A stretch of DNA of 64,000 bases from a virus: the IMG/VR virus record IMGVR_UViG_3300041409_000066, positions 62,001 to 126,000 of that record; one strand, given 5' to 3'. The position numbers and the translations under genes are program-made. Position 1 is the stretch's first letter. Each line of letters begins with the position of its first letter. The notes below the pieces were generated by a model. It made no database searches. It was not told the DNA's origin and saw nothing but the letters and a program-made list of their open reading frames with translations. Of this stretch, positions 1 through 64,000 are shown one piece after another.

Positions 1-123
1 GCACCGACACGTCGTGGTGTGGGCAGTCATGTAGCGGGTGCAGACGACGCACTTGAGGCGGGTCTGGCGTCCCCAGGTCGAGTGCAGGTTGACCTTGGTG
101 CCGACCGCCAGGTCACTCACCAT
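1..123 (-). CDS. Partial Cys-rich small protein (5' end only)
   Basis: The N-terminal 41 codons of a gene that runs off the left edge. ATG is at 123; a GTG one codon later (120) also overlaps the upstream stop. The visible residues include CVVC at 25-28 and CRC at 39-41, that is C-x2-C-x10-C-x-C, which suggests a zinc-binding knuckle. It overlaps the 3' end of the upstream gene, as most genes here do. Function is not recognisable from the fragment. Confidence 0.6.
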   Translation of the reverse strand, partial: MVSDLAVGTKVNLHSTWGRQTRLKCVVCTRYMTAHTTTCRC

Positions 124-433
124 CGTTGCCGTACTCGGACACGTGCTCCGAGAGCGTCTGGGTCCGCGACTTGCCGCCTCGCGCCAGTCCCTCGCGGCTG
201 TTGAGGTCGAGCCGCTCCGGGTTGTACGCCCGGTGAAACATGCCCCGCCGGGTCGTCGGATCAGGTGTGCCGCCCTCGACGTAGACCTCGCGGGTGCGGC
301 GGTCCTGCTCCTTCCACGGAGTCAGGATGTCGGACTTCTCGCTGTGCTTGGTGACCCCGGCGAGGGAGATCTTGAGGAGCCGATTGGCTTCGGCTTCGAG
401 TTGCGGATGGATCCCGCTCCGGGGGTTGCTCAC
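113..433 (-). CDS. Hypothetical protein, 106 aa
   Basis: Starts with GTG in a GTGA overlap with the stop of the sigma-like gene, the usual junction in this genome. The protein is charged and rich in Arg, Glu and Thr, with no membrane segment and no motif that I recognise. The N-terminal third (HPQLEAEANRLLKISLAG) could form a helix. A longer reading from 589 would run through the sigma-like gene in another frame and is rejected. Translational coupling to the sigma-like protein is likely; function unknown. Confidence 0.75.
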   Translation of the reverse strand: MSNPRSGIHPQLEAEANRLLKISLAGVTKHSEKSDILTPWKEQDRRTREVYVEGGTPDPTTRRGMFHRAYNPERLDLNSREGLARGGKSRTQTLSEHVSEYGNDGE

Positions 434-771
434 GCAGCCACGCCCTCGCGATAGCGAGGGATCTCGCCGGACTCGATCATCTCGCAGATCTTCTTGAGCC
501 CGTTGGTGGCGTACATCATCACCGGGTTCGTCGGTGAGACGCCCATGATCTCGGTGGCCTGCTTCTCCTTGACGTTGGAGACGAGGCACAACTCGATGGC
601 CTGGCGCTGGCGAGGCGAGAGCACCTTGACCTGCTCGTACAGGTGCTCGATGTCGAACAGGCAGTAGTCGTTGCCGTCCGGCCCGGTGATCGTGTCTATG
701 CCTTCGGCCTCGAAGAACGCTCGGAAGGCTTGGAGGTTCCTGAACAACTCACGGAGAGTACCTACCTGCAC
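430..771 (-). CDS. Sigma-70 region 4-like helix-turn-helix protein
   Basis: 113 aa with a GTG start. Residues about 50-95 read LSPRQRQAIEL, then VKEKQATEIMGVSP, the pattern of sigma factor region 4.2 (LSxRQRxxxxL, then xxxEIAxxxGVSxxTV). It is far shorter than a full sigma factor and shows no region 2, so it is either a region-4-only transcription factor or a LuxR/sigma-like HTH regulator. A regulatory gap lies upstream (772-930) and contains one copy of the recurring dyad motif (867-891), so it may be autoregulated or controlled by the phage repressor. DNA binding is inferred from sequence pattern only. Confidence 0.65.
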   Translation of the reverse strand: MQVGTLRELFRNLQAFRAFFEAEGIDTITGPDGNDYCLFDIEHLYEQVKVLSPRQRQAIELCLVSNVKEKQATEIMGVSPTNPVMMYATNGLKKICEMIESGEIPRYREGVAA

Positions 772-784
772 CGCTAGGTCGCCG

Positions 785-901
785 TCACCCTCTCTCTGGC
801 CGTCGAAGCAGGATCTGTAGGCGATCCGACAGGAGCGTCACCCGTCTGTCACCCACCGTACACGCGGACCCCCGAGATGTCCGGTAGTCCACTTGCGTCA
901 T
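785..901 (-). CDS. Possible 38-aa ORF in a regulatory gap
   Basis: ATG at 901 with a G-rich stretch (GGTGGGGACAGA) just upstream. The 38 residues are basic and match nothing that I recognise. The ORF contains one copy of the recurring dyad motif (867-891), which elsewhere usually lies outside genes. The gap may therefore be purely regulatory. Kept as a weak candidate only. Confidence 0.25.
   Translation of the reverse strand: MTQVDYRTSRGSACTVGDRRVTLLSDRLQILLRRPERG
867..891. promoter_or_regulatory. Dyad-like operator/promoter element, copy g
   Basis: Minus strand reads TGGACTACCGG, then ACATCT, then CGGGGGTC. It shares the 14-mer AGATGTCCGGTAGT (plus strand) exactly with the copy at 33824-33848. 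It lies upstream of the sigma-like gene. Confidence 0.5.
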
Positions 902-930
902 TCTGTCCCCACCCACATCAAGTGATGCGG

Positions 931-1602
931 TCAGCCCAGCGTGTCCTTGAGCCGCTGGCCGAGCAGTTGCATCGACCGGACGATGGCGTCGGCCTTGCGG
1001 CTGTAGAGCGACAGGAACACTGCGAAGTACCGCTCGTCCCGGCTGCCGAGCCGCCCCTTCTGGGTGCGGTCCTCGACGGTGAGCCGACCAGCGGGGGCGT
1101 CGAAGGACACCGCGAACGCCTCCTCCCACTGGGCCTTGGCGAACATGGCCTCGCCCCAGGCGTCGGCTGCCTTCTGCTCCCACTCAAAGATCCGGGTGGT
1201 GATCTTGAACAGCAAGTCCTCCTTCTGGCGCGTCGTCATCCGGGTGAAGTCCTCGAAGTACGCCCCGGTGTTGGTGCGCTTCCAGATCGCGAAGCCGTAG
1301 CGGTCGGTCTTCACGGTGCCCATGTCGTCCAGCAACTCGGGCTCGCGCACGATGTCGTAGACCTCGTTCATCAGGGCGAAGGCGTCCGCGAAGTTGACCA
1401 GCAGGCGCCCCTCCACCACGTCCTTGACGCCCTCGACGGCCATGCGGTCGGGGCCGTGCCAGTCGGTGACCATCCGAGCGAAGCCGGGGGTCTTCATCTC
1501 CTTGGTGCGGTCCGGGTGCGGGTCAACCACGGTGGGCTCGTCGGCGTCCTTGGTGATCTCGGCCAGCACCCGCTCGGAGGCATCGCTCGTCTCGACGGTC
1601 AT
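931..1602 (-). CDS. Hypothetical protein, 223 aa
   Basis: Soluble, charged protein. ATG at 1602 lies in an ATGA overlap with the upstream zinc-finger gene; the longer frame to 1746 runs through that gene and is not used. The C-terminal half (RDERYFAVFLSLYSRKADAI) looks helical. I recognise no domain. It follows the RuvC-like, Cas4-like and zinc-finger genes in one tightly coupled run, so a DNA-metabolism role is possible but unproven. Confidence 0.8.
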   Translation of the reverse strand: MTVETSDASERVLAEITKDADEPTVVDPHPDRTKEMKTPGFARMVTDWHGPDRMAVEGVKDVVEGRLLVNFADAFALMNEVYDIVREPELLDDMGTVKTDRYGFAIWKRTNTGAYFEDFTRMTTRQKEDLLFKITTRIFEWEQKAADAWGEAMFAKAQWEEAFAVSFDAPAGRLTVEDRTQKGRLGSRDERYFAVFLSLYSRKADAIVRSMQLLGQRLKDTLG

Positions 1603-1817
1603 GTGGTCGCTCCCTCGCAGGTCTTGCAGTGCCGCTCGATGCGGTCCTCGTAGTAGTTGCCGCCCGCGTTGGCAGCCATCGTCCGGCGGGCGATGCCACG
1701 GACGTACTGGGAGGGCAGCGAGTGGCCGCACTCCAACACGTCCCAACGGCGGGTGATCTCCCTGCCGGTGATGTCCCGGTCGTACGGGCGCTCCTCGGTG
1801 CTGACGACCTTCTTCAC
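1599..1817 (-). CDS. Small zinc-finger-like protein, 72 aa
   Basis: GTG start in a GTGA overlap with the RuvC-like gene. It carries C30-G-H32 and C64-K-T-C67, a C-x-H ... C-x2-C arrangement typical of treble-clef or zinc-ribbon fingers in small phage proteins. The middle is polar (NAGGNYYEDRIERH). It probably binds DNA or a protein partner in the recombination module; this is inference from the Cys/His pattern and context. Confidence 0.75.
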   Translation of the reverse strand: MKKVVSTEERPYDRDITGREITRRWDVLECGHSLPSQYVRGIARRTMAANAGGNYYEDRIERHCKTCEGATT

Positions 1818-2461
1818 GACGCCCGCTTCGCGTCGTACAGGTACGTCAGCCCGAGGGCCAGCGCATCCCTGGTGTGCTCGTTCCAGCCCCTGGTGTCGGT
1901 GTAGCGGTTGACCGCCGTCGTGATGAACCGCTTCTCGTGGCGCATCTCCATCGGCAGCATCACGACCTTCATGTGCTGGTTGCCCACAGCGATGCGCTTG
2001 CGGGGCTCTGGGAGTGCCGTCACGGCCTGCCGGACCCCCAGGGCACCCAGGAGACTGGACTCGATCCTCATGCCCTGCACAGCCGGGATCTCGTGGACGA
2101 AGACGCACTCCTCGCCCGTGAGCACGTCCTCGCAGGCGACAGCCTTCGGCGGGATGGTGGCGATGCGCTCGCACATCCACTCGGCGCGCTGCAAGGTGTC
2201 CTCGAAGCCCTTGAGGCCGGGCACCGGAGGTTCGCGCAACGTCCCCCGGTCAATCACCTCCACCTCGCTGTCTCGCTTGCGGAAGATCACCCAGCCGGTG
2301 TTGGTGAAGGTCTGGTCGAACGAGCAGACCAGGCCGTTGGCGAAGTCCTCCCACGTCGGAGCCCGCCACTCCTTCTTGGCCGACCGCTTCGGCTTGCCCT
2401 TGTTGAGGGCAGCAGCATTGACCCGCGCCCGCAGTTCATCGACAGCACTGACGTGGACCAC
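1814..2461 (-). CDS. ruvC: RuvC-like Holliday junction resolvase
   Basis: 215 aa with an RNase H fold pattern. The first acidic strand is FDQTFTNTGW (D49), close to the D-x-G-x-x-x-T-G-W of RuvC. The second is CEDV with E111. The C-terminal helix is EHTRDALALG with D189, matching the H-x-x-D-A motif. The family cuts four-way junctions symmetrically; in phages it resolves recombination and packaging intermediates. GTG at 2461 forms a TAGTG overlap with the stop of the Cas4-like nuclease. About 40 residues precede the first motif, longer than in bacterial RuvC. Confidence 0.85.
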   Translation of the reverse strand: MVHVSAVDELRARVNAAALNKGKPKRSAKKEWRAPTWEDFANGLVCSFDQTFTNTGWVIFRKRDSEVEVIDRGTLREPPVPGLKGFEDTLQRAEWMCERIATIPPKAVACEDVLTGEECVFVHEIPAVQGMRIESSLLGALGVRQAVTALPEPRKRIAVGNQHMKVVMLPMEMRHEKRFITTAVNRYTDTRGWNEHTRDALALGLTYLYDAKRAS

Positions 2462-3297
2462 TACAGCATCCCAACGTCGCAGCGGAACCGAGCCGGGCAG
2501 GCACGGGCAGTAGCCGAGCGAGGACGGCAGCACGGGTCGGGCAAGACGCCGCGCTTGGCGAAGTCGAGCACGCGCAGATACTTCTGCTCCAAGCCCATGC
2601 AGTAGAAGGGGTCGTAGGGGATGTGGAACTCCTTGGTGGTCCACGGGTAGCCCATGCCGAGGAAGAACACGATGAAGCGGCGCAGCCCCGTGATGAGCAT
2701 GTAGTTCTGGACCTGGGCGTAATACTCCGGCCACTTCAACTTGAACGCCTCGACATCGTTGTCCACGATCTTCTGCAACTTCATCATGTTCGAGGTCTTG
2801 AACTCGAAGCCGCCCATGCCCCAGCCGGGGATGTTCAGCACGCCATCCATGTGGCCGCGACTCATCAGCCGGTCATCGTTGGCGCCGGGCTCCCGGCACT
2901 CCTTGCCGTGCTTCATCCCGTGCGGTCGCTTGCAGCAGATGCACTCGCCGCTCGGCCTCACGAGGATGTCGAGGTCGTACATGCACATCTCGATGAAGTC
3001 GTGGACTGCCGTACCCATCGTCACCGACAGGGCACCCGAGAACTCGAAGGGCGGCACCTCCCACTTCTCGGGCTCGGTCAGGTAGAAGAACAACTGGCGC
3101 TCGGTCATGAGCGGGTGCGTGCTCGGGTGGAAGTAGCCGTCCGGGCGGCGGGGCTCCAAGTGGTTGTCGAACCGCACCGAGAACGTCGGCGGGAACTTCG
3201 CGTCGAACAGGTAGACCTTGAGCAGCGGGGTCAGCACCAAGTCCTGCATCGCCAGCGCGGCGACGTTGAGGGTCGGGTTGAACGTGGGTCCGCTCAC
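2461..3297 (-). CDS. Cas4/RecB-like PD-(D/E)xK exonuclease
   Basis: 278 aa. Motifs in order: H99 in TAVHDFIE; GHMDG with D151; the E-x-K core EFK at 165-167; and QVQNY at 195-199, matching Q-x-x-x-Y motif IV of RecB-family nucleases. Cysteines occur in an insertion (C119, C121, C122, C134) and in a cluster near the C terminus (CC, then two single Cys), so an Fe-S cluster or zinc site as in Cas4/AddB is possible. GTG start in a GTGA overlap. It probably resects DNA ends for the RecA and RuvC-like proteins encoded nearby. Confidence 0.82.
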   Translation of the reverse strand: MSGPTFNPTLNVAALAMQDLVLTPLLKVYLFDAKFPPTFSVRFDNHLEPRRPDGYFHPSTHPLMTERQLFFYLTEPEKWEVPPFEFSGALSVTMGTAVHDFIEMCMYDLDILVRPSGECICCKRPHGMKHGKECREPGANDDRLMSRGHMDGVLNIPGWGMGGFEFKTSNMMKLQKIVDNDVEAFKLKWPEYYAQVQNYMLITGLRRFIVFFLGMGYPWTTKEFHIPYDPFYCMGLEQKYLRVLDFAKRGVLPDPCCRPRSATARACPARFRCDVGML

Positions 3298-3761
3298 GAG
3301 TGGGCCTCCACGATCTTGCGCACCTCGGTCTTGAACTTGGAGTTGTCGATGACATCCAAGGCCAGCAGATCACGCAGGTCCGACAGAACGTCGTGGAGCG
3401 CACGAGCGTCGGTCAGCAGCGCCGACATGTCCATCGCGTCGATGGCGCACAGGTCGATGCCGTCGCGATTCGCCACCGTGGGCCGCTCGGTGGGATACCA
3501 GCGCAGGGCCAACATGGGCCGCTCGCCCACCGCCTGCTCCTGGGCCTTGCGCCACATGGCCTCGGTGACCGACACCGTGCCGGTCGTGGTGCTCTTGCCG
3601 TCCCAGGCGAAGGCGTACTGCTCCGTACGACGGCTGTGACGCCCGTCCATCGGGTTGTGCCACTGGTTGCCGGAGCCCTTGGTCTGACGCCCGCCCAGCA
3701 CCTCCACGAGGAACTCCTCGTGCCTGTCCCCCATCTCCTTGCGGAGCCCCTTGCTAGGCAT
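3294..3761 (-). CDS. Putative PD-(D/E)xK-type nuclease, 155 aa
   Basis: The order of residues suggests a small restriction-fold nuclease: a helix with RHEEFLVEVLGG, a glycine/serine loop TKGSGNQW, then strand FAWDGKSTT (possible D-x-K core), then a helix starting VTEAMWRKAQEQA and a strand GERPMLALRWY. This is like Hjc-type resolvases or phage VRR-NUC-like enzymes, but no motif is decisive. It sits between a RING-like gene and the Cas4-like nuclease. Treat the function as a hypothesis. Confidence 0.7.
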   Translation of the reverse strand: MPSKGLRKEMGDRHEEFLVEVLGGRQTKGSGNQWHNPMDGRHSRRTEQYAFAWDGKSTTTGTVSVTEAMWRKAQEQAVGERPMLALRWYPTERPTVANRDGIDLCAIDAMDMSALLTDARALHDVLSDLRDLLALDVIDNSKFKTEVRKIVEAHS

Positions 3762-3981
3762 CGGGCGGCTCCACCGGGATGACGATGATGTGGGCCTCCA
3801 TCGCCTGCTGCAACTGCTTGCGGATGCGCTCCACGAAGGACACCCGGTGGTCGCGCCACTCCATCAGGCAGATGCCGTGGAAGACCGCGCTGGGGCAGTC
3901 GTCGTGACCGCAGGGCGCCTCGAAGACGGGGCTGTGCTCGATGATGTTGTCGCAGCGCATACAGATCGGTCGGTCCTGCAC
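3754..3981 (-). CDS. Small zinc-binding (RING/treble-clef-like) protein
   Basis: 75 aa; GTG at 3981 overlaps the upstream stop (TAGTG). It contains ICMRC, then CGHDDC after 12 residues, then HGIC: Cys/His pairs spaced like a RING or similar cross-brace finger. The C-terminal half (RIRKQLQQAMEAH) is helical. No catalytic motif is visible. It may be an adaptor or DNA-binding protein. Confidence 0.75.
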   Translation of the reverse strand: MQDRPICMRCDNIIEHSPVFEAPCGHDDCPSAVFHGICLMEWRDHRVSFVERIRKQLQQAMEAHIIVIPVEPPDA

Positions 3982-4256
3982 TACCCCTCCAACCGCTTGC
4001 CCAGCGCCGGGTACTTGGCGATCAGTGCCTGCTCTCGGCGCCACTTGAGCAAGTTCTTGGTGTAGACCGTGCCGTACATCAGACAGGTCAGCAGCAGGCC
4101 GTAGCCCTTGGTGACGATGGCGTACGCCGCCCACACGGGCTGCACAGCCAGTCCGACGCCCCAGCCGTACCAGCGACCCTTCCCGGCCAGCACGAGGCCG
4201 GTACAGCCCGCAGCAGCCAGCACCAGGGACAGCCAGAACGCGAGGTTGAAGGTCAC
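3981..4256 (-). CDS. Small membrane protein, 91 aa
   Basis: Three hydrophobic stretches: AFWLSLVLAAAGCTGLVLAG near the N terminus, then WGVGLAVQPVWAAYAIV, then GLLLTCLMYGTVY, followed by a basic tail (KWRREQ). This predicts two or three membrane spans with a cytoplasmic C terminus. The layout resembles part of a PnuC-type transporter but is too short for one. GTG start in a GTGA overlap. Function unknown. Confidence 0.75.
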   Translation of the reverse strand: MTFNLAFWLSLVLAAAGCTGLVLAGKGRWYGWGVGLAVQPVWAAYAIVTKGYGLLLTCLMYGTVYTKNLLKWRREQALIAKYPALGKRLEG

Positions 4257-4645
4257 TGACCAGCCGCCTCGGTGGCGTCGTCGTGGTAGACGCGCATCAC
4301 GCCATCACCCATCGGCCAGAACAGCAGCCGCTCGCCTTGGCGCACGGGCCTGCCGTGGCAGTTGCAGACCACATCGGTGCGATCCCTACGAGCGATGCGC
4401 CACGTCGGTGGGTTGTTCGGGTCCACCGGCAGGGCCACTGGGTCGCGCTCGGGCAGCGGACCGGGCACCTCGGCGTTGAGCATGTCGAGATCGTCGGGCG
4501 GGTCCGGCCAGGTGTCGTCGTACGGGAAGGCCCGGTTGTCTTGGTCGCTGACGTGCTGCCCAGCCATGAAGCCGAGTCCGCCAGCAGCCAAGATCAGGAG
4601 GCCGACCATCATCACCAGTGCCACCACGTCGCTGCTGTCCATCAT
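4253..4645 (-). CDS. Membrane-anchored hypothetical protein, 130 aa
   Basis: One N-terminal transmembrane segment (VVALVMMVGLLILAAGG, residues about 7-25) followed by an acidic, proline-rich soluble domain. A CNCHG motif around residue 95 could bind a metal. ATGATG start at the RecA stop. Nothing in the sequence gives a function; it is co-transcribed with the preceding membrane protein. Confidence 0.75.
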   Translation of the reverse strand: MMDSSDVVALVMMVGLLILAAGGLGFMAGQHVSDQDNRAFPYDDTWPDPPDDLDMLNAEVPGPLPERDPVALPVDPNNPPTWRIARRDRTDVVCNCHGRPVRQGERLLFWPMGDGVMRVYHDDATEAAGQ

Positions 4646-5841
4646 CCGAAGTCCGCTCCTGTCGTGGGGTTGAAGACCGGGCCGTCGCCGGGCTCGTCGG
4701 GGTCGCCCTGCACGAAGGCCAACTCGGGCTTCTCCTCGACCACCATCTTCTTGACGCTCTCCAACGCCTTGTCCCAGACCTGCCGGAGCACGTCAGGGTT
4801 GGAGCGCAGGTACTCCTTGGCCGCGTCCTCACCACGGACGCGCTCGCCGTCAGGCAGCGTGTAGTAGCCGCCACCGCCCTGCACGATGGCGTTGACGGTG
4901 GGCTTCTTGCCGACCGTCATGGCCTCGTCCACCACGTCCACGCCGATGGGGCCGTACTTCTCGGTGGGCACGTTGAGGATCGTCGTGAAGGCGGTGCGTC
5001 CGCCAGGCGCGACCTTGCTGCGCTCGACCTTGATGGCGATGGGCTGGCCGACCGGGATGTCCTCGCCGTCGATCTTCTGCATGATCGCCTTGTCGGCGCG
5101 GCGGAACTTGAGCACCATCGTCGTGGCGTGCCGCAGAGCCTTCGGCGCTGCGTAGGTGTCGCCTCCGGTCGGGGACGAGAAGTTGGCGCGCACCTGGCTG
5201 ACGATGAGTACCGCGACTTGGTTCTGTCGGGCTGCCACGGCGGTCACCTGGCACATGCGGGTGACGACCTGGCTGTTCTTGCCCATGTCGGACTCGTCGG
5301 CGTCCTTCTCGCTGGCCTTCTTGGTGACCATGCCGCCCACCGAGTCCACGACAGCCATCGAGATGTAGCCGGACTGGCAGTTCTGCTTGAGCATGTCCGC
5401 CACGTCCTCGGAGTGGTCCGGGAACAGGTGGATGAAGCGGTGCTCGCTGGTGTCGAGGCCGTTCTCGGCAGCCCAGTCGAAGTCGAACGTCTGCTCCATG
5501 TCGATGAAGACCACGGCGAGGTTCGGGTAAGCCCGCTGTGCCTCGGCCATCGCCTTGATGACGGCGGTGGTCTTGCCGACACCCTCCGGCCCCCAGAGGA
5601 GGTGGATGCGACCACGCACGTACCCGCCGACGACGGTGGCGTAGTCGAGGGCCAGCGAGCCCGACGAGATGATCTCGTACTTCGGTGGCTCGCGGTCCTG
5701 CCGGGTGACCGCCTTGCCGTACTGCTTCTCCAACTTGCCCCGGAGCGCCTCGATCCCCGCCAGCGCCTTCCTGTCCATCACGGGCAGACCAGCGGCGGTC
5801 GGGATGACCTCGACGGTCGCGGTCTTCTTCTTGGTGGGCAT
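4642..5841 (-). CDS. recA: RecA-like recombinase
   Basis: 399 aa, slightly longer than bacterial RecA. Walker A is GPEGVGKTT at 84-92; the catalytic Glu motif is FIDMEQTFD (E116); Walker B is AVVDS at 153-157. A polar L1/L2 region follows, with SQVRANF and TGGDTYAAPKALRHA. The enzyme forms ATP-dependent filaments on ssDNA and pairs homologous strands. Its tail ends in acidic and Pro residues and finishes TGADFG, with the same last three residues as the SSB-like protein encoded upstream. Start ATG with nine bases to the DnaE stop. Confidence 0.93.
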   Translation of the reverse strand: MPTKKKTATVEVIPTAAGLPVMDRKALAGIEALRGKLEKQYGKAVTRQDREPPKYEIISSGSLALDYATVVGGYVRGRIHLLWGPEGVGKTTAVIKAMAEAQRAYPNLAVVFIDMEQTFDFDWAAENGLDTSEHRFIHLFPDHSEDVADMLKQNCQSGYISMAVVDSVGGMVTKKASEKDADESDMGKNSQVVTRMCQVTAVAARQNQVAVLIVSQVRANFSSPTGGDTYAAPKALRHATTMVLKFRRADKAIMQKIDGEDIPVGQPIAIKVERSKVAPGGRTAFTTILNVPTEKYGPIGVDVVDEAMTVGKKPTVNAIVQGGGGYYTLPDGERVRGEDAAKEYLRSNPDVLRQVWDKALESVKKMVVEEKPELAFVQGDPDEPGDGPVFNPTTGADFG

Positions 5842-5849
5842 CGGTTCTC

Positions 5850-8800
5850 CTAGTACGCCATGAACGACACGAGGGTGTAGCCCCGTGGCGTCTTCTCGAC
5901 CTCGACCAGCGCGAGGGTGCCGGGCTTCATCTCTGGGTTGTAGCGAGCCCAGGTCTTGCTGAACACCACGCAGTCGATGTCGGTCATCTCCGTGGTCAGA
6001 CTGGCGAACGCCATCTTGTTGCCGTTGCGGTCAGGGCGAGCACGCACGCTGCTGACGATGGCCGCGATCAGGTAGATGTTGTTCGGGCTGCGCTCATCGA
6101 GCAGTGCCTCCAACTGCTGGAAGCAGATGTCGCGCTCCCGCTCCGGCAGCCGGTCGAACGGGGTGCTGGTCAAGTAGACGCCGAGCAACTCGTGCTCGAT
6201 CTCCCGGATCGCCTCCTCGTTGTACGGCTCGATCTTGTCGATGGTGACCGTCTGCGTAGGCCGGTACTGGCGGCACGCACGCGAGCACTTCTTCGGGATC
6301 GGCTTGGCCTTGAGCGGCTTGCCGGTGCGCCCGAGCGGCGGGGGCTCGGAGGCCCAGTCGAAGTGGCACGGCAGCCCGTTCGGGCCGACGAAGGACGTGT
6401 CCTTGTCCACACACTGGGTGTCGGTGCCGTCCTTCTTGGCGAGCACCAGGGCTTCGAGGCCACGGCGGTTCGGCACCAGCGAGTCGAAGGCGCCGATGCG
6501 CGAGAGGATCGCGACGTGGCCGAGGTTGACCTTCGAGCCCTTGGGCTCCACCAGCCGGGTCATGAAGTCCTCGAACGAGGTGAACGGCTGGGCGTCCATG
6601 ATGTGCTGCGCAGCCCCGGCGATGCCCTTGAGCGAGTCGAGCCCGTAGCGGACCGCCAGCGGTGAGCCGACGAAGCCGACCTTGCTCTCGTTGATGTCCG
6701 GCGGCTGCACGGCGTACCCCATCCGCCGGGCCTCCTTGATGAAGTCGGGGATGCGGTCCTTGTCCACCGACGACAGCGCAGCGGTGAGGAACTGGACGGG
6801 GTAGTGGAACTTGAGCCACGCGCACCAGTAGCCGAGGATCGCGTAGGCGAAGGCGTGCGCCCGGTTGAACGAATACTTGGCGAACTCGGCCATCTGCGCC
6901 CACAGGGCACCAGCGGCCACCGCGTCCATGCCTCGCTCGGCTGCCTGGGCGATGAACTTCTCGCCCTCGGCGGCGATCTTCTCGACCTGCTTCTTGCCGA
7001 GGATCTTGCGCACCTTGTCGGCCTCGGTGCCGGTGTAGCCAGCGAGCACCATGACGACGGCCATCACGTCCTCTTGGTAGAGGATCGTGCCGTAGGTCTT
7101 GGCGAGCACCTTCTCCAAGCGGGCGTCCGGGAAGGACACCTCCTCCTCGCCGTTGCGCCGCCGCAGGTAGGCGTCGGTCAGGCCGGACCGCTTCGGACCA
7201 GGGCGGACGAGGGTAATCATGTCGGCCAGTTCAGCGACCGAGCGCGGTTGCATCTTCTTGGTCAACTGCGTGCCGGGCGTCGTCTCGATCTGGAAGATGC
7301 CGAGGGTGTGGGCGGCGCTCACCTCGTCCCAGACCTGCGGGTCGTGGTACTCGTCCTTCCAGTCGTAGACGTTGACCTCGATGCCTCGCTGGTCGCGGAT
7401 GAGGTCCACGCACATCTGGATGGTGTCGAGCGTGCGCAACGTCAGCAGGTCGAACTTGACCAGGCCGAGCGCCTCCTCCAACACGTCCTTGTCGAACTGC
7501 GTGACCATCTGCTCGCCCTCGATGCCGCGCAGGGGCAGGAGGTCGGTCAGCGGCTCCTCGGTGCTGATGACGACACCAGCAGCGTGCTTGCCGTAGGTCT
7601 TCACCCGGCCCACGAGCCGGTCGGCCATGCCGAACAGGTCGGGGTACTTCTGGCGGTAGGGGTCGAGCCGCTCGCCCTCCTGATGCCAGAGGTCTTCCCA
7701 CTCGACACCGAGCCCCGCCGTACCGGCCTCGGCCTCGTCGATGATCTTGGCGACCTGGGCCAGATCGACGTAGGCGCCCTCGGGCAGGGTCGAGGCCATC
7801 GCCCGACCCAAGTCCTTGACGATGCCCTTGTTCTGCAAGCGCAGGATGGAGCCGACCGTCACTACGTGGTCCTCGCCCCACCGCTCGCGGACGTAGGACA
7901 GCAGGTCGGCCTTCTTGCTGGCTGGGAAGTCCACGTCGAAGTCCGGCAGCGCGATGCGGTCCTCGGTGAGGAACCGCTCGAACAGCAGGTCGGCGTCCAC
8001 CGCGTCGATCTCCACGATGTCCGCGAGGTAGGCCACCAGCGAGCCCCCACCGGAGCCACGGCCAGGGCCGACGAGGATCGGGCGCCCGGTCAACTTGCCG
8101 CTGGCGTGGCCGTCGATCCGGCCTTCCTTCGCGGCCTTGCAGTAGTCGGCCACCATCAGGAAGTAGCCGCAGAACTCCTTCGGGATCAGCAGGCCCATCT
8201 CGCGCTCGAAGCGCGCCATGTAGACCTCCTGGCTCTCCCGCTTGCCGGTGGTCTTGCGCTCCCAGTTCGACATGCACAGGTCGAGCAGGCGCTCCACGTC
8301 CCGCTCAGCACCGCCGGTCCGGGAGAAGGTCGGCGTGTTGCTCTTGCCCTTGATCGTCGCGGTGCAGCGGTCTGCGATCACGCAGGTGTTACCCACAGCC
8401 TCGTCCACAGTCTGTGGATCGAGGTAGTCGAGGGCGGCGCGGACCTGCTTCTCGCTCTGCACGAACAGGTCGAGGTTGACGGCGAACAGGTCGCCCTCGT
8501 CGTTGATGTCGCTGTTGGTCTGGCAGGCGATCCACGTGTGGTGGGCGTCGTGGTCGTGCTCGGTCGGGTAGTGGCTGTCCACCACGGCGACGACCGGGAC
8601 GGCGTACTCCTTGCCGAGCCGAACCAGCGTCTCGTTGAGGGTCTTCTGCTCGGGCAACTGGTTGGCGTGCAGTTCGAGGTAGAGCCGGTCCCCGAAGATG
8701 CCCATGAGCCGCGCCAGGCGGGCGCGTGCGGTCACCTCGTCGCCCTTGAGCAGTGGGACGCTCAACGGGCCGCGCAGACACGCTGTGGAGGCGATGACGC

Positions 8801-9710
8801 CCGTGCTGTGCCGGGCCAGGGTGTCCCAGTCCATCCGGGGCCGGTAGTAGAGGCCGTCGCGGTACGCCTCGGTGCTCATGGCCCAGAGGTTGCGGAGCCC
8901 CTCCTGCGTCTCGGCCCAGAGGATCAGGTGGAAGTAGTCGTCCTTGAGCGACTTCTGAAAGGCGGTGTGTGCCTCCATCGCTGCCCGCCAGGCGTCCTCG
9001 TCTGGCGCGTCCACCATCGAGCCGGTGGACAACTTGTTGCCGTCGTCGTCGGTGTCGGCCTGCCACACCTTCTTGGTGAAGTCGCGCTGCTCGGGCTTCT
9101 TCTTGGGCCGGACGATCCGGTCCTCGCAGAAGTACGCCTCGATGCCGAAGATCGGCTTGATGCCCGCCTTCTCGGCGTACTTGGCGAGGTCGGGGTGACC
9201 GGCACACGTGCCGTGGTCGGTGATGCCGAGTGCCTGCTGACCGTCAGCAGTCACCTGCGCGACGATCTCCTCCATCTTCGACAAGCCGTCGAGCGGGCTG
9301 AACTCGCTGTGGGTGTGGAGGTGGACGAAGCCGGTCGTGGCGGCAACCGGCTCCGTCACCCCCGCGTCCTGGGTGACGCTGCCCAGGACAGACGCCAGAG
9401 TGGGGAAGGTGCCACTCGACAGAAGCCGGGGCGGCTGGGGCGGCACGTACACGCCCTGCACCTCGGTGCGCTGCTCCATGAACTCGTCAGCGGTGATGCC
9501 GTAGAACTCATCGCCCTCGCGGGGCGTCACCAGCGCCACAGCACCGGCAGCCGCTGCCTTCGTCCAGTAGTGCGGGCTGACCTGATACCACCACGAGGTG
9601 ACGAACCAGCGGATGCCGTCGTCGTCCTCGATCAGGCAGACAGGCGGGTAGGAGCGACCGTCGATGGTGACGGTCGCGTCAGTCGTGTCGTACGCCTCGA
9701 TGAGCCGCAT
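5850..9710 (-). CDS. dnaE: DNA polymerase III alpha subunit (DnaE type)
   Basis: 1286 aa. After an unusual N-terminal extension of about 125 residues comes the PHP domain (HLHTHSEFS at 130-138, then GITDHGT). The C-family palm shows LPDFDVDFP, with fingers and HhH regions following (GPKRSGL; YQEDVMAVV). A four-Cys insertion (C ... C ... CSRAC) sits before the C-terminal OB-like part. Bacterial-type DnaE polymerases occur in several large actinophages. ATG preceded by GGGGAC. It replicates the phage genome together with the DnaB, primase, loader and SSB-like proteins encoded upstream. Confidence 0.95.
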   Translation of the reverse strand: MRLIEAYDTTDATVTIDGRSYPPVCLIEDDDGIRWFVTSWWYQVSPHYWTKAAAAGAVALVTPREGDEFYGITADEFMEQRTEVQGVYVPPQPPRLLSSGTFPTLASVLGSVTQDAGVTEPVAATTGFVHLHTHSEFSPLDGLSKMEEIVAQVTADGQQALGITDHGTCAGHPDLAKYAEKAGIKPIFGIEAYFCEDRIVRPKKKPEQRDFTKKVWQADTDDDGNKLSTGSMVDAPDEDAWRAAMEAHTAFQKSLKDDYFHLILWAETQEGLRNLWAMSTEAYRDGLYYRPRMDWDTLARHSTGVIASTACLRGPLSVPLLKGDEVTARARLARLMGIFGDRLYLELHANQLPEQKTLNETLVRLGKEYAVPVVAVVDSHYPTEHDHDAHHTWIACQTNSDINDEGDLFAVNLDLFVQSEKQVRAALDYLDPQTVDEAVGNTCVIADRCTATIKGKSNTPTFSRTGGAERDVERLLDLCMSNWERKTTGKRESQEVYMARFEREMGLLIPKEFCGYFLMVADYCKAAKEGRIDGHASGKLTGRPILVGPGRGSGGGSLVAYLADIVEIDAVDADLLFERFLTEDRIALPDFDVDFPASKKADLLSYVRERWGEDHVVTVGSILRLQNKGIVKDLGRAMASTLPEGAYVDLAQVAKIIDEAEAGTAGLGVEWEDLWHQEGERLDPYRQKYPDLFGMADRLVGRVKTYGKHAAGVVISTEEPLTDLLPLRGIEGEQMVTQFDKDVLEEALGLVKFDLLTLRTLDTIQMCVDLIRDQRGIEVNVYDWKDEYHDPQVWDEVSAAHTLGIFQIETTPGTQLTKKMQPRSVAELADMITLVRPGPKRSGLTDAYLRRRNGEEEVSFPDARLEKVLAKTYGTILYQEDVMAVVMVLAGYTGTEADKVRKILGKKQVEKIAAEGEKFIAQAAERGMDAVAAGALWAQMAEFAKYSFNRAHAFAYAILGYWCAWLKFHYPVQFLTAALSSVDKDRIPDFIKEARRMGYAVQPPDINESKVGFVGSPLAVRYGLDSLKGIAGAAQHIMDAQPFTSFEDFMTRLVEPKGSKVNLGHVAILSRIGAFDSLVPNRRGLEALVLAKKDGTDTQCVDKDTSFVGPNGLPCHFDWASEPPPLGRTGKPLKAKPIPKKCSRACRQYRPTQTVTIDKIEPYNEEAIREIEHELLGVYLTSTPFDRLPERERDICFQQLEALLDERSPNNIYLIAAIVSSVRARPDRNGNKMAFASLTTEMTDIDCVVFSKTWARYNPEMKPGTLALVEVEKTPRGYTLVSFMAY

Positions 9711-9739
9711 GGTGTCCCCGGAGATAGAGATGGGTCGGC

Positions 9740-9775
9740 GCCCCTCCTGACGCCGTGCTAGACGCCAGGAGGGGC
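9740..9775 (-). terminator. Hairpin between SSB-like gene and dnaE
   Basis: Perfect 10-bp stem (GCCCCTCCTG / CAGGAGGGGC) with a 16-base loop. It lies between the SSB-like stop (9789) and the dnaE start (9710). There is no T tract, so it may attenuate or stabilise the mRNA rather than fully terminate it. Confidence 0.55.
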
Positions 9776-9788
9776 TGCCGAAGTGGAA

Positions 9789-10829
9789 CTAGCCGAAGTC
9801 CTTCGGACCACTGCTGGCCGGTGCAGCAGCACCCGCGCTGGCGGTCGCGGGCTCGCTGGCCGGAGTGCCGGTAGACGGCACGTGGGAACGCACGCGGTCA
9901 CGCATCGCGGCGAGAGCGTCACCAGACACCTCGGGGGTGCTGGCTGCCTGCTGCTGCTCGACCGGAGCGCCCTGCGGTGCGTCACCGCTGGCTGCCGGGG
10001 TGCCGCCAGCCTGCGCGGGCGCCGCCTTGCTCGGGTCGAAGAAGCGGGCGAAGTAGTCGTCGGACGCACGGTCCGCGATGATCGCCTTGAGGTTGAGGTT
10101 CTGCTGCTCGATGGACTCCTCGTACTGCTTCCACCGCTCGGTGCCGGGGGCGATGCCCTCGATCACGTCCATCGGCATGATGTCGTAGTCGGTGTCCTTG
10201 CCGAGGCCACGGCGGCGCACGATGTAGTCGCGGTCGCAGACGGTCCCGTAGATGCCGAAGATCCCCTGCAACCCGCCGAAGAAGTTCTTCATCGCCATGT
10301 TGACGACGATGATCCGGCGCTCCTTGATCGTGTTGCCCGTCTCCTTGCCCTCGGCGTCCCGCTCGGCCACCTCACGGATGGCGTCCTTGAAGCCGAGGCG
10401 CTTGCCGCGCATCTCCGGGCCACCCATCGCCTCGGAGCCGTCACCGAAGACCTCCTCGCGGAGGCAGGCCAGCGCCCAGACACGGACGGTCGGCTTGAGC
10501 GGGTTCCCCCACTTGTCGGTGATCTCCGTGTGGTCGCACGGGTAGCAGTCCTTGTAGTAGCCACCGAACCCAGCGTCGTAGCGGCAGGTGGCGGGCATCG
10601 ACACCGGCCACTTGCCGGTGTAGCCCTGCGGGGCGCCCTTGGTCGGCACACCTGCGTGCTGCTTGACGAAGACCCAGCCAGGAGAGTCGGTCAACATCCG
10701 CAGGTAGCAGGTGTCACCGTCCTTCTCCAAGTTGAAGAACTCGACCTTGGCGAACTTGCCGCCCAGTGACTTGCTTGCTTCCTCGGCGGCTTCGCCACCC
10801 ATTCCGAAGTTGAACTCGGGCTGTGTCAT
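9789..10829 (-). CDS. Putative ssDNA-binding protein (gp32-like)
   Basis: 346 aa; ATG at 10829 in an ATGA overlap. The N-terminal two thirds are globular, with a possible zinc site: C82, C95 and C98 (KDCYPCDH) and perhaps H58, similar in kind to T4 gp32. The last 80 residues are Ala/Pro/Gly/Ser-rich and disordered, ending SSGPKDFG, the architecture of phage SSBs whose tails recruit replication proteins. The adjacent dnaE and recA genes support this role. The fold assignment is inferred; no catalytic motif is present. Confidence 0.65.
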   Translation of the reverse strand: MTQPEFNFGMGGEAAEEASKSLGGKFAKVEFFNLEKDGDTCYLRMLTDSPGWVFVKQHAGVPTKGAPQGYTGKWPVSMPATCRYDAGFGGYYKDCYPCDHTEITDKWGNPLKPTVRVWALACLREEVFGDGSEAMGGPEMRGKRLGFKDAIREVAERDAEGKETGNTIKERRIIVVNMAMKNFFGGLQGIFGIYGTVCDRDYIVRRRGLGKDTDYDIMPMDVIEGIAPGTERWKQYEESIEQQNLNLKAIIADRASDDYFARFFDPSKAAPAQAGGTPAASGDAPQGAPVEQQQAASTPEVSGDALAAMRDRVRSHVPSTGTPASEPATASAGAAAPASSGPKDFG

Positions 10830-11806
10830 GAAACTTCTCTCTGTGTGATCTGTGCGGGCTGTGGGTTCTGTTCGTCTATCAGTTTCAGCAGTGCGGTTGC
10901 CGCAGATCTTGCAACATCCACGGTGGGTTCTTGCTTGTCGTTCAGGAAGACGACGTACTGGTTGCCGACCGAGCCGACGATGTACGGGTGCGCCATGCGC
11001 CCGACACTGCCGACAGCCAGCCTGATGACCTCCTGACGATCTGCGATCTCCCGGATGAGCAGTGCTTGCCACCGGGCCATGCGCTCTGATGCCTCGCCTA
11101 GGCGGGACTTCCAGAGGAAGTACGAGTAGGGCCAGATGACCGTCTCATCGGGGTCCGACAGTTTCTCGTCCGGGGCACCTTGGTCGATGGCGGCTTGATC
11201 GTCAACACCCTCGTTCGGCGTGTCGGGGATGAACTTGTAGTCCTCCTCGATCACTTCCTTCGCGGTGGTGTAGTCGCCCGCCATCGTGCGGCGGCGGGCC
11301 TCGGCAGCAGCCTTGGCCTTGAGCCGGTCCTGCACGTAGATGTCGTCCAAGAACGGCTCACCGGGAGGGGCCAGGTCGTACGCCCGACGCACCGCTGCGT
11401 TGACCAACTGCTTCAACACGTAGGTCAGGTAGACCGACGACTGGCCGTCGAGAGCCTGGTACGCCTCGCGCAACTCCTTCCGGGTCGCTTTCCAGTGGAC
11501 GCCAAGGGTTCTGTAGTAGCCGTTCACGTCCCAGCACCACTCGGGCAGGATCGCCAAGGCCGTGCTGGTGGAGCACTCGATAGGCCCACGCCCGACCTTG
11601 AAGGGCTCGTCCAGACGACGCAGGCGCTCCGCTTCGCGGGCACGCTGCTCGGCCTCGCGGTCGAGTGCGCCTGGCTCTTGATCCCACCACGGCTTGGAGT
11701 GGTTGACGATGGAGCCAGCAGTCGAGGAACTGTTGTCCCAACGACGCTGAAAGTCCTCGAAGATCTCCCCCAGGGGGATGTCATCGCGGAACGTGCCGTC
11801 CTGCAC
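10826..11806 (-). CDS. J-domain-like protein without HPD motif
   Basis: 326 aa; GTG at 11806 follows the stop of a 45-aa gene (TAGGTG). Residues about 93-145 read DVNGYYRTLGV ... RKELREAYQAL ... VRRAYDL, the helix pattern of a DnaJ J-domain. The HPD tripeptide that activates Hsp70 is absent (LDGQ at that place). The region before it is Arg/Glu-rich coiled-coil-like and the C-terminal half is of unknown fold. Genes on both sides belong to replication, so it may be a replisome assembly factor. The J-like call is from sequence pattern only. Confidence 0.75.
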   Translation of the reverse strand: MQDGTFRDDIPLGEIFEDFQRRWDNSSSTAGSIVNHSKPWWDQEPGALDREAEQRAREAERLRRLDEPFKVGRGPIECSTSTALAILPEWCWDVNGYYRTLGVHWKATRKELREAYQALDGQSSVYLTYVLKQLVNAAVRRAYDLAPPGEPFLDDIYVQDRLKAKAAAEARRRTMAGDYTTAKEVIEEDYKFIPDTPNEGVDDQAAIDQGAPDEKLSDPDETVIWPYSYFLWKSRLGEASERMARWQALLIREIADRQEVIRLAVGSVGRMAHPYIVGSVGNQYVVFLNDKQEPTVDVARSAATALLKLIDEQNPQPAQITQREVS

Positions 11807-11944
11807 CTACTTCTCCTCGTCGGCCTGCTGGTTCTCCTGCTTCAACGCCTGCTCATCTTCGGCAGACCAGTCCTTCGCCGCCGTCTTGGAGTTGTCGTCC
11901 TTCTCCGGCAGCACCTCGCCCGTTCCGAACTTGGTGATCCCCAC
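11807..11944 (-). CDS. Small acidic protein, 45 aa
   Basis: GTG at 11944 overlaps the primase stop (TAGTG) and its TAG abuts the next GTG, so it exactly fills the gap between two genes. The product begins VGITKFGTGE and ends in an acidic, Gln-rich helix (ENQQADEEK). Placement and couplings make it a credible gene despite its size. Function unknown. Confidence 0.65.
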   Translation of the reverse strand: MGITKFGTGEVLPEKDDNSKTAAKDWSAEDEQALKQENQQADEEK

Positions 11945-13035
11945 TACACGCTCACCTCCTCAAACACACGTAGTTGTCGCGGTCGGTTCCAGACCGAGTA
12001 CGGTACGGCGTTCTCGATGAGTTCGGCAGCCTTCTCGGTGGACAGGTTGGCGGGATCCCCGGCGTACGGAGACTCCACGACCTCGACCGGCACGAAGGGC
12101 GCCAGCCGGTCACCCAGCCCGTCTGCGACCTTCTTGGTCCTGCCGGACACGCTCGTCTCCCACGTGCCCTCTGTGGCGTTCCAGCCCGCGTCGTCGTTGT
12201 CCATCCACAGGACGATGCGCTCGTACTTGCAGAGCAACTTCACCTGCCGGTCGGTGACCGAGGCGCCGAAGGTGCCGACGAAGTTCGGGATCACGAGGTG
12301 GTGCTTGAGCACACTCATGCTGGACTCGACCACCACGCCGACCCGCTGCTTCGGGTCGTAGTTGAACAGCGTCGTGTCCTTCGGGAAGTCCGGGCTCGAC
12401 AGGTACTTGGGAGTGCCGTCGTCGGCCAGGCGCCGTGACTGCCAGCCGACCAACTTGCCCTGCCAGAAGTGCGGCACGATGATCCGCTCGGAGATCTTGG
12501 TGTCGCTGACCGGGTAGTCGGGCGCGTAGCCGACCCGGAACTTGACCAGCACCTCCTCGGGGATGCCACGCCCCTCGGGCTCGGGGTCGAACAGCCAGGG
12601 GTGCAGCAGCATCCACGGGGCCAGGATCCGCTCGTCGTACGACGGGATCGGCGGACGGCGGTCGCCCCGCTTCTCGTACAGCGCGTCGAAGTAGTTGAGC
12701 AGGTCGTGCAGGTCCATGACGTTGCCGTCGAGCCCTGTCGCCTTGCCCAGCCAGCCACGGGCCTCCTTGTGGTCGCAGTGGCGGACCGTCTGGATGAACC
12801 AGAGCAGGCCACCACCAGCGCCGCAGCCGAGGCACTTGTAGGTCAACTTCGACCAGTTGAGCGAGGCGGTCGGGTTGCGGTCCTGATCGGAGTGACTGGC
12901 CCACGGCACGAGGCAGCCGTGGATCAACTCGTCGTCGCGCTCGCGCACCCTGGTCACCCCGAACTCCGACAGCAGGGAGCGACAGAGCGCCTCCTTCTGG
13001 GAGTCCGGGAGTGAGCCCGCCTCGAAGCCAGCCAC
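11944..13035 (-). CDS. dnaG: DnaG-like primase (zinc finger plus TOPRIM)
   Basis: 363 aa, shorter than bacterial DnaG (about 600). An N-terminal CHC2-like zinc finger is visible: C41, H48, C68, C71 (YKCLGCGAGG). A TOPRIM domain follows, with VVVESSMSVL (catalytic Glu) and LWMDNDDAG (D-x-D). There is no room for the helicase-binding C-terminal domain of DnaG. GTG at 13035 in a TAGTG overlap; the longer frame to 13218 is not used. It makes RNA primers on the lagging strand, with the DnaB-like helicase and loader encoded upstream in the same operon. Confidence 0.88.
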   Translation of the reverse strand: MAGFEAGSLPDSQKEALCRSLLSEFGVTRVRERDDELIHGCLVPWASHSDQDRNPTASLNWSKLTYKCLGCGAGGGLLWFIQTVRHCDHKEARGWLGKATGLDGNVMDLHDLLNYFDALYEKRGDRRPPIPSYDERILAPWMLLHPWLFDPEPEGRGIPEEVLVKFRVGYAPDYPVSDTKISERIIVPHFWQGKLVGWQSRRLADDGTPKYLSSPDFPKDTTLFNYDPKQRVGVVVESSMSVLKHHLVIPNFVGTFGASVTDRQVKLLCKYERIVLWMDNDDAGWNATEGTWETSVSGRTKKVADGLGDRLAPFVPVEVVESPYAGDPANLSTEKAAELIENAVPYSVWNRPRQLRVFEEVSV

Positions 13036-13535
13036 TACGAGAACTCGTCGTACTTCTCGCGGTTGTACGACTGCCACGGCTCGAACAAGCCGCCAGGGTA
13101 GAAGCCCCACTCCTGCTTCTTCGCACCGGCCCAGACCAGCGTGATCGTGCCCGGCTTGAGGGTCGTAATCATGTGGGCGACGTTGCGCGAGGTGCGGTGG
13201 ATCGACCCCCGCTTCCACGTGCGGGCGCTGATCTCCTCACGACCCAGCAGGTGCTTGCCGATCTTGCAGTCACACGTCGGCCAGACCTGCTCGGTGTAGC
13301 CGCCGCGCACGATGAGCGACTTGAACGAGAACGGGTGATCGTGCGGGTCACGGTCCTCGTCCGGCATGTAGATGAAGTGCAGGTAGAGCGCGAACCAGGG
13401 CGTCTGCAAGATGCGCAGCCGACGCAGGTAGACCCGCTTGATGTCGCGGGCGTCCGGGATGTCGGCCCACTTCATGAAGTTCCAGCGCGTGCCGCCGATG
13501 TACGGGTACTTCACCGGCACGTAGGGGGCGGTCAC
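13035..13535 (-). CDS. Cupin-like protein, 166 aa
   Basis: GTG at 13535 in a GTGA overlap with the RNR stop. A cupin-type beta-barrel signature is visible: DPHDHPFSFKSLI with two metal-ligand His, then G-x5-H (RGSIHRTS) and HMITTLKPGTITLV. A Cys pair (CDC) occurs in the loop. Cupins range from dioxygenases to isomerases and sugar epimerases, so no reaction can be assigned. Its position directly after the ribonucleotide reductase suggests a link to nucleotide or DNA-modification chemistry, but this is speculative. Confidence 0.75.
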   Translation of the reverse strand: MTAPYVPVKYPYIGGTRWNFMKWADIPDARDIKRVYLRRLRILQTPWFALYLHFIYMPDEDRDPHDHPFSFKSLIVRGGYTEQVWPTCDCKIGKHLLGREEISARTWKRGSIHRTSRNVAHMITTLKPGTITLVWAGAKKQEWGFYPGGLFEPWQSYNREKYDEFS

Positions 13536-16153
13536 TCGCAGCCCTCCCACTCACCGCAGCCACCAAGGCGCATGTCGCAGTGGGCGCAGCCCGACTCCAC
13601 GATGACCGAGGCCAGGTTGCATCGGGGGCACGTCCGCTCGGGGTCAGCGCCCGGCAGGGTGGCTCCCTGGGTGATGGTGACCGTCTCGGTCAGGGTGACC
13701 GTCTCCGGGGCCGTGGCGCCCTGGTAGCGCCGCTTGAGCAACTTCGCGATGCCGTCCGCGACGGAGCGGACGCGGTGCGGGCCGAAGCCGGTGACGGTCT
13801 GCCCACCGATGCCGTCCAACTGCTCGATGACCTCGGCCACGTCCACCCCGGCGCGCAGAGCCAGCGAGATGGACCGACCCAGCGCCTCCACGTCGGCGTT
13901 CTTGTCGTTGCCCGCCTTGCCCAACTGGATGCGCAGGTCGAACGGGCGACCGGGGTGCTCGTCCAACTCGGTGACGGTGACCTGCACCTTGCCGAACGGC
14001 GTGTTGACCGGGAAGACCTTGGCCGTCAGGCCGGTGTCGCTGGCGTACTGCGGGATGGACATGGGCCGGATGACCGGCCAGACCTCCTCGGTGATCTGCA
14101 CCGGGGCGTCGTCCTCGATCTCCTTCTTGCCGGTGGAGAGCACCTCGTACTCGCGGCTGCCCTGCCGGTAGATCGTGATGCCCTTGCAGCCCAGGTCGTA
14201 GGCGAGCCGGTAGGCCGCGCTCACGTCCTCGACGGTCGCCTCGTTCGGCATGTTGATCGTCTTGGAGATGCTGTTGTCCACGAACCGCTGCAAGACGGCC
14301 TGGGTGCGGACGTGCTCCTCCCAGGTCACGTCCCCGGCGACCACGAAGACGCGCTGGATCTCCTCGGGCACCTCGTGGATGCCCTGGCACGAGCCCTTGT
14401 TGTCCTGCACCAGCGCGACGATGGCCTCGATCTGCTCGTCGTTCTTGCCCGCTCGCCGGAGCGCCTCTGCGAACAGCGGCGAGGCGTAGGGCAGGACGAC
14501 GTTGCCCCCGGCCTCGACCACCTGCCGGAAGTAGACCAGGGCGAACAGCGGCTCGCAGCCGGAGCCCTCCAAGGCCGCGACGTTGCTGATGGTGCCGGTC
14601 GGCGCGAAGGTGAACTGGCACGAGTTGCGGATGCCGTGGGCCATGATGCCGTCCTGCACGACCTGCCAGTTGACCGCCGGGCGTCCCCAGTCCTGGGGGC
14701 CATCGACCAGCGGGACCGGAGCGGTCCACCGCTCGTGGACGAGCCCGTCCAGACCGATCAGCGGCTCGTTGTCGTGGAAGTCGTAGATGGAGCCCTTGAA
14801 CCACTCGAAGGTGCCCCGCTGCTCGGCCCGGTCGATGCTGGCGAGCATGGTGTGGAAGCGAGCGAACTCGGTGACCTTGCTGGCGAACAGCAGCCCCTCC
14901 TCGCTGCCGTAGCGGATGCCCAACTTGAGCATCGCGTCAGCGAGCCCCATGCCGCCGAGGCCGATGCGACGGCCACCCTGGGCAGCGATCTCCAACTCGG
15001 GGACGGCAGGGACGTACTGGTTGGCGTCCACCACGTCATCGAGGAACTGGGTGGAGAGCGTCACCACGTCAGCGAAGCGGTCCCAGTCGAAGCCGCCGTC
15101 CCAGTCCGCGAAGTTGGCGAGGTTGATCGAGCCGAGGCAGCAGTTCTCGTACGGGCCGAGCCACTGCTCGCCGCACGGGTTGGTCGCCTTGAGCACGTAC
15201 TGCTGCGGGCACGGGTTGGTGCGGTTGGCGGCGTCGATGAACAGGTTGCCGGGGTCACCGATCACCCAGGCGTTCTGCGCGATCTTGTCCCACAGGTCGC
15301 GAGCCCGGATGGTGCGGGTGACGCGGTAGTCCACCGGGTCGTCGGTGGGGCCGGTCGGATACCAGCGCAGGTCGAAGTCGGCGTCCTTGGACACGGCGTC
15401 CATGAACTCGTCGGTGAGGGCGATGGAGATGTTGAAGTTGGCGATCTCGCCCTCGATGGTCTTGCTCTCGATGAACGCCTCGATGTCGGGGTGCCAGACC
15501 GGCAGCACGCCCATGTTGGCGCCTCGGCGGGAGCCGCCCTGGGCGATGACCCCGAAGGCGGCGTCGTACGCCTTGAGGAAGCCGATGGGGCCGCTGGCCT
15601 GGCCCATCGAGCGGTTGACGATGCTCTTGGACGGGCGCAGGTCACCGAAGGAGAAGCCGTTGCCGCCGCCCGTCTGCTGGATGAGCGCGGCGACCTTCAT
15701 CGTCTCGAAGATCGAGCCACGGCCCGTCGCCAGGTCGTCGTCAATCGGCAGCACGAAGCAGGCAGCCAACTGGCCGAGCGGAGTGCCCGCGCCGGTCCAC
15801 GTCGGGCTGTTCGGCAGGAAGTCCCAGGACGCGATGAGGTCGTAGTAGCGGTCAGCCTGCTTGGTCGCCGCCGACACGTCGAGCACGTCGTGGAACTCGA
15901 TGTCCGAGCCGCCCTTGCGCGACAGGTAGAAGTGCTGACGCATCGCGGTCTTCCACGGGAACTCCTCGCTGGTGCTGATGGCCGTCCCGGTCCGCTCGTC
16001 GCCGTACAGCGCGTTGACCGAGGCGACGTTCCACGCCACCCGCGACACGACCTGCTCGGGAGCCTCGGAGGGCTTGCCGTCCGAGTCCTTGCGCGGGTAG
16101 CGCATGTCGAAGATCTTGCGGCTGTTGTCGGTGAAGACGGGGGTCTGCTTCAT
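13532..16153 (-). CDS. nrdJ: Adenosylcobalamin-dependent (class II) ribonucleotide reductase
   Basis: 873 aa. Family signatures: [12 protein letters not shown], then [32 protein letters not shown] with the active-site Cys, and [14 protein letters not shown]. The C terminus carries a zinc-ribbon-like CPRC ... CAHCD followed by GCGEWEGCE, whose Cys residues would regenerate the active site. It reduces ribonucleotides to deoxyribonucleotides with B12 cofactor and oxygen-independently. No small subunit gene is adjacent, consistent with class II. ATG in an ATGA overlap with dnaB. It works with ThyX and the MazG-like protein encoded near 22 kb. Confidence 0.95.
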
Positions 16154-17457
16154 GAGGCGAGGTCCAGTTCAGAGAGGGTGGTGATCTGACCGTCAGCGAT
16201 GTCCCAGTAGATGAGCCACGCCTTCGTTTCTTCACGGCGAGCCGCAAGGATCTGCAACTGCGCCTGGTTCTGGTGTCGCTGCTCGGAGGACTGGTAGAGC
16301 CCGAGCACCCAGTCAGCGGTGCGCTCGACCTCGGAGCCCTCGGCCATGTGGTACATCTCCAAGCGCCCGGCCTTCTCGGCAGCCTTGACGCCCTCGCGGT
16401 TGATCTGGTGGGCCAGCAGGCACGACATGTGCTGGCGACCCGTGGAGATCATCGTCTTGAGGTCGTGGCTCATCTGGCGCATCTGCTCGGGACGGCTGGC
16501 CCGCTCGTCGGCGGGCTCCACGAAGGTCAACTGGTCGATGAGCAGCGACTCGGCACCGAGCATCTGGGCCTGCCGCACCAGGGCGGGCATCGTGCGACGG
16601 CCCGGCTCGGGCTTGAGCACGTGCAACTTGCCCTTCATCTGCGGGATGCGCTCGTTGATGAACTCCTTGACCCGGAAGACCTCGGACTCGGTGCAGAGGC
16701 CGCGCTGGTAGCGACGGGCGTTGACCTGCACGGCCAGGCAGGCGATGCGGTCCATCGTCATCTCGACGCTGTTCTCCAAGGTGAACAACACGGCCTCACG
16801 GTCGCGGTCCCACTCACGCAGGGCGCACAGGTCGAGCAGGTAGGACTTGCCGGTCTTCGGGCCAGCAGCGACGACACACAACTCGCCGGGGTGGACGCCG
16901 TACATGTGCTGGTCCACCGGCTCGAAGCCGATGCCGAAGGTCAGCCCCTGGGTGACGTGGCCGGTGGCTGCACGGATCTCGTAGCGCGAGAGCGACTCCA
17001 CGATGCCCTGGGCGCCCGTCGTACGGGACGCCGTGCTCTGCATGTCCAGCGAGAGCGAGAACAGCGTGTCGGCGGTCTTGGCGAGCGTCTCGACCCGGCT
17101 GGCGGGGTCGGCCTTCGCCATGTCGGCAGCGGCTTCGCGCTGGAAGGTGTTGTAGCGCAGGTGGATGTAGGTGCTCTTGAGCGAGTCGATGGCGTACTCG
17201 ATGGAGTCCGTCTCGGTGCCGTCACCGAGGCTGACCTCGGCGTCCTCGATCACGTCCTTCCACATGTCCATGATCGCGTCCTGGCTCGGAGCCAGCAGCC
17301 GACCCGACTTGAAGAAGTAATCGACGCACCAGGCCACGACCGGGCGCATCTCCTCGGTCGGGATGCACCGCTCGTCCAGCCCCTCGCGAGCGAGCACCTC
17401 AAGGGCGTCTACGTCCGAGAGGTTGGCGTAGAGCACGTCCTCTGCGTGGTTGCTCAT
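16150..17457 (-). CDS. dnaB: DnaB-like replicative helicase
   Basis: 435 aa. A helical N-terminal domain (residues 1-150) precedes a RecA-fold ATPase: Walker A GPKTGKS at 199-205, FTLENSVEM, Walker B SLLIDQLTF, then LLAHQINREG and the C-terminal ADWVLGLY. This is the DnaB/gp41-type layout. It unwinds DNA ahead of the polymerase and binds primase. Start ATG overlaps the loader stop; its own stop overlaps the nrdJ start (ATGA). Confidence 0.9.
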   Translation of the reverse strand: MSNHAEDVLYANLSDVDALEVLAREGLDERCIPTEEMRPVVAWCVDYFFKSGRLLAPSQDAIMDMWKDVIEDAEVSLGDGTETDSIEYAIDSLKSTYIHLRYNTFQREAAADMAKADPASRVETLAKTADTLFSLSLDMQSTASRTTGAQGIVESLSRYEIRAATGHVTQGLTFGIGFEPVDQHMYGVHPGELCVVAAGPKTGKSYLLDLCALREWDRDREAVLFTLENSVEMTMDRIACLAVQVNARRYQRGLCTESEVFRVKEFINERIPQMKGKLHVLKPEPGRRTMPALVRQAQMLGAESLLIDQLTFVEPADERASRPEQMRQMSHDLKTMISTGRQHMSCLLAHQINREGVKAAEKAGRLEMYHMAEGSEVERTADWVLGLYQSSEQRHQNQAQLQILAARREETKAWLIYWDIADGQITTLSELDLAS

Positions 17458-18281
17458 CCGATCACCAGCGGGCGCGTGAGGCCGTCACGGACCTCCTGCG
17501 CCTGCTCGGTGCGGGCGGTGGGGCGGTAGTCCAGCCCGGTGACCTCGTGGTCGTAGCAGACGCCGGACAGCAGCGACATGACGTTGGAGGAGTAGCCGCT
17601 GCGCAGGTCGTCCAGCGAGAGGTTGGTGGTGATGATCGTCGGACGGGCGTCGTCGTGACGGGCACGGATCACGGTGTCGAACATCGACTCGGCCACTTCG
17701 AGCCGACCCTTGTGCTCGCGGCCCACGTCGTCCACCACGAGCACTCCGGCGTTGCGCACCCGGCGGTTGAACCAGCGGCGCTCCTCCTCGTTGCGCCAGC
17801 CACCAGTGAAGGCGTCGAGCATCTCGTTGAACTGGACGAAGTAGCCGTCGTAGCCGGACGCCAGCAGGTTCTTGAGCAGCAGGCTGGCGAGCAGCGTCTT
17901 GCCGGTGCCCATCGCCTTGCCGTGCAGGATCAGACCCTGGCCGATCTGGACCAGCGCGTCGGCCTCGGCGCCGTACTCGATGACCGCCTTCTTGGCCGGG
18001 GCGGCGACGGACAGCGTGTCGTCCCACGACAGCCGCTGGTAGCGCAGACCGATGCCGCTGTTGAGGAAGAAGCGGTGCAGAGCCCACTGGGCTCGGCAGT
18101 TGCACTCCCAGTCGGCGGGCTGGCCGTCGCTGTCCCTCCACCGGAAGGAGCCGACGCCCTTGCAGGTCGGGCAGTGCTTGGGGCTGATCGGGAGGTCGGG
18201 GTAGATGGCCCGCAGCCGGGCTACCTCGTCATCCCGCAACGACCGGATGGTGAGGGGGTTGTCCTGTACGAGCAACGGCAT
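17454..18281 (-). CDS. DnaC-like helicase loader ATPase
   Basis: 275 aa. N-terminal zinc finger CPTC (37-40) and CNC (60-62), then an AAA+ ATPase: Walker A GKAMGTGKT at 121-129, Walker B VLVVDDVG near 180-187, sensor-1 IITTN. Zinc finger plus AAA+ is typical of DnaC/DnaI-like phage loaders. It overlaps dnaB, its likely partner, by four bases. First gene of the replication operon that runs down to recA. Confidence 0.88.
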   Translation of the reverse strand: MPLLVQDNPLTIRSLRDDEVARLRAIYPDLPISPKHCPTCKGVGSFRWRDSDGQPADWECNCRAQWALHRFFLNSGIGLRYQRLSWDDTLSVAAPAKKAVIEYGAEADALVQIGQGLILHGKAMGTGKTLLASLLLKNLLASGYDGYFVQFNEMLDAFTGGWRNEEERRWFNRRVRNAGVLVVDDVGREHKGRLEVAESMFDTVIRARHDDARPTIITTNLSLDDLRSGYSSNVMSLLSGVCYDHEVTGLDYRPTARTEQAQEVRDGLTRPLVIG

Positions 18282-18341
18282 GGTGATCCCCGGATCGACT
18301 AGGTGCAGCCCGCTGGCGGACGGACTACGCGGTGGATGGCG

Positions 18342-18746
18342 CTAGGACAGGCGCTGGCTGATCGGGACCGCGAAGTAGGCGTCGGACGCCTTGCAGAAGC
18401 GGTTCACCGAGATGGGCGCGTTGTGCCACATGCCGTCCGAGAACTCGAAGGCGAAGCGGGCGATGGCCGGAGCCTGCGAGCCCCAGCGGCTGATGAACGC
18501 CTTGAAGATCGACGCCTCGGTCTTGTAGTTGCGGGGAAACGCGCCGTGACGCTTCTCGATGCTGCTGACCACGTAGTCGCGCAACTCCTCCCAGCCCCAC
18601 TCCGACTCCCCCTTGAGCACGTGCGTGCTCTTGGCGCTCGGCGCCAGCGTGGTGGTGAGCGTCTCGGTGACGGTCGGCACGACCTCCTTGGTGACGACCA
18701 CACGGGTCGAGCCGGACAGGTCGGTGTCGAAGTCGATCAGGGTCAT
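18342..18746 (-). CDS. Hypothetical protein, 134 aa
   Basis: Soluble, no Cys cluster or membrane segment. The N terminus is Thr/Val-rich (VTKEVVPTVTETLTTTL); the C-terminal part contains helices (ELRDYVVSSIEKRHG) and FAFEFSDGMW. ATG at 18746 in an ATGA overlap with the Sm-like gene. A 60-base gap separates it from the helicase loader. Function not recognised. Confidence 0.75.
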   Translation of the reverse strand: MTLIDFDTDLSGSTRVVVTKEVVPTVTETLTTTLAPSAKSTHVLKGESEWGWEELRDYVVSSIEKRHGAFPRNYKTEASIFKAFISRWGSQAPAIARFAFEFSDGMWHNAPISVNRFCKASDAYFAVPISQRLS

Positions 18747-19141
18747 GACGCTTGCTCCTCGGATGGCGTGCTGGTGGCGGGACTGATGGATGCGGCAACG
18801 GCGGCATCGGGGTCGTCAGACCCCTTGCCGCCGAGGTACGTGCGCTCGCAGAAAGACCAGAAGCCCCGACCCACGTTCTCGATGGCGACCCGCACTGCGG
18901 GCACCTCGTCTTCGAGAGTGGAGTCGGGGCTCAACGTGATGATGTCGGCGCTGCTCTTGTGGACGAGCAGGGTGTTGATAGAAGGATCTGACCCGATGCC
19001 TTCCCACGTGGTGGTGGCGACGAGCCAGTGGTAGTCGTCCTGGCCGCAGACGTAGCCGACGATCTCGTGGTCGGGCGCCAGGAACTTGAACGTGACCTTC
19101 CTGCCGTGGACCGCTGCGTAAGCGATCTGCTTGGACGACAT
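18743..19141 (-). CDS. Possible Sm/Hfq-like fold protein, 132 aa
   Basis: ATG at 19141 is chosen; a GTG at 19177 would add 12 residues but has no better ribosome site. Residues 11-70 look like an Sm barrel: VHGRKVTFKF (Sm1 beta strands with G13), HEIVGYVCGQDDYHWLVA, then LLVHKSSADIITL, which resembles the Hfq Sm2 signature (F/Y-K-H-A-I). The C-terminal 35 residues are Ser/Thr/Ala-rich and disordered. If real, it could bind RNA or be a structural barrel. This is pattern inference and needs structure prediction. Confidence 0.75.
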   Translation of the reverse strand: MSSKQIAYAAVHGRKVTFKFLAPDHEIVGYVCGQDDYHWLVATTTWEGIGSDPSINTLLVHKSSADIITLSPDSTLEDEVPAVRVAIENVGRGFWSFCERTYLGGKGSDDPDAAVAASISPATSTPSEEQAS

Positions 19142-19220
19142 GGCGCTGCCCGCTCGGGCTTGCGCTGCTCGTCCCACGGATTGGTCCTGTTCTGCTCAAG
19201 ACCTCGAACGCCAGGAGGGC

Positions 19221-19261
19221 GCCCCACCCGCCCTCATGCCAGGAGCGAGGACGGGTGGGGC
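19221..19261 (-). terminator. Strong terminator-like hairpin
   Basis: GCCCCACCCG pairs with CGGGTGGGGC (10 bp). After one mismatch, CCTC/GAGG extends the stem by 4 bp. It lies in the non-coding gap upstream of the Sm-like gene, downstream of the Rpf-like gene. No T tract, as is common for high-GC actinobacterial terminators. Confidence 0.6.
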
Positions 19262-19264
19262 AAC

Positions 19265-19482
19265 GTCGCGGGTTAGGGCGGCGCACCTCGCTGGCGGACG
19301 AGGTAGATCGGAGGTTTAGATCACCGCACCATGTGGTGCGGATCACTTGGGACGCTGACCGTAGACCTCTTGTTAGGGGTCGCGCAACTATCCGTTAGGA
19401 CGGTTGCAGGGTCATGTCGCGCAAGATAGGTCGGCGTGTGTGGACAACCTGTGGACTACCAATCTTCTTTGGTAACAGCCCT
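19265..19482. other. Candidate replication origin / regulatory gap
   Basis: Core of the longest gene-free gap (19142-19482). It holds a perfect 8-bp inverted repeat (CCGCACCA / TGGTGCGG, 19324-19341), a direct repeat GTCGCGCAA (19379-19387 and 19416-19424), and two minus-strand 9-mers TTGTCCACA (19439-19447) and TAGTCCACA (19450-19458) two bases apart. TTGTCCACA is the actinobacterial DnaA-box consensus. A dyad motif copy overlaps the second box. The position next to the loader, dnaB and exonuclease genes fits an origin, but this is inference. Confidence 0.4.
19454..19478. promoter_or_regulatory. Dyad-like operator/promoter element, copy h
   Basis: Plus strand GACTACCAATC, then TTCTTTGGTAACAG. 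It contains the perfect 5-6-5 dyad ACCAA-TCTTCT-TTGGT. It resembles the copies at 24885 and 30873. Confidence 0.5.
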
Positions 19483-20076
19483 CTACCTGTACGCATCGGC
19501 TCGTGTCAAGCCGACACGCGGCCCACAGTTGGGCCATGCGTGTACGCCCTCCGTCCGCAACGTCTCCTTCGCAACGACGATCTGCTGCCAAGGTGTTGCG
19601 TCGTAGGCGTGGTAAGCGAACCGCCCGCCGCCGTGCGCGAGCCATGTCGAGTGGACGAAGTTCGGTCCACCCTCGAAGTCGTATCCCCGGTCCTTGTAGT
19701 GACCGGGCTTGCCGTAGTCCCAGTGCCCCGATGCCTCGCAGTTGACCAAGGCGATCCAGACGGGGGCGATGCCACCCGTGGAGGGGGTGGCGGCACGTGT
19801 CTGGACCGCTGGACGAACGTGATGCTTCGGGTAGAGCGGGGCCGACCGTACACCAGCCCGTGAGGGCTTCGTCACAGGGGGTGCAACGACACGCCGACGA
19901 CTCGCCCGAAGCAGCGCAAGTTCACGGTCTGGGCTCTCGACAGCAGAGAGCCCGCTGGCCGTGATGGTCGCAGCGGGCTCTGTGCGGGTCGGAGCGGGGT
20001 TGGAATGGCTCATGGCGTACGCGGAGCCGGTCAGAGCGATGACGGCGGCTCCTGCGGCCAGCAGGCGGTGCTTCAC
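19483..20076 (-). CDS. Rpf-like secreted muralytic protein
   Basis: 197 aa with GTG at 20076. The N terminus VKHRLLAAGAAVIALTGSAYA is a signal peptide. A Pro/Thr/Arg-rich linker follows, then a C-terminal resuscitation-promoting-factor/lysozyme-like domain: IALVNCEASGHWDY with the catalytic Glu, FEGGPNFVHSTWLAHGGG and WQQIVVAKETL ... HAWPNCG. Rpf-type enzymes cleave actinobacterial peptidoglycan glycan chains. A second wall enzyme, distinct from the CHAP endolysin, could help lysis or reactivate dormant hosts. The ribosome site lies in a hairpin (20080-20099). Confidence 0.85.
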   Translation of the reverse strand: MKHRLLAAGAAVIALTGSAYAMSHSNPAPTRTEPAATITASGLSAVESPDRELALLRASRRRVVAPPVTKPSRAGVRSAPLYPKHHVRPAVQTRAATPSTGGIAPVWIALVNCEASGHWDYGKPGHYKDRGYDFEGGPNFVHSTWLAHGGGRFAYHAYDATPWQQIVVAKETLRTEGVHAWPNCGPRVGLTRADAYR

Positions 20077-20079
20077 AGG

Positions 20080-20099
20080 TGACTCCCAACTGGGAGTCA
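20080..20099 (-). promoter_or_regulatory. Hairpin covering the Rpf-like gene ribosome site
   Basis: Perfect 8-bp stem TGACTCCC / GGGAGTCA with loop AGTT on the minus strand, ending three bases before the GTG start. Its first three bases are the stop codon of the upstream gene and its second arm contains the GGGAG ribosome site. Ribosomes finishing the upstream gene would melt it, which suggests translational coupling. Confidence 0.55.
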
Positions 20100-20345
20100 G
20101 GCGGTGACTCCCTCGGGGGCGGGGATGGGCTGTGCGTCCGGCTCGGGCGCCCCGCCTCGCGGGTGCCGCCGACGCAGCGGACGCATTGTTGCACCCTCGG
20201 GCACCACGATGCAGTCGCGACACAGGTCTTCGTCGTACTCACCGCTTACGACCGGGCCGTCCACACGGGTGATCCGCGTGGTCACGTCGGCCTTGTCTAC
20301 GACCTTGCCGCACTTGTCACATCGGTAGCCACGGAACGTGCTCAT
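20097..20345 (-). CDS. Zinc-ribbon protein, 82 aa
   Basis: ATG at 20345 overlaps the exonuclease stop. It carries CDKCG near residue 10 and CRDC near 43, a C-x2-C ... C-x2-C zinc ribbon, with GPVVSGEYDEDL in between. The C-terminal tail is Arg- then Pro-rich. It could be a nucleic-acid-binding accessory protein to the exonuclease. Its stop codon is the first arm of the hairpin before the Rpf-like gene. Confidence 0.8.
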   Translation of the reverse strand: MSTFRGYRCDKCGKVVDKADVTTRITRVDGPVVSGEYDEDLCRDCIVVPEGATMRPLRRRHPRGGAPEPDAQPIPAPEGVTA

Positions 20346-21226
20346 GGTTGTCCCCACAGGGTCTGCTCGGAAAGCCGGTCCTTGACCGACCTCAACTGAT
20401 ACCGACCGAGGAAGTCGAGCAGCGGTGCGTAGAGCACGCTGCTCGGGTCGGTGGGTTGGAACGGCGGGAGCGGCGTCAGTTCAAGGCGCTGCTCCGTGTC
20501 TCGAAGGTTGACCAGGCGCAGCGCCATCCCTACCTGCGCCCGGTGCTCGTACACCCGCTCGTCGTTCACGATGCGGTCCCACTGGCACTTGTTGTCCAGC
20601 ACGATCTTGGCTGCCCGCTTGGGGCCGATGCCGGGGATACCCGGCACCCCGTCTCCGGCGTCACCCATCAACGCCATGACCATCGCCTCGTTCGCCGGTT
20701 GGTAGCCGCGCTCGGCCACGAACCGCTCGTGTGTCCAGCGGTCGGTGTCAGCACCACCACTGGATACCCGGACGATCTCGACCTGCCCCTGCACGAGCAG
20801 TTGGAGGAAGTCCTTGTCGTTCGACAAGATCACCAACTTGTCGTCCAGCGGGCGATGGTTGCGCCAGTACCAGGCGATCAGGTCGTCAGCCTCGACGCCG
20901 GGCCGCTCGATCTGCCGGATGTTCGACAGCGCGAGGAACTCCTTGGTCAGCGCGAAGGCGCCGTCCTCGAAGTCGGAGGTGGCCTGCACCCGGTGCGCCT
21001 TGTAGCCGTCGTGCAGGGCCACCCGGAACGTCGAGCGTCCGCCGTCCCAGCAGACGACCACCTTGTCCGGCTGCTCCTCCTTGATGTGCCGAGACAGGCA
21101 GTTGATGAACACGAGGAGCGGCCCGGTCGCAACACCGTCCGCAGACAGCGCCGGTTGGCCGGGCCGCTCCATCGCTCGGACAGCGCGCATCAGGAGGTTG
21201 TTGCCGTCCACGATGAGCGCCGTCAT
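20342..21226 (-). CDS. 5'-3' exonuclease (FEN-1/PolI exonuclease family)
   Basis: 294 aa. Motifs: LIVDGNNLLMRA (first metal Asp), VVVCWDGGRSTFR, EADDLIAWY, ILSNDKDFLQLL, and the helix-3-turn-helix MGDAGDGVPGIPGIGPKRAA. These are the metal ligands and DNA-binding HhH of flap endonucleases. ATG at 21226 follows the Lsr2-like stop. It would remove RNA primers during lagging-strand maturation, since DnaE-type polymerases lack this activity. Confidence 0.92.
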   Translation of the reverse strand: MTALIVDGNNLLMRAVRAMERPGQPALSADGVATGPLLVFINCLSRHIKEEQPDKVVVCWDGGRSTFRVALHDGYKAHRVQATSDFEDGAFALTKEFLALSNIRQIERPGVEADDLIAWYWRNHRPLDDKLVILSNDKDFLQLLVQGQVEIVRVSSGGADTDRWTHERFVAERGYQPANEAMVMALMGDAGDGVPGIPGIGPKRAAKIVLDNKCQWDRIVNDERVYEHRAQVGMALRLVNLRDTEQRLELTPLPPFQPTDPSSVLYAPLLDFLGRYQLRSVKDRLSEQTLWGQP

Positions 21227-21228
21227 GA

Positions 21229-21618
21229 CTACTTGGTCTTCTTCTCGGCCCGGCGAGCCGGGCGCTTCCTGGCGGGCTTGGCGTTCGCCCGCTGCGAGGC
21301 GGCGTACTGCTCGCGCACCTCGTTGGGGATCCGACCAGTCGTCGTCAGGACGATGCCCTGCTCCGCAGCCCAAGCCCGGATCCGCTGCGTCTCCTCGGTA
21401 CGCGCCTTCCTTTCGGCGCCGTTGCCGCCACTGCGCTGCCCTCGGACCCGGCTGACGCTGATGTACGGCGCGAGAGCCTCGTGGAACTCCTTGGCCTCGA
21501 CCTCGGCCACGTCGATCTCGTAGCGCATCCCGTTGACGGCGTACTGGATCGTCTGGGTTGCCTCCTCACCAGAGATGTCCGACGTGAACCGCTCGGTGAC
21601 GATCTTCTCCTTCGCCAT
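21229..21618 (-). CDS. lsr2: Lsr2-like nucleoid protein
   Basis: 129 aa. The N-terminal dimerisation part has the Lsr2 pattern (ATQTIQYAVNGMRYEIDVAE, then EFHEALAPYI). The C-terminal DNA-binding part has IRAWAAEQGIVL, then GRIPNEVREQYAAS. Actinobacterial Lsr2 silences AT-rich foreign DNA; phage copies may counter host Lsr2 or organise phage DNA. The minor-groove RGR motif of host Lsr2 is TGR here. A Lys/Arg-rich tail (PARKRPARRAEKK) extends the protein. ATG after a gap that carries a terminator hairpin. Confidence 0.85.
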   Translation of the reverse strand: MAKEKIVTERFTSDISGEEATQTIQYAVNGMRYEIDVAEVEAKEFHEALAPYISVSRVRGQRSGGNGAERKARTEETQRIRAWAAEQGIVLTTTGRIPNEVREQYAASQRANAKPARKRPARRAEKKTK

Positions 21619-21646
21619 GTGGCGATCCTGCTTTCTGTGCTGTCGG

Positions 21647-22279
21647 TCAGCCCTGTCGGACGACAGGGCTGTTCTCTGCGAAGGCATCGAGGATCGCGTC
21701 CACGGCGATCTCGGCCAACTGTGCGGAGAACCCCTCGGGGGAGTCCTCGATCTTCTGCTCGGCGTTCTCGTACCACTGCTTGGTGATGGCCCGAGTGGCA
21801 GCGTCGATCAGGTCGCCGCGCATCGCGTCCCGCATCACGAGCAGGCTCTTGAGGTACACGGTCTTGTCCAGCGACTCCTCGTAGGCGTCGAGCAGTGTGC
21901 TCCGACCGTTGAAGGGCTGCAACGCAGTTCCGTACCGCTCGATGCCGACCTGACGGCGCTTCTCGATGTCGCGGATGACACGGCTCTGGATGTCCTCCTC
22001 GTCGCTGATGAGCGGCAGCCGCTGGTCACCAGGGCGCTGCTTGGTCGGCACGATCTCCTCGCCCTGCGCCCGGTTGACCAGAGCGGCGTGCTCGTCGCGG
22101 TTCTGGTCGTAGCAGACGCACCTGGGCGACGGCAGGTAACCCTCGTCGCCACCGCCGGGCTGGTGCTCCTGATCGAAGATGTCCACGGCCTTCTTGCACT
22201 GCTGGTGCAGACCAGACCGGCACGGGTCGCACCCGTGGTTGATCGCGGTGAAGGTCGCACCCTCGGGGGTCAGCGTCAC
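21647..22279 (-). CDS. MazG-like nucleotide pyrophosphohydrolase candidate
   Basis: 210 aa. GTG at 22279 in a GTGA overlap with the thyX stop; an ATG at 22307 is the alternative. The N-terminal part is Cys-rich (CDPC, QQC, CVC), a probable zinc site. The middle, VGIERYGTALQPFNGR, then DAYEESLDKTVYLKSLL, matches the helical E-x-x-E/D pattern of phage MazG-like or DUF550-like proteins. Such enzymes hydrolyse NTPs or alarmones. The ThyX and RNR context supports nucleotide-pool work. Tentative. Confidence 0.7.
   Translation of the reverse strand: MTLTPEGATFTAINHGCDPCRSGLHQQCKKAVDIFDQEHQPGGGDEGYLPSPRCVCYDQNRDEHAALVNRAQGEEIVPTKQRPGDQRLPLISDEEDIQSRVIRDIEKRRQVGIERYGTALQPFNGRSTLLDAYEESLDKTVYLKSLLVMRDAMRGDLIDAATRAITKQWYENAEQKIEDSPEGFSAQLAEIAVDAILDAFAENSPVVRQG
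21648..21671 (-). terminator. Terminator-like hairpin at 3' end of MazG-like gene
   Basis: Perfect 10-bp stem CAGCCCTGTC / GACAGGGCTG with loop of 4 bases (GTCC on the minus strand). It overlaps the last codons and stop of the MazG-like gene and precedes the Lsr2-like gene by 30 bases. Confidence 0.6.
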
Positions 22280-22995
22280 GGTGCCACTCGTCCGTTCTTG
22301 ATCCATGCCTCGTGGGTCAGCGGGAAGTGCTCTGCGAACAGCGCCTCGACCATGCGGGCTGCCTGCTCGATCTCGTACTGCGGGTAGGACACGAAGGTGG
22401 CCGACTCGTCGTGGGTGCGCAGCGACAGGAACGCCATGACGCCCCGGATGTTGCTGGTGGCGTACATGGTCGAGTAGATGCCGACCGGCAGCACCTCGCG
22501 GGCGACCTCCTTGGCGATGCCCTCGGCCAGGCTCTGCTCGTAGGCGGCATAGGCCATCCCGTACTGGACGGTCATCCGAGTGCGGAGCGCGACGTACTGC
22601 TCGGGCGAACCGGGAGCCATCACAGGCCGAGCACTGGTGCCGACGTTGACCAGCGGGCGGTCGATGGCCGGGATGTGGAAGACCGGCTCCAACTGGCTGT
22701 AGCGACCGCTCTGCTCGTTGTACGACCACGGGACGCGGTGCCGGTGCCACTCGCGGTAGACGAAGATCGGCGCCTCGACACGGAACTTCATCGTCGCGTG
22801 CTCGAAGGGCGTGCCGTGCCGGTGCTGCATGAGGTAGTTGATGAGCCCGGCGTGCTCGCTGGCCTCGGCTCCCTCGACCCAGCGGGCCTCGGCGCCCACG
22901 ACGGATACGCGGGCTGCGGCCACCACAGATGCGTCGGACCCCATCTTGTCTACGAGGTCCACGGATGGGTCTGATCGGAACGCCAGATCGGTCAT
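22276..22995 (-). CDS. thyX: Flavin-dependent thymidylate synthase ThyX
   Basis: 239 aa. Family marks: HRHGTPFEHATMKF (N-terminal His/Glu region), then the RHR motif at 85-87 and S96 in SYNEQSGRYS. The usual spacing is RHR-x7-S; here there are eight residues. R-x-L/H features follow (LRTHDESATFVSYPQYE, then HFPLTHEAW). It makes dTMP from dUMP using FAD and methylene-tetrahydrofolate. It complements the class II RNR. Start ATG overlaps the stop of the 78-aa gene. Confidence 0.92.
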   Translation of the reverse strand: MTDLAFRSDPSVDLVDKMGSDASVVAAARVSVVGAEARWVEGAEASEHAGLINYLMQHRHGTPFEHATMKFRVEAPIFVYREWHRHRVPWSYNEQSGRYSQLEPVFHIPAIDRPLVNVGTSARPVMAPGSPEQYVALRTRMTVQYGMAYAAYEQSLAEGIAKEVAREVLPVGIYSTMYATSNIRGVMAFLSLRTHDESATFVSYPQYEIEQAARMVEALFAEHFPLTHEAWIKNGRVAP

Positions 22996-23228
22996 ACGGC
23001 GACCAGCCTGCTGCGCCTTTCCAGCGCCACGAAGTCGTCGTGCATGTCGGAGATCATCTGTGCGTAGGTTCCCTTCGCGTCGTCGCCCACCGGCTCTCGG
23101 TAGGTGATCCGGTCTTCGCCGTTGGGAGCCTCGACAGTCAGGCGCAGCATCTTCTTGCCGCTGTCGTCATAGAACCGCGTGATGGCGTTGTGCTCGATGG
23201 CCCAGTTGAGTGCCTCGTCATACGTCAC
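22992..23228 (-). CDS. Hypothetical protein, 78 aa
   Basis: Mixed alpha/beta small protein (TYDEALNWAIEHNAITRFYDD, then MLRLTVEAPNG). GTG start overlaps the upstream gene by 11 bases and its stop overlaps thyX. No Cys pairs or membrane segment. Not recognised. Confidence 0.75.
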   Translation of the reverse strand: MTYDEALNWAIEHNAITRFYDDSGKKMLRLTVEAPNGEDRITYREPVGDDAKGTYAQMISDMHDDFVALERRSRLVAV

Positions 23229-23526
23229 GTGCGTTTCTCCGCTCCTTGATGTGGGTTCCTACCACGAGGGCTTCGGCGTACAAGGTGGTCATCTTCATGA
23301 GAAGTTCGTGCTGTTCGATGATCTTCGCTTGGGTGTCCACACCTAGGACACGCATGGCTCGCTGCATCCCCATGTAGATGACCGAGCCCATGTCGATCCC
23401 GGCCTCGGACATCACCTGCTCGAAGGCGCCCTCTGGGTCAGCAGCGGCCTTGTGGTCGAAGTCGAGGACGATCTCGCTCATGGCCCAGAAGTCGGGGTGC
23501 TCGGGGCGCAGCGGGAAGTCAGGCAT
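23218..23526 (-). CDS. Hypothetical protein, 102 aa
   Basis: Acidic N terminus (PDFPLRPEHPDFWAMSEIV) and helical C-terminal half (IIEQHELLMKMTTLYAEALV). ATG at 23526 overlaps the MerR-like stop by eight bases. Methionine-rich segment VIYMGMQRAM. Not recognised. Confidence 0.75.
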   Translation of the reverse strand: MPDFPLRPEHPDFWAMSEIVLDFDHKAAADPEGAFEQVMSEAGIDMGSVIYMGMQRAMRVLGVDTQAKIIEQHELLMKMTTLYAEALVVGTHIKERRNARDV

Positions 23527-23998
23527 CTTCGCCCAGCCCGAAGTCGATGCCGTTGATGATCGCGCAGTGCTTGACCATGACGACGGCGTGGACCAGAGCC
23601 TGTCCGTCGATGGCGCCGGTCTGGGCGAGTGCGTGCGCCATGCGCTCCACGTCAGCCAGCGTGTAGTAGCGGAAGCCTGCCTGGGTGCGGCTCGGTTCGA
23701 GCACCTTGCCGTCGAGGACGAAGTAGCCCTTGGGGTGCGTCGTCTTGTTCGGGCGGGCTCGCCAGCGCAGCCAGTCCGGCCCCTTGCCGAAGAAGACCTT
23801 GGCGACCTCCTGCACGGTGAACGATGGCTCGGGGAGCACCTCCTCCTCGGCGCCGAACTTGTTGATCTTGGTCGTGACCGGGAACATCTCCGGCTCGGTC
23901 CAGAAGCGACGACCCTCGGGCAACGCGATGTCGGCCTGGGCCAACACGAGCACTTGGGGCTCGGTCAGAACCGGCGCCTCCATGACGGGCTCGGTCAC
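23519..23998 (-). CDS. MerR/excisionase-like DNA-binding protein
   Basis: 159 aa; GTG at 23998 with a strong ribosome site (AAGGAG). The C-terminal half shows a winged-helix of the MerR type: SFTVQEVAKVFFGKGPDWLRW, a wing with GYFVLDGKVLEP, then FRYYTLADVERMAHAL, like the R-x-Y-x-x-x-D-V-x-x-I of MerR proteins. It is a candidate repressor or activator for the dyad operators in this genome. It is isolated from the upstream gene by a strong hairpin. Confidence 0.75.
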   Translation of the reverse strand: MTEPVMEAPVLTEPQVLVLAQADIALPEGRRFWTEPEMFPVTTKINKFGAEEEVLPEPSFTVQEVAKVFFGKGPDWLRWRARPNKTTHPKGYFVLDGKVLEPSRTQAGFRYYTLADVERMAHALAQTGAIDGQALVHAVVMVKHCAIINGIDFGLGEDA

Positions 23999-24027
23999 GT
24001 GCGACTCCTTGGTAGGGGTGGGGAAGA

Positions 24028-24064
24028 CCGAGCCGCCCCGGCGTGGAGAACCGGGGCGGCTCGG
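24028..24064 (-). terminator. Strong terminator hairpin upstream of MerR-like gene
   Basis: Perfect 14-bp stem (CCGAGCCGCCCCGG / CCGGGGCGGCTCGG) with a 9-base loop, immediately after the stop of the 256-aa gene. The most stable hairpin in the window. Confidence 0.7.
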
Positions 24065-24068
24065 CGGA

Positions 24069-24839
24069 CTAGGACTGCTTGCGGACGAACAGGGCGGTGG
24101 AGACGCCCGTGCGCTGGCTGATCTTGCGCAGGAGGGCGAGGCGCTCCGGGTTCTTCTTGATCGACTCCATCGCCTTGGCCGGGTCGTAGACACGGACCTC
24201 GCGGGTGAAGGCCAGGTAGTCCTCGCGGGTGATGTCCCCGGCCTCGTAGAGGGCCAGCAGGCGCTCACCCTGGTCGTCGTTGACGCCGCCTGTGCGGTAC
24301 TCGCGGGACCACGCCTGGTCGGTGCCGGGGACGTTGAGGCGCTCTGGCTTCTTCGGGGCACACAGCACGTAGTGGCCGTTCTGGTCGCGCTCGGTGGCCT
24401 GCACGATGACCTGGCCGGTCGCCGGGTCCACCTGGGACTTCGGCACGGCTACGCCGCGCTCCTCGGCGTCCACGTCCATGTGGTGGCGGACGATGGTCTT
24501 GATGTCCTCCTCGCGACCGTCGAGCAGGTCACCGATGGTCTTGAGCACCTCGCGCTCCTTGAACAGCGTGGTGATCTCCTCCGGCTTGAGGGTGCGGCGC
24601 GTGCCGGGCTGGACCTTGCCGAAGACCTCGGGCAGCACCTTGAGCGCCTCGGTCTGGGCCTCGGTGATCGTGCGGACCGGCGCCACCGCCGGGAAGGGGA
24701 TGTCGAAGACGTAGTTGCTGATGGGCAACTCGTCGGTGACCGCAAGGACGAGATCCTTCATCGTCGCGTCGGCCTTGCGGAGCGCGATCTTCCCGCGCTC
24801 GATGTACGGCTGGACCTCGGTGCTCGTGCTCTCGCTCAT
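24069..24839 (-). CDS. Hypothetical protein, 256 aa
   Basis: ATG at 24839 (MSESTSTEV). Soluble, mainly helical, with repeated short charged helices (LFKEREVLKTIGDLLDGRE; IVRHHMDVDAEERG). A strand-rich part (GHYVLCAPKKPERL) follows and the C terminus (LALLRKISQRTGVS) looks like a helix-turn-helix but is weak. The gene stands alone: a strong terminator follows it and a divergent dyad element (24885-24930) lies 46 bases upstream, so it is probably highly regulated. Not recognised. Confidence 0.8.
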   Translation of the reverse strand: MSESTSTEVQPYIERGKIALRKADATMKDLVLAVTDELPISNYVFDIPFPAVAPVRTITEAQTEALKVLPEVFGKVQPGTRRTLKPEEITTLFKEREVLKTIGDLLDGREEDIKTIVRHHMDVDAEERGVAVPKSQVDPATGQVIVQATERDQNGHYVLCAPKKPERLNVPGTDQAWSREYRTGGVNDDQGERLLALYEAGDITREDYLAFTREVRVYDPAKAMESIKKNPERLALLRKISQRTGVSTALFVRKQS

Positions 24840-24884
24840 GAACGTCCCATCGTTGGTGTGCCGCCTACGGCACGATGGGAGAAA

Positions 24885-24909
24885 CACTACAAGCATCCTC
24901 GGTAATAGG
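24885..24909. promoter_or_regulatory. Dyad-like operator element, copy a
   Basis: Plus strand CACTACAAGCATCC, then TCGGTAATAGG. It forms, with copy b, a 15-bp inverted repeat (arms 24885-24899 and 24916-24930) with one mismatch and a 16-base spacer. Upstream of the 256-aa gene. Confidence 0.6.
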
Positions 24910-24930
24910 CAACCAAGGATGCTTGGAGTG
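24906..24930. promoter_or_regulatory. Dyad-like operator element, copy b
   Basis: Plus strand TAGGCAACCAAGG, then ATGCTTGGAGTG, including the dyad CCAAG-GATG-CTTGG. Head-to-head with copy a. Confidence 0.6.
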
Positions 24931-24950
24931 GTCTAACGGGCGTTCAGGCG

Positions 24951-25094
24951 TCAGTAGTACCGGCGGCGCGTCCCTCCGAGGGGCACGAAGTTCAGCACCA
25001 GCCCGACGATGAGCAGCACCAGTCCGATGACGAACAGGATGTGGATGCTCGCCAGCAAGCCGATGAGCAGCAGGATGAGTCCGAGGATGACCAT
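24951..25094 (-). CDS. Small transmembrane protein, 47 aa (holin candidate)
   Basis: ATG at 25094. The sequence is almost wholly hydrophobic: two spans (VILGLILLLIGLLASI and ILFVIGLVLLIVGLVL) and a basic C terminus (GGTRRRYY). Size and topology fit a small holin or lysis accessory protein, and it ends the lysis cassette. The start lies nine bases after the upstream stop, with GAGCGCGGC between. Confidence 0.65.
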   Translation of the reverse strand: MVILGLILLLIGLLASIHILFVIGLVLLIVGLVLNFVPLGGTRRRYY

Positions 25095-25103
25095 GCCGCG
25101 CTC

Positions 25104-25274
25104 CTAGAAGTGGATCGGGTGGTTGACGGTGCAGAACTGGACGATGAAGCCCACGGTCAGGACGCCGAGGCCGAGAGCGACCGAAGTGCGTCGGTAGCGG
25201 CCTGCGAAGTCGTCGGTGAGCAAGAAGAAGATCACCGCCGCGATGATGAACAAGATCAGGCTGAACACGTTCAT
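25104..25274 (-). CDS. Small transmembrane protein, 56 aa (holin candidate)
   Basis: ATG at 25274 with GGAGTACCCC upstream. Two predicted membrane spans (VFSLILFIIAAVIFFLL and SVALGLGVLTVGFIV) separated by a charged loop TDDFAGRYRRT. Found directly behind the other lysis genes, so a holin or antiholin is plausible; no sequence signature proves it. Confidence 0.65.
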   Translation of the reverse strand: MNVFSLILFIIAAVIFFLLTDDFAGRYRRTSVALGLGVLTVGFIVQFCTVNHPIHF

Positions 25275-25316
25275 GGGGTACTCCTTGGGTAGGGACGTGG
25301 TGTCCTTGATCTACCC

Positions 25317-25784
25317 CTACGGAGCAGCGTCACCCTCGGGCACGTAGTCGGGCGGCGCCGGGGTGCCGTCTGCCGAGAAGTCGCCGGTCGGTGCCGTGTC
25401 GAGATCGGGGTCGCCCTCGACAGGGGCATCCTCGGCCACAGGTGCCTCGTCAGGGACCGGCGCCGGGTCGGCGGGCAGTCCGACCTGATCCGGGACGATG
25501 GTCATGCCAGGGGCGTTGTCAGCCGCTGCTGCGCCGAGGCTGGGGAAGATCTGCCGGTAGGCGCACTCAAGGACCGGCACAAGGAACGCCAGCAGCGTCT
25601 TCTTGTCGAAGTGCCCGCCCATGAGGAACGGCAGGAGCGTCGGCATCGCGGCGGCGACGGACAGGCGCAGGAAGCGGACGATCTGCTCGCGGAAGTGGTC
25701 GGCGCTGCGCCGCCAGGTCTGCCGGAGCGCCTTGATGGCCTCGGGCTTGGAGCCGCTGACGACAGCGACGGTGGCGACGGTCAT
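25317..25784 (-). CDS. Putative holin-like protein with acidic tail, 155 aa
   Basis: A basic N-terminal helix (ALRQTWRRSADHFREQIVRF) leads into two hydrophobic segments (RLSVAAAMPTLLPFLMGG; LLAFLVPVLECAY). The last 70 residues are Pro/Ala/Asp-rich and acidic. ATG in an ATGA overlap with the HNH-like gene, two genes after the endolysin. Membrane topology and context suggest a lysis role. Alternative: membrane anchor of unknown use. Confidence 0.65.
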   Translation of the reverse strand: MTVATVAVVSGSKPEAIKALRQTWRRSADHFREQIVRFLRLSVAAAMPTLLPFLMGGHFDKKTLLAFLVPVLECAYRQIFPSLGAAAADNAPGMTIVPDQVGLPADPAPVPDEAPVAEDAPVEGDPDLDTAPTGDFSADGTPAPPDYVPEGDAAP

Positions 25785-26422
25785 GGCGTGATGATCCTCT
25801 CGGCGGTAGTCCAGTTGGTCCTGATGGCCTTCTGGGCGGCGTGCAGTCGAGCGAGGGTGGGCTTCTTGCAGACCCAGGCGTGCAGGCGGTTCTCCACCGC
25901 GTCCTTGCCGTTGGGCACCTTGCCCGCCTCGGGCCAGAGGTTCTTGATGTCGTTCGAGCCACCGAGTTGGAGCGAGATCAGGTGGTCGATCTCGCCCTTG
26001 AACGGACTGGCTCCGTACGCCTCGACCACGCGCTTCTTCTGCGCCGCCGTGACGTGCCGGGCATCAGCCGCCGTCCCTGGCGTGCAGACCTCACTGACCG
26101 ACACGAGCCGCGTGGCGCCAGGAGTGCAGTGCGGGTCAGGCAGCGGCTTGGCCTCGGTGCCGCCGTAGAAGCACCGGGGCGGCTCGGCCCCCACGATGAC
26201 GATGGGCGGACCGCCGTTGGGGCCAGGGGTGATGACCGTGACCGGCAGCGGCGAGCCGTTGGCGTCGTGGGGCCGGTTGATGACCACCGGGGTGTCGTTG
26301 CGGCTGATCGCCTTCGTCTCCGAGTGCGACCCGTGGACAGCCGTGTAGAGGCCACCGGCAGCGACCATCGCTGCGGTGATCCCGGCGATCCCCGCCTTCT
26401 GCTTGCCCGTCGTCTCGGGCAC
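25781..26422 (-). CDS. Exported or membrane-anchored HNH-like nuclease
   Basis: 213 aa; GTG at 26422 in a TAGTG overlap with the endolysin. Residues about 10-32 (AGIAGITAAMVAAGGLYTAVHG) form a signal or anchor. The C-terminal domain has EIDHLISLQLGGSNDIKNLWPE and KDAVENRLHAWVC, the H-x-x-x-L-x-x-G-G-x-x-x-x-x-N-L signature of HNH proteins of this kind. Cys pairs in the middle may form disulphides outside the cell. Placement in the lysis cassette suggests action on DNA outside or at the cell surface. Confidence 0.75.
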   Translation of the reverse strand: MPETTGKQKAGIAGITAAMVAAGGLYTAVHGSHSETKAISRNDTPVVINRPHDANGSPLPVTVITPGPNGGPPIVIVGAEPPRCFYGGTEAKPLPDPHCTPGATRLVSVSEVCTPGTAADARHVTAAQKKRVVEAYGASPFKGEIDHLISLQLGGSNDIKNLWPEAGKVPNGKDAVENRLHAWVCKKPTLARLHAAQKAIRTNWTTAERIITP

Positions 26423-27228
26423 TAGCGGGTGACCCGCTGCATGGCCGTCAGGGTCTGCGGGCCGACCTCACCGTCCGGCGCGAGGCCGTGGTACTTCTGG
26501 AAGGTCTTGACGATGCCGTCCGTCTTCGGACCCCACACGCCGTCCTGCTTGACGGCACCGCAGGCCCACTGGACGAACTTGACCTCGGCGCTGGTCATGT
26601 TGCCGCCGAGCCGCAGGACCGGGCGGGCCTTGGAGAGCACCGGGGTCTTGTACGGGTTGGCCTTGAGCGTCTTCGCGGCGGGCTTCGGGGCTGCGGCAGC
26701 AGGCTTGGCTGCACCCGGCTGCACGAGCCACTTGGACGACTGCAAGACGCCCATCACGGTCGCGTCCTTGTGGCGCTTGCGGTAGTAGCACCCGCCGCCG
26801 TTGCGCTGGCTCCCGGCGTTGCCGGGGCTGGTGTTGAACTCGAACGTGAGGATCCACTCGCCCATGTCCTGAATGACGATGCCGGTGTGGTCGGCGTGGC
26901 CGTTCTTCGGCCAGTCGAACAGGATGGTGTCGCCGGGGGAGAAGCGGACGCCGGGACGGTTGGGCAGCCACAACTTGTGGCTCTTGGCCCACGACACGCC
27001 ATCCGGGGTGTACGAGAAGCCCCACGGGTGGTCGATGGCCGGGAACGGGTGCCCGGCGTGCTTCCACACCCAGGAGACGCCGCCAGCGCAGTACGGCTGG
27101 CCGTTGAAGTTGGGCTGCAACTCATCCCAGACGAAGATGATGTTGCCGCTCTTGCCGTCTGGACCGCCGCGCTCGACCTTGTTGTTCACGCTGTCGCATA
27201 CGCGCTTGATGTCCGCGAACGTCGTCAC
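26422..27228 (-). CDS. Endolysin: CHAP amidase/peptidase plus peptidoglycan-binding domain
   Basis: 268 aa; GTG at 27228 with ribosome site GGGAGG. The N-terminal CHAP domain shows QPYCAGGVSWVW (catalytic Cys) and GHADHTGIVI (catalytic His). An Ala/Pro/Lys linker leads to a C-terminal PG_binding_1 domain (VKFVQWACG ... VWGPKTDGIVKTFQKYHGLAPDGEVGPQTLTAMQ). No signal peptide, so it needs a holin. It is headed by one copy of the bipartite late element (27243-27279). Confidence 0.9.
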   Translation of the reverse strand: MTTFADIKRVCDSVNNKVERGGPDGKSGNIIFVWDELQPNFNGQPYCAGGVSWVWKHAGHPFPAIDHPWGFSYTPDGVSWAKSHKLWLPNRPGVRFSPGDTILFDWPKNGHADHTGIVIQDMGEWILTFEFNTSPGNAGSQRNGGGCYYRKRHKDATVMGVLQSSKWLVQPGAAKPAAAAPKPAAKTLKANPYKTPVLSKARPVLRLGGNMTSAEVKFVQWACGAVKQDGVWGPKTDGIVKTFQKYHGLAPDGEVGPQTLTAMQRVTR

Positions 27229-27235
27229 TGTGCCT

Positions 27236-27271
27236 CCCGGCTCTCACCCCTTCACAGGAGATCGAGCCGGG
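27236..27271 (-). terminator. Hairpin around the late element before the endolysin
   Basis: Eight-bp stem (CCCGGCTC / GAGCCGGG) enclosing a 20-base loop that contains the conserved block. It could terminate the SPFH transcript or structure the leader of the endolysin mRNA. Confidence 0.4.
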
Positions 27272-27279
27272 AAGACAGG
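27243..27279 (-). promoter_or_regulatory. Bipartite late element, copy 1 (endolysin)
   Basis: Minus strand: CCTGTCTTCCC, 10-base spacer, CCTGTGAAGGGGTGAG, then 14 bases to the endolysin GTG. The second block is identical in all four copies and the two CCTGT words start 21 bases apart. Confidence 0.65.
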
Positions 27280-27298
27280 AACCGCTTGAGGTGGTGCC

Positions 27299-28225
27299 CT
27301 ACTTGGTGGCGACCGCCAGGCCGGTGGCCGAGCCGCCGAAGCAGGAGAAGCCCGCCGGGAGCGGGCGGCTGTTGTCCACCGACTCCTTCACGATGTCGAG
27401 GCACTTCGACACGAGGATGCCGGGACTGTTGGTGACCGACGCAGCGAGCGCCCGGTTGGCAGCAGCCTGCGCCTCGTTGGTGAGCAACTGCTGCTTCGCC
27501 ACGCGGGTCGCGGCGTACTGCTGCTGCAACTGGTTCAACTTGTCCTGGGTGCCCTTGTCGAAGTTGAAGATGGGGATGAGCACGGAGTTCACGTCGATCC
27601 ACTTGCCGATGTCGGTGCGCATCTGCTCCTGCACCTTGGCGGCAAGGGCGACGGCACTCGGCTGGTTGCTGTTGCCGTTCTCGTCCAGCCCCAGCGGGTC
27701 ATAGCCAGCGAACGCACCGTTGACCGCCGTCTGCAAGTCACGCAGCAGAAGGTTCTTCGTGATGGCGTCGTTGTCCTTGTAGTTGCGGAACAGGTAGTCC
27801 ACACCGTCCTCGCGGATCTGCCAGCGCAGCGAGATGTTGACGCAGGCCGTGGCCTGGCGGGCGATGCGGACGTTGATGCACGAGCCCTCGGCGTGGCTCT
27901 GGGTGCCCTCGCCCTTGTCGCTGGCGTAGGTGTCGGTCTGGATGGCGTCGGAGAGTTCGTGCTTGACCTGCCACGGAGCCTTGAGGTGGAAGCCGTTGCC
28001 GAGGGCTCCGTCCGGCTTGCCGAAGGTGGTGAGCACAGCGACGTTCTTGGTGCCGACCGGAGCGAGCATCGAGATGACGCCGAACAACAGGGCCAGCAGG
28101 CCGAGAACGCCCGTGCCCCACGGCAGACCCTCTCGGGCCTCGCTGCCGGGCTCCGCGAGCCGTGACGCTGCGAACAGCACCAGGGCCACCACGATGCAGA
28201 TGACGAACAGCCAGAAGCAGAGCAC
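27299..28225 (-). CDS. Band-7/SPFH (prohibitin-like) membrane protein
   Basis: 308 aa; GTG at 28225. Two N-terminal hydrophobic segments (WLFVICIVVALVLFAASRL; TGVLGLLALLFGVISML) precede an SPFH domain: VGTKNVAVLTTFGKPDGALGN, FHLKAPWQ and CVNISLRWQI. A coiled-coil-like region (LNQLQQQYAATRVAKQQLLTNEAQAA) and a C-terminal segment follow. SPFH proteins scaffold membrane microdomains; phage versions may protect against host proteases or organise the membrane. It lies between the DinG-like helicase and the lysis genes. Confidence 0.85.
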   Translation of the reverse strand: MLCFWLFVICIVVALVLFAASRLAEPGSEAREGLPWGTGVLGLLALLFGVISMLAPVGTKNVAVLTTFGKPDGALGNGFHLKAPWQVKHELSDAIQTDTYASDKGEGTQSHAEGSCINVRIARQATACVNISLRWQIREDGVDYLFRNYKDNDAITKNLLLRDLQTAVNGAFAGYDPLGLDENGNSNQPSAVALAAKVQEQMRTDIGKWIDVNSVLIPIFNFDKGTQDKLNQLQQQYAATRVAKQQLLTNEAQAAANRALAASVTNSPGILVSKCLDIVKESVDNSRPLPAGFSCFGGSATGLAVATK

Positions 28226-28228
28226 GGA

Positions 28229-30421
28229 TCAGTCCTTCGCGTAGAAGTTGCGCACGTCCGCCAGGTCCATCGTGACCGGGCAGTCCGGCAGGTTGCCGAC
28301 GATCTTGCGACCGTAGCCCTCGGTGACGAGGCGGCTGTCGAGGATGGCGACGACACCACGGTCCGTCTTGGACCGGATGAGGCGCCCGAAGCCCTGCAAG
28401 AGGGTCAGTGTCATGGCCGGGATGCTCATGCCACCGAAGGACGCCGAGCGACCGGCAGCGCGGTCGTAGGCGGCGCAGCGGGCGTTGAACATCACGTCGG
28501 TGGGGACGGCGAAGGGCATCTTGTCGATGACCACGAGGCGGCACGTCTCGCCAGCGAAGTCCACGCCCGTGAAGAAGGACTTGAGGGCGAACAGGACCGA
28601 GTGCTCGTCGGCCTGGAAGGCGGCGGCGATCTCCTTGTTGTTGCCGTCCTGGCCCTGCATGAAGGTGTTGAAGCCCTTGCGCGCCAGCGTCGGCTTGAGC
28701 GCCGCGTAGGTGGACTGCATCGAGGCCCGCGAGGTGAACAGCAGCAGGGCGCCACCACCAGCAGCCTCGACCAGTTCGAGGGTGGTCACGGCGGCGACCT
28801 GACGCCACGCCTGGGTCTGCTTCGGGCTCGGGACGTTGCGGCCCGGCAGGTAGAGCAGCGCCTGGTTGTCGAAGTCGAACGGCGAGCCGACGTTCAGCGT
28901 CAGCGGGTCCGGCAGGCCGATCCGGCTCTGGATGTAGGTGAAGTCGCCGCCGACCGAGAGGGTGGCCGACACGAGGATCGAGGGCACCCGGCTCCACAGC
29001 CAGGCGTTCAGCCAGTCACCGACGTTGAGCGGCGCGTTCTTGAAGATGCGGTTGCCCTTGCCGTCGTCCTCCATCCAGCGGACGAGCGAGTCGTCCTCGG
29101 CGGTGATGACCTGGGCGATGCGCTCGGCGTAGCCGTTGGCGCGCTGGGCCAGGATGGTGCGGCGACCCTCGGCCTTCTCGTCGCGGGCGCTGACGGCGCT
29201 GATCTTCTCGGCCATCTCGCGCAGGGCGTCGATCAACTGGGCGAACGTCTCGAAGTTCTCCGCGAAGTACCGCAGCGTCATGACGGACTCCGGGCCGAAC
29301 TTCTCCGGCAGCAGCGACCAGACGGCGGTGAGGGCGTTGGTGACCTCGAAGCCGTGCAGGTCGCGGTCCTCGCTGCCCTGCTCCCCGGCGAAGTTGCGGA
29401 CCTCGGTGATGAGGCGACGGACGCCGGACTCGCGGATCGAGTCGCCCAGCGCGTTGGTGGCGTAGTCCTCGATCTCGTGGGCCTCGTCCAGCACGACGGC
29501 CTCGTACTCGCCCAGCATCTGCGCGTGGCCGTCCGTCATCTCGCGGACCTTGAGGTCGGTGAACAGCAGCGCGTGGTTGGTGACCACCACGTCGGCAGCC
29601 TTGGCGCGGGCCTTGGCAGCCTCCGCGAAGCAGACCGAGCCGAAGGGGCACTCGCGCTTGCCGGGGCACTCGTCGCTCGTGCTGGCGATGGAGCGCCAGT
29701 CCATGTCGGTCATCGGGGTGGAGAAGTGCTGCTTGTCGCCGTCGTGGTTGGGGTCTTCGGCCAACTCGGTCAGCACGTCCGCGAGGAACGGCGCCTGGTC
29801 GGTGGTGGTGTTCTGCATCTTGTTGACGCAGGCGTAGTTGGAGCGGCCCTTGAGCAGCGCGAACGAGAACGGCTTGCCGAGGTTGGCCTGCAAGAACGGC
29901 ACGTCCTTGTTGGCGTACTGCTCCATCAGGGCGATGGTCGCGGTGGAGACGACGACCTTCTTGCCCGAGAGGATCGCCGGGATCATCGTGGCAAGGGACT
30001 TGCCGGTGCCGCAGCCCGCCTCGGCCAGCAGGTGGCGGCGGTCCTTGAGCGCCTTCTCGACGGCCTCCGCGAGCGCGTTCTGCTCCTTGCGCTGCTCGTA
30101 ACCGGGGAGCATCGCCGCCAGGTTGGCCTGCGCGTCGGCCCACGTCTTGGGCTTGATGAGGGCGGGGGCTTCGGTCGTGGCGGTCATGTCTGGCTCCTCG
30201 GTCGTCATGGGCTGGTCGTTGTGCTCCTGCGAAGGTACTACAGAGATGCTTGGAGTGACAAGTACCCCTTGGTGCTGCCCCAGGAGGGGCTTGGGGAGCC
30301 GACACCGGGCGTGGACCCACACGCCCGTTCTGATGTCGAGAGTGAAGCCGTAGTCGTCACCGTCAGAGCCCTCACAGGAGCAGGGCGCAGCGTACGGCGG
30401 GGTCACGACAGTTTCGGTCAC
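28229..30421 (-). CDS. DinG-like (XPD family) helicase with N-terminal Cys domain
   Basis: The open frame is 730 aa from a GTG in a GTGA overlap. Helicase marks: Walker A EAGCGTGKS, four Cys of an Fe-S site (YACVNK, ECPGKRECPFGSVC), VVLDEAHEIED, and motif VI LLQGFGRLIRS. The first 75 residues form a separate unit with CSC and WVHARCRLP. An internal ATG at 30187 with a strong ribosome site (GAGGAG, 6 bases) or at 30208 would give a helicase without it. A dyad motif copy lies within this N-terminal part (30234-30257). Unwinds DNA or R-loops 5'-3'. Confidence 0.88.
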   Translation of the reverse strand: MTETVVTPPYAAPCSCEGSDGDDYGFTLDIRTGVWVHARCRLPKPLLGQHQGVLVTPSISVVPSQEHNDQPMTTEEPDMTATTEAPALIKPKTWADAQANLAAMLPGYEQRKEQNALAEAVEKALKDRRHLLAEAGCGTGKSLATMIPAILSGKKVVVSTATIALMEQYANKDVPFLQANLGKPFSFALLKGRSNYACVNKMQNTTTDQAPFLADVLTELAEDPNHDGDKQHFSTPMTDMDWRSIASTSDECPGKRECPFGSVCFAEAAKARAKAADVVVTNHALLFTDLKVREMTDGHAQMLGEYEAVVLDEAHEIEDYATNALGDSIRESGVRRLITEVRNFAGEQGSEDRDLHGFEVTNALTAVWSLLPEKFGPESVMTLRYFAENFETFAQLIDALREMAEKISAVSARDEKAEGRRTILAQRANGYAERIAQVITAEDDSLVRWMEDDGKGNRIFKNAPLNVGDWLNAWLWSRVPSILVSATLSVGGDFTYIQSRIGLPDPLTLNVGSPFDFDNQALLYLPGRNVPSPKQTQAWRQVAAVTTLELVEAAGGGALLLFTSRASMQSTYAALKPTLARKGFNTFMQGQDGNNKEIAAAFQADEHSVLFALKSFFTGVDFAGETCRLVVIDKMPFAVPTDVMFNARCAAYDRAAGRSASFGGMSIPAMTLTLLQGFGRLIRSKTDRGVVAILDSRLVTEGYGRKIVGNLPDCPVTMDLADVRNFYAKD
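30234..30257. promoter_or_regulatory. Dyad-like operator/promoter element, copy c
   Basis: Plus strand GGTACTACAGAG, then ATGCTTGGAGTG; flanking GGTACT (30234-30239) and AGTACC (30261-30266) are also inverted repeats. It lies inside the long DinG frame, 47 bases before the internal ATG at 30187. Minus strand has TTGTCA ... TAGTAC, weakly promoter-like. Confidence 0.5.
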
Positions 30422-30837
30422 CGGCTGGCGTGCTCCCGCTGACCGCGAGCCGCACCGGCCACGCGCTCCATCGTCCGGCGGTACTGCTCCTGATAGACGA
30501 TGGTGCTCGGGGTGACGCCACGGGGGATGCCCGGCATGAGGTAGCCCTGCGGGTAGTCGTAGGACTGCCCGACCTTCTCGATGCCGCCCGTGCCGTTGAT
30601 GAACCGCTCGTTCTTGACGGTGCCGCAGCGTCCGCAGACCTCGGTGCGTCCGAGCGCCTCGATCTTGCGTCGTCCGGTCGTCGCCATCTTGATGACGTGG
30701 AAGTCGTTCTCGCGGACCCAGGCGTGTCGCAGACCGGGGTCACGGCAGTCGAGGAACTGGTCGGTCAGACCCTTGACCTTCTTGGCGACCTCGGCGGACG
30801 CCTTGAGTCCTGGCTTCTTGCGGGTGGTGCTCGCCAT
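30418..30837 (-). CDS. Zinc-finger-like hypothetical protein, 139 aa
   Basis: ATG at 30837 with AGGGAG upstream. A basic N terminus (ASTTRKKPGLKASAEVAKKV) is followed by LDCRDPGLRHAW and CGRCGT, which together could form a C ... H ... C-x2-C zinc site. The C-terminal half has YDYPQGYLMPG and a basic end (RRTMERVAGAARGQR). Probably nucleic-acid binding. Dyad motif copy d lies about 40 bases upstream. Confidence 0.75.
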   Translation of the reverse strand: MASTTRKKPGLKASAEVAKKVKGLTDQFLDCRDPGLRHAWVRENDFHVIKMATTGRRKIEALGRTEVCGRCGTVKNERFINGTGGIEKVGQSYDYPQGYLMPGIPRGVTPSTIVYQEQYRRTMERVAGAARGQREHASR

Positions 30838-30872
30838 GTAGTGGCTCCCTGTAGTCGGGGTGGTGCGTGGAA

Positions 30873-30896
30873 GGTACTACGAGAATGATTGGTATT
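30873..30896. promoter_or_regulatory. Dyad-like operator/promoter element, copy d
   Basis: Plus strand GGTACTACGAGA, then ATGATTGGTATT. It sits in the gap between the DUF2786-like stop (30899) and the start at 30837. Minus strand ends CGTAGTACC, as in copy c. Confidence 0.55.
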
Positions 30897-30898
30897 GG

Positions 30899-31909
30899 TC
30901 AGCCGAGCGCCTTCTTGTTGCTGGCCCCCAAGGTCACCTCCGTCCCCAGGCTCGCGACAGCACCGGCCTGCTGACCAGCCTCTCGCCCGCGCCAGTCCCA
31001 CTGGATCTCGGGCTCCTTGTGGACGCCCAACTTGCGGTCACCCACGTCGGCCTTGAACGCCTCACTGACTTCGAGCGCCTTGGACCGGAGCACGAGCCCC
31101 GTCTCGTCGGACGAGGAGGCGTGCTGGTCGTCGTACTGCTTGCGGGCCTCGGCCTTGGCAGCCCACAGCCGACCGGAGATCCGGGCGATGAAGCCGTCGT
31201 AGAAGTTCTGCCGCCAGATGCGGCCATCCACGGCGGTGCGCATCGACTCCTCAATCACCCACTCGCCGTTCTCGTCCTTGACCCGGACCTTGCGGAACTT
31301 CGGCGGCAGCGGGTAGTGCTTGTCGGCGTACTCCTGGCCGAGTTGCTCCACCATCTCGTCGTGGACGCTCTGGCTGTCCGCGTAGTAGCGGTGGGTGTTC
31401 CACGACTCCTCATCGACCGGCTCACCCCAGGCGCGCTCATCGTTGGGGATCTCCTCGCGGACCCGCTTGTAGACCCGCTTCTTCTCCTTGTTGAGGCCGC
31501 GCTTGAGGCCGTCGTCGGCAGCAGCGACCATCTGGATGACGAGCGAGTTGTAGAGCGCCTCGGCCACGTCCTGATCGCCGGGGAAGCCGAACGGCCACAC
31601 CACGGTGTTGTTGCTGGCGATCAGGCACTCAAGGTCGTTGACCGCCGCGATGGCGAGGAACAACTGGCACTTCCACTTCGTCGTGGGGCTCAACCGCCAC
31701 GACCGCTCCTCGATGCGGATGGTCCGCTTCTCGGGGGTCTGCCGCTTGGACTTGTCGGCCTGGTGCGCCCGAGCGATGGCGAGGTCGATGGCGTTGGCCG
31801 AGGCCAACTCCTGGGCCTTCTGCATGAAGGCCGCAGCCTCCTCCGGGGTGCTGGCGTTCTCGGCCTGGTGCAGCACCTTGGAGATGCGGTCGAGCATCTT
31901 GTCAGCCAC
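30899..31909 (-). CDS. DUF2786-like protein, 336 aa
   Basis: GTG at 31909 overlaps the upstream stop by eight bases; ATG at 31897 is the alternative. The N-terminal 45 residues (ISKVLHQAENASTPEEAAAFMQKAQELASAN) match the DUF2786 helical repeat seen in many phage and bacterial proteins. The middle binds no known cofactor; the C-terminal part is charged and helical (LWAAKAEARKQYDDQ). Function of the family is unknown. It is translated with the Spo11-like gene. Confidence 0.8.
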   Translation of the reverse strand: MADKMLDRISKVLHQAENASTPEEAAAFMQKAQELASANAIDLAIARAHQADKSKRQTPEKRTIRIEERSWRLSPTTKWKCQLFLAIAAVNDLECLIASNNTVVWPFGFPGDQDVAEALYNSLVIQMVAAADDGLKRGLNKEKKRVYKRVREEIPNDERAWGEPVDEESWNTHRYYADSQSVHDEMVEQLGQEYADKHYPLPPKFRKVRVKDENGEWVIEESMRTAVDGRIWRQNFYDGFIARISGRLWAAKAEARKQYDDQHASSSDETGLVLRSKALEVSEAFKADVGDRKLGVHKEPEIQWDWRGREAGQQAGAVASLGTEVTLGASNKKALG

Positions 31910-32963
31910 GGTCGTCGTCCTCGTCGTCGTCCGCACCGGGGATCTGGTCGCGGTAGTTGTCGGTCACTTCGGTCCAGTTCTGGGAGACGAGCCGGAGCAG
32001 GGCGCGCTCGCGCTCCTGCCGCTCGTACGCCTCATCCCAGGTGTCCTCGTTCTTCACGAGGTCGATCTCGGCCTGGATCAGGTCTTGCAGGACGCGGGGG
32101 TCGAGCGCATCCAACTCCCACGACTCGTCCAGCCCAGTCTCGGCCATGTACGCCTCGAAGCGCGAGTCGGTTGTCTTGGCCGGGTTCGGAGGCGGGGCGT
32201 ACTGCTGCACCTGCGCGTAGGACAGCGCGATCCGCTTGAGCCGGAACGGCGCCTGCGTCGGGCCGACGTTGCCACCGACGATGGTCATGTTGCGGCGCAT
32301 GTGGTCGTAGATGTCGGCGCTGGTGATGCCGGTCATCCCGGCCATGAACTCGCGCTTCCAGTCGTTGAGCACGAAGGTCGCCAGGCGCTTCTGCATGTCG
32401 CGGGTCATGTCCAGCCCGGACGGGTCGTGGTCACCGATGTGCAGGATGGTCACCCGGTCGCCACGGCGCAAGTAGTCACCGACGCGCTGGCTCGCAGCCC
32501 ACATCTCGCTGGCACTGGTGTAGCCACGGCAGGCGAAGTACGGGACGTTGTTGCCCTCGCAGACGGCCTCGATGACGCCGATGCCAGCGTCCTTCTCGAT
32601 CCACACCTCGACCCGCTGCTTCTGCGTCTTCCACAGGTCGGTGCGGTACTGCTCGGACACCGCGTTGATGAGGGTGCGCGGCGACTCCCAGTGCGGCTGG
32701 CTGACGAGGTTGCGGGTGCGGTCGATCATGTAGTCCCAGTCGAACAGCCCGGCCATGCGGGCGTCGTTGAGGATGTCTCCGAGCCGCTTGTAGTTCTGCT
32801 GCTTGTTGTCCATCAGCCCACGGGCGACGAACTGGTAGTAGACCTGCCGCAGGGTCAGCGAGAGCCCCTGCTGGGCGTACTCCTCGCAGATCTCGGTGGC
32901 CTGGTCCACGACCGCGAGCCGCTCGGCGCCGATCTTGATGTTGGCGTACTTGATGCGGGACAT
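31902..32963 (-). CDS. Spo11/topoisomerase VI-A-like protein (Mini-A-like)
   Basis: 353 aa. The N-terminal 5Y-CAP-like part has LTLRQVYYQFV at 36-46, matching the R-x-x-Y-Y motif whose second Tyr (Y43) attacks DNA in Topo VI-A and Spo11. The TOPRIM part has VEVWIEKDAG (E123) and HIGDHDPSGLD (D178, D180), close to the E and D-x-D-P-x-G metal ligands. No ATPase B subunit (GHKL) is encoded in the window, so it resembles orphan A-only 'Mini-A' proteins. It may nick or cut DNA for replication or recombination. TGATG start; acidic tail. Confidence 0.8.
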   Translation of the reverse strand: MSRIKYANIKIGAERLAVVDQATEICEEYAQQGLSLTLRQVYYQFVARGLMDNKQQNYKRLGDILNDARMAGLFDWDYMIDRTRNLVSQPHWESPRTLINAVSEQYRTDLWKTQKQRVEVWIEKDAGIGVIEAVCEGNNVPYFACRGYTSASEMWAASQRVGDYLRRGDRVTILHIGDHDPSGLDMTRDMQKRLATFVLNDWKREFMAGMTGITSADIYDHMRRNMTIVGGNVGPTQAPFRLKRIALSYAQVQQYAPPPNPAKTTDSRFEAYMAETGLDESWELDALDPRVLQDLIQAEIDLVKNEDTWDEAYERQERERALLRLVSQNWTEVTDNYRDQIPGADDDEDDDRG

Positions 32964-33292
32964 CAGACGTTCCTCGTGAAGGTCAGGGGCGGACGGCCAG
33001 TGGCCTTGGTGACGTGCAGGGTGTGGCCGCGCTCGGCGTGGTCCTTGCGGTTGCGCCAGCCGCCGGTCGTGCCGCACTTGCAGACCCAGCGCCACGAGTC
33101 GTGGCTCAACGGCATCTCTGCACCCTCGACGGCGGGCCGATGCTCGATGGTCATGTCGTGCCTGGGGAAGACCAACTCCCACCGCTCGTCGTGGACACCG
33201 AAGATGCCACGGCACTCCCACTCGCCGGGCTGCGCGCCGCACTTGGGGCACTCGTGCTTGGCGACCTCGGCATGGTTGGTGAAGACGCCCAT
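32963..33292 (-). CDS. Double zinc-finger protein, 109 aa
   Basis: ATG at 33292 in a TGATG overlap. Two Cys pairs: HECPKCGAQPGEWEC near the N terminus (C-x2-C-x8-C with nearby His) and WVCKCGTTGGW near residue 75, plus His residues (RKDHAERGHTLH). The pattern suits one or two zinc ribbons of a nucleic-acid-binding protein. Lies in front of the Spo11-like gene. Confidence 0.78.
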   Translation of the reverse strand: MGVFTNHAEVAKHECPKCGAQPGEWECRGIFGVHDERWELVFPRHDMTIEHRPAVEGAEMPLSHDSWRWVCKCGTTGGWRNRKDHAERGHTLHVTKATGRPPLTFTRNV

Positions 33293-33774
33293 CAGGACAC
33301 CTTCTTCGGGCGCTTGTAGATGATGCGGTCGGACGAGAAGGTGCGGCTGTGGCCGGTACGGTCGGTCTTCACCTCGACGTTGATCTTGCCCTCGTTGGGG
33401 CCGGTGCCGAACTCGACGCCGACGACCTTCCACATGCCGCGCTCGCCCTCGACCCGGCAGGGGTGGCCGACCTCGATGAGGAAGTTCTTGGTGCCGGACT
33501 TCTTGTAGAAGCCGCGAGCGCGCTTCCAGTTGCGGGCGGGCGGGATGTGCTCGGGCGCCGGGTTCTTCTCGTAGCGGTGGCGCTGACCGAGGTGGCCCTG
33601 CTCGCGGGTGCAGACCCCGGCGTTGGACTTGAACCCGCAGCGGGTGCTGGACGGGGTGACGCCGGAGCCGCCGGGCGGCGGGGTGGCTGGCTTGGTGCTG
33701 CCACCAGCCTTGGCGATCTCGTCGCGAACGATGGCACGGACGGCCTGTTCGAGATCAGCGGAGAGGGTGGACAC
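33292..33774 (-). CDS. Zinc-binding hypothetical protein, 160 aa
   Basis: GTG at 33774 with AGGAGG seven bases upstream. An N-terminal helix (LEQAVRAIVRDEIAKAGG) and Pro-rich linker lead to a Cys/His unit: RCGFKSNAGVCTREQGHLGQRHRY. The same C-G ... C ... G-H-x-G-x-x-H-x-Y unit occurs in the neighbour at 33851. The C-terminal part is a beta-rich domain (EVGHPCRVEGERGMWKVVG; INVEVKTDR) resembling an SH3/KOW-like barrel. Function unknown. Confidence 0.75.
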   Translation of the reverse strand: MSTLSADLEQAVRAIVRDEIAKAGGSTKPATPPPGGSGVTPSSTRCGFKSNAGVCTREQGHLGQRHRYEKNPAPEHIPPARNWKRARGFYKKSGTKNFLIEVGHPCRVEGERGMWKVVGVEFGTGPNEGKINVEVKTDRTGHSRTFSSDRIIYKRPKKVS

Positions 33775-33823
33775 GGAGGTGCCTCCTGTGGGTCGTGATG
33801 ACTCTGACCCAAGAAGAATACCA

Positions 33824-33848
33824 CACTCCAAAGATGTCCGGTAGTACG
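33824..33848. promoter_or_regulatory. Dyad-like operator/promoter element, copy e
   Basis: Plus strand CACTCCAAAGATG, then TCCGGTAGTACG. It lies in the gap upstream of the 33774 gene and shares a 14-mer with copy g. Confidence 0.6.
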
Positions 33849-33850
33849 GT

Positions 33851-34072
33851 CTATCGGGACTTCGGGGTGTAGGAGTGCGTCCCACCGTGTCCAGCCCGCT
33901 TGTTGCACGGCAGGCGACCCGACCTCGGGTTCCTCTTGTAGCCGCAGACCTCGCTCGGGGAGGAGTAGACCACCTGCCCACCCTCACTCACGTAGAAGGC
34001 CCGGTCGTCACCCTCCGTGGCTGGCTGGCTCAAGATCACCGTCCCAGTAGAAGGGTTGTACGGGTCCACCAC
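33851..34072 (-). CDS. Small zinc-binding protein, 73 aa
   Basis: Two GTG codons in a row offer a start (34072 or 34069). The C-terminal half reads VCGYKRNPRSGRLPCNKRAGHGGTH SYTP: C-G ... C ... GHGGTH-x-Y, the same Cys/His unit as in the neighbour at 33292. The N-terminal half (TGTVILSQPATEGDD, FYVSEGGQVVYSS) is beta-rich. Probable zinc-dependent small fold; role unknown. Confidence 0.65.
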   Translation of the reverse strand: MVDPYNPSTGTVILSQPATEGDDRAFYVSEGGQVVYSSPSEVCGYKRNPRSGRLPCNKRAGHGGTHSYTPKSR

Positions 34073-34261
34073 CCCATCCCGGCGCCCAGAGGTTCAGAGG
34101 CTGCCCCCTACCCCACCAGACTCTGCACTGGCTTCTAGGTAGGAGACGCCTCTGCCTCCGAGCGCCGGGGATGTCGCATCCCGTATGCCCTGTCGGCTCG
34201 TCGTCTGCCCCACGGTGGGCCTCACCGCGTCGGGGACCGTAGCAGACCGTTTGAGGTGGTG
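34073..34261. other. Gene-free structured stretch
   Basis: 189 bases with no credible ORF. Ends of the interval 34081-34166 can pair (minus GGCGCTC / GGGCGCC), and a compact hairpin GGGATG-TCG-CATCCC lies at 34168-34182. It follows the 34262 gene and could hold a terminator or a small structured RNA; tRNA features are absent. Confidence 0.35.
34168..34182 (-). terminator. Small hairpin downstream of the 34262 gene
   Basis: Perfect 6-bp stem GGGATG / CATCCC with a 3-base loop. Weak as a terminator on its own. Confidence 0.3.
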
Positions 34262-34627
34262 TCAGCCCTGTCCGGGAAGGATCAGGCCGGACGGGCTCGT
34301 CATGGGGCCAGGAGCACCACCGTGGCCGTTGGAGCCCGCCAGCATGACGCTGCGCTGCTGCTGCAAGCCTTCGATGGCGTTGCGCAGTGCGCCCTCCAAC
34401 TGCTCGGCCTCCGGCGCCAGCGACGGGATCAGCATGGTGTTCGCCAGACCCTGGCCCAGCACCGGGCTCGGGATGGTCAGGACGACCGCCAGGAGCGGCT
34501 GTGGGCGCCCCTCCGGCCCCGGCATGAGCACCAGGGCCACCTCGTAGGCGATGCCCTGTCCTGGGGCCGCACGGTCGATCACGTCTTCCACGATGGCCGC
34601 TACCTGCTCGGTGATCCGCTCGCTCAT
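34262..34627 (-). CDS. Hypothetical protein, 121 aa
   Basis: ATG in an ATGA overlap with the helicase. An N-terminal helix (ERITEQVAAIVEDVIDRA), a strand-rich centre (AYEVALVLMPG; LLAVVLTIPSPV), a helix (AEQLEGALRNAIEGLQQQR) and a Gly/Pro-rich tail. No motif recognised. Last gene before a structured non-coding gap. Confidence 0.78.
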   Translation of the reverse strand: MSERITEQVAAIVEDVIDRAAPGQGIAYEVALVLMPGPEGRPQPLLAVVLTIPSPVLGQGLANTMLIPSLAPEAEQLEGALRNAIEGLQQQRSVMLAGSNGHGGAPGPMTSPSGLILPGQG

Positions 34628-36249
34628 CTGCGCTTGGTCCTCTTTCGGTTGCGGGCGATGCCCAGGGCAGCGCGCCGGTCGGCTGCGCTGACGAACCTCT
34701 CGTCGTCGTACGTGTCGTCCCCGAGCACGATGTCGGCGTCCTCGTTGCGGGTCATCATCGTCTCGGCCCGGCTCTCCTCGACCGTGCCCAGGGCGATGTA
34801 GGACTGGACGGTGAGGATCTTGTCCTTGCCGCCGACGATGCGCGAGCAGCGGTTGATCCGCTGGATGTAGGACGTGTGCAGGGTCGGCAACTCGTAGTTG
34901 GTCACGTACGTCGCCTCGGGCAGGTTCAAGCCCTTGGAGCCCGCATCCGAGGACACCAGCACCGCCGGACCCTCCCAGGCCCGGAACGCCTTCCTGGCAG
35001 CGTCAGCGACGGCCTCGGTAAGCCCGCCGTGGTTGGTGAAGACCTTGATCTTGTGCTTCTCCAAGTCGCGGGTCAGCAGCGGCACGATGGACTGGCCGAA
35101 GAAGGAGAAGACGACCAACTTGGCGCCCTGCTCGGTGATGACCCCGGCGTGCTCCACGAGCGCCTCGGCCTTCACCGAGGGCAGCGCGCAGATGTAGTCC
35201 CGCCCGAACTCCTCGGTGAGCATCGTCGCCAGCGCGCCAGGGCTGCGGGTGATGGCCTCGGGGTAGCCAGCGATCTGCCGGAGCACGGTGTAGAGCCCCG
35301 GCACGTCCACCGGCTCGCCCGTCTCGTCGTCCCAGCCGAGCGCCTCGACAGCCTCGTAGAACTTGAGGGTGTCCGGTGGCAGGTCGAACTTGAGGCTCTG
35401 CTCGGTCATCTTGGGGAACTGGGCGATCACGTCCTCGTCGGTCTTGCGCTTGCGGTGGATCCACGGTCGGACGTACTCCTGATGGAACAGCGGGAGCAAG
35501 CCCTTGTGGTACTGCGGGCGCCCGAACGGGTCGCGGCCACGCAGGAAGGTCTTCTCGTACTCCGCGATGGTCGGCAGCCCCACCGGCTGGCAGATCCGGC
35601 GGACGTTGAACACGTCGTCCGGGCCTGTCTCGAACGGCGTGGCCGACAGCGCGATGGTCCGCACCCCGGCTGCCTTGCGCATCTGCTTGGTCGCGTGCGC
35701 CCACACCCGGTGGGTCTGCGAGGAGCGGTTCTTCAACTTGGTGGCCTCATCGAAGACGATGAGCACCCGAGCCCCACGGAAGTGGTCCAGCATCCAGCCG
35801 TCCACCATCGTCTTGCCGCGCTTGTTGGGCTCTTGGATCAACTTGCCGAAGTCGGTGCGACCCGTCTCGTACGTCGTGACGGTGACGGCGTGGTTGGACT
35901 CCTTGAGCCGCTTCTCCCGGCCCGGCCCGTGGTGCTTCATGGCCTGCAAGGCGGTGAACTGGTGGAAGTCGTCCACCCACTCGCCCATCTTGACCCGCTC
36001 GCACACGACGATGGTGTGGTCGATCAGCCCCTCGCCCATGAGGAAGGTTGCGACCACCATCGCCAGGTGCGACTTGCCCAGGCCGGTGTCCCAGATGATC
36101 CCGGCGCCGCCGTTGTGGTTGTGCATCTCGGTGAGCACCAGCGAGACGGAGATGCCCTCCATCTGGAACTCGAACAGACCCCAGGGGGAGAAGTAGAGAG
36201 CGCCCTCCGGCCACTGGGGCTCGGAGGGCGCCTCGACTGTCTGTGTCAC
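34624..36249 (-). CDS. SNF2/DEAD-like superfamily 2 helicase
   Basis: 541 aa; GTG at 36249 in a GTGA overlap. Motif I WDTGLGKSH, Ia VVCERVKMGEWV, II FDEATKLKN (DEAT box), III ALSATPFET, then the second RecA domain with VVFSFFGQS, motif V SSDAGSKGLNLPEA and VI QRINRCSRI. This is the layout of SNF2-type or UvsW-like phage helicases. It could remodel recombination intermediates or R-loops. Its basic C terminus (RNRKRTKRR) may bind DNA. Confidence 0.88.
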   Translation of the reverse strand: MTQTVEAPSEPQWPEGALYFSPWGLFEFQMEGISVSLVLTEMHNHNGGAGIIWDTGLGKSHLAMVVATFLMGEGLIDHTIVVCERVKMGEWVDDFHQFTALQAMKHHGPGREKRLKESNHAVTVTTYETGRTDFGKLIQEPNKRGKTMVDGWMLDHFRGARVLIVFDEATKLKNRSSQTHRVWAHATKQMRKAAGVRTIALSATPFETGPDDVFNVRRICQPVGLPTIAEYEKTFLRGRDPFGRPQYHKGLLPLFHQEYVRPWIHRKRKTDEDVIAQFPKMTEQSLKFDLPPDTLKFYEAVEALGWDDETGEPVDVPGLYTVLRQIAGYPEAITRSPGALATMLTEEFGRDYICALPSVKAEALVEHAGVITEQGAKLVVFSFFGQSIVPLLTRDLEKHKIKVFTNHGGLTEAVADAARKAFRAWEGPAVLVSSDAGSKGLNLPEATYVTNYELPTLHTSYIQRINRCSRIVGGKDKILTVQSYIALGTVEESRAETMMTRNEDADIVLGDDTYDDERFVSAADRRAALGIARNRKRTKRR

Positions 36250-36563
36250 ACCGTGGCGGGAGCCGCCAGCGCCAACTCCCACTCGACGCCGAACTCACCG
36301 TCGCCAGGGAACTCGATGGCGCGGGTGCCGACGACCTCGCCCCGGCACTTGAGGGTCAGAGCGGGGTCAGGAGCGACGAGGAAGCAGTGCTCCGGGAAGT
36401 GCCCGAGGAACTTGATCGAGGACTCGCCCACCAGGCGACAGGCAGGCACCTCGTGCGGCCCCCAGGTCATCGTCCACGGACCGGAGTCGTGGAGGGCACG
36501 CTCGATCTGGCGGGCACGGTAGACCGCCGAAGCCACTGCGAAGTCGAGCACCATGCTGGTCAC
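36246..36563 (-). CDS. Hypothetical protein, 105 aa
   Basis: GTG at 36563 (GGGAG upstream) or ATG at 36554. The N terminus is a helix (DFAVASAVYRARQIERAL). A beta-rich C-terminal part follows (WTMTWGPHEVPACRLVG; ALTLKCRGEVVG). No known domain. First gene after the operator palindrome at 36570-36594, so it heads a transcription unit that includes the SNF2-like helicase. Confidence 0.72.
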   Translation of the reverse strand: MTSMVLDFAVASAVYRARQIERALHDSGPWTMTWGPHEVPACRLVGESSIKFLGHFPEHCFLVAPDPALTLKCRGEVVGTRAIEFPGDGEFGVEWELALAAPATV

Positions 36564-36569
36564 CCCCGT

Positions 36570-36594
36570 CCACTCCCAAGATGCTTGCTAGTGG
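36570..36594. promoter_or_regulatory. 25-bp palindromic operator element, copy f
   Basis: Plus strand CCACTCCCAAGAT, then GCTTGCTAGTGG. Outer arms CCACT/AGTGG and inner arms CAAG/CTTG are both inverted repeats around a 3-base centre. It lies just upstream of the gene starting at 36563. Confidence 0.65.
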
Positions 36595-36632
36595 GACTGT
36601 ACCCAGAGTGAGCACGTCCAGTCCACAGGCAT

Positions 36633-36653
36633 CTTCCACAGGGTGTGGAGAAG
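36633..36653 (-). terminator. Hairpin after the YadA-like fibre gene
   Basis: Plus CTTCCACA, GGG, TGTGGAGAAG: a CCACA/TGTGG stem with flanking CTTC/GAAG around a mismatch. It starts five bases past the fibre stop and would end the late tail transcript before the early/middle gene block. Confidence 0.5.
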
Positions 36654-36657
36654 CGAA

Positions 36658-38157
36658 CTAGACGACGCCCCAGTTGGCGCCATCAGCAACCACCCGTAGA
36701 ACCGCATACTGGGCCAAGGTGCGGGAGGCGTCTCCGTCAATGGTTCCGACCAGTGGGGTCACCGTCAGAGCGGTCGAGTCGAGGTTCTTGATGGTGAACA
36801 TCCGACCCGTGCGTCCAACCGGCGTGGGGAGAGTGGCGGTCAGGGTGACACCGGAGAAGAAGACCACCGAGTCGGCGTTGGTCAGCGTGTAATCAGCCGT
36901 CTTGGTGGAGAACGGCTGGGACACTTCCGGCCCGTACTTCTCGGTCGCCAACTCGGTGATCGCAGCCTGCACATCGGTGGCGGCGACCGACCCTGCTGGT
37001 GTGTAGGAGATGGCCGAGGCGTCATGAGCGTCGGTGGTGTCCGCGAGGTGGTCTGACAGCGCCGTGGCGACCGCCTGGACATCGCTCTCGACTTCCACGA
37101 CGGCTGCTTGCACGTCAGTGGCCGCGATGGTCCCCACAGGCGCGAAGGAGATCGAGGCAGCCACCAGGGCGGCGCCATCGAACAGCAGGCCATCCTGATC
37201 CACCCCGACCGTGTGGGCGCCGTCGTCGGCGGCGTACAGCCGCACACGGGTGGCATGGCCGGTCGGGCTGGACGGCACGACCTCCACCGTGTCGGTCTTG
37301 ACGACCGTCTCATCAGCGGTGGCCGCAACCGCCCCTGCACCGAGAGCGATGGCCCGAGCAGCCGTGGCCTGGGCCGCGAAGCCGACCGCTGTGGCGTCTG
37401 CCGAAGCCGCGTGCGCTCCGGCACCGAGGGCGGTGGCGCGCAGAGCGGTCGCCAGAGCGACCTCACCGACCGCCGTGGTGTCGTTGGCACTGGCCTGGGT
37501 CTGGGCACCGAGCGCCGTGGCTCGGAGCCCGCTGGCTACCGAGTCCGAGCCGACCGCGCTGGCTTGGTTGGCGCTGGCCGCAGCAGCCTGGCCGACCGCT
37601 GTGGAGCCGGTGCCACCCGCCGAAGCGGACTCACCCAGAGCCGTGGCTTGGAAGGTCGAGGCGTCAGCGTTGTGACCCAGCGCAGTGCTCTGGTCGCTCT
37701 CTGCGATGGCACCGGGACCGACCTGGGTGGACTCGAAGCCGTCTCCGGCATGGGTCGAGTCGGCACCACCGGCTCCGGTGGACGCGATGATCTGGTCGAG
37801 GGCGTCCTGCACGTTCTGTGCGGTGATCGACACGCTCGGTGACGTGTAGGGCGTCTGCGCGGCGGTCTGGAAGTCGCCCTCGGCGGGCTCAAGGACATCC
37901 ACGTCCTCGAACACGACCTCGGCGTTGCTGCCCAGCGTGACGCCCAGCGTGACGCGCTGCGGGGTGTCGGTGTAGATCGAGACGACGCCCGTCAGACTCG
38001 TGAACGGGTTCGAGAGCGGCGTGCCACCCGCGCTAGACCCGTAGAACGGGTCGGCCAGTGGGGTGTTCGTCCCAGGACGCAGGACACGGATCGAGGCGCC
38101 AGCGAGCGTGTTGCCCGCGTTGTCGGTGATCGTCTTGAGCAGGTGAGCCCGCGCCAT
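36658..38157 (-). CDS. Tail fibre with YadA-like head repeats, 499 aa
   Basis: The first 95 residues (RAHLLKTITDNAGNTLAGASIRV ... VFEDVDVLEPA) are a module shared with the genes at 39745 and 41575, probably the baseplate attachment domain. Residues about 145-290 are 14-15-residue repeats of the YadA/trimeric adhesin type (ALGESASAGGTGSTAVGQAA). Two copies of an A-A-T-D-V-Q-A-A trimerisation-like motif follow, and a beta C-terminal domain. ATG preceded by GAGAGGACC and by late element copy 2. A trimeric fibre that binds the host surface. Confidence 0.85.
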   Translation of the reverse strand: MARAHLLKTITDNAGNTLAGASIRVLRPGTNTPLADPFYGSSAGGTPLSNPFTSLTGVVSIYTDTPQRVTLGVTLGSNAEVVFEDVDVLEPAEGDFQTAAQTPYTSPSVSITAQNVQDALDQIIASTGAGGADSTHAGDGFESTQVGPGAIAESDQSTALGHNADASTFQATALGESASAGGTGSTAVGQAAAASANQASAVGSDSVASGLRATALGAQTQASANDTTAVGEVALATALRATALGAGAHAASADATAVGFAAQATAARAIALGAGAVAATADETVVKTDTVEVVPSSPTGHATRVRLYAADDGAHTVGVDQDGLLFDGAALVAASISFAPVGTIAATDVQAAVVEVESDVQAVATALSDHLADTTDAHDASAISYTPAGSVAATDVQAAITELATEKYGPEVSQPFSTKTADYTLTNADSVVFFSGVTLTATLPTPVGRTGRMFTIKNLDSTALTVTPLVGTIDGDASRTLAQYAVLRVVADGANWGVV

Positions 38158-38175
38158 CGTGGTCCTCTCTCGTCC

Positions 38176-38212
38176 CTCACCCCTTCACAGGGCTCAAGAG
38201 GGGTTGGACAGG
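38176..38212 (-). promoter_or_regulatory. Bipartite late element, copy 2 (YadA-like fibre)
   Basis: Minus strand: CCTGTCCAACC, 10-base spacer, CCTGTGAAGGGGTGAG, then 18 bases to the ATG at 38157. It begins one base after the upstream stop codon. Confidence 0.65.
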
Positions 38213-38213
38213 C

Positions 38214-38645
38214 TCACGGGGCGAGCGTGAAGATCGCCAGGTTGTTGCCGAGGAGGTCCAGCACGATGATCGTGTTCTCGGCAGCCAACTTGTTCACCGT
38301 GGCGCTGACGCTGGCGGGGCCGGTGGCCGGATCTTGCTCCACAGACCCAACCGGGGTGCCCCCTACTGCGTTCTGGCCCAACTTGACTTGGAAGCGCAGC
38401 CGGTTGTAGCCGGGGTTGCCGACCGAGTTGCCGACGTTCTCGCCTGTGATGGTGACCAGCACGGGGCCGCTGTCTCCTGCGGCTGGGGCGTTCACCACAG
38501 TGAAGTCATCGAGCGAGAAGCCCTCGCTGACCCCGTACGCCTTGTAGTCACTGGTCGTGCCGGTGTTCTGCCAGGTCCACGCCCCCAGGGAGCGGGGCGG
38601 TGGAGATGGCGAAGCCACCGGACCGAGTGTGCAGACGGCGCCCAT
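38214..38645 (-). CDS. Hypothetical tail-associated protein, 143 aa
   Basis: ATG at 38645 in a TGATG overlap. Beta-rich sequence with SLDDFTVVNAPAAGDSGPVLVTITG and RLRFQVKLGQNAVGG; the end reads IIVLDLLGNNLAIFTLAP. The N terminus (VCTLGPVASPSPPP) is Pro-rich. It sits between fibre genes, so it is probably a tail-tip or fibre accessory (adhesin-like) protein. No motif recognised. Confidence 0.75.
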   Translation of the reverse strand: MGAVCTLGPVASPSPPPRSLGAWTWQNTGTTSDYKAYGVSEGFSLDDFTVVNAPAAGDSGPVLVTITGENVGNSVGNPGYNRLRFQVKLGQNAVGGTPVGSVEQDPATGPASVSATVNKLAAENTIIVLDLLGNNLAIFTLAP

Positions 38646-39730
38646 CAGAAGCAGTCGAGGTTGATGAGCATGTCGGAGGCCGGGGTGCCGTTGACGCTGG
38701 TCACGTCGAACTTCCACATGTCGCCCTGGGCGGTGTCCACCGTCGCGTTTGTGACCGCCACGTTGTCTCCGGCGTTCACCGTGACCGAGATGCTGTCCCC
38801 GGTGTCCACGCCGTTGTTGTAGCGGTGGCCGACGACCGTGAAGCCACCGCCCGAGCCGCCGGGTGCGATGTCCACCCGGACGATCATTCGGCGCACCGTG
38901 GTCGGGCCGGTCGGGATGCGCAGGCCCGGCTTGAAGATGTGAGTGGCGACGGCGACCTCGCCCGCGACGACGCAGGACAGGTAGAGCGGCTCGTTGTAGA
39001 CCCACCGCAGACTGCCCAGGGCAGCACCGTCCACCAGTCCGACCCGCGTGTCCTTGCCTGCCACACCGACGTACGAGCCGAGCGCGGGGCTGCCGCTCTC
39101 ATCGGTGTAGGTGCCGAGCAGGATGTCGTTGCGCCAGACGCTGATGGTGGGCGCTGTGTTGCTGGTATCCACCTGGGCAGCGAAGCGGTCATACCCAGGG
39201 TTGCCGGTCGAGAAGGTATGCAGCAAGACGTTGCTGGCGGCATCACCTACAGCAAGGCGCACGCCGTTCTGGCGGATCTGGATGATGTAGCCAGAGCCGT
39301 TGCTGTTGCTGCGCAACAGCAGATCTTCCTGCTCGAAGCCACCGTAGATCCCGCCAGGGAAGGTGGCGGCGATGATCTGCGCACCGCTGCCGACCTGTAC
39401 GACGTAGCCACCACCGTTGACACCGAACGCCAACTCGCGCTCGTCAACGGTGATGGCGCCACCACCGGGATAGAGAGACTCCGACAGGAAGTTGTGCGGC
39501 TGCCCACCGGAGTAGTAGTCCTTTGGTCCATCCTTCTGATTGAAGTTGTCTCGGAACGACGTGCCGAGGGCGCCCTTGAGCACCAGCGTGCGTCCGGTCG
39601 GCTGGTCGTAGTGGATGTCGCCGGGGGTACGGCAGTCGAACGACGGGATGTCTGTGCCGATGGTGGCGCGGGTGATCCCGAGGAGGTGCTGCGAGATCTC
39701 CTCAAGATGCGCGTGATTCCGCTCGTACAT
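38645..39730 (-). CDS. Tail fibre/receptor-binding-like protein, 361 aa
   Basis: ATG at 39730 with AGAAGTAG upstream. The N terminus is a helix (NHAHLEEISQHLLGI). The middle is beta-rich with Gly-rich strands (ELAFGVNGGGYVVQVGSG; GYIIQIRQNGVRL), like a lectin or concanavalin-type domain. The last 95 residues (FKPGLRIPTGP ... WKFDVTSVNGTPASDMLINLDCF) are a paralogue of the C-terminal domain of the gene at 41575. Probably binds host surface polysaccharide. Confidence 0.78.
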   Translation of the reverse strand: MYERNHAHLEEISQHLLGITRATIGTDIPSFDCRTPGDIHYDQPTGRTLVLKGALGTSFRDNFNQKDGPKDYYSGGQPHNFLSESLYPGGGAITVDERELAFGVNGGGYVVQVGSGAQIIAATFPGGIYGGFEQEDLLLRSNSNGSGYIIQIRQNGVRLAVGDAASNVLLHTFSTGNPGYDRFAAQVDTSNTAPTISVWRNDILLGTYTDESGSPALGSYVGVAGKDTRVGLVDGAALGSLRWVYNEPLYLSCVVAGEVAVATHIFKPGLRIPTGPTTVRRMIVRVDIAPGGSGGGFTVVGHRYNNGVDTGDSISVTVNAGDNVAVTNATVDTAQGDMWKFDVTSVNGTPASDMLINLDCF

Positions 39731-39744
39731 CTACTTCTCCCTCG

Positions 39745-41061
39745 TCAACCGATGATGGGGTTGCACGCGCTCGACTCGCGGTGCGGCCCGACACGAAGGT
39801 GACCCATCGTGTCCACGTAGACATCCCAGCGGTCCCCGTAGTCATCGTGAAGGACAAGCGTCGAGTGGTAGTTCCCGAAGGGGACGATCTCGACAGCATC
39901 AGCAGCAAGCACGCCAGCGTTGCATTCGTCAGACATGGCGGTGTCCCCGATGGCCCAGGCACCGTTCCCTCTGACCTTTGCACGGCGACCCATCGCCACA
40001 GCGGGTCCATTCGAGGAAACCTCGGCCTCCTTGCCAAAGACGATGGAGGAGCCGGACTGGCCGATGGCGAGGGCGTCCTTGCCGATCACGATGTTGCCGT
40101 TGGGGTCTTGCAGACCAGCCACGCGAGCGCCGATGCTGACCCAGTTGGTGCCGTCGAAGCAGATGAAGCGCAGCCAGTCCACGGCGCCACTGGCGATCAC
40201 CAGATCGGGTGGGTTGATGACCTCGCTGGGCCAGGTGGCGTGACGCCCCACTCTGGTCGCCAAGTTGGCAACCGGCGTTCCGGGGAGAGTGCCGTCGTCG
40301 GTGAACTCGGTGGAGCCACCCATCACGTCAGCGAGGTAGAGGTATGCACCCGGAGTGCTCGGGTCGTTCCGGTAGACCTTGTAGTGGTCCGCGAACTGGT
40401 TGTAGTCCCAAGATGTGTAGACCGATCCGGTCGTGACACCATAGGTGCCAGAAACGTAGCCCTCGTCGTTCTCGGTGATGGGCGACTCGAAGCCGCCGCT
40501 ATCCACCGTGGTGACGTAGTAGGTCACGTATCCGTACGTGGACCAGTCGATGCTGCCGCCGTCATCGAGAGGGAGCGAGTGGACCCCGGTGGGCGCCTTC
40601 GGGAAGGGACCGTCCTGCTCCAAGGCCAGGATGAACTCCTTGCCCACCTCTCCGGGCGGGAAGGTGAAGGTGCAGTCGTCGGTCATCAGGATCTTGTTGA
40701 TGTTGGCGATGGTCGGCTCGGGGATGGTCTGTGCCGCACCAGAGGCTGGGACGACCCGCAGGATGTCTCCACCACCGCCACCAGTCGCGGGCTCAAGGAT
40801 GTCCACGTCCTCGTAGAAGACCTCGGTGCCCGAGCCGATCTTGATGCCGAGGCGGACCCGCTGGGCGTCCTCAACGTAGAAGTCGATCACGCCGTCCGCG
40901 TAGGTGTGCGGATTGGATCGGGTGACGCCGCTGGTGTCGTCCACGTACATCGTGTCGCTGATCGGCGTCGTGGTCCCCGGCTGCAAGACCCGGACGATGG
41001 CGTTCGGCAGCACGTTGCCCTGGTTGTCCACCACGGGGCGGTACAGGTGTGCGCGGGTCAT
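39745..41061 (-). CDS. Tail fibre, 438 aa, shared N-terminal module
   Basis: N-terminal 95 residues (RAHLYRPVVDNQGNVLPNAIVRV ... EVFYEDVDILEPA) repeat the module of genes 36658 and 41575. The middle holds a fibronectin-like stretch (DWSTYGYVTYYVTTVDSGG, DHYKVYRNDPSTPGAYLY). The C-terminal part has YadA-like elements (GKDALAIGQSGSSIVFGKEAE, RAKVRGNGAWAIGD) and ends in a beta tip (HSTLVLHDDYGDRWD). Start ATG behind late element copy 3. Confidence 0.83.
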   Translation of the reverse strand: MTRAHLYRPVVDNQGNVLPNAIVRVLQPGTTTPISDTMYVDDTSGVTRSNPHTYADGVIDFYVEDAQRVRLGIKIGSGTEVFYEDVDILEPATGGGGGDILRVVPASGAAQTIPEPTIANINKILMTDDCTFTFPPGEVGKEFILALEQDGPFPKAPTGVHSLPLDDGGSIDWSTYGYVTYYVTTVDSGGFESPITENDEGYVSGTYGVTTGSVYTSWDYNQFADHYKVYRNDPSTPGAYLYLADVMGGSTEFTDDGTLPGTPVANLATRVGRHATWPSEVINPPDLVIASGAVDWLRFICFDGTNWVSIGARVAGLQDPNGNIVIGKDALAIGQSGSSIVFGKEAEVSSNGPAVAMGRRAKVRGNGAWAIGDTAMSDECNAGVLAADAVEIVPFGNYHSTLVLHDDYGDRWDVYVDTMGHLRVGPHRESSACNPIIG

Positions 41062-41081
41062 CGTGGTCCTCTCGGTGCTCT

Positions 41082-41118
41082 CTCACCCCTTCACAGGGCT
41101 CGGGGGTGGTTAGACAGG
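41082..41118 (-). promoter_or_regulatory. Bipartite late element, copy 3 (tail fibre)
   Basis: Minus strand: CCTGTCTAACC, 10-base spacer, CCTGTGAAGGGGTGAG, then 20 bases to the ATG at 41061. It starts four bases after the stop of the upstream gene. Confidence 0.65.
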
Positions 41119-41122
41119 GCGG

Positions 41123-41578
41123 CTAGAAGGACCGCCACGCCGCAGTGACCGCCCGTGCAACTGGACCTTGGCCGAAAGCGGTGGTGGCGTAGACCTCGAT
41201 GATGAAGACGCTGTACGGCGCATCCGCCCCGGTGTCGGTGTGGGTGTCCATCAAGGTGCCGTAGCCGGTGTGCTGGTCCTGTGGCCGTGAAGCGGGTGTC
41301 AGTTGAGGGAAGTCAGTGGCCGGTCCCGTGCGGGTGGCGACCAGCGAACCTTTGGTCCAGTTGTCTGGATCGCTGAACGGGAAGTGGCCCGCGCTCGCGT
41401 TGTAGACGCTGCTGGTGTAGGAGATGACCGGCGGGCCATACGGCGGATCCCATCCCCAGACCCGTCGCGCTGCGTCGTTGCTGTCCAACGTCTGGCTTGC
41501 GTCGAGGTTGCGGATGATGCCTGGGGCCACGTTCGGCACCCCGGCAGGAACGACGGGAACACAGACGACGTACGTCAC
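41123..41578 (-). CDS. Hypothetical tail protein, 151 aa
   Basis: GTG at 41578 in a GTGA overlap with the fibre gene; the longer frame to 41758 runs through that gene. Composition is Pro/Thr/Asp-rich with WGWDPPYGPPVISYTSSVYN and FPFSDPDNWTKGSLVATRTG, and it ends in VIIEVYA-like beta strands (SVFIIEVYATTAFGQG). Reads like a fibronectin- or Ig-like surface domain, perhaps a fibre tip or chaperone. No firm match. Confidence 0.72.
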   Translation of the reverse strand: MTYVVCVPVVPAGVPNVAPGIIRNLDASQTLDSNDAARRVWGWDPPYGPPVISYTSSVYNASAGHFPFSDPDNWTKGSLVATRTGPATDFPQLTPASRPQDQHTGYGTLMDTHTDTGADAPYSVFIIEVYATTAFGQGPVARAVTAAWRSF

Positions 41579-43284
41579 GCGAAGTCCACGCTCATGAGCA
41601 GGTCGGAGCCGGGGGTTGTCGAGCCGACCTGGGAGCAGTTGAACTTGAGGATGTCGCCCTTGGTGCAGGCCACAGAGATCGGGTCGAGCACCCCCAGGCT
41701 GACGCCATCGGGGATCGTGATGGTGCCGACATCGTTGGCGTAGGCACCGTTGTTCCACCGCTCGACGGTGACGATCATGTCGGCACCGACAGGCGGGGTG
41801 TCGAGCCTGCCGACGATGTTGATGGCGTTGGAGTTGCGGGGCACTCGCAGCCCCGGCTTGATGAGGCTCGGGCTGGTCGAGATGTCACCAGCAGCGATGC
41901 CTTCGAGGGTGTAGGCCGTCGCGTTGCCCGTGGTCAGGTAGGCAAAGGTCATGTTGAGGTTGGTGAGCGTCCCACCCGAGAAGTTGCTCGACCCCGCGAG
42001 CAGGTCGTAGCCCGTCTCATCCACAGACAAGATCGCAGTGCCGGTGAACGACAGGGAGGTCAGGTGGGCGTCCCGGTCGGAGTCGAACTTGATGAGGACA
42101 CCCACCCCGGCGACGTACGCCTGGGCGTAGCCGTTGTTCCCTGCGGGCCAAGGGAAGTTGTCCCACGACCCCGAGACGGTGACCAGCCACGTCCCCGCAC
42201 CGAGAGCGATGGTCGAGTTGCGGACGCTGTGCGGCACCTCGCCCACGGAGTAGAAGTCGTTCGGGTTGCTGACAGCCGGGTACGGACTCTGATCTGCGGG
42301 CACGGGGCCACCGCTGCACGCGAGATAGCCCGCAGCGCCTGCGACACCAGCGCCGCCTCCCCCACCGCCACCGCCAGCAGCCGGGTAGGGCTGACCGTCG
42401 AAGGTCAGGCCGGTGGCTGTCACCCCGATGACGCGCTTGGTGCCGTCCACAGTGTCGTGCAGAGCCAAGGTCGTCGGAGCACCAGACGTGCTGGACGGCA
42501 CGACCTCCAACTGATCGACCTTGATGACGCCGTGGTCGTCCTCGTCGGTGTGTGCCCCGCCACCGATGACGATGGAGCGCGAGGTCGGCGTGAAGTCACT
42601 CTTGCGAGCGGTGGCCTGCGCACCGATGACGATGTTGTTGCGGATGGTGTTGATGTCGGAGGGGGCAGGCACCCCCGTGCGGGTGTTGTAGCCGATGGCG
42701 ATGTCGTACTTGCCGTTGGCCTGACCACCTCGGGTGAGCACCACGGAGTAGGGGCCGGTAGCGAGCGCCTGTTCACCGAGTGCCGTTGCGCCGATGGCCT
42801 GCGCTCGGGCGGTATGTCCGACAGCGGTCGTACCGAAGCCGCTCGCATCAGCCGCAGTGCCGAGTGCGGTGTTGTTGCCACCGTTGCCGATGCCGCTGTT
42901 TCCGATGACCAGCGCCTCGTCGCCAGCGGCATCGACTGGGCGAGCGGGGTTGATGTCACCACCGATCACGGTGTCCGTCCCGGTGCCAGCCCGGAAGCCC
43001 GCGCCGCCGACCGCGCCCACGTCGATGTCCTCGAAGAAGAACTCCGGGTTGCTGCCGTGGGTCACGCCGATGGTGACTCGCCGGGGCGTGTCGAGGTAGA
43101 TGCTGATGACGCCGTTGGCGAAGACGTGCGGCATCGGGGTGACGGTCGTCGTCGTGTTCGTCAGGAAGACCTGATCGGTGATCGGGGTCGTTGTCCCAGG
43201 CTCGTACAGGGCCACCGAGCAGCCGGTAAGCACGTTGCCCTGTACGTCGAGGACCGGACGCAGAAGGTGTGCGCGGTCGGTCAT
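41575..43284 (-). CDS. Tail fibre, 569 aa, YadA-like and shared modules
   Basis: The N-terminal module (RAHLLRPVLDVQGNVLTGCSVAL ... FFFEDIDVGAVGG) is the third copy of the fibre attachment domain. A YadA-like repeat block follows (ALVIGNSGIGNGGNNTALGTAADASG, AIGATALGEQALATG). After a Gly-rich hinge (AAGGGGGGGGAGVAGAAG) comes a beta domain, then the C-terminal domain shared with gene 38645 (IKPGLRVPRNSN ... DILKFNCSQVGSTTPGSDLLMSVDFA). Modular exchange between fibres is visible. ATGA overlap with the 1265-aa gene. Confidence 0.85.
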   Translation of the reverse strand: MTDRAHLLRPVLDVQGNVLTGCSVALYEPGTTTPITDQVFLTNTTTTVTPMPHVFANGVISIYLDTPRRVTIGVTHGSNPEFFFEDIDVGAVGGAGFRAGTGTDTVIGGDINPARPVDAAGDEALVIGNSGIGNGGNNTALGTAADASGFGTTAVGHTARAQAIGATALGEQALATGPYSVVLTRGGQANGKYDIAIGYNTRTGVPAPSDINTIRNNIVIGAQATARKSDFTPTSRSIVIGGGAHTDEDDHGVIKVDQLEVVPSSTSGAPTTLALHDTVDGTKRVIGVTATGLTFDGQPYPAAGGGGGGGGAGVAGAAGYLACSGGPVPADQSPYPAVSNPNDFYSVGEVPHSVRNSTIALGAGTWLVTVSGSWDNFPWPAGNNGYAQAYVAGVGVLIKFDSDRDAHLTSLSFTGTAILSVDETGYDLLAGSSNFSGGTLTNLNMTFAYLTTGNATAYTLEGIAAGDISTSPSLIKPGLRVPRNSNAINIVGRLDTPPVGADMIVTVERWNNGAYANDVGTITIPDGVSLGVLDPISVACTKGDILKFNCSQVGSTTPGSDLLMSVDFA

Positions 43285-46200
43285 GGAGTGCTCCCTGGGA
43301 TGATGAAGGCGTCACCGAGCAGTGAGCCTGGCGGTGGGTCGTAGACGAGTCCGTCAGACAGCAACTCGGCGGGGCGGTTGTCGATGACCGGCGCTCCTGC
43401 GGACAGCAGCAGCGTGTCGTTGAGGTAGCCGGTCGGGACACCGACCGAGGTGACGGTCGTGGCGACCTCGGTGCGCAGCAGCAGCCACTGGCGCTGGAAG
43501 AAGAACCACTCCTCCGGGATCGGCTTGTGCCACAACTTCCAGTGCGGGTCGTCCTCGATGCGCGGGTAGTGGTCGTACGGCGCGATGTTCGGGCCGCTGA
43601 TCTGCGGCATCTCCGGGGCGGGCTGGTGCGACACGAGATCGTCGTACCAAGGCCGGATCGCCAGCGAGTTGACGTGCAAGCCAGCCCGGTAGCCGGTGAC
43701 CCGCCACACGAGGTCGTAGCCCACGGTCGGGTCCGGGTGCGGCGGGTTGTAGGCCGGGTTGGTGCCAGCCTGCACCGGGCCAGAGCCACCCTCGCTCTCG
43801 CTGGCGCTCACGTTGCCCAACTCGGCGTAGGTCTGCACCGACAGGTCGCCGTACGTTGGCAGGAACGGGCTCGGGTCCAAGTCCTCGATCTGCTGGTACG
43901 TGCGCGGACCATCCGGTGCAGGGGCTCCTCCGGTGTCGCCAACCGGGGCTCCACTGCTGTCGCCGGGCACGAAGGCCGTCTCCGGGCCATCCGGGAAGAT
44001 GAAGACGCCACGCGGGTTGTTGCGGATGTCGTACACCGGGAAGAACCGCTTGCCGCCGTCGTTGCTGAACTCCCAGACGATGGAGTCATCGAACAGCGCG
44101 AGGTTGTCGGTGTACCACGAGTTGTGGGCCGCTCCGCGCTGGATGAGCCGGGCAGTCACCGGCAGGTTGAGCCGCTCGGTGTCGAAGCCCAACTGGTCCC
44201 AGGTGCGTCCCTCGGCCTGCGCCCATGTCGGGTGCGCCGCTGACACGTCGTCGTACGTGTTGGGAGTGGCCGCACCGCCCTCACCGATGGTGTAGGCGGC
44301 GTACCACTCGTTGACCTCGTTGGGGGCGATCAGCCGCTCCTCCTCGGCCAGCACGGTGCCGTCGCTCGCCACGATCTGGACGACCAACGGCTGGTCCAAC
44401 GGGGTGGGGCTGACCACGCGGGCGGCAGCGTAGAGGCGCCCCGCCAGCGACGGGACGACGAACGACTTGGACCGCAGACCACCGAAGCCGATCCCGACGA
44501 CCTGGGACTCGACATCGACGTAGTGCTTGCCTTCGAGCCCGGAGTACGTGTGGAACTCGGCGTTGACCTGATCCCAGGTGCGCGGGTTCGAGGTCGTGTC
44601 GCGGGTGACCTTGACGGTCGTGCCGATGTCGGTGTTGTAGTCGTTGCTGACCTGCGGCTTGTTGCTGCCTGCGTCACCGGGGTTGAACGCATCGCCCGCG
44701 AGGGTCCAGTCGGTCAACTCGGTGTCGTTGAAGTCCGGGTCCGGGAGCAACTCGATGGGCGGGCTCTGCGTCGTGGCGAACTGGATGCCGCGCACCCGCC
44801 GGACGCTCTTGAACGCCTTCGAGGTGGCTTGGTGCTCGGTGCGGTCCCCGAGCAGACCGGGTGCTGCCAGGCCGTAGCCGTCGAGGGTCCACGTGCTCTG
44901 CGAGATGTGCCAGTCGTCGTGGAACAGGTCGAGGTACATGCCCGCGTCGTCGTTCGCGGTGTACGACTTGCGGTAGGCGCGGATGCCCTTGAGGCCGACG
45001 AAGAACGCGATCTTCTGCTCGTGCAGGACTTCGAGCGTCTCGTAGTGGTGGACCTGCTGGTGGGTGAATCGCGGTGCGGTGGCGCCGGTCTGCCAGGCGG
45101 TGAAGCGGTACAGGTAGGACAGCGTGGACAGCCGCTGGGCGGCGTTGGGGTCGGAGACGTACTTGGCCGAGGTCGGGGTGTAGCCCTTGGCGGGATCCAC
45201 CGTGATCGGCTTGATCGACTGGCCGAGCAGCACGTTCTGGGTCATCGCCCCGCCGCCGAGCCGGACCGAGGTCTGTCGGACAGCCTGGTCGGCCTCGAAG
45301 CGAGCGAGCACGTCCGCTGGGAAGACCTTCATCTTCCGGGTGATCGGGGTGAAGACCTCGAACGGCTGCACGGTCAAGTTGGTGAACTCGCACTTGATGT
45401 AGCGCGCCCGTGTCGGGTCGAAGTCGTAGTTGCCCCGGCGCAGCACGAAGTCGCGGTTGATGGGCGTCCACGTGAGGCTCTCGTAGCGGTCCCCTGGGCC
45501 TCCCAGGAAGCCAGTGATGTTCGCGGGCCGCTCCGGGCTCGTCAGTGGCTGCGTGAGCGCCTTGTCGTACCGGACGACGGCGTTGTTCGTGCGCCCGTCG
45601 TCGTCGCGGGCGTACTCGGGCTTGAGGGCGAAGGACGAGGGAGCCTCGAAGAAGGCGGCGTCCTCGTTGGTGTCGAGGACGGCCTGCTTGAGCACCAGGG
45701 TGTGCAGGGTGAACTCGGGCGCCTGGGAACCGCCCTCCTCGGTGCCGACGACCAGCCGGTTCAGCGGCGTGTTGATAGAAGTAGGCGCGGTGGCGAGGGC
45801 CACGGTGGTCGTGGAATCCGGGCGGCTGACCTTGAGCGACAGCGCCGAGCCGTCGTACGAGGCCACCAGCCCGTAGAGCCCACCGTTGGTCGCGCCAGGA
45901 GAGACGGCCACCGTGACGCCACCGCTGGTCAACGTGAACTGGGTGCCGTCGTAGTCGAGGTGGAACGCGGCGCAGGTGAAGACCCGGTGGGCTCCGGTGG
46001 CGTTGACCGTGAGGCTGATGCCGAGCCACCACGGCTTGTTGGCCCGGAACTGGACCGCCTGGTTGTCCAGCACGATCCGGCTGGCCTGCGTGCCGAAGAC
46101 GAAGCCGTTGGTCCGCCGCTCGGGCGGCACGCCCTCGATGTAGGACGCGGGGTAGGCCAGCGGGGTGTCCGAGGCGACGAACTCGCCGGTCGGCTCCTGC

Positions 46201-47078
46201 TCGGTGGCGTACAGCGTCACGTGGGCGCCGGAGTAGAGCGGGTCCATGAACAGCCGGTCGATGACCCGTGCGTTGCCGTAGATGTCCCGCACGTCCACGT
46301 ACAGGTTGACCACCGCGAAGGGGCTCGGCTGGGGCTCGCAGCGCCAGATGCCGTCGTGCAGCAGCCCGCTGGCCGGGTTCTCCCGCAGGGCGTACTCGAT
46401 GGACGAGCCCAGCAGGTCGGTGGCCGCGAGGAACGGCGACTCCTTGTTGGCCGCGTACAGGTCCGGGACGGTCTGCGGCACGTCGGCCAGCGCCTGCACC
46501 TTGTAGGCCGCGTCGAAGGCCCGCACGCCGAGCGAGAACGGCACCTGCTGGCCCGCGATGTTGATGGGCGCGGTGCCGAACGGACGGGTCAGCACGAAGC
46601 GGATGCGGTTGGTGAAGAAGGGCCGCGCCTTGATCTCCTGGGTGACCCAGTGGCTGTCGCCCTGGTGCTGCGGGTGGACGTGGTTGGTGGCGTCCACAAC
46701 CGGCAGCAGCCGTGAGGGGTTCGAGTCGGTGAAGGTCACCACGACCGGACGCCCGGCCTCGTTCAGGACCGGGGACCAGCCGCCCGTCTTGGGCGAGAGG
46801 AACTGGACCTCGGTGCGCTGCGGGAAGTGGGCGAGGTCGAAGGTCAGCCAGTTCATCCGGCGGACGGTGTTGAAGTCGATCTCGATGACATCGCGCACGA
46901 GGTCACCGATGGCGCGGGGCGGCGTGGACCAGAAGCGGTCGCCGGAGGAGTGCCGGTGCCCGGCCAGGACGGCGTGATCGAGGGCTTCCAGCAGGGCGTC
47001 GAGCGGGGCTCCATCGACGTACAGCGGTGCCGGGCTCGCGGTCGGCGTCCCGAAGGTGGTGAAGGTCGGCTGGGTCAT
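43281..47078 (-). CDS. Large baseplate/tail protein with LamG-like domain, 1265 aa
   Basis: No transmembrane segment. Around residues 330-470 there is a LamG/concanavalin-like domain (FRANKPWWLGISLTVNATGAHR; LVASYDGSALSLKVSRP; NRLVVGTEEG). The N-terminal part (LDHAVLAGHRHSSGDRFWSTPPRAI) and the C-terminal third with Trp-rich motifs (NTYDDVSAAHPTWAQAEGRTW) are of unknown fold. It lies between baseplate J and the fibres and is probably the protein to which fibres dock or a sugar-binding tail component. Confidence 0.8.
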   Translation of the reverse strand: MTQPTFTTFGTPTASPAPLYVDGAPLDALLEALDHAVLAGHRHSSGDRFWSTPPRAIGDLVRDVIEIDFNTVRRMNWLTFDLAHFPQRTEVQFLSPKTGGWSPVLNEAGRPVVVTFTDSNPSRLLPVVDATNHVHPQHQGDSHWVTQEIKARPFFTNRIRFVLTRPFGTAPINIAGQQVPFSLGVRAFDAAYKVQALADVPQTVPDLYAANKESPFLAATDLLGSSIEYALRENPASGLLHDGIWRCEPQPSPFAVVNLYVDVRDIYGNARVIDRLFMDPLYSGAHVTLYATEQEPTGEFVASDTPLAYPASYIEGVPPERRTNGFVFGTQASRIVLDNQAVQFRANKPWWLGISLTVNATGAHRVFTCAAFHLDYDGTQFTLTSGGVTVAVSPGATNGGLYGLVASYDGSALSLKVSRPDSTTTVALATAPTSINTPLNRLVVGTEEGGSQAPEFTLHTLVLKQAVLDTNEDAAFFEAPSSFALKPEYARDDDGRTNNAVVRYDKALTQPLTSPERPANITGFLGGPGDRYESLTWTPINRDFVLRRGNYDFDPTRARYIKCEFTNLTVQPFEVFTPITRKMKVFPADVLARFEADQAVRQTSVRLGGGAMTQNVLLGQSIKPITVDPAKGYTPTSAKYVSDPNAAQRLSTLSYLYRFTAWQTGATAPRFTHQQVHHYETLEVLHEQKIAFFVGLKGIRAYRKSYTANDDAGMYLDLFHDDWHISQSTWTLDGYGLAAPGLLGDRTEHQATSKAFKSVRRVRGIQFATTQSPPIELLPDPDFNDTELTDWTLAGDAFNPGDAGSNKPQVSNDYNTDIGTTVKVTRDTTSNPRTWDQVNAEFHTYSGLEGKHYVDVESQVVGIGFGGLRSKSFVVPSLAGRLYAAARVVSPTPLDQPLVVQIVASDGTVLAEEERLIAPNEVNEWYAAYTIGEGGAATPNTYDDVSAAHPTWAQAEGRTWDQLGFDTERLNLPVTARLIQRGAAHNSWYTDNLALFDDSIVWEFSNDGGKRFFPVYDIRNNPRGVFIFPDGPETAFVPGDSSGAPVGDTGGAPAPDGPRTYQQIEDLDPSPFLPTYGDLSVQTYAELGNVSASESEGGSGPVQAGTNPAYNPPHPDPTVGYDLVWRVTGYRAGLHVNSLAIRPWYDDLVSHQPAPEMPQISGPNIAPYDHYPRIEDDPHWKLWHKPIPEEWFFFQRQWLLLRTEVATTVTSVGVPTGYLNDTLLLSAGAPVIDNRPAELLSDGLVYDPPPGSLLGDAFIIPGSTP

Positions 47079-48592
47079 GAGTGGCTCACCGAGACAACAC
47101 GGTTCTGGCCGTACGGCGACACGAGCAGCACCCCGTCGTTGGCGAAGCGGGAGGCGAGCACCTGGCGCGGAGTCAGCAGCGCCCGCTCGCCCGAGTAGGC
47201 GACCTGCTGGCCGTCGTAGTACGTGACGACCTCGTAGTCCTGGCCGAGCAGCACAGCCTCATCCGGTCCCTCGGCGTACGTCTTCACAGCCACGATCTCG
47301 GGGCTGTAGGACACCGTGGCGCCCTGGCTCTCGGAGAAGACCGGACGGGGCACGACATGGGGCTGCGTCGGCGGTGTGGGGTCCAGTGGGCTGGTCGGGT
47401 AGACGTTGGAGGAGATGGACACCTTCGGGGTGACCTTGGCCTCGACATCCCAGAAGGTGCTGTCGGCGGCGACCGCCGCGAACGGAATCGGGTTGTTGAT
47501 CTCGACGCCGGACAGGTCGATGGTCGCGAGCGTCCCGGCAGGCTTGAGCACCTGCAAGACCCGGATGGCCGACCACTCCTCGGCAGCCCGCTGACGAGTG
47601 CTGATCTCGGCCTGCTTGTAGGGCTTGACGATGAACTCTGCCCGCGAGCCGGTGCGCCCGATGAACGCCTGCGACTCGTCCGGGTACATGATCTGGAACC
47701 ACGAGTGGTGCTCGGCGTCCGCGAAGGTCGGGAAGTCATCGTGGACGCGGGTCCAGTCGCGGATGACGCGCCCGTCGCTGTCGGTCGGAGCCGCCGCGAT
47801 GTCGGACCAGGCGTGGCCCTCCAAGTTGGACCAGTGCGGGTAGAGCGCCTCGACCTGGGTCCACGTGCGCGTCGAGCCAGCCGGGGTCGCGCCAGGCCGA
47901 GCCGACAGGGTGTCGTAGGGGATCAACTCCATCGCGCCCCACACGCCGTAGTCGTGGGTGAGGTCGTCGTACGACCGGCCACCGAAGATCGGCGGGATGA
48001 AGTTGCCCTGGCCGTCGAGCAGCCGCCAGATCTCGTACACGTCGCACTCGCACCCGAAGATCGCCTCGGCTGCCGTCTTGATCCCGGCCACCGTCGCGCC
48101 CAGCGGGATGGCCCGAGCCAGGTGCATGACCCGCTCGCGGTAGCGGGTGTCAGCGGCGTGCTGGGTGTCCCACTCGTCGCTGGTGAGGTTCGAGGTGAGC
48201 GGGTTGGCTTCGAGCCCCTCCTCCGGGTTGCGGTGCGCCGAGAACAGCGCGCCGTAGAAGGAGTCGAGGTCGTAGAAGTGCGTGCTCGTCATGGCCGACT
48301 GCAAGCGGTAGAGCAGGGTCCGCTTGCGCAACTGGCCCATGCCGGAGTCCCCGAGCAACGCCTTGAGGAAGCGCGTCAGGTGGCTCTGCGGGCGCAGGTC
48401 GTACAACTCCTCGAAGAAGTGGTCGAGGCGCCGGGCAACCTGGCGGTCCGGGACGAGCAGGTTGGTGCCGGTCAGCAGGCCGTCCGGGTTGGGTGCCGAG
48501 ACGGTGATCTGGGCCGAGAAGATCGAGGACTGGGCGTAGCCCGATGCCGGGTCGTAGATCGAGGTGGCCTGGCTGAACGTCTGGGTGCTCAT
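47075..48592 (-). CDS. Baseplate/tail protein, 505 aa
   Basis: ATG at 48592 in an ATGA overlap with baseplate J. The N-terminal half is helical (RRLDHFFEELYDLRPQSH; TRFLKALLGDSGMGQLRKR) as in baseplate wedge proteins that follow gpJ (gpI-like position). The middle carries three copies of a W-x-x-V/I ... P-x-W/F motif (TWTQVEALYPHWSNLEG; DWTRVHDDFPTFADAEH), also found in the 1265-aa neighbour. The C terminus is beta-rich. Tail protein I-like role is inferred from order only. Confidence 0.78.
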   Translation of the reverse strand: MSTQTFSQATSIYDPASGYAQSSIFSAQITVSAPNPDGLLTGTNLLVPDRQVARRLDHFFEELYDLRPQSHLTRFLKALLGDSGMGQLRKRTLLYRLQSAMTSTHFYDLDSFYGALFSAHRNPEEGLEANPLTSNLTSDEWDTQHAADTRYRERVMHLARAIPLGATVAGIKTAAEAIFGCECDVYEIWRLLDGQGNFIPPIFGGRSYDDLTHDYGVWGAMELIPYDTLSARPGATPAGSTRTWTQVEALYPHWSNLEGHAWSDIAAAPTDSDGRVIRDWTRVHDDFPTFADAEHHSWFQIMYPDESQAFIGRTGSRAEFIVKPYKQAEISTRQRAAEEWSAIRVLQVLKPAGTLATIDLSGVEINNPIPFAAVAADSTFWDVEAKVTPKVSISSNVYPTSPLDPTPPTQPHVVPRPVFSESQGATVSYSPEIVAVKTYAEGPDEAVLLGQDYEVVTYYDGQQVAYSGERALLTPRQVLASRFANDGVLLVSPYGQNRVVSVSHS

Positions 48593-50394
48593 CCGGCGAC
48601 CCCGAAGGAGTTCTGCGCCTTGATGCGCGGGGTGTTCACCGTGGCGCCGCCGCCCACCGAGTCGAAGACGGGGATCTCGTTGTCCGCGAACGGGATGTCG
48701 ATGGCGCGGCCCTCGCTGTTGGCGTAGGTGTGCGTCACCACGCCCTTGACGACCCGCTGGATCGCGTAGTTGGCCGAGTCGTCGGTCTGGTGCAGGAAGC
48801 GCACGTTGTCTACGCCCTGCACGTTGTGGACGAACTGCAACACGTCGCTGACCTGCAAGACGGTGCCGAAGACGAAGTTGACGAGCAGGGCGGCGATGGC
48901 CTCGCGGATCTGCTCGTTCACCGCGTTCTGGCTGTAGCCCGGCGAGTAGACGACAGCGAGGTTGAAGCGCAGGCCGATCTGCTTGGCCTGGTGGACCTTG
49001 GTGTCGGTGCCCATCAGACGGGCTGCCTCGATGTTGCTCTGCACCGAGAGCACCACGTCGTTGTAGGTGTAGTCGCCGCTGTCCCCGATGACGAAGATCG
49101 CTCCGCTGGGCGGCAGGTTGGTCGCCTTCCACTCCAAGCCGAACAGCGAGGTGGGGGTGTAGCCGAAGGACGAGTCCTCGTGAACGACCCAGTAGTCGGT
49201 GCCGAGGTGGTAGGTCGGCTGCCCCTCGACCGAGAGGGTGGGCGGCACGGACAGGATCGGGCCGTACGCCAGCGGGATGAAGACGTTGTTGACCGCAGGG
49301 GCGGTGTCGTCCTCACGGACGAAGCGCAGTGACGAGTAGAGGTCGCCGTACGCCGGGCTGAACCGCTTGTTCTGCGAGAAGATCACCGACTGCACGGCCT
49401 CGCGGGCGCGCTGCCCGGCCACGTACACGTCGATGCGGTTGAAGATGTTCTGGCTCGGGTCGTTGCGGCTGGCCTTGGGCTGATACTCGAAGTCGAGGTC
49501 CATGATGGCGCCCTCGAAGGGGTGGATCTCGCCGTCCGCGCTCGGGTACGAGGTGTTGAGCGCCTGCACGAACGGCGGGTTGGCTCCGGCGTCGAACTTG
49601 TAGTCGTGGCCGGACAGCAGCACGTCACCCGCGTCGATGTTCGGACCGAAGACGGCGCCCTCGGGGTAGATGAACGCCGCCCCGGCCAGGGTGCTGACTG
49701 CCGAGCCTCCGACCACCTGCACCTGCTCGCGGTGGCGCTTGGAGGAGCCGATGACGTTGGCGTTGAACACGTTGTCGTCGTCGTTGGCGATGCCGAGGTA
49801 CATCTGCTCGACACCAGCCAGGTTGCGGAACGCCGTACGACGCCAGCGGGCGCGCAGGGCGGTGTCGGACTCCTGCGGGGTGCCGCCCGTGATCGGCTGG
49901 ATGTTGGTCACGTCGGTGATGCCCTGCACGGGCGTCAGGAGGTTGGTCAGCAGGCCCGCTCCGATGTTGCCGGAGACGCCGCCCAGGACCGCCATGACCG
50001 GCACCGAGATGGACCGCACGCCGTTGTCCATGAACGCCGGGACGACCGTGACGACGGTGACCGTGCCGGTGCTGACCTGGGTGTTGGTCGGGATGATGAG
50101 CGGGATCGTCAGGTCGCCTTCGCCCCGCGAGAAGATCACCGCGCCGCTGGCCCGCCGGGCGCCGTAGCGCACCATGCCGAACAGGGCCACGAACTCATCG
50201 AGGTCCGCCTCGGACTTGGTGTCGATGTCGTACTGGTAGGTGATGAGGTGCCGGTCGATGTACGCCTCGGCGGCAGACTCGCCCACCACGTCGAGGATCT
50301 TGCGGGTGGTCGTGCCAGTGGAGGTGTCGAGGTCAGGGTCGGTGACGGCGAGCGTCTGCCGCATCTGGGAGACGACGCTGTTCAAGTCGGGCAT
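48589..50394 (-). CDS. Baseplate J-like protein
   Basis: 601 aa. The pattern of the Mu gp47/P2 gpJ family is clear: N-terminal VVGESAAEAYIDRHL, then DLDEFVALFGMVRYGARRASGAVIFSR, a beta domain, and ITGGTPQESDTALRARWRRTAFRN, then NVIGSSKRHREQVQVVGGSA. Baseplate J links the wedge to the hub in contractile tails. Its position after the gp25-like gene matches the usual gp25-gpJ order. GTG or ATG junctions are overlapping on both sides. Confidence 0.9.
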   Translation of the reverse strand: MPDLNSVVSQMRQTLAVTDPDLDTSTGTTTRKILDVVGESAAEAYIDRHLITYQYDIDTKSEADLDEFVALFGMVRYGARRASGAVIFSRGEGDLTIPLIIPTNTQVSTGTVTVVTVVPAFMDNGVRSISVPVMAVLGGVSGNIGAGLLTNLLTPVQGITDVTNIQPITGGTPQESDTALRARWRRTAFRNLAGVEQMYLGIANDDDNVFNANVIGSSKRHREQVQVVGGSAVSTLAGAAFIYPEGAVFGPNIDAGDVLLSGHDYKFDAGANPPFVQALNTSYPSADGEIHPFEGAIMDLDFEYQPKASRNDPSQNIFNRIDVYVAGQRAREAVQSVIFSQNKRFSPAYGDLYSSLRFVREDDTAPAVNNVFIPLAYGPILSVPPTLSVEGQPTYHLGTDYWVVHEDSSFGYTPTSLFGLEWKATNLPPSGAIFVIGDSGDYTYNDVVLSVQSNIEAARLMGTDTKVHQAKQIGLRFNLAVVYSPGYSQNAVNEQIREAIAALLVNFVFGTVLQVSDVLQFVHNVQGVDNVRFLHQTDDSANYAIQRVVKGVVTHTYANSEGRAIDIPFADNEIPVFDSVGGGATVNTPRIKAQNSFGVAG

Positions 50395-50822
50395 CAGGCA
50401 CCTACCGTCAGAGGGATCGTCACGCGCTGGTTGGCCTGCGTGACGAGGACGACGAACACGGTCACCGTGTCGAAGTTGATCTGGACCCGGATGTCCTGAA
50501 TGGCCCGCACCACGTCGCTGGTGTCGTACCGGGAGGCCCGCTGGGCGGTGAAGTCACCAAGCACCTGGGCGCGCTGGACGAGGACGTAGTTCTGCAAGAC
50601 CCGGTTGGCCTCGCTCTCCACCAGCAGCGCCACCTCCTCGGTCAGGGTCTGGCCGATGTAGGACCGGATGATCGAGCCCCAGTCCCGGTGGAAGCGGTCG
50701 TTGCCGAGCGGCTCGATCAGAGCACACCGAAGATCCTGGGTGATGCGAGCCGCCCCAGAGATCGTCTTGTGCCCCGCAGGCGTAACCACGAGGTCACCGT
50801 CTGCGAGCGCCAACTGCTTCAT
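50394..50822 (-). CDS. gp25-like baseplate wedge protein
   Basis: 142 aa, the usual size. Family signs: SGAARITQDLRCALIEPLGNDRFHRDWGS and the helix IIRSYIGQTLTEEVALLVESEANRVLQ, followed by strands with VRVQINFDTV-like pattern (DIRVQINFDTVTVFVVL). gp25/GPW proteins connect the tail tube-sheath to the wedge. ATG is preceded by GAGGAGGAACG, and late element copy 4 lies just upstream. Confidence 0.88.
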   Translation of the reverse strand: MKQLALADGDLVVTPAGHKTISGAARITQDLRCALIEPLGNDRFHRDWGSIIRSYIGQTLTEEVALLVESEANRVLQNYVLVQRAQVLGDFTAQRASRYDTSDVVRAIQDIRVQINFDTVTVFVVLVTQANQRVTIPLTVGA

Positions 50823-50830
50823 CGTTCCTC

Positions 50831-50867
50831 CTCACCCCTTCACAGGCGTTCCAAGCGGTCAGACAGG
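50831..50867 (-). promoter_or_regulatory. Bipartite late element, copy 4 (gp25-like)
   Basis: Minus strand: CCTGTCTGACC (contains the TGA stop of the upstream gene), 10-base spacer, CCTGTGAAGGGGTGAG, then 8 bases to the ATG at 50822. Confidence 0.65.
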
Positions 50868-53800
50868 CTGCGGGGTGCGTCGGGGCCAGAACTGCCCCTC
50901 CCCGGTGGGCATGGGCTGGAAGAAGAACCGGAGCAGGTTGCCGATCCGGTCGTCTGGGATCCCGGTGAACGCGATCATGGTCGCCAGGCCGTGCGGGAGC
51001 AGGTTCGCCGCAAACCGGGCGCTCGCGTTCATCACGATGCGCTCCGTGGAGCGGCCTCGGGAGATCGACACCAGCGCCTTCGGCCCGGCCAGATCGAAGG
51101 TGCCGACACCGCCCGAGGTGCCTCCCGTGTCCCGTCCGTCCCCGGTGAACCGCTGGCCTCGGGTCATCCAGCGCAGGATGTAGGCGACCTGCATGTGGGC
51201 CGTCATGTGACCGACGCCAGCCGGGGACCAGACGACCTCGACCGGCTGGGCGGTGATCGTGACGCCATAGTCGAAGCGCCCGAACAGGTCCGTGAAGTGC
51301 CCGGTCGGCAGGTAGTGCTTGTACGAGCCTGCGTCGGCCCGCATAGAGGCCCGCCGCTCGATCCCGTTCGGGACCAGCGAGCCGTGGCCGACGCCGTTGG
51401 AGTGGTGGTGCATGATCGGCACGTGGTCGATCTCGACCCGGACGTTGGACATGCCGTTGGACCCGTTGGGGATCAGCAGCGGCGCGATCAACGGGAAGTG
51501 CTGCTCGTAGAAGAACTGGCCCGAGCCCCACTTCATGTAGACGCCGCTGGGCCGGTCGATGTCCTTCATGTGGCCGACGCCGTGGCTGGTCGCGTAGAGC
51601 AGACCGGGGTCGATGGAGAAGCCACCAATGCCATGCGAGGTGATGAGCCCAGCCTCGAAGTGGACCGGGCCGTGCTGGTAGCCGAGCATGTGACCGACGC
51701 CGTGCGGACGGATCTCCATGTCTCGGCGGTCGGGCAGGTAGTTGGTCGGCCAGCCACCCACGCCGTGTGAGACGCCAGAGATCCGCTGGGGCGCACCCAG
51801 CGTCGGAGAGAAGCCCCCGATGCCGTCAGCCTCGAACTCCCCGAACTTGAGGAAGACCACCGTCGAGCGACCAGCAGCCAGCGCCGCGAGATAGACCTTG
51901 CTCGACAGGTAGCCGTAGCACTGGGCTCCCGCTGTGAAGCGCCCGTTGTTGAACGAGTTGGTCCGGGCGTACATGTAGTCGGGCGAGAACTGGCGAGCGA
52001 ACACACCCTGCGGCCCGGTCGGGCGACTGGGGAACCCGAGGGCAGGGTCGCCATCAGCGAGGTAGCCAGGGAAGGCCCGGCAGCCCGCGTTGGCGATGGC
52101 GACCATCTCGTACGGAAAGGTGAAGGTCGAACGGCCAGCCATCGTTGAGGGGCCACCCGAGTAGGGCGGGAAGCCGTCGCGGTGGCTCTCGGTCGGATGG
52201 TTGTTGGCGAAGCCCACCCGCGATGAGAGGTAGATGACCACGCCGGTCATCTCGTTGTCCTTGCGGTACGGGTTCAGCCGTGGGTCGTACTGGTGGTAGT
52301 AGGACTGGAACCGCCAGATCGAACCGGCCCGTACGACGAAGGCGAAGGGCGGCTTGTCCATCTCGGTGCCGCGAGCCGAGCCGTTGCTGACCAGCGCCAG
52401 CAACTTGGCGTTGTCGCGCATCGAACCGACGCCGTTGCTGGTCGCAGCGATGCGCAGAGTGCCGGTCGTGCGGATGTCGTTGACGTGACCGACGCCAGCC
52501 ATCGGGACGGCGAACATCAGCGCCGGGCCGAGGGACCAGTGCGCGACACCGCGCATGGTGATGTTCGGCATCAGGAAGGTGCCGGACAGGTAGGAGTAGC
52601 CGCCACCCCGTCCCGCGCTGGTGCTGATGACGTGCCACGGGGAGCCCATGTAGATGGAGCCGCCAGCGCGTCCTGGGCTGGTGCCAGCGAAGTAGATCCG
52701 ACTCGACAGGTAGACGTTGACGTGCGCCTGTGCGTACGCCGTCGAGGTGACGTGGAAGGGCGCCCCGAGGTACGCCGCCACCGTGGCTCGGCCAGCCGAG
52801 ATCGAAGCGACTCGGAAGGGCGAGGACAGGTAGTTCTTGGTGCAGGCTGCACGGCCCGCAGAGGTAAACGAGATGCGCTGCGGGGTCGAGAGGTAGGCCA
52901 GGCCACCAGCGCGTCCTGCCGAGGTGCTGGTGACGTGCCAGGGCGAGCCCAGGTAGTTGCGGTTGAAGCCCGCCACGCCAGCCGGGTTGATGACCAGCCT
53001 CACCGGAGTCGCCATGTAGTTTCGGCTGTAGGCGGCGATGCCGTTGGAGGTCATCGTGAAGCGGATCGGCGTGCCGAGGTAGTCCACCATCGTGGCGCGA
53101 CCGGCAGCGGTGCTGCTGACGGCATACGTCTCGGTCTGGCGGAAGGTGTCGGCTGCGACACCATCGCTGCGAGCAGCCATGTGGGTTGTAGAGCCAGGGC
53201 TCATCGTGACCGTCGATGCACCGACCGCACCGAGAGTCAGCCCCTGCTCCGCACCCGGCCCCTCCTTGGTAGCCAGCCACACGTCGTTGCTCTGGTACGG
53301 CGGCTTCGACGGGTAGATGACCAGGCTGTTGGCCCGCAGGATGACGGTCAGGAAGTTCTTCGAGCAGCCAGCCGCACCAGCAGAGATCTGGTTGCGAGGC
53401 TTGATGGTGACGCCCAACGACAAGATCGGAGAGGCGACACCGACAGGCCGGGTCTGAACGGTGTAGCGGTTGCCCATCGTCATGGAGACGGAGGCGGCTC
53501 CGGCAGGCGTGCTGGCAAGCGAGTTCGGACCCTGCGGGGTGGTGAGGGTGATGTCCTGTGGCTGCGGGGCACTGGGGACCACCACGATGTCGCCCTGGCG
53601 GCTGAGTACCGACATGCCGAAGGTGACGGTGCTCTTGCCTGCCGCTGTGGAGGCGAGGGTCCGCAACGGAGGCGGGTCGGTATTCGTCCGGTCGCTATCG
53701 CCATAGCCAACAGCGCCGTACGCCCTGGTGCCGTATCCACCAGACACCACCGTCGTCACATCAGGACCCGTGGCGCTGACACCGGAGACGCGGTGGTTTC

Positions 53801-54377
53801 CACTCGCGCCACCAGTGGCAGCGGTGAACCCGACGTACACGATGTCGGGTGCGGTGCATCCAGTCCAGTCGCCCAGGTCCACGCCGTCGCGGATGCGCTT
53901 GACGGTGTAGGTGTTCGGCGCGGTCTTGGTGAACGTCAGCGAGAAGGCGTGTGCGCCCGTGACATACGAGTTCGGGTGGTACTCAGACTTCTGCGTCGTC
54001 TGGCCGCTGGGGTAGGGGTGCGAGGTCCAGTAGAAGCCGGGGCTGCCAGGGTCGTAGGTAGCCATGCGGAACGCAGAGCCGTAGATGCCATCGGCAGCCA
54101 GGGACCCACCGCCAGTCAGCGACATGCCGCTGCTGGGAACCCCGGAAGCCGGGTCCCAGAGGAACAGCGTGCCGCCGTCAGCCGAACCGTCGTACGTGGT
54201 CGTGAAGTTGATGGTCAGGCCGTCGAGGATGAGCGACCTAGCCGTGTAGAAGGCCGCCCCGGACTGACTGGCAAGGGCGCTGGTCAGTCGAACGGCTGCT
54301 GCCTCGAAGACAGCGTTGCCGAAGACAGACCAGCCAGCAGCGTCGGTCTGTGGGTTGCCGAGGAAGGTGGTGGTCAT
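50859..54377 (-). CDS. 1172-aa repeat protein with lectin-like N terminus
   Basis: Residues 1-220 look like an L-type lectin/concanavalin domain (FEAAAVRLTSALASQSGAAFYT, LTFTKTAPNTYTVKRIRDGVDLGDWTG, VGFTAATGGASGNHRV). From about residue 240 on, a unit of some 22-28 residues recurs: Y-(L/M)-(G/S)-x-P-x-x-V-x-S-T-x-A-G-R-A. In the C-terminal part it becomes x-H-G-V-G-H-M. I count more than fifteen clear copies. No known family fits; a beta-solenoid adhesin or tail spike is likely. TGATG start. Confidence 0.82.
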   Translation of the reverse strand: MTTTFLGNPQTDAAGWSVFGNAVFEAAAVRLTSALASQSGAAFYTARSLILDGLTINFTTTYDGSADGGTLFLWDPASGVPSSGMSLTGGGSLAADGIYGSAFRMATYDPGSPGFYWTSHPYPSGQTTQKSEYHPNSYVTGAHAFSLTFTKTAPNTYTVKRIRDGVDLGDWTGCTAPDIVYVGFTAATGGASGNHRVSGVSATGPDVTTVVSGGYGTRAYGAVGYGDSDRTNTDPPPLRTLASTAAGKSTVTFGMSVLSRQGDIVVVPSAPQPQDITLTTPQGPNSLASTPAGAASVSMTMGNRYTVQTRPVGVASPILSLGVTIKPRNQISAGAAGCSKNFLTVILRANSLVIYPSKPPYQSNDVWLATKEGPGAEQGLTLGAVGASTVTMSPGSTTHMAARSDGVAADTFRQTETYAVSSTAAGRATMVDYLGTPIRFTMTSNGIAAYSRNYMATPVRLVINPAGVAGFNRNYLGSPWHVTSTSAGRAGGLAYLSTPQRISFTSAGRAACTKNYLSSPFRVASISAGRATVAAYLGAPFHVTSTAYAQAHVNVYLSSRIYFAGTSPGRAGGSIYMGSPWHVISTSAGRGGGYSYLSGTFLMPNITMRGVAHWSLGPALMFAVPMAGVGHVNDIRTTGTLRIAATSNGVGSMRDNAKLLALVSNGSARGTEMDKPPFAFVVRAGSIWRFQSYYHQYDPRLNPYRKDNEMTGVVIYLSSRVGFANNHPTESHRDGFPPYSGGPSTMAGRSTFTFPYEMVAIANAGCRAFPGYLADGDPALGFPSRPTGPQGVFARQFSPDYMYARTNSFNNGRFTAGAQCYGYLSSKVYLAALAAGRSTVVFLKFGEFEADGIGGFSPTLGAPQRISGVSHGVGGWPTNYLPDRRDMEIRPHGVGHMLGYQHGPVHFEAGLITSHGIGGFSIDPGLLYATSHGVGHMKDIDRPSGVYMKWGSGQFFYEQHFPLIAPLLIPNGSNGMSNVRVEIDHVPIMHHHSNGVGHGSLVPNGIERRASMRADAGSYKHYLPTGHFTDLFGRFDYGVTITAQPVEVVWSPAGVGHMTAHMQVAYILRWMTRGQRFTGDGRDTGGTSGGVGTFDLAGPKALVSISRGRSTERIVMNASARFAANLLPHGLATMIAFTGIPDDRIGNLLRFFFQPMPTGEGQFWPRRTPQPV

Positions 54378-54451
54378 CAGTACGACACCCCTCCCCGCAC
54401 GAACTGCTTCCAGAGCCCAGCGACCTGAGCAGTGGACGCGAAGTTAGACAT
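54377..54451 (-). CDS. Possible 24-aa peptide gene
   Basis: ATG at 54451, two bases after the upstream TAG, and its TGA overlaps the start of the next gene (TGATG). Peptide begins MSNFASTAQVAGLWKQ. It exactly bridges the two neighbours, so it may be a real small gene or a coupling ORF. Too short to judge by composition. Confidence 0.4.
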   Translation of the reverse strand: MSNFASTAQVAGLWKQFVRGGVSY

Positions 54452-54453
54452 GG

Positions 54454-54933
54454 CTAGTGCGGGTCCGGTGGACCGAGGTTCTTGGCCCAGACCTCGAAGA
54501 TCGGGTCCGATGCGAATAGAGATCTCGTGCCTGCTGCACCAACCTTGTTGAACAGTCGAACAGTCACCAGGCCCGCTGTGATGTCGCCAGCGACCAGAGT
54601 GAGCATCGGCGCTGCACCAATGGCTGCAAGCCGGGAGGCTTCGCCATACCAGCCACCAACGCCGTTCGGCTTCTGCACCGCCGTCTTGCTGCTGAACCAT
54701 GTCACTGCCGCAGCCGAGACGAGCGTGGCGGCGTCGAGGTTTCCCGAGACGGCTGCATCGCTATGCCACACGGCGTTGATGCCCACTTGGATGACATCTC
54801 CCGCCTGGGCTTCCAAGGTCAGATCGAGCGAGGTATCGAGAGCGGCATAGGAAGTGTTGGACAACGAGAAGTTGCCCGAGGATCGGGTAGCGAACTTGAA
54901 GTTGCGCGAGCGCATGTGCCGGGGGTAGCCCAT
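54454..54933 (-). CDS. Tail-associated beta-rich protein, 159 aa
   Basis: ATG in an overlap with the C1q-like gene. It starts basic (GYPRHMRSRNFKFATRSSG) and then has strands SLDLTLEAQAGDVIQVGINAVW and TLVAGDITAGLVTVRLFNK, like a jelly-roll. No Cys. Its place in a run of fibre-like genes suggests a tip or decoration protein. Not recognised. Confidence 0.75.
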   Translation of the reverse strand: MGYPRHMRSRNFKFATRSSGNFSLSNTSYAALDTSLDLTLEAQAGDVIQVGINAVWHSDAAVSGNLDAATLVSAAAVTWFSSKTAVQKPNGVGGWYGEASRLAAIGAAPMLTLVAGDITAGLVTVRLFNKVGAAGTRSLFASDPIFEVWAKNLGPPDPH

Positions 54934-55673
54934 CAGACACCTACCAGTCGGCCAGCGAAGCGCCGAGCGCCGATGGTGACGCCGCTGCTGGTGTCAACGT
55001 AGGTGAAGAAGCGCATCTGGTCCCCTGCAACACACTTGCCCATCCGGCGAAAGGTCAGCGTGGCTCGGTTGGTCGATGCACCTGAGGCGATGGTGCGCCA
55101 GTGGAAGTTGGCGCTGTCTACGTTGGCCGAGTCGATACCTACGCCGATGTTGACGCTCGTGATCGTGTTGTCCGCGTTCGGACGCCACGACCCCTCGAAC
55201 TCGTAGAGGCCGGTCTGCGGGACAGTGTAAATGCCCGTCGTCGGGTTGTAAGCGTTGCTCGGATCAGTGACCTCGTTGTCGCAGATCACGGTGTTGAACG
55301 CCTGTCCAGTCACACCGACAGTGCCAACCCCGGTGGCCTCGAAGTACGTGGTCTGCGCTACCGGCAGCAGGTCAAGGGTGGTCGGGCCATGCACCCAGGG
55401 CACGTCCTGGTTGTGCTGGCGCTTCGTCGTCCCCTCTTGCTCCCGAAGGATCGTCGCCGTGACAGCACCAGGCGTGTGGGCGGTGATGTACGCGATCTCC
55501 GGCTCACCGTAAAGGCCATCCGGGTCGAAGGTGATCGGGAAGTGCTGAGTGCTTCCGATGCCCACCACCGCGACCAGCGCGTTGGACTGGAAGGTGGTGG
55601 CCGTTGCCGTGAGCGGGTTGTCTTCGACCAACCCACCGATGAAGTTCTGACGGACCCGCAGTTCGTTCGCCAT
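54933..55673 (-). CDS. Tail protein with C1q/TNF-like C-terminal domain, 246 aa
   Basis: N-terminal part begins ELRVRQNFIGGLVEDNPLTATATTF, common to phage tail/fibre proteins that sit on a trunk. The C-terminal 130 residues show a C1q-like jelly-roll: YNPTTGIYTVPQTGLYEFEGSW, then NRATLTFRRMGKCVAGDQMRFFTYVD. C1q folds form trimers and bind ligands, so this may be a receptor-binding tip. GTG or ATG overlaps on both sides. Confidence 0.8.
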   Translation of the reverse strand: MANELRVRQNFIGGLVEDNPLTATATTFQSNALVAVVGIGSTQHFPITFDPDGLYGEPEIAYITAHTPGAVTATILREQEGTTKRQHNQDVPWVHGPTTLDLLPVAQTTYFEATGVGTVGVTGQAFNTVICDNEVTDPSNAYNPTTGIYTVPQTGLYEFEGSWRPNADNTITSVNIGVGIDSANVDSANFHWRTIASGASTNRATLTFRRMGKCVAGDQMRFFTYVDTSSGVTIGARRFAGRLVGV

Positions 55674-56023
55674 CAGGCAGGCACCATCCCTCGGTTGCTG
55701 GTGCCGTGGACCTGCGTCGAACCTCCGGCGAGGGAGTACGCCACGGTGAAGTAGAGGTAGGGGTCGGTGGCGTCTCGGATGAAGGAGTAGGTCCCGCCGA
55801 CAGCACTCGTCGTGGTGGCGACCTTGCGAGCATCTACCTGCCGATAGAGGTCCACGGTGGCTCCCACGACGGGCGCTCCGTTGGTGTCGTAGACGTGCCC
55901 GGAGATCGCCTTGGTCGCTCCGCTAATGGTCGTCCCGTAGTCGCCGCCGAGAACGGTGACGGCCTGGTTCCTGACCTGACGAGAAGCCAGAACCTGCGAG
56001 GCAGCGAGGACGAGGGCAGCCAT
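55673..56023 (-). CDS. Carboxypeptidase-regulatory-like small tail protein (A1), 116 aa
   Basis: ATG at 56023 in a TAATG overlap. Core ISGHVYDTNGAPVVGATVDLYRQ ... TTTSAVGGTYSFIRDATDPYLYFTVAY is a CarboxypepD_reg (transthyretin-like) beta sandwich. It ends STQVHGTSNRGMVPA, which closely matches the end of gene 57024 (QIHGVSDRGLVPS). It pairs with the fibre-like gene B1 upstream. Confidence 0.8.
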   Translation of the reverse strand: MAALVLAASQVLASRQVRNQAVTVLGGDYGTTISGATKAISGHVYDTNGAPVVGATVDLYRQVDARKVATTTSAVGGTYSFIRDATDPYLYFTVAYSLAGGSTQVHGTSNRGMVPA

Positions 56024-57027
56024 TACTCGTACCTCATCAGCAGACCACCAGTGGTCGAGCCGTTGTTCGTCGTGAAGTACGAGGTGTTGGGTGCTCCACC
56101 GACCTGGCAGCACGACAGGTAGGTGTGCTGTGCGCCGTACATCGGAACCGAGATCGTCTGCCCAGCAGTGAAGTCACCGTTCCAGCAGGCCAGCAGTCCG
56201 AGCATCGGACCTTCGACCCCCGCGCCGGTCTGCACTGGGATCTGGTAGGTGATGACGTTGGCTCCGACGACACCCGAGCCCGACATGGATCCGGGGTAAG
56301 CGCCAGGGATGAAGCCGTCAGCGTTGTGGACCTGACTGGTGGTGAACGACAGGATCTGGAAGCCCGACTGCTGACCCTGCGACGAGGCGTAGATGCCGTA
56401 CCAACTGCCGAAGGCGAAGACCACCCCGTCGCCGTTGTAGGTGCCGTCCAAGTTGCGGGTGCGCTCGATGGAGAAGACGGCAGGCACGGGGATGCGTGTC
56501 GCGCTGCCGGAGAGGTTGCTGGTGGCGATGGCTACGTCAATGCCGAGGGCGGCGTTGATGCTCGACCCGTCACCGCAGAAGTAGGAGTGCGTGTCGGTGC
56601 GAGAGACACCGCTGTCGGTAATGCCGCTGCCGGTTGCGGAGATGGCAAGCATCGAGCGACGGGTGCCGACGAGCCCGGTCAGCGTTCCAGCACCGTTGGT
56701 GCCAGTGCCGACCGTGATCCACATGGTCTGGCCCCACACGCCAGCGCGGGTGCCGAGGCCACCCACCATGTAGCCGTACTCGACCTTGATGAAGACCGGG
56801 CGACTGGCCTGCAAGGCATCCGAGAAGCGATAGATCTCGTAGCCGATGCTGGGGGTCGAGACGGTAGGGAACGAGGTCAGTGCGAGCGTGGCCCAGTTGA
56901 TCTGACCCGTGTCGGCGGTCTGGACCAGACCAACGGCCTGCAAGCCCGCTGCGATGCTTGCGCCCCAGGCGCGGTAGGCCGCGTCAGTGGTGACATCCCA
57001 CGAGACGACGGATGCAGATGTGGTCAT
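56023..57027 (-). CDS. Fibre-like protein B1, 334 aa
   Basis: One of three tandem paralogues (with 57416 and 58361). Shared opening: AYRAWGASIAAGLQAVGLVQTADTGQINWATLAL, then GYEIYRFSDALQASRPVFIKVEYG. The body is beta-rich, with a D-G-S-S patch (FCGDGSSINAALGID), then FSIERTRNLDGTYNGDGVVFAFG, and ends in GGLLMRYE. Predicted to be a surface-exposed tail protein; function not known. ATG overlaps the A2 gene. Confidence 0.8.
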   Translation of the reverse strand: MTTSASVVSWDVTTDAAYRAWGASIAAGLQAVGLVQTADTGQINWATLALTSFPTVSTPSIGYEIYRFSDALQASRPVFIKVEYGYMVGGLGTRAGVWGQTMWITVGTGTNGAGTLTGLVGTRRSMLAISATGSGITDSGVSRTDTHSYFCGDGSSINAALGIDVAIATSNLSGSATRIPVPAVFSIERTRNLDGTYNGDGVVFAFGSWYGIYASSQGQQSGFQILSFTTSQVHNADGFIPGAYPGSMSGSGVVGANVITYQIPVQTGAGVEGPMLGLLACWNGDFTAGQTISVPMYGAQHTYLSCCQVGGAPNTSYFTTNNGSTTGGLLMRYE

Positions 57028-57416
57028 GAAGGCACCAGTCCTCGGTCACTGACCCCGTGGATCTGGGGGTTGGTCGCTGTGGTGTACGAGATGATGTAGT
57101 AGGCCAGCGAGTCGAGAGAGTCTCGCGGGAAGATGTAGTGGCCGTTGATGTCGGCGGTGGTCTGGGCCACCACCTTGTCGTCGTACTGGCGCACCAACTT
57201 CACGATGGAGTTCGGCACGACGACGCCTGCGATGCCATAGATGGTCCCAGCGATGGTCTTGCTGCCGACGTAGATCGGCAGGTCACCTGGGTTCACAGCA
57301 GCCAGGTTCGGACGCGGCGACGTGACTGTGCGGCTCTTGCTGGTGAGCGGCGTGGGCGACAACGTGACCGTGCGCGTCCGGGTAGCAAGCGGCGTCTGCT
57401 GGGTGTTGTACGCCAT
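57024..57416 (-). CDS. Carboxypeptidase-regulatory-like small tail protein (A2), 130 aa
   Basis: Paralogue of A1. ATG at 57416 in a TGATG overlap. An N-terminal Thr/Arg/Ser segment contains imperfect repeats (TRTRTVTLSPTPLTSKSRTVTSP). The core IAGTIYGIAGVVVPNSIVKLVRQYDDKVVAQTTADINGHYIFP and tail NPQIHGVSDRGLVPS match A1. It follows fibre-like gene B2, so the A-B pair has been duplicated. Confidence 0.8.
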   Translation of the reverse strand: MAYNTQQTPLATRTRTVTLSPTPLTSKSRTVTSPRPNLAAVNPGDLPIYVGSKTIAGTIYGIAGVVVPNSIVKLVRQYDDKVVAQTTADINGHYIFPRDSLDSLAYYIISYTTATNPQIHGVSDRGLVPS

Positions 57417-58360
57417 CACTCGAACCTCATCAGCAGACTGCACCAGTTACGAGCACCAGAGTTGTTCTCGGTGGAGGTTCCTGGCATCGAGCCACACACA
57501 CCAGGGAGGGCGAGGTAGGTGCGAGCAGCGCCGTTCACGACAAGGGAGACGGTCTGGTAGTTGTTGATCCCGCCCTGCCAGCCCAGCACGGTGCAAGCCT
57601 GGGCTTCGGGCTTGGGCATGGCGACGAGGAACGGATAAGCAACGATGGTCGTGCCATCGACGCTGGGTGCGTTGTAGTCGTTCGAGGGGTACGCGATGGG
57701 CCAGTAGAAGTTGTTGCCTACCACCGCGTTGTTGATGAACGAGATGTAGTTGTAGGTGCTGAAATAGACGCCATCCTGGCGGCTCGCCAGGTGCATCCCG
57801 AAGACCACACCGTCCCCGTTAGGCGTGTTGTCTGCGTTGCGAGTCCGCTCGACAAACCAGAACAACACGCCGGGGTTGGCGTTGGGGTTGATGTTCGTGT
57901 AGGGCGGCAGCGCGATGGCGATGCTCGACCCGTCACCAAAGAAGTAAGCAGGCTGGGCGTAGGGGGAGTTGTTGGGGTTGCCCAGTGCCGACGACAGCGA
58001 AGCCATGTCTGAACGGGCAGTCAACTGCAACCCAGTGAGGTTTCCAGCGCCGTCCGTGCCGGTGCCGACGAACAGAGCGAAGCGAGGATAGGTCGTCCCG
58101 TTGTTCGTGGTGCCGTAGATGACCTTGATGAAGATGGGCCGGGTGGCTTGCAGGGTGTCGTTGAAGCGCCAGATCTCGTAGCCGAAGGTCTGGGCACTCG
58201 AAGTCGCCGTGACCGTCGTGGTCGTCCAGTTGATCTGGCCGGTGTCTGCGGTCTGAACAAGGCCGATGCTCGACAGCGCCTGGGAGATCGCAGAGCCCCA
58301 CGCCTTGATGAGCGCGTTGCTCGCGTTGCTCAACCGGATTGTCGTAGCGATGGCGGTCAT
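57416..58360 (-). CDS. Fibre-like protein B2, 314 aa
   Basis: Second paralogue: IKAWGSAISQALSSIGLVQTADTGQINW, GYEIWRFNDTLQATRPIFIKVIYG and FFGDGSSIAIALPPY, then FVERTRNADNTPNGDGVVFGM. The ending (RNWCSLLMRFE) resembles GGLLMRYE of B1. The variable middle probably determines binding specificity. ATG lies directly at the stop of B3 (TAGATG). Confidence 0.8.
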   Translation of the reverse strand: MTAIATTIRLSNASNALIKAWGSAISQALSSIGLVQTADTGQINWTTTTVTATSSAQTFGYEIWRFNDTLQATRPIFIKVIYGTTNNGTTYPRFALFVGTGTDGAGNLTGLQLTARSDMASLSSALGNPNNSPYAQPAYFFGDGSSIAIALPPYTNINPNANPGVLFWFVERTRNADNTPNGDGVVFGMHLASRQDGVYFSTYNYISFINNAVVGNNFYWPIAYPSNDYNAPSVDGTTIVAYPFLVAMPKPEAQACTVLGWQGGINNYQTVSLVVNGAARTYLALPGVCGSMPGTSTENNSGARNWCSLLMRFE

Positions 58361-59311
58361 CTACTCCCACCTCAACAGGGCACAGTGGTTCGTCAGCCCG
58401 GTGGGCGTGAACTTGATCGGGATGTACGTGTGCGCTGACCCCAGCACGGTGGTGCTTATCGGAACTGCCTGGGTGAAGTCAGCATTGAAACCGACGAGCA
58501 TCGCGTGAACGAAGGTCTGCTTCCCTGCCTGCACCAGCATGGGGAAGACCGTGATGTCCGCGCCATCGACTGCGTTTCCCCAGTCGTGCCCAGGTGCGAG
58601 GGCTACCGAGTAGCGGGTGCGCTCATAGGCCACCTGCCGGTCGAAGATGAGGTAGTTCTCGCACCAGACCGTGGTGGGCTGACTGCTGGTGCTGCCGAAC
58701 TGCGCGTCCGCACGCGATGCGTTGAAATAGCCCTGGGTGTATCCGACATCGCCTCCGTACGACGTGCGCCACATCACGAGGCCATCCCCGTTGATGGTGC
58801 CGTCAGCGTTGCGAGTGCGGTCGATCACAAAGAAGATCTGTGGTGCGCTGTTGCTACCGGACCCACCGTTGGCGTAGCCGAGCAGCATCATCGCGTAGGT
58901 GCCATCGCCTGCCCAGATCGAGGGCTGCACAGTGGAGGTGATGAAGCCCGCGTACAGGGCTCGGCGCGTCGTGAGCAGCCCGGTGATGTTCCCCGCGCCG
59001 TCTGTGGCGGTGCCTGCGGTGAACCACATGATCGGACAGTTCGCGCCGATGTACGACGAGCCCGAGCCGTACTCCACCTTGATGAAGACCGGCTTCGTTG
59101 CCTGCAACGAGTCGTTCATCCGCCAGATCTCGTAGCCGTTGTTGGAGTTGCTACCCCCGGTGTACGAAATCGTCGTCGCGTCGATCTGACCTGTGTCTCC
59201 GGTCTTCACCAACCCGATAGAGGAGAAGGCAGCAGACATGGCTGCAACCCACGCACGGAGAGCCGCCGTGGATGTGATGTTCAGGTTGATCGACTGCGCG
59301 ACGGTGGTCAT
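58361..59311 (-). CDS. Fibre-like protein B3, 316 aa
   Basis: Third paralogue, first in transcription order: LRAWVAAMSAAFSSIGLVKTGDTGQIDATTI, GYEIWRMNDSLQATKPVFIKVEYGSG, FVIDRTRNADGTINGDGLVMW. The end (NHCALLRWE) parallels the others. It has no A-type partner. Same inferred role as B1 and B2; start ATG a few bases after the stop of the 103-aa gene. Confidence 0.8.
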   Translation of the reverse strand: MTTVAQSINLNITSTAALRAWVAAMSAAFSSIGLVKTGDTGQIDATTISYTGGSNSNNGYEIWRMNDSLQATKPVFIKVEYGSGSSYIGANCPIMWFTAGTATDGAGNITGLLTTRRALYAGFITSTVQPSIWAGDGTYAMMLLGYANGGSGSNSAPQIFFVIDRTRNADGTINGDGLVMWRTSYGGDVGYTQGYFNASRADAQFGSTSSQPTTVWCENYLIFDRQVAYERTRYSVALAPGHDWGNAVDGADITVFPMLVQAGKQTFVHAMLVGFNADFTQAVPISTTVLGSAHTYIPIKFTPTGLTNHCALLRWE

Positions 59312-59314
59312 GGA

Positions 59315-59626
59315 CTAGGCCAGATCCCCGGCAACCTCGGTGATGAGGGCGGCGTTGTCGGCGTCGTCGTGGTTCGGGATGCAGACCCGGCCCTTGGACG
59401 ACTCCATGATGAGGACGGCGGGGTGCTTGGTGATGCTGACGACACCACCGGCCTCGTCCTCGGAGACGTTCTGCTCGATCAGCGCGGTCACGCCGTCCTT
59501 GGTCAGCACAGCGAGCACCTTGTGCGGGTAGTTCTCGGACAGACCGAGGTCGTCAGAGAGCGTCTGGAACTCGGTGGTCTTCTGCTCCTTGAAGCCGAGG
59601 GTCTTGAGGGTGTCAACGGCGGTCAT
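59315..59626 (-). CDS. Hypothetical protein, 103 aa
   Basis: ATG at 59626 with a strong ribosome site (AGGAGG), in an ATGA overlap. Sequence is mixed: TLKTLGFKEQKTTEFQTLSDDLG, then VLAVLTKDGVTALIEQNVSEDE, then PAVLIMESSKGRVC. No known domain. A strong start just before three fibre paralogues suggests good expression; function unknown. Confidence 0.75.
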   Translation of the reverse strand: MTAVDTLKTLGFKEQKTTEFQTLSDDLGLSENYPHKVLAVLTKDGVTALIEQNVSEDEAGGVVSITKHPAVLIMESSKGRVCIPNHDDADNAALITEVAGDLA

Positions 59627-59937
59627 GCGTTTCCTCCTGTGGGTGCTGCTGCGGGGTCTGCTGGCGGTGTGATGGACAGTGCTGCGGTCGTCACCATCTC
59701 GGTGACCAGACCGGCGACGTACGTCTCGCTGGGCATTGGCATCTCGTCGGTCGGGACGAACTGACGACTGATGCTGTGAGCGTTCTCCGGGTTCTCCTCG
59801 GTCGGGTCAGGAACCGTGAGCAGCCAGGTCCAAGCGTTGACCTCGGCGTCGTACGAGCCGGTGACCTCTGCATCAGCAGGGGCTTCCGCCTTGATGGCGT
59901 CGATGACAGCCTGGGTCGTCGCGTCGGTGTCTGCCAT
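59623..59937 (-). CDS. Hypothetical protein, 104 aa
   Basis: Acidic (DTDATTQAVIDAIKAEAPADAE) with a strand WTWLLTVPDP, a Pro/Asn-rich loop EENPENAHS and a Pro/Ala tail. ATG directly at the stop of the 142-aa gene. It could be a tail chaperone or small structural protein; not recognised. Confidence 0.72.
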   Translation of the reverse strand: MADTDATTQAVIDAIKAEAPADAEVTGSYDAEVNAWTWLLTVPDPTEENPENAHSISRQFVPTDEMPMPSETYVAGLVTEMVTTAALSITPPADPAAAPTGGNA

Positions 59938-60366
59938 CTACAACTCCGTGATGGTGAGGGCGCCCACGGCGTACGTCGCGGTGTCGCCGGTCTGGATGAC
60001 CTTGGAGGCCGTGAGGTCGGCGCCGTAGAGGATCGAGCCGCCCGTGCTGGCGTCCACGAGGTACGCCGAGAGGATCGTTCCCCAGGCAGCGGTCGCGGTC
60101 GGAAACGTGAAGACCGTGCCGTTGCTCTTGGTCGCCGGGTTGCTGCCCGATGCTGCTGGGAAGTTGGTGAGGTTCGCGGTGATGGCGACACGTGCGTACG
60201 CCGTGCCGGTGACCGACACCTCGTTCATGACAGAGCCAGTGGCCGAGGTCGAGAACGATGAGGTGGACAGCGCCAGGTACAGCGTTGCCGGTGGTGTGAA
60301 GGTGATCGCGGACAACGCCAGATCGAGCATCGCTCGCTCGAAGTACGCGCTCTTGTTACCGGCCAT
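59938..60366 (-). CDS. Small phage tail/structural protein, 142 aa
   Basis: ATG at 60366 with AGGAGAACGAGA. The pattern SAYFERAMLDLALSAITFTPPATLYLALSTSSFSTSATG, then VSVTGTAYARVAITANLTNF and AAWGTILSAYLVDASTGGSILYGADL, belongs to a common actinophage/siphophage structural family that is often annotated as tail or fibre protein of unknown role. Beta-rich and Cys-free. Confidence 0.8.
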   Translation of the reverse strand: MAGNKSAYFERAMLDLALSAITFTPPATLYLALSTSSFSTSATGSVMNEVSVTGTAYARVAITANLTNFPAASGSNPATKSNGTVFTFPTATAAWGTILSAYLVDASTGGSILYGADLTASKVIQTGDTATYAVGALTITEL

Positions 60367-60376
60367 TCTCGTTCTC

Positions 60377-61003
60377 CTATTCCGTCCGAACCCAGGTGAG
60401 GGTAACGGTGATGACGCCCCCGTTGACGGCTGTCACGGAGATCGGGATGGAGGCACTTGGGGTGCTCTCCTGGCTTGCTCCCTCCGGGATTGGAGCGAGC
60501 GGACCGGACAGCAAGATGGGCGCTGTCAGGTAGTCGAGGATGATGCCCATGCCCGGCCCCGGCGGGGTCGAGATGGCACGCGCAACGTCGCTGTCGCGCT
60601 CGGCATCAGTGCCGTAGAGCCTTGTCCTGCAAGGGCTCGTGGACTCGATGTGCAGGATGCGGAAGCCCTTGGCGAGAGTGATGTGGCCCTTCTCGACCGA
60701 GCCCGCCGTCATGTCCTGCGTGATGTACGAGGTCGTCTGTCGGCCCTGCAACCCACCGCCGTCGCCCGGCTTGAAGTTGCCGACGACGAGAGCGAAGGTC
60801 CACCCGCCGTACTGGCGGTCCACGTACCAGAACTCACCGACCTTGGGCACCTCGCCCTTGGCCCGCAGCACATCGGTGCGCACCTCCACGATGCGACCGA
60901 AGTCGTCACGGCAGATCGCGATGGACTTGCGGGAGTCCACCGTCTCGATGCGGACGCGCTTGTGCTCGAAGCCTCGACTGACGATGCCCTGGCCGGTCTT
61001 CAT
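60377..61003 (-). CDS. OB-fold-like baseplate protein, 208 aa
   Basis: ATG at 61003 in a TGATG overlap with the hub. Residues 1-75 look like an OB domain (GIVSRGFEHKRVRIETVDSRKSIAICRDDFGRIVEV, then VGEFWYVDRQYGGWTFALVVGN), as in gpV/gp45-type spike proteins encoded beside the hub. The C-terminal half is Pro/Ser-rich and ends in strands (ISVTAVNGGVITVTLTWVRT). Spike role is inferred from fold pattern and position. Confidence 0.72.
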   Translation of the reverse strand: MKTGQGIVSRGFEHKRVRIETVDSRKSIAICRDDFGRIVEVRTDVLRAKGEVPKVGEFWYVDRQYGGWTFALVVGNFKPGDGGGLQGRQTTSYITQDMTAGSVEKGHITLAKGFRILHIESTSPCRTRLYGTDAERDSDVARAISTPPGPGMGIILDYLTAPILLSGPLAPIPEGASQESTPSASIPISVTAVNGGVITVTLTWVRTE

Positions 61004-63846
61004 CAGACACCGTTCCGCTCACGCTGGCGGTCCTCGGGCATGATCGCGCCGTGGGGCACCCCGAGCGTCGGGTCGTAGTACGGGTCAGCGGTGCGGATGG
61101 CCTGCTTGAAGTTGCCCGCCAGCGGCAGTCCGGCCATCAGGTCACGGCCAGCGCCCAGTCGTGCAGGCGAGGCGATGTTGACCTGGGTCGTGAAGCCGCC
61201 GCCCTCTCCGAACCGGAAGGAGTGAGTGACCGCCACGACGTATGCCTGGAAGTTGTACGCCGGGATGCGCATGAGCATCCCTGGATACAACTCGGGCATG
61301 AAGGTGAGATCGACGTTGGCGTTGTATTGGTAGGCCCACTGGCGCATGAACAAGAACAGCGCCATGAAGAACTCGCCCTTGGGACCGAAGATCCCGTTGA
61401 GCGGCTGGTAGTCCGGGCGAGGCCCGAACCGCTTGTAGACGGTGTTGACGAACGAGTCGTACATGTCGTCGGTGAACTCAAGGCCGAACAGCGCCCGCAT
61501 GATCGCCTTGATGTCGATGCTGGCGATGCCGACCGTGGTGACCTCGGGGCTGTGGATGACCCCCGAGAGGTCACCAGTCCCGGTGTCGAAGTTGGACTGG
61601 TACGCCTGCGTCACGAACTGGTGGGTGACGAAGTAGTCGTCCGACCACATGACCGTGAAGTCCACCAACTCGATGGGCTCGATGCTCATGATGGCGGCGG
61701 TGCCCCACAGGCCGTAGTAGTCCGGGAACCACGCCATGAAGTCGCCGTTGGGGGCCGAGCAGAACGACCGCAGCGACGAGTTCATCAGCGCCTTGATGTA
61801 CGGGAAGATCGGCTCGTCGTTCAGCAGCGCACGGGCGCCGTTGAGCGTCTCGGACATCGCGTTGGCGCCCGCATCTTGGATGGGCTGCCACGACGTGTTG
61901 TTGAAGATCGAGTCGATGGGTGAGCCCGATGCCGGATCCACGTCGGTCAACGTGCCGGGCGCGGTCGAGAAGTCCTGGGTAGCGCGAGCGGCAGCCTCGG
62001 CCTGCAACTGACCGGGGCGGGGCGGCAGGTCGCCGTTGCGGTGCGGGTCGTTGGAGTTCGGGTCGTAGCCGGTCCGGTTGGGCGCCGTGCCGACAGGCGT
62101 CTCTCCGGTGAGCCCAGCGCCTGTGTAGTCGATGAACGGGAGCAGGAAGCCCCGGTCCCAGCCGCTGACCTTGTTGCCGTAGTGGAAGCCCGCGTGCGTG
62201 CCGGTGTGGAAGGCACCGATGCTGGTGCTGCCGTCGCCCAGGCTGACCTCGACGTGACCGTGGTCTGCGAACAGCAGCGCACCACGAGTCCGCAAGGCGG
62301 TCCCTACGGAGATCTCTGCGCTGCCGTTGGCGTTCTGGCGGCACAGATGCGCGATGGCGTCGGTGTTGCTGCCGTACGGCGGTGGGAGGCGTCCGGTGGC
62401 GTGCCAGTAGCACCAGAAGACGAACTCCGAGCAGTCAAGGGTGCTCGGGATGTCGCTGGTGATGTCAACCTTCCTGTTACCCCCCTGGCTGTACCTCACC
62501 TTGGCGTTGGTGATGAGCGCGAGTCCCTTGCGCACGAAGTCGTACGCCGTCGCGACACCAGTGCCCTGCGGTCCGACCTGGCCGCTCAACTGCCCGTTGA
62601 AGTTGCCCGAGTCGTTGGCGCCGACTGCACCGAGCGCGGCGACCGAGACGGGACCGAGCGGCATCGACTGGTCTGCGAAGGCGATGTTGACGTTGGCGAG
62701 CGAGGTGTCCTTCGAGCCCTGCGGCAACAGCGCGGTGAGGGCTGCCGGGGACAGGTCGATGACCGCTGCGTCCTTGTTGTTCGTGTTCGGGCCGTAGTCC
62801 ACGGCGCGTACGACGACAGCGGTCTGGGCGAGCGGGTTGGAGACGATGATCCGCTTGTTCTTCCACCAGTTCATCGCCTTCTGGCGGTCCTTCTTGCTGA
62901 CCCCAGGGGCGTTCTTGGCACCACTGCCGCCGTCAGCGTCCTTGTCGGCATACGGCCACCGCATGGCGCAGTAGAAGTTGGTGCCGGGGATGTTCACCGC
63001 CGACAGGGCGCTCTCGCCGGTCAGAGCGAAGTGGCCGACCGCACTGGTGTCGGTGAGGCCGTTCATGCGCCCGGTGAAGAAGGTGGCGCGGCCCGAGGTG
63101 GCCGGGAGAGCCCCGGTGCCGGGGATGGGCTTGCCCGTGGTCGGGTCGATGTTGTCCGGGGGCGCCTGGCCGTACGCAGAGGCGCCATCGGTGGCACCAG
63201 CGACGGACGGTCCGATGCCGAGCGCCTGGGCGATCTTCTGGACCTCGGCGTTGGCCGCGTTGGCGTCGTCCACGACCTCCTTGGCGATCTCGACGGCGAA
63301 GTTCAGCCAGTCGCGAGGCACCTGGGCGATGTGGACCTTCGAGGCGGGCCAGCCGACGACCGTCTCCAACAGCGCCTTGGCCGCGTTCTTGATGCCACCG
63401 TCCGGCGCGTACTTCTGCGCGCCACCGAACATGTGGTCCACGATCAACTGCCGAGAGGTCGAGAGCGTCGAGTCCCAGTAGAAGTATTGGAGCCGCTTGA
63501 GCGAGCACGAACTGCTGATCGGCACGACCCTCGGCCACGCAGTGAAGAACGGCGAGGAGTTGACGTAGCCGGTGTAGACGCGCATCCACGTGACGCGCTT
63601 CATCATCACGTAGAGCCGGTCATTCGGGCTGAACAGGTTGTCGTACTTGCGGCCCTGGTTCTGCAAGGAGAAGTCGAAGGTCGAGGGCGCGTCCGAGCGG
63701 CGCACCATCGTGCCCTCCACGAGGTCCGCAGACACGTCGAGCAGCACGGGCTTGGCTTCGGTGGCGCGGCGCTTCGTCACCGGGTCCACAGCCTTGGTGG
63801 ACTCGATGATGACCTGCACGCCGGGTGTGTAGATGAGGGTGGGCAT
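61003..63846 (-). CDS. Baseplate hub with RlpA-like and NlpC/P60 domains, 947 aa
   Basis: The N-terminal part (1-200) and the C-terminal part (DYYGLWGTAAIMSIEPIEL; VTHSFRFGEGGGF) resemble gpD/gp27-type hub proteins. Inserted between them are an RlpA/DPBB-like barrel (VVRAVDYGPN at 345-354, IDLSPAAL at 363-370) and an NlpC/P60 peptidase: STLDCSEFVFW with C472, and GALLFADHGHVEVSLGDG with H531. It would pierce and locally digest the host wall during infection. ATG in a TGATG overlap. Confidence 0.86.
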   Translation of the reverse strand: MPTLIYTPGVQVIIESTKAVDPVTKRRATEAKPVLLDVSADLVEGTMVRRSDAPSTFDFSLQNQGRKYDNLFSPNDRLYVMMKRVTWMRVYTGYVNSSPFFTAWPRVVPISSSCSLKRLQYFYWDSTLSTSRQLIVDHMFGGAQKYAPDGGIKNAAKALLETVVGWPASKVHIAQVPRDWLNFAVEIAKEVVDDANAANAEVQKIAQALGIGPSVAGATDGASAYGQAPPDNIDPTTGKPIPGTGALPATSGRATFFTGRMNGLTDTSAVGHFALTGESALSAVNIPGTNFYCAMRWPYADKDADGGSGAKNAPGVSKKDRQKAMNWWKNKRIIVSNPLAQTAVVVRAVDYGPNTNNKDAAVIDLSPAALTALLPQGSKDTSLANVNIAFADQSMPLGPVSVAALGAVGANDSGNFNGQLSGQVGPQGTGVATAYDFVRKGLALITNAKVRYSQGGNRKVDITSDIPSTLDCSEFVFWCYWHATGRLPPPYGSNTDAIAHLCRQNANGSAEISVGTALRTRGALLFADHGHVEVSLGDGSTSIGAFHTGTHAGFHYGNKVSGWDRGFLLPFIDYTGAGLTGETPVGTAPNRTGYDPNSNDPHRNGDLPPRPGQLQAEAAARATQDFSTAPGTLTDVDPASGSPIDSIFNNTSWQPIQDAGANAMSETLNGARALLNDEPIFPYIKALMNSSLRSFCSAPNGDFMAWFPDYYGLWGTAAIMSIEPIELVDFTVMWSDDYFVTHQFVTQAYQSNFDTGTGDLSGVIHSPEVTTVGIASIDIKAIMRALFGLEFTDDMYDSFVNTVYKRFGPRPDYQPLNGIFGPKGEFFMALFLFMRQWAYQYNANVDLTFMPELYPGMLMRIPAYNFQAYVVAVTHSFRFGEGGGFTTQVNIASPARLGAGRDLMAGLPLAGNFKQAIRTADPYYDPTLGVPHGAIMPEDRQRERNGV

Positions 63847-64000
63847 CAGACCAAGTTCCCTACGCGCTGCCCGCTGGCGTGATCGGCCACGTTGCCCGAG
63901 GTGAACACGTCGTACGTCGGGGTCTTGTCGTGCTTCCCGGAGCGGTAGGAGTAGCCGACGATGTTGCCGTTCTGCTTGATGGGCTGCGGCGGGTCCATCG
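63846..64000 (-). CDS. C-terminal end of a tail/baseplate gene
   Basis: Reads in frame from the window edge to a TGA overlapping the hub start (TGATG). About 50 residues are visible (PPQPIKQNGNIVGYSYR ... FTSGNVADHASGQRVGNLV). An ATG lies at 63998, but the frame is open beyond the window, so the true start cannot be seen. Polar and beta-like; function not recognisable. Confidence 0.65.
   Translation of the reverse strand, partial: MDPPQPIKQNGNIVGYSYRSGKHDKTPTYDVFTSGNVADHASGQRVGNLV

Follow-up and report, generated by a model that had tools for sequence, protein, structure and literature searches.

The replication operon and its upstream gap

The window analyzed here is 64,000 nucleotides long (bases 62001-126000 of a 153,911-bp virus record, the phage being labeled G000), and the minus strand carries nearly all genes of the record. 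A leftward replication operon on that strand comprises genes for a 144-residue protein with a predicted Hfq/Sm fold (18743-19177, with an alternative ATG at 19141), a conserved 134-residue protein modeled as helical (18342-18746), a DnaC-like helicase loader (17454-18281; phrog_50, E 1e-37), a DnaB-like replicative helicase (16150-17457), the large subunit of ribonucleotide reductase (13532-16153), and DNA primase (11944-13218). Upstream of the first gene lies a gap of 305 bp (19178-19482), bounded on the right by a minus-strand gene with an Rpf-type transglycosylase domain match (19483-20223), beyond which is a flap or 5'-3' exonuclease gene on the same strand (20342-21373). The initial annotation had described this gene-free gap as a candidate replication origin beside helicase loader, dnaB, and flap exonuclease genes. 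Pfam and PHROGs searches bear out all three neighbors, as well as the primase, and the gap itself is real, but the earlier start at 19265 excludes a terminator-like hairpin at 19221-19261. The gap is also probably the longest in the window, as had been claimed: of the stretches longer than 305 bp that a simple gene caller leaves empty, the four inspected (13219-13531, 38158-38644, 53-429, and 23527-24068) each hold plausible open reading frames.

The first operon gene encodes a predicted Hfq/Sm-fold protein. Its AlphaFold model (pLDDT 87.5) has the N-terminal helix and five strands (H-EEEEE) of that fold, and the top PDB matches found by Foldseek are mostly Hfq, with target TM scores up to about 0.78 and no E-value below 0.001. 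Neither the G000 protein (no match) nor the corresponding proteins of two relatives (L173, E 0.14; L187, E 0.064) reached the cut-off of the Pfam family Phage_Hfq (PF23874). To our knowledge, actinobacterial hosts mostly lack a recognized Hfq. The 134-residue protein was considered as an initiator; its helical model has no PDB match.

A search with the operator DNA pattern described below identified four related phages whose DnaBs are 45-47% identical to that of G000, and profile searches with DnaB and the 134-residue protein enlarged the set to about 35 contigs, near-duplicates left out. Single-protein searches of viral contigs with DnaB and ribonucleotide reductase returned no or distant relatives, a DnaB profile search of genome contigs returned none, and no near-identical DNA was found in the phage collection. 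Nearly all relatives share the order flap exonuclease, gap, Hfq-like gene (in most), 134-residue protein gene, DnaC, DnaB, and primase. In the relatives examined the operon lacks ribonucleotide reductase, with no matching protein at that place, and the transglycosylase was not found in 22 relatives; among those tested, only G000 has it inserted between the flap exonuclease and the control region, and the insertion may have brought gap DNA along. In one subgroup (L213, L218, L222-L226, and L231) no Hfq-like gene was detected at this place; these contigs share a very conserved stretch of 123-130 bp that contains a TTGCTC-18-TAGCGT resembling a promoter and hairpins bearing CCGCCAG, of which a second copy is situated close to the ribosome-binding site.

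Cultured large actinophages show a similar operon with a different upstream region. Phabba (Myrnavirus), Finchvirus, and Puppervirus share the order small gene(s), DnaC, DnaB, primase, and SSB/polymerase; the first gene of both Phabba and Finch, in the same position, is Pfam Phage_Hfq (E 1e-43 and E 3e-14, respectively); a profile of the Hfq-like proteins of the G000 group matches Phabba gp171 (E 2e-6 in a set of five proteins); and a profile of the 134-residue protein matches Pupper gp145 and Finch gp69. The DnaBs of these three are about 28% identical to that of G000. In contrast to G000, the first small gene is separated from its upstream neighbor by just 31-64 bp in these phages, no leader was seen, and the 15 kb examined of each contained no exact DnaA box. 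An actinobacterial host for G000, as initially suggested, is indeed likely: its DnaB relatives belong to Gordonia, Rhodococcus, and Mycobacterium phages, and the Rpf-type transglycosylase domain is encoded next door.

Promoter motif and leader hairpins

A promoter-like pair on the minus strand, -35 TTGCGC (19382-19387) and -10 TACGGT (19358-19363) at a spacing of 18 bp, is the predicted promoter of the replication operon, a consensus match with a weak -10. The -35 hexamer falls within one copy (19379-19387) of the 9-bp direct repeat GTCGCGCAA, which is present as the initial annotation stated, the other, upstream copy (19416-19424) reading TTGCGCGAC on the minus strand; the short GTTAGG repeats it listed are also there, at 19272, 19372, and 19394, three of the seven copies in 154 kb. 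The pattern TTGCG[CG]-N17-19-TA[CT]N[GT]T occurs six times in 154 kb, always on the minus (coding) strand and four times at operators. Of 26 short gaps, 7 contain a looser pattern, TTGNSN-17/18-TANNNT, oriented with the genes, compared to 0.3 in shuffles (maximum 2), and none contains it in reverse; several other related gaps have CTTGATACGATC in common. A sigma-70 and terminator scanner with an E. coli-like promoter consensus and terminators that require T-runs found nothing in the region. The promoter and hairpin patterns were written after viewing some of the gaps, so that the shuffle comparisons are not fully blind, and the relatives counted are non-independent samples.

Downstream of the promoter, three minus-strand hairpins can be drawn in a leader of roughly 130-170 nt. 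Hairpin A (19324-19341) is the 18-bp palindrome of the initial annotation, with 8-bp arms and a 2-nt center; in relative L173 a different hairpin takes its place. Hairpin B (19284-19305) has the stem TACCTCG/CGAGGTG and the loop TCCGCCAG. The strong GC hairpin at 19221-19261 occupies the place of the relatives' intrinsic terminator, but the G000 copy has no T-run. Many relatives have a promoter, then a hairpin with a CGCCAG loop, then a GC hairpin and T-run just ahead of the first gene; the hairpin and T-run end about 20-40 nt before that gene in L175, L176, L177, L178, and L182.

Several comparisons suggest that the leader is a conserved RNA: i) hairpin B recurs in 11 of 26 short gaps (0.5 expected) and, when each clade as grouped by eye contributes one contig, in 5 of 16 (0.32 expected); ii) its loop is constant (CGYCAR) while its stems vary by paired substitutions (TACCTCG/CGAGGTG, CCTCG/CGAGG, CTCG/CGAG, TCTCG/CGAGA, CCCTT/AAGGG, and GCCTC/GAGGC); iii) the leader of G000 folds better than all of its shuffles (z -5.2), as do those of six of the seven relatives compared; and iv) when a covariance model is built with G000 left out, its top-scoring position in G000 is 19222-19317 on the minus strand, third overall with E 0.42 over 570 kb, a weak match (14 bits) that persuades mainly through its position in the gap on the right strand, and the model also recovers the syntenic location in L168, which was held out too (E 0.0003). 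Hairpin B is missing or altered in L168, L179, L187, L215, L216, L220, and L232. In L173 the upstream gene already has a terminator behind it, and a second hairpin comes after the leader; the latter is therefore more than a hairpin closing the upstream operon. These motifs, their order, and their recurrence in relatives are features of the DNA itself.

Tandem DnaA boxes and the operator

Further upstream are the two DnaA-box-like 9-mers of the initial annotation, on the minus strand and 2 bp apart (TAGTCCACA-GG-TTGTCCACA): the exact box TTGTCCACA at 19439-19447, one of two in the 154-kb record, and box 2, TAGTCCACA, at 19450-19458 with one mismatch. Defining a pair as an exact box and a box with at most one mismatch on one strand, starts 9-20 bp apart, an order-2 Markov background predicts 0.0008 pairs per genome and 1.7e-6 within the gap, and none of 60 simulated genomes had one; the tandem boxes are far beyond chance. 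In syntenic gaps the exact box is found only in G000 and L179 (2 compared to 0.087 expected, P=0.0035); in L179 it has a weaker TTTTCCACC ahead of it on the same strand, and 5 bp after it we read a promoter-like TTGTTC-18-TAGGGT. No tandem pattern was found at up to two mismatches in the first four relatives, and a search of all viral contigs provided no clear comparator, the nearby proteins sampled among the matches listed not being replication genes. An inverted pair of DnaA boxes, equally spaced in G001 and G007, was rejected, since it lies within a conserved coding gene resembling a baseplate protein. Boxes in this gap are thus probably meaningful where present, yet not part of its general content; they would be a lineage-specific addition in G000 that may control a switch or mark a replication origin.

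An operator copy does overlap the second box, as had been noted: the palindrome TACCAATCTTCTTTGGTA at 19457-19474 shares 2 bp with box 2. It is one of 19 sites in 154 kb that match an 18-bp palindromic motif (consensus CTACAAGGATSCTTGGAG) with a clear score gap to background; its leave-one-out score is 18.6 compared to a genome background maximum of 11.4, and all 19 sites outscore the whole background when left out of the model. In at least four operators, though not in that of the gap, the palindrome coincides exactly with the spacer between -35 and -10 (TTGCGC-palindrome-TACCGT), an arrangement typical of MerR regulators. Several operators form the spacer of such TTGCGC/TACCGT promoters and are followed by GTCAGAGYCAYC, and related operators precede the same genes in relatives; other sites within the window are at 24887, 24911, 30238, 30877, 33826, 36573, and 50725.

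The regulator is probably the MerR-like DUF7229 protein (PF23875) encoded on the minus strand at 23519-24109 (the start is uncertain; we used the translation of 23522-24109), a candidate put forward on three grounds: i) the protein is kept in 20 of 22 relatives; ii) its gene adjoins one with a double operator upstream (24887 and 24911); and iii) the PDB matches of its profile are confined to two members of the MerR superfamily, GlnR and TnrA, and are weak (E 0.4-0.9). G000 resembles MerR-type regulation of the GlnR/TnrA superfamily in the spacer palindromes of several operators, but differs in that the gap operator lies upstream of the promoter. The earlier suggestion that repression could gate replication is reasonable but indirect, since several operators elsewhere lie within a promoter and this one is upstream of it.

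Candidate functions of the gap

We consider it probable that the gap is the promoter and attenuator-like leader of the replication operon, preceded by lineage-specific DnaA boxes and a MerR-type operator. From upstream to downstream the order would be operator, two tandem DnaA boxes, the promoter TTGCGC-18-TACGGT, and the leader RNA, with hairpin A, hairpin B and its CGCCAG loop, and the strong GC hairpin, ahead of an operon in which the Hfq-like gene, the 134-residue gene, DnaC, DnaB, ribonucleotide reductase, and primase are read leftward. RNA polymerase would begin at the promoter and could be halted by the leader before the first gene, and expression of the operon would depend on polymerase being let past by hairpin B or by a factor bound to it; the operator, bound by a phage regulator that is probably the DUF7229 protein, and the DnaA boxes would set how often the promoter fires, possibly in step with host DnaA. 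We infer promoter activity, attenuation, and binding by DnaA and by a repressor. One point against a leader of this kind is that the GC hairpin of G000 lacks a T-run, so that it is at most a putative terminator. The DnaA boxes and the gap operator play no necessary part in it, and a lytic origin may share the leader/promoter site; the degrees of confidence given here overlap, since a single site can serve as origin, DnaA-regulated promoter, and leader at once.

Leaders that act by attenuation or RNA-mediated antitermination are familiar from phage put and nut sites and from attenuators. The likeness claimed for G000 and its relatives is one of arrangement (promoter, conserved hairpin, terminator-like hairpin, then operon); an Rfam search gave no match at the gathering threshold. 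The order promoter, leader, terminator is complete in the sequences of several relatives, while G000 has the promoter and leader and a last hairpin without a T-run. A broader proposal, which we put forward tentatively, is that the conserved leader (CGCCAG-loop hairpin and terminator) is an undescribed attenuation or antitermination switch by which a large group of actinophages gates its replication genes. The Hfq-like product of the first gene may be what reads this switch, to which some lineages would have added host DnaA and a phage MerR-like regulator. A leader RNA that recurs ahead of a replication operon with an Hfq-like first gene is a compact, testable element, and the DnaA boxes of G000 might couple phage replication to host DnaA.

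DnaA could also act here purely as a transcription factor, the boxes tuning the replication promoter at a place that is no origin. This would be compatible with the leader as a detail of its control, and we regard it as a reasonable possibility, if short of an even chance: the boxes precede the -10 of G000 by about 75-95 bp, the exact box of L179 is 5 bp upstream of its own promoter-like pair, and the overlapping operator is itself regulatory, but most relatives lack the boxes.

Less probable, in our estimate, is the function originally proposed, a lytic origin that uses host DnaA. DnaA on the tandem boxes would open nearby DNA and the phage DnaC-like loader would place DnaB there; the overlapping operator would let the phage repressor block initiation. 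Part of the case stands, since the boxes are not a chance occurrence, an actinobacterial host is likely, loader and helicase genes adjoin as they do at oriC-type DnaA-dependent origins, the gap of L179 has an exact box behind a weaker one at P=0.0035 over all gaps, and local GC falls to about 0.50-0.54 in a genome of 66% GC. Against it, L179 is the one relative with the same replication module in which we found an exact box, the other related gaps examined having none; two boxes are few for an origin that depends on DnaA only; TRF detected no iteron array within the gap or around it, direct repeats being limited to an 11-bp pair and a 9-bp pair, and no initiator family was found among the neighboring proteins, features expected of an iteron-type origin; and there is no clear unwinding element, the minimum being about 0.50 GC in 60 bp, with nine 100-bp places in the record equally or more AT-rich than the gap, whose best (19371) ranks tenth. 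The cumulative GC skew of the record is uninformative: it has no turning point and is monotonic with gene strand, because nearly all genes are on one strand. We found no description of DnaA-box origins in actinophages in the literature searched, whose coverage excludes subscription journals. The promoter and structured leader account for the palindrome, and for one of the two repeat copies, with no need for an origin. The origin reading of the gap is not established.

The leader might instead be an independent small RNA gene that has a promoter and a terminator to itself, the operon being transcribed by read-through from upstream. The hairpin and T-run that end shortly before the first gene in five relatives would suit such a gene, but the upstream terminator of L173 would block read-through and there is no space for a second promoter after the leader; we consider this improbable. 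More improbable still is an RNA-based origin at which a promoter-driven folded RNA primes replication, as proposed for the non-RepA extrachromosomal prophages of mycobacteriophages: promoter, structured RNA, and terminator do recur beside replication genes in relatives, and RNA-dependent prophage origins exist in actinophages (PMC7157519), but in relatives this RNA immediately precedes the replication genes and is collinear with them, like a leader, and the phage encodes its own primase. Both protein-dependent and RNA-dependent prophage origins have been described, while mycobacteriophage replication is not well characterized for lytic growth (PMC7157519). The cluster A mycobacteriophage origins resemble the G000 region in having a non-coding RNA region, which prophage replication needs, but they are linked to parABS (PMC7157519), whereas the G000 region precedes replication genes.

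Three other features of the record were observed. A small protein encoded at 430-771 on the minus strand of the window resembles sigma-70 region 4 (Pfam E 6e-5, below the curated cut-off) and is kept in one relative at 56% identity; it is a possible phage sigma factor. Tandem repeats of 51 bp occupy record bases 152770-153007 (G000:C1), near the right end of the record and outside the window. Finally, the 16-bp sequence CTCACCCCTTCACAGG (CCTGTGAAGGGGTGAG on the coding strand) is repeated about 15 times, at 27243, 38176, 41082, and 50831 in the window and at about 13 more sites in the record; at the sites inspected, mostly in the structural region, it lies just upstream of gene starts, as a start-associated or late-promoter-like repeat would.
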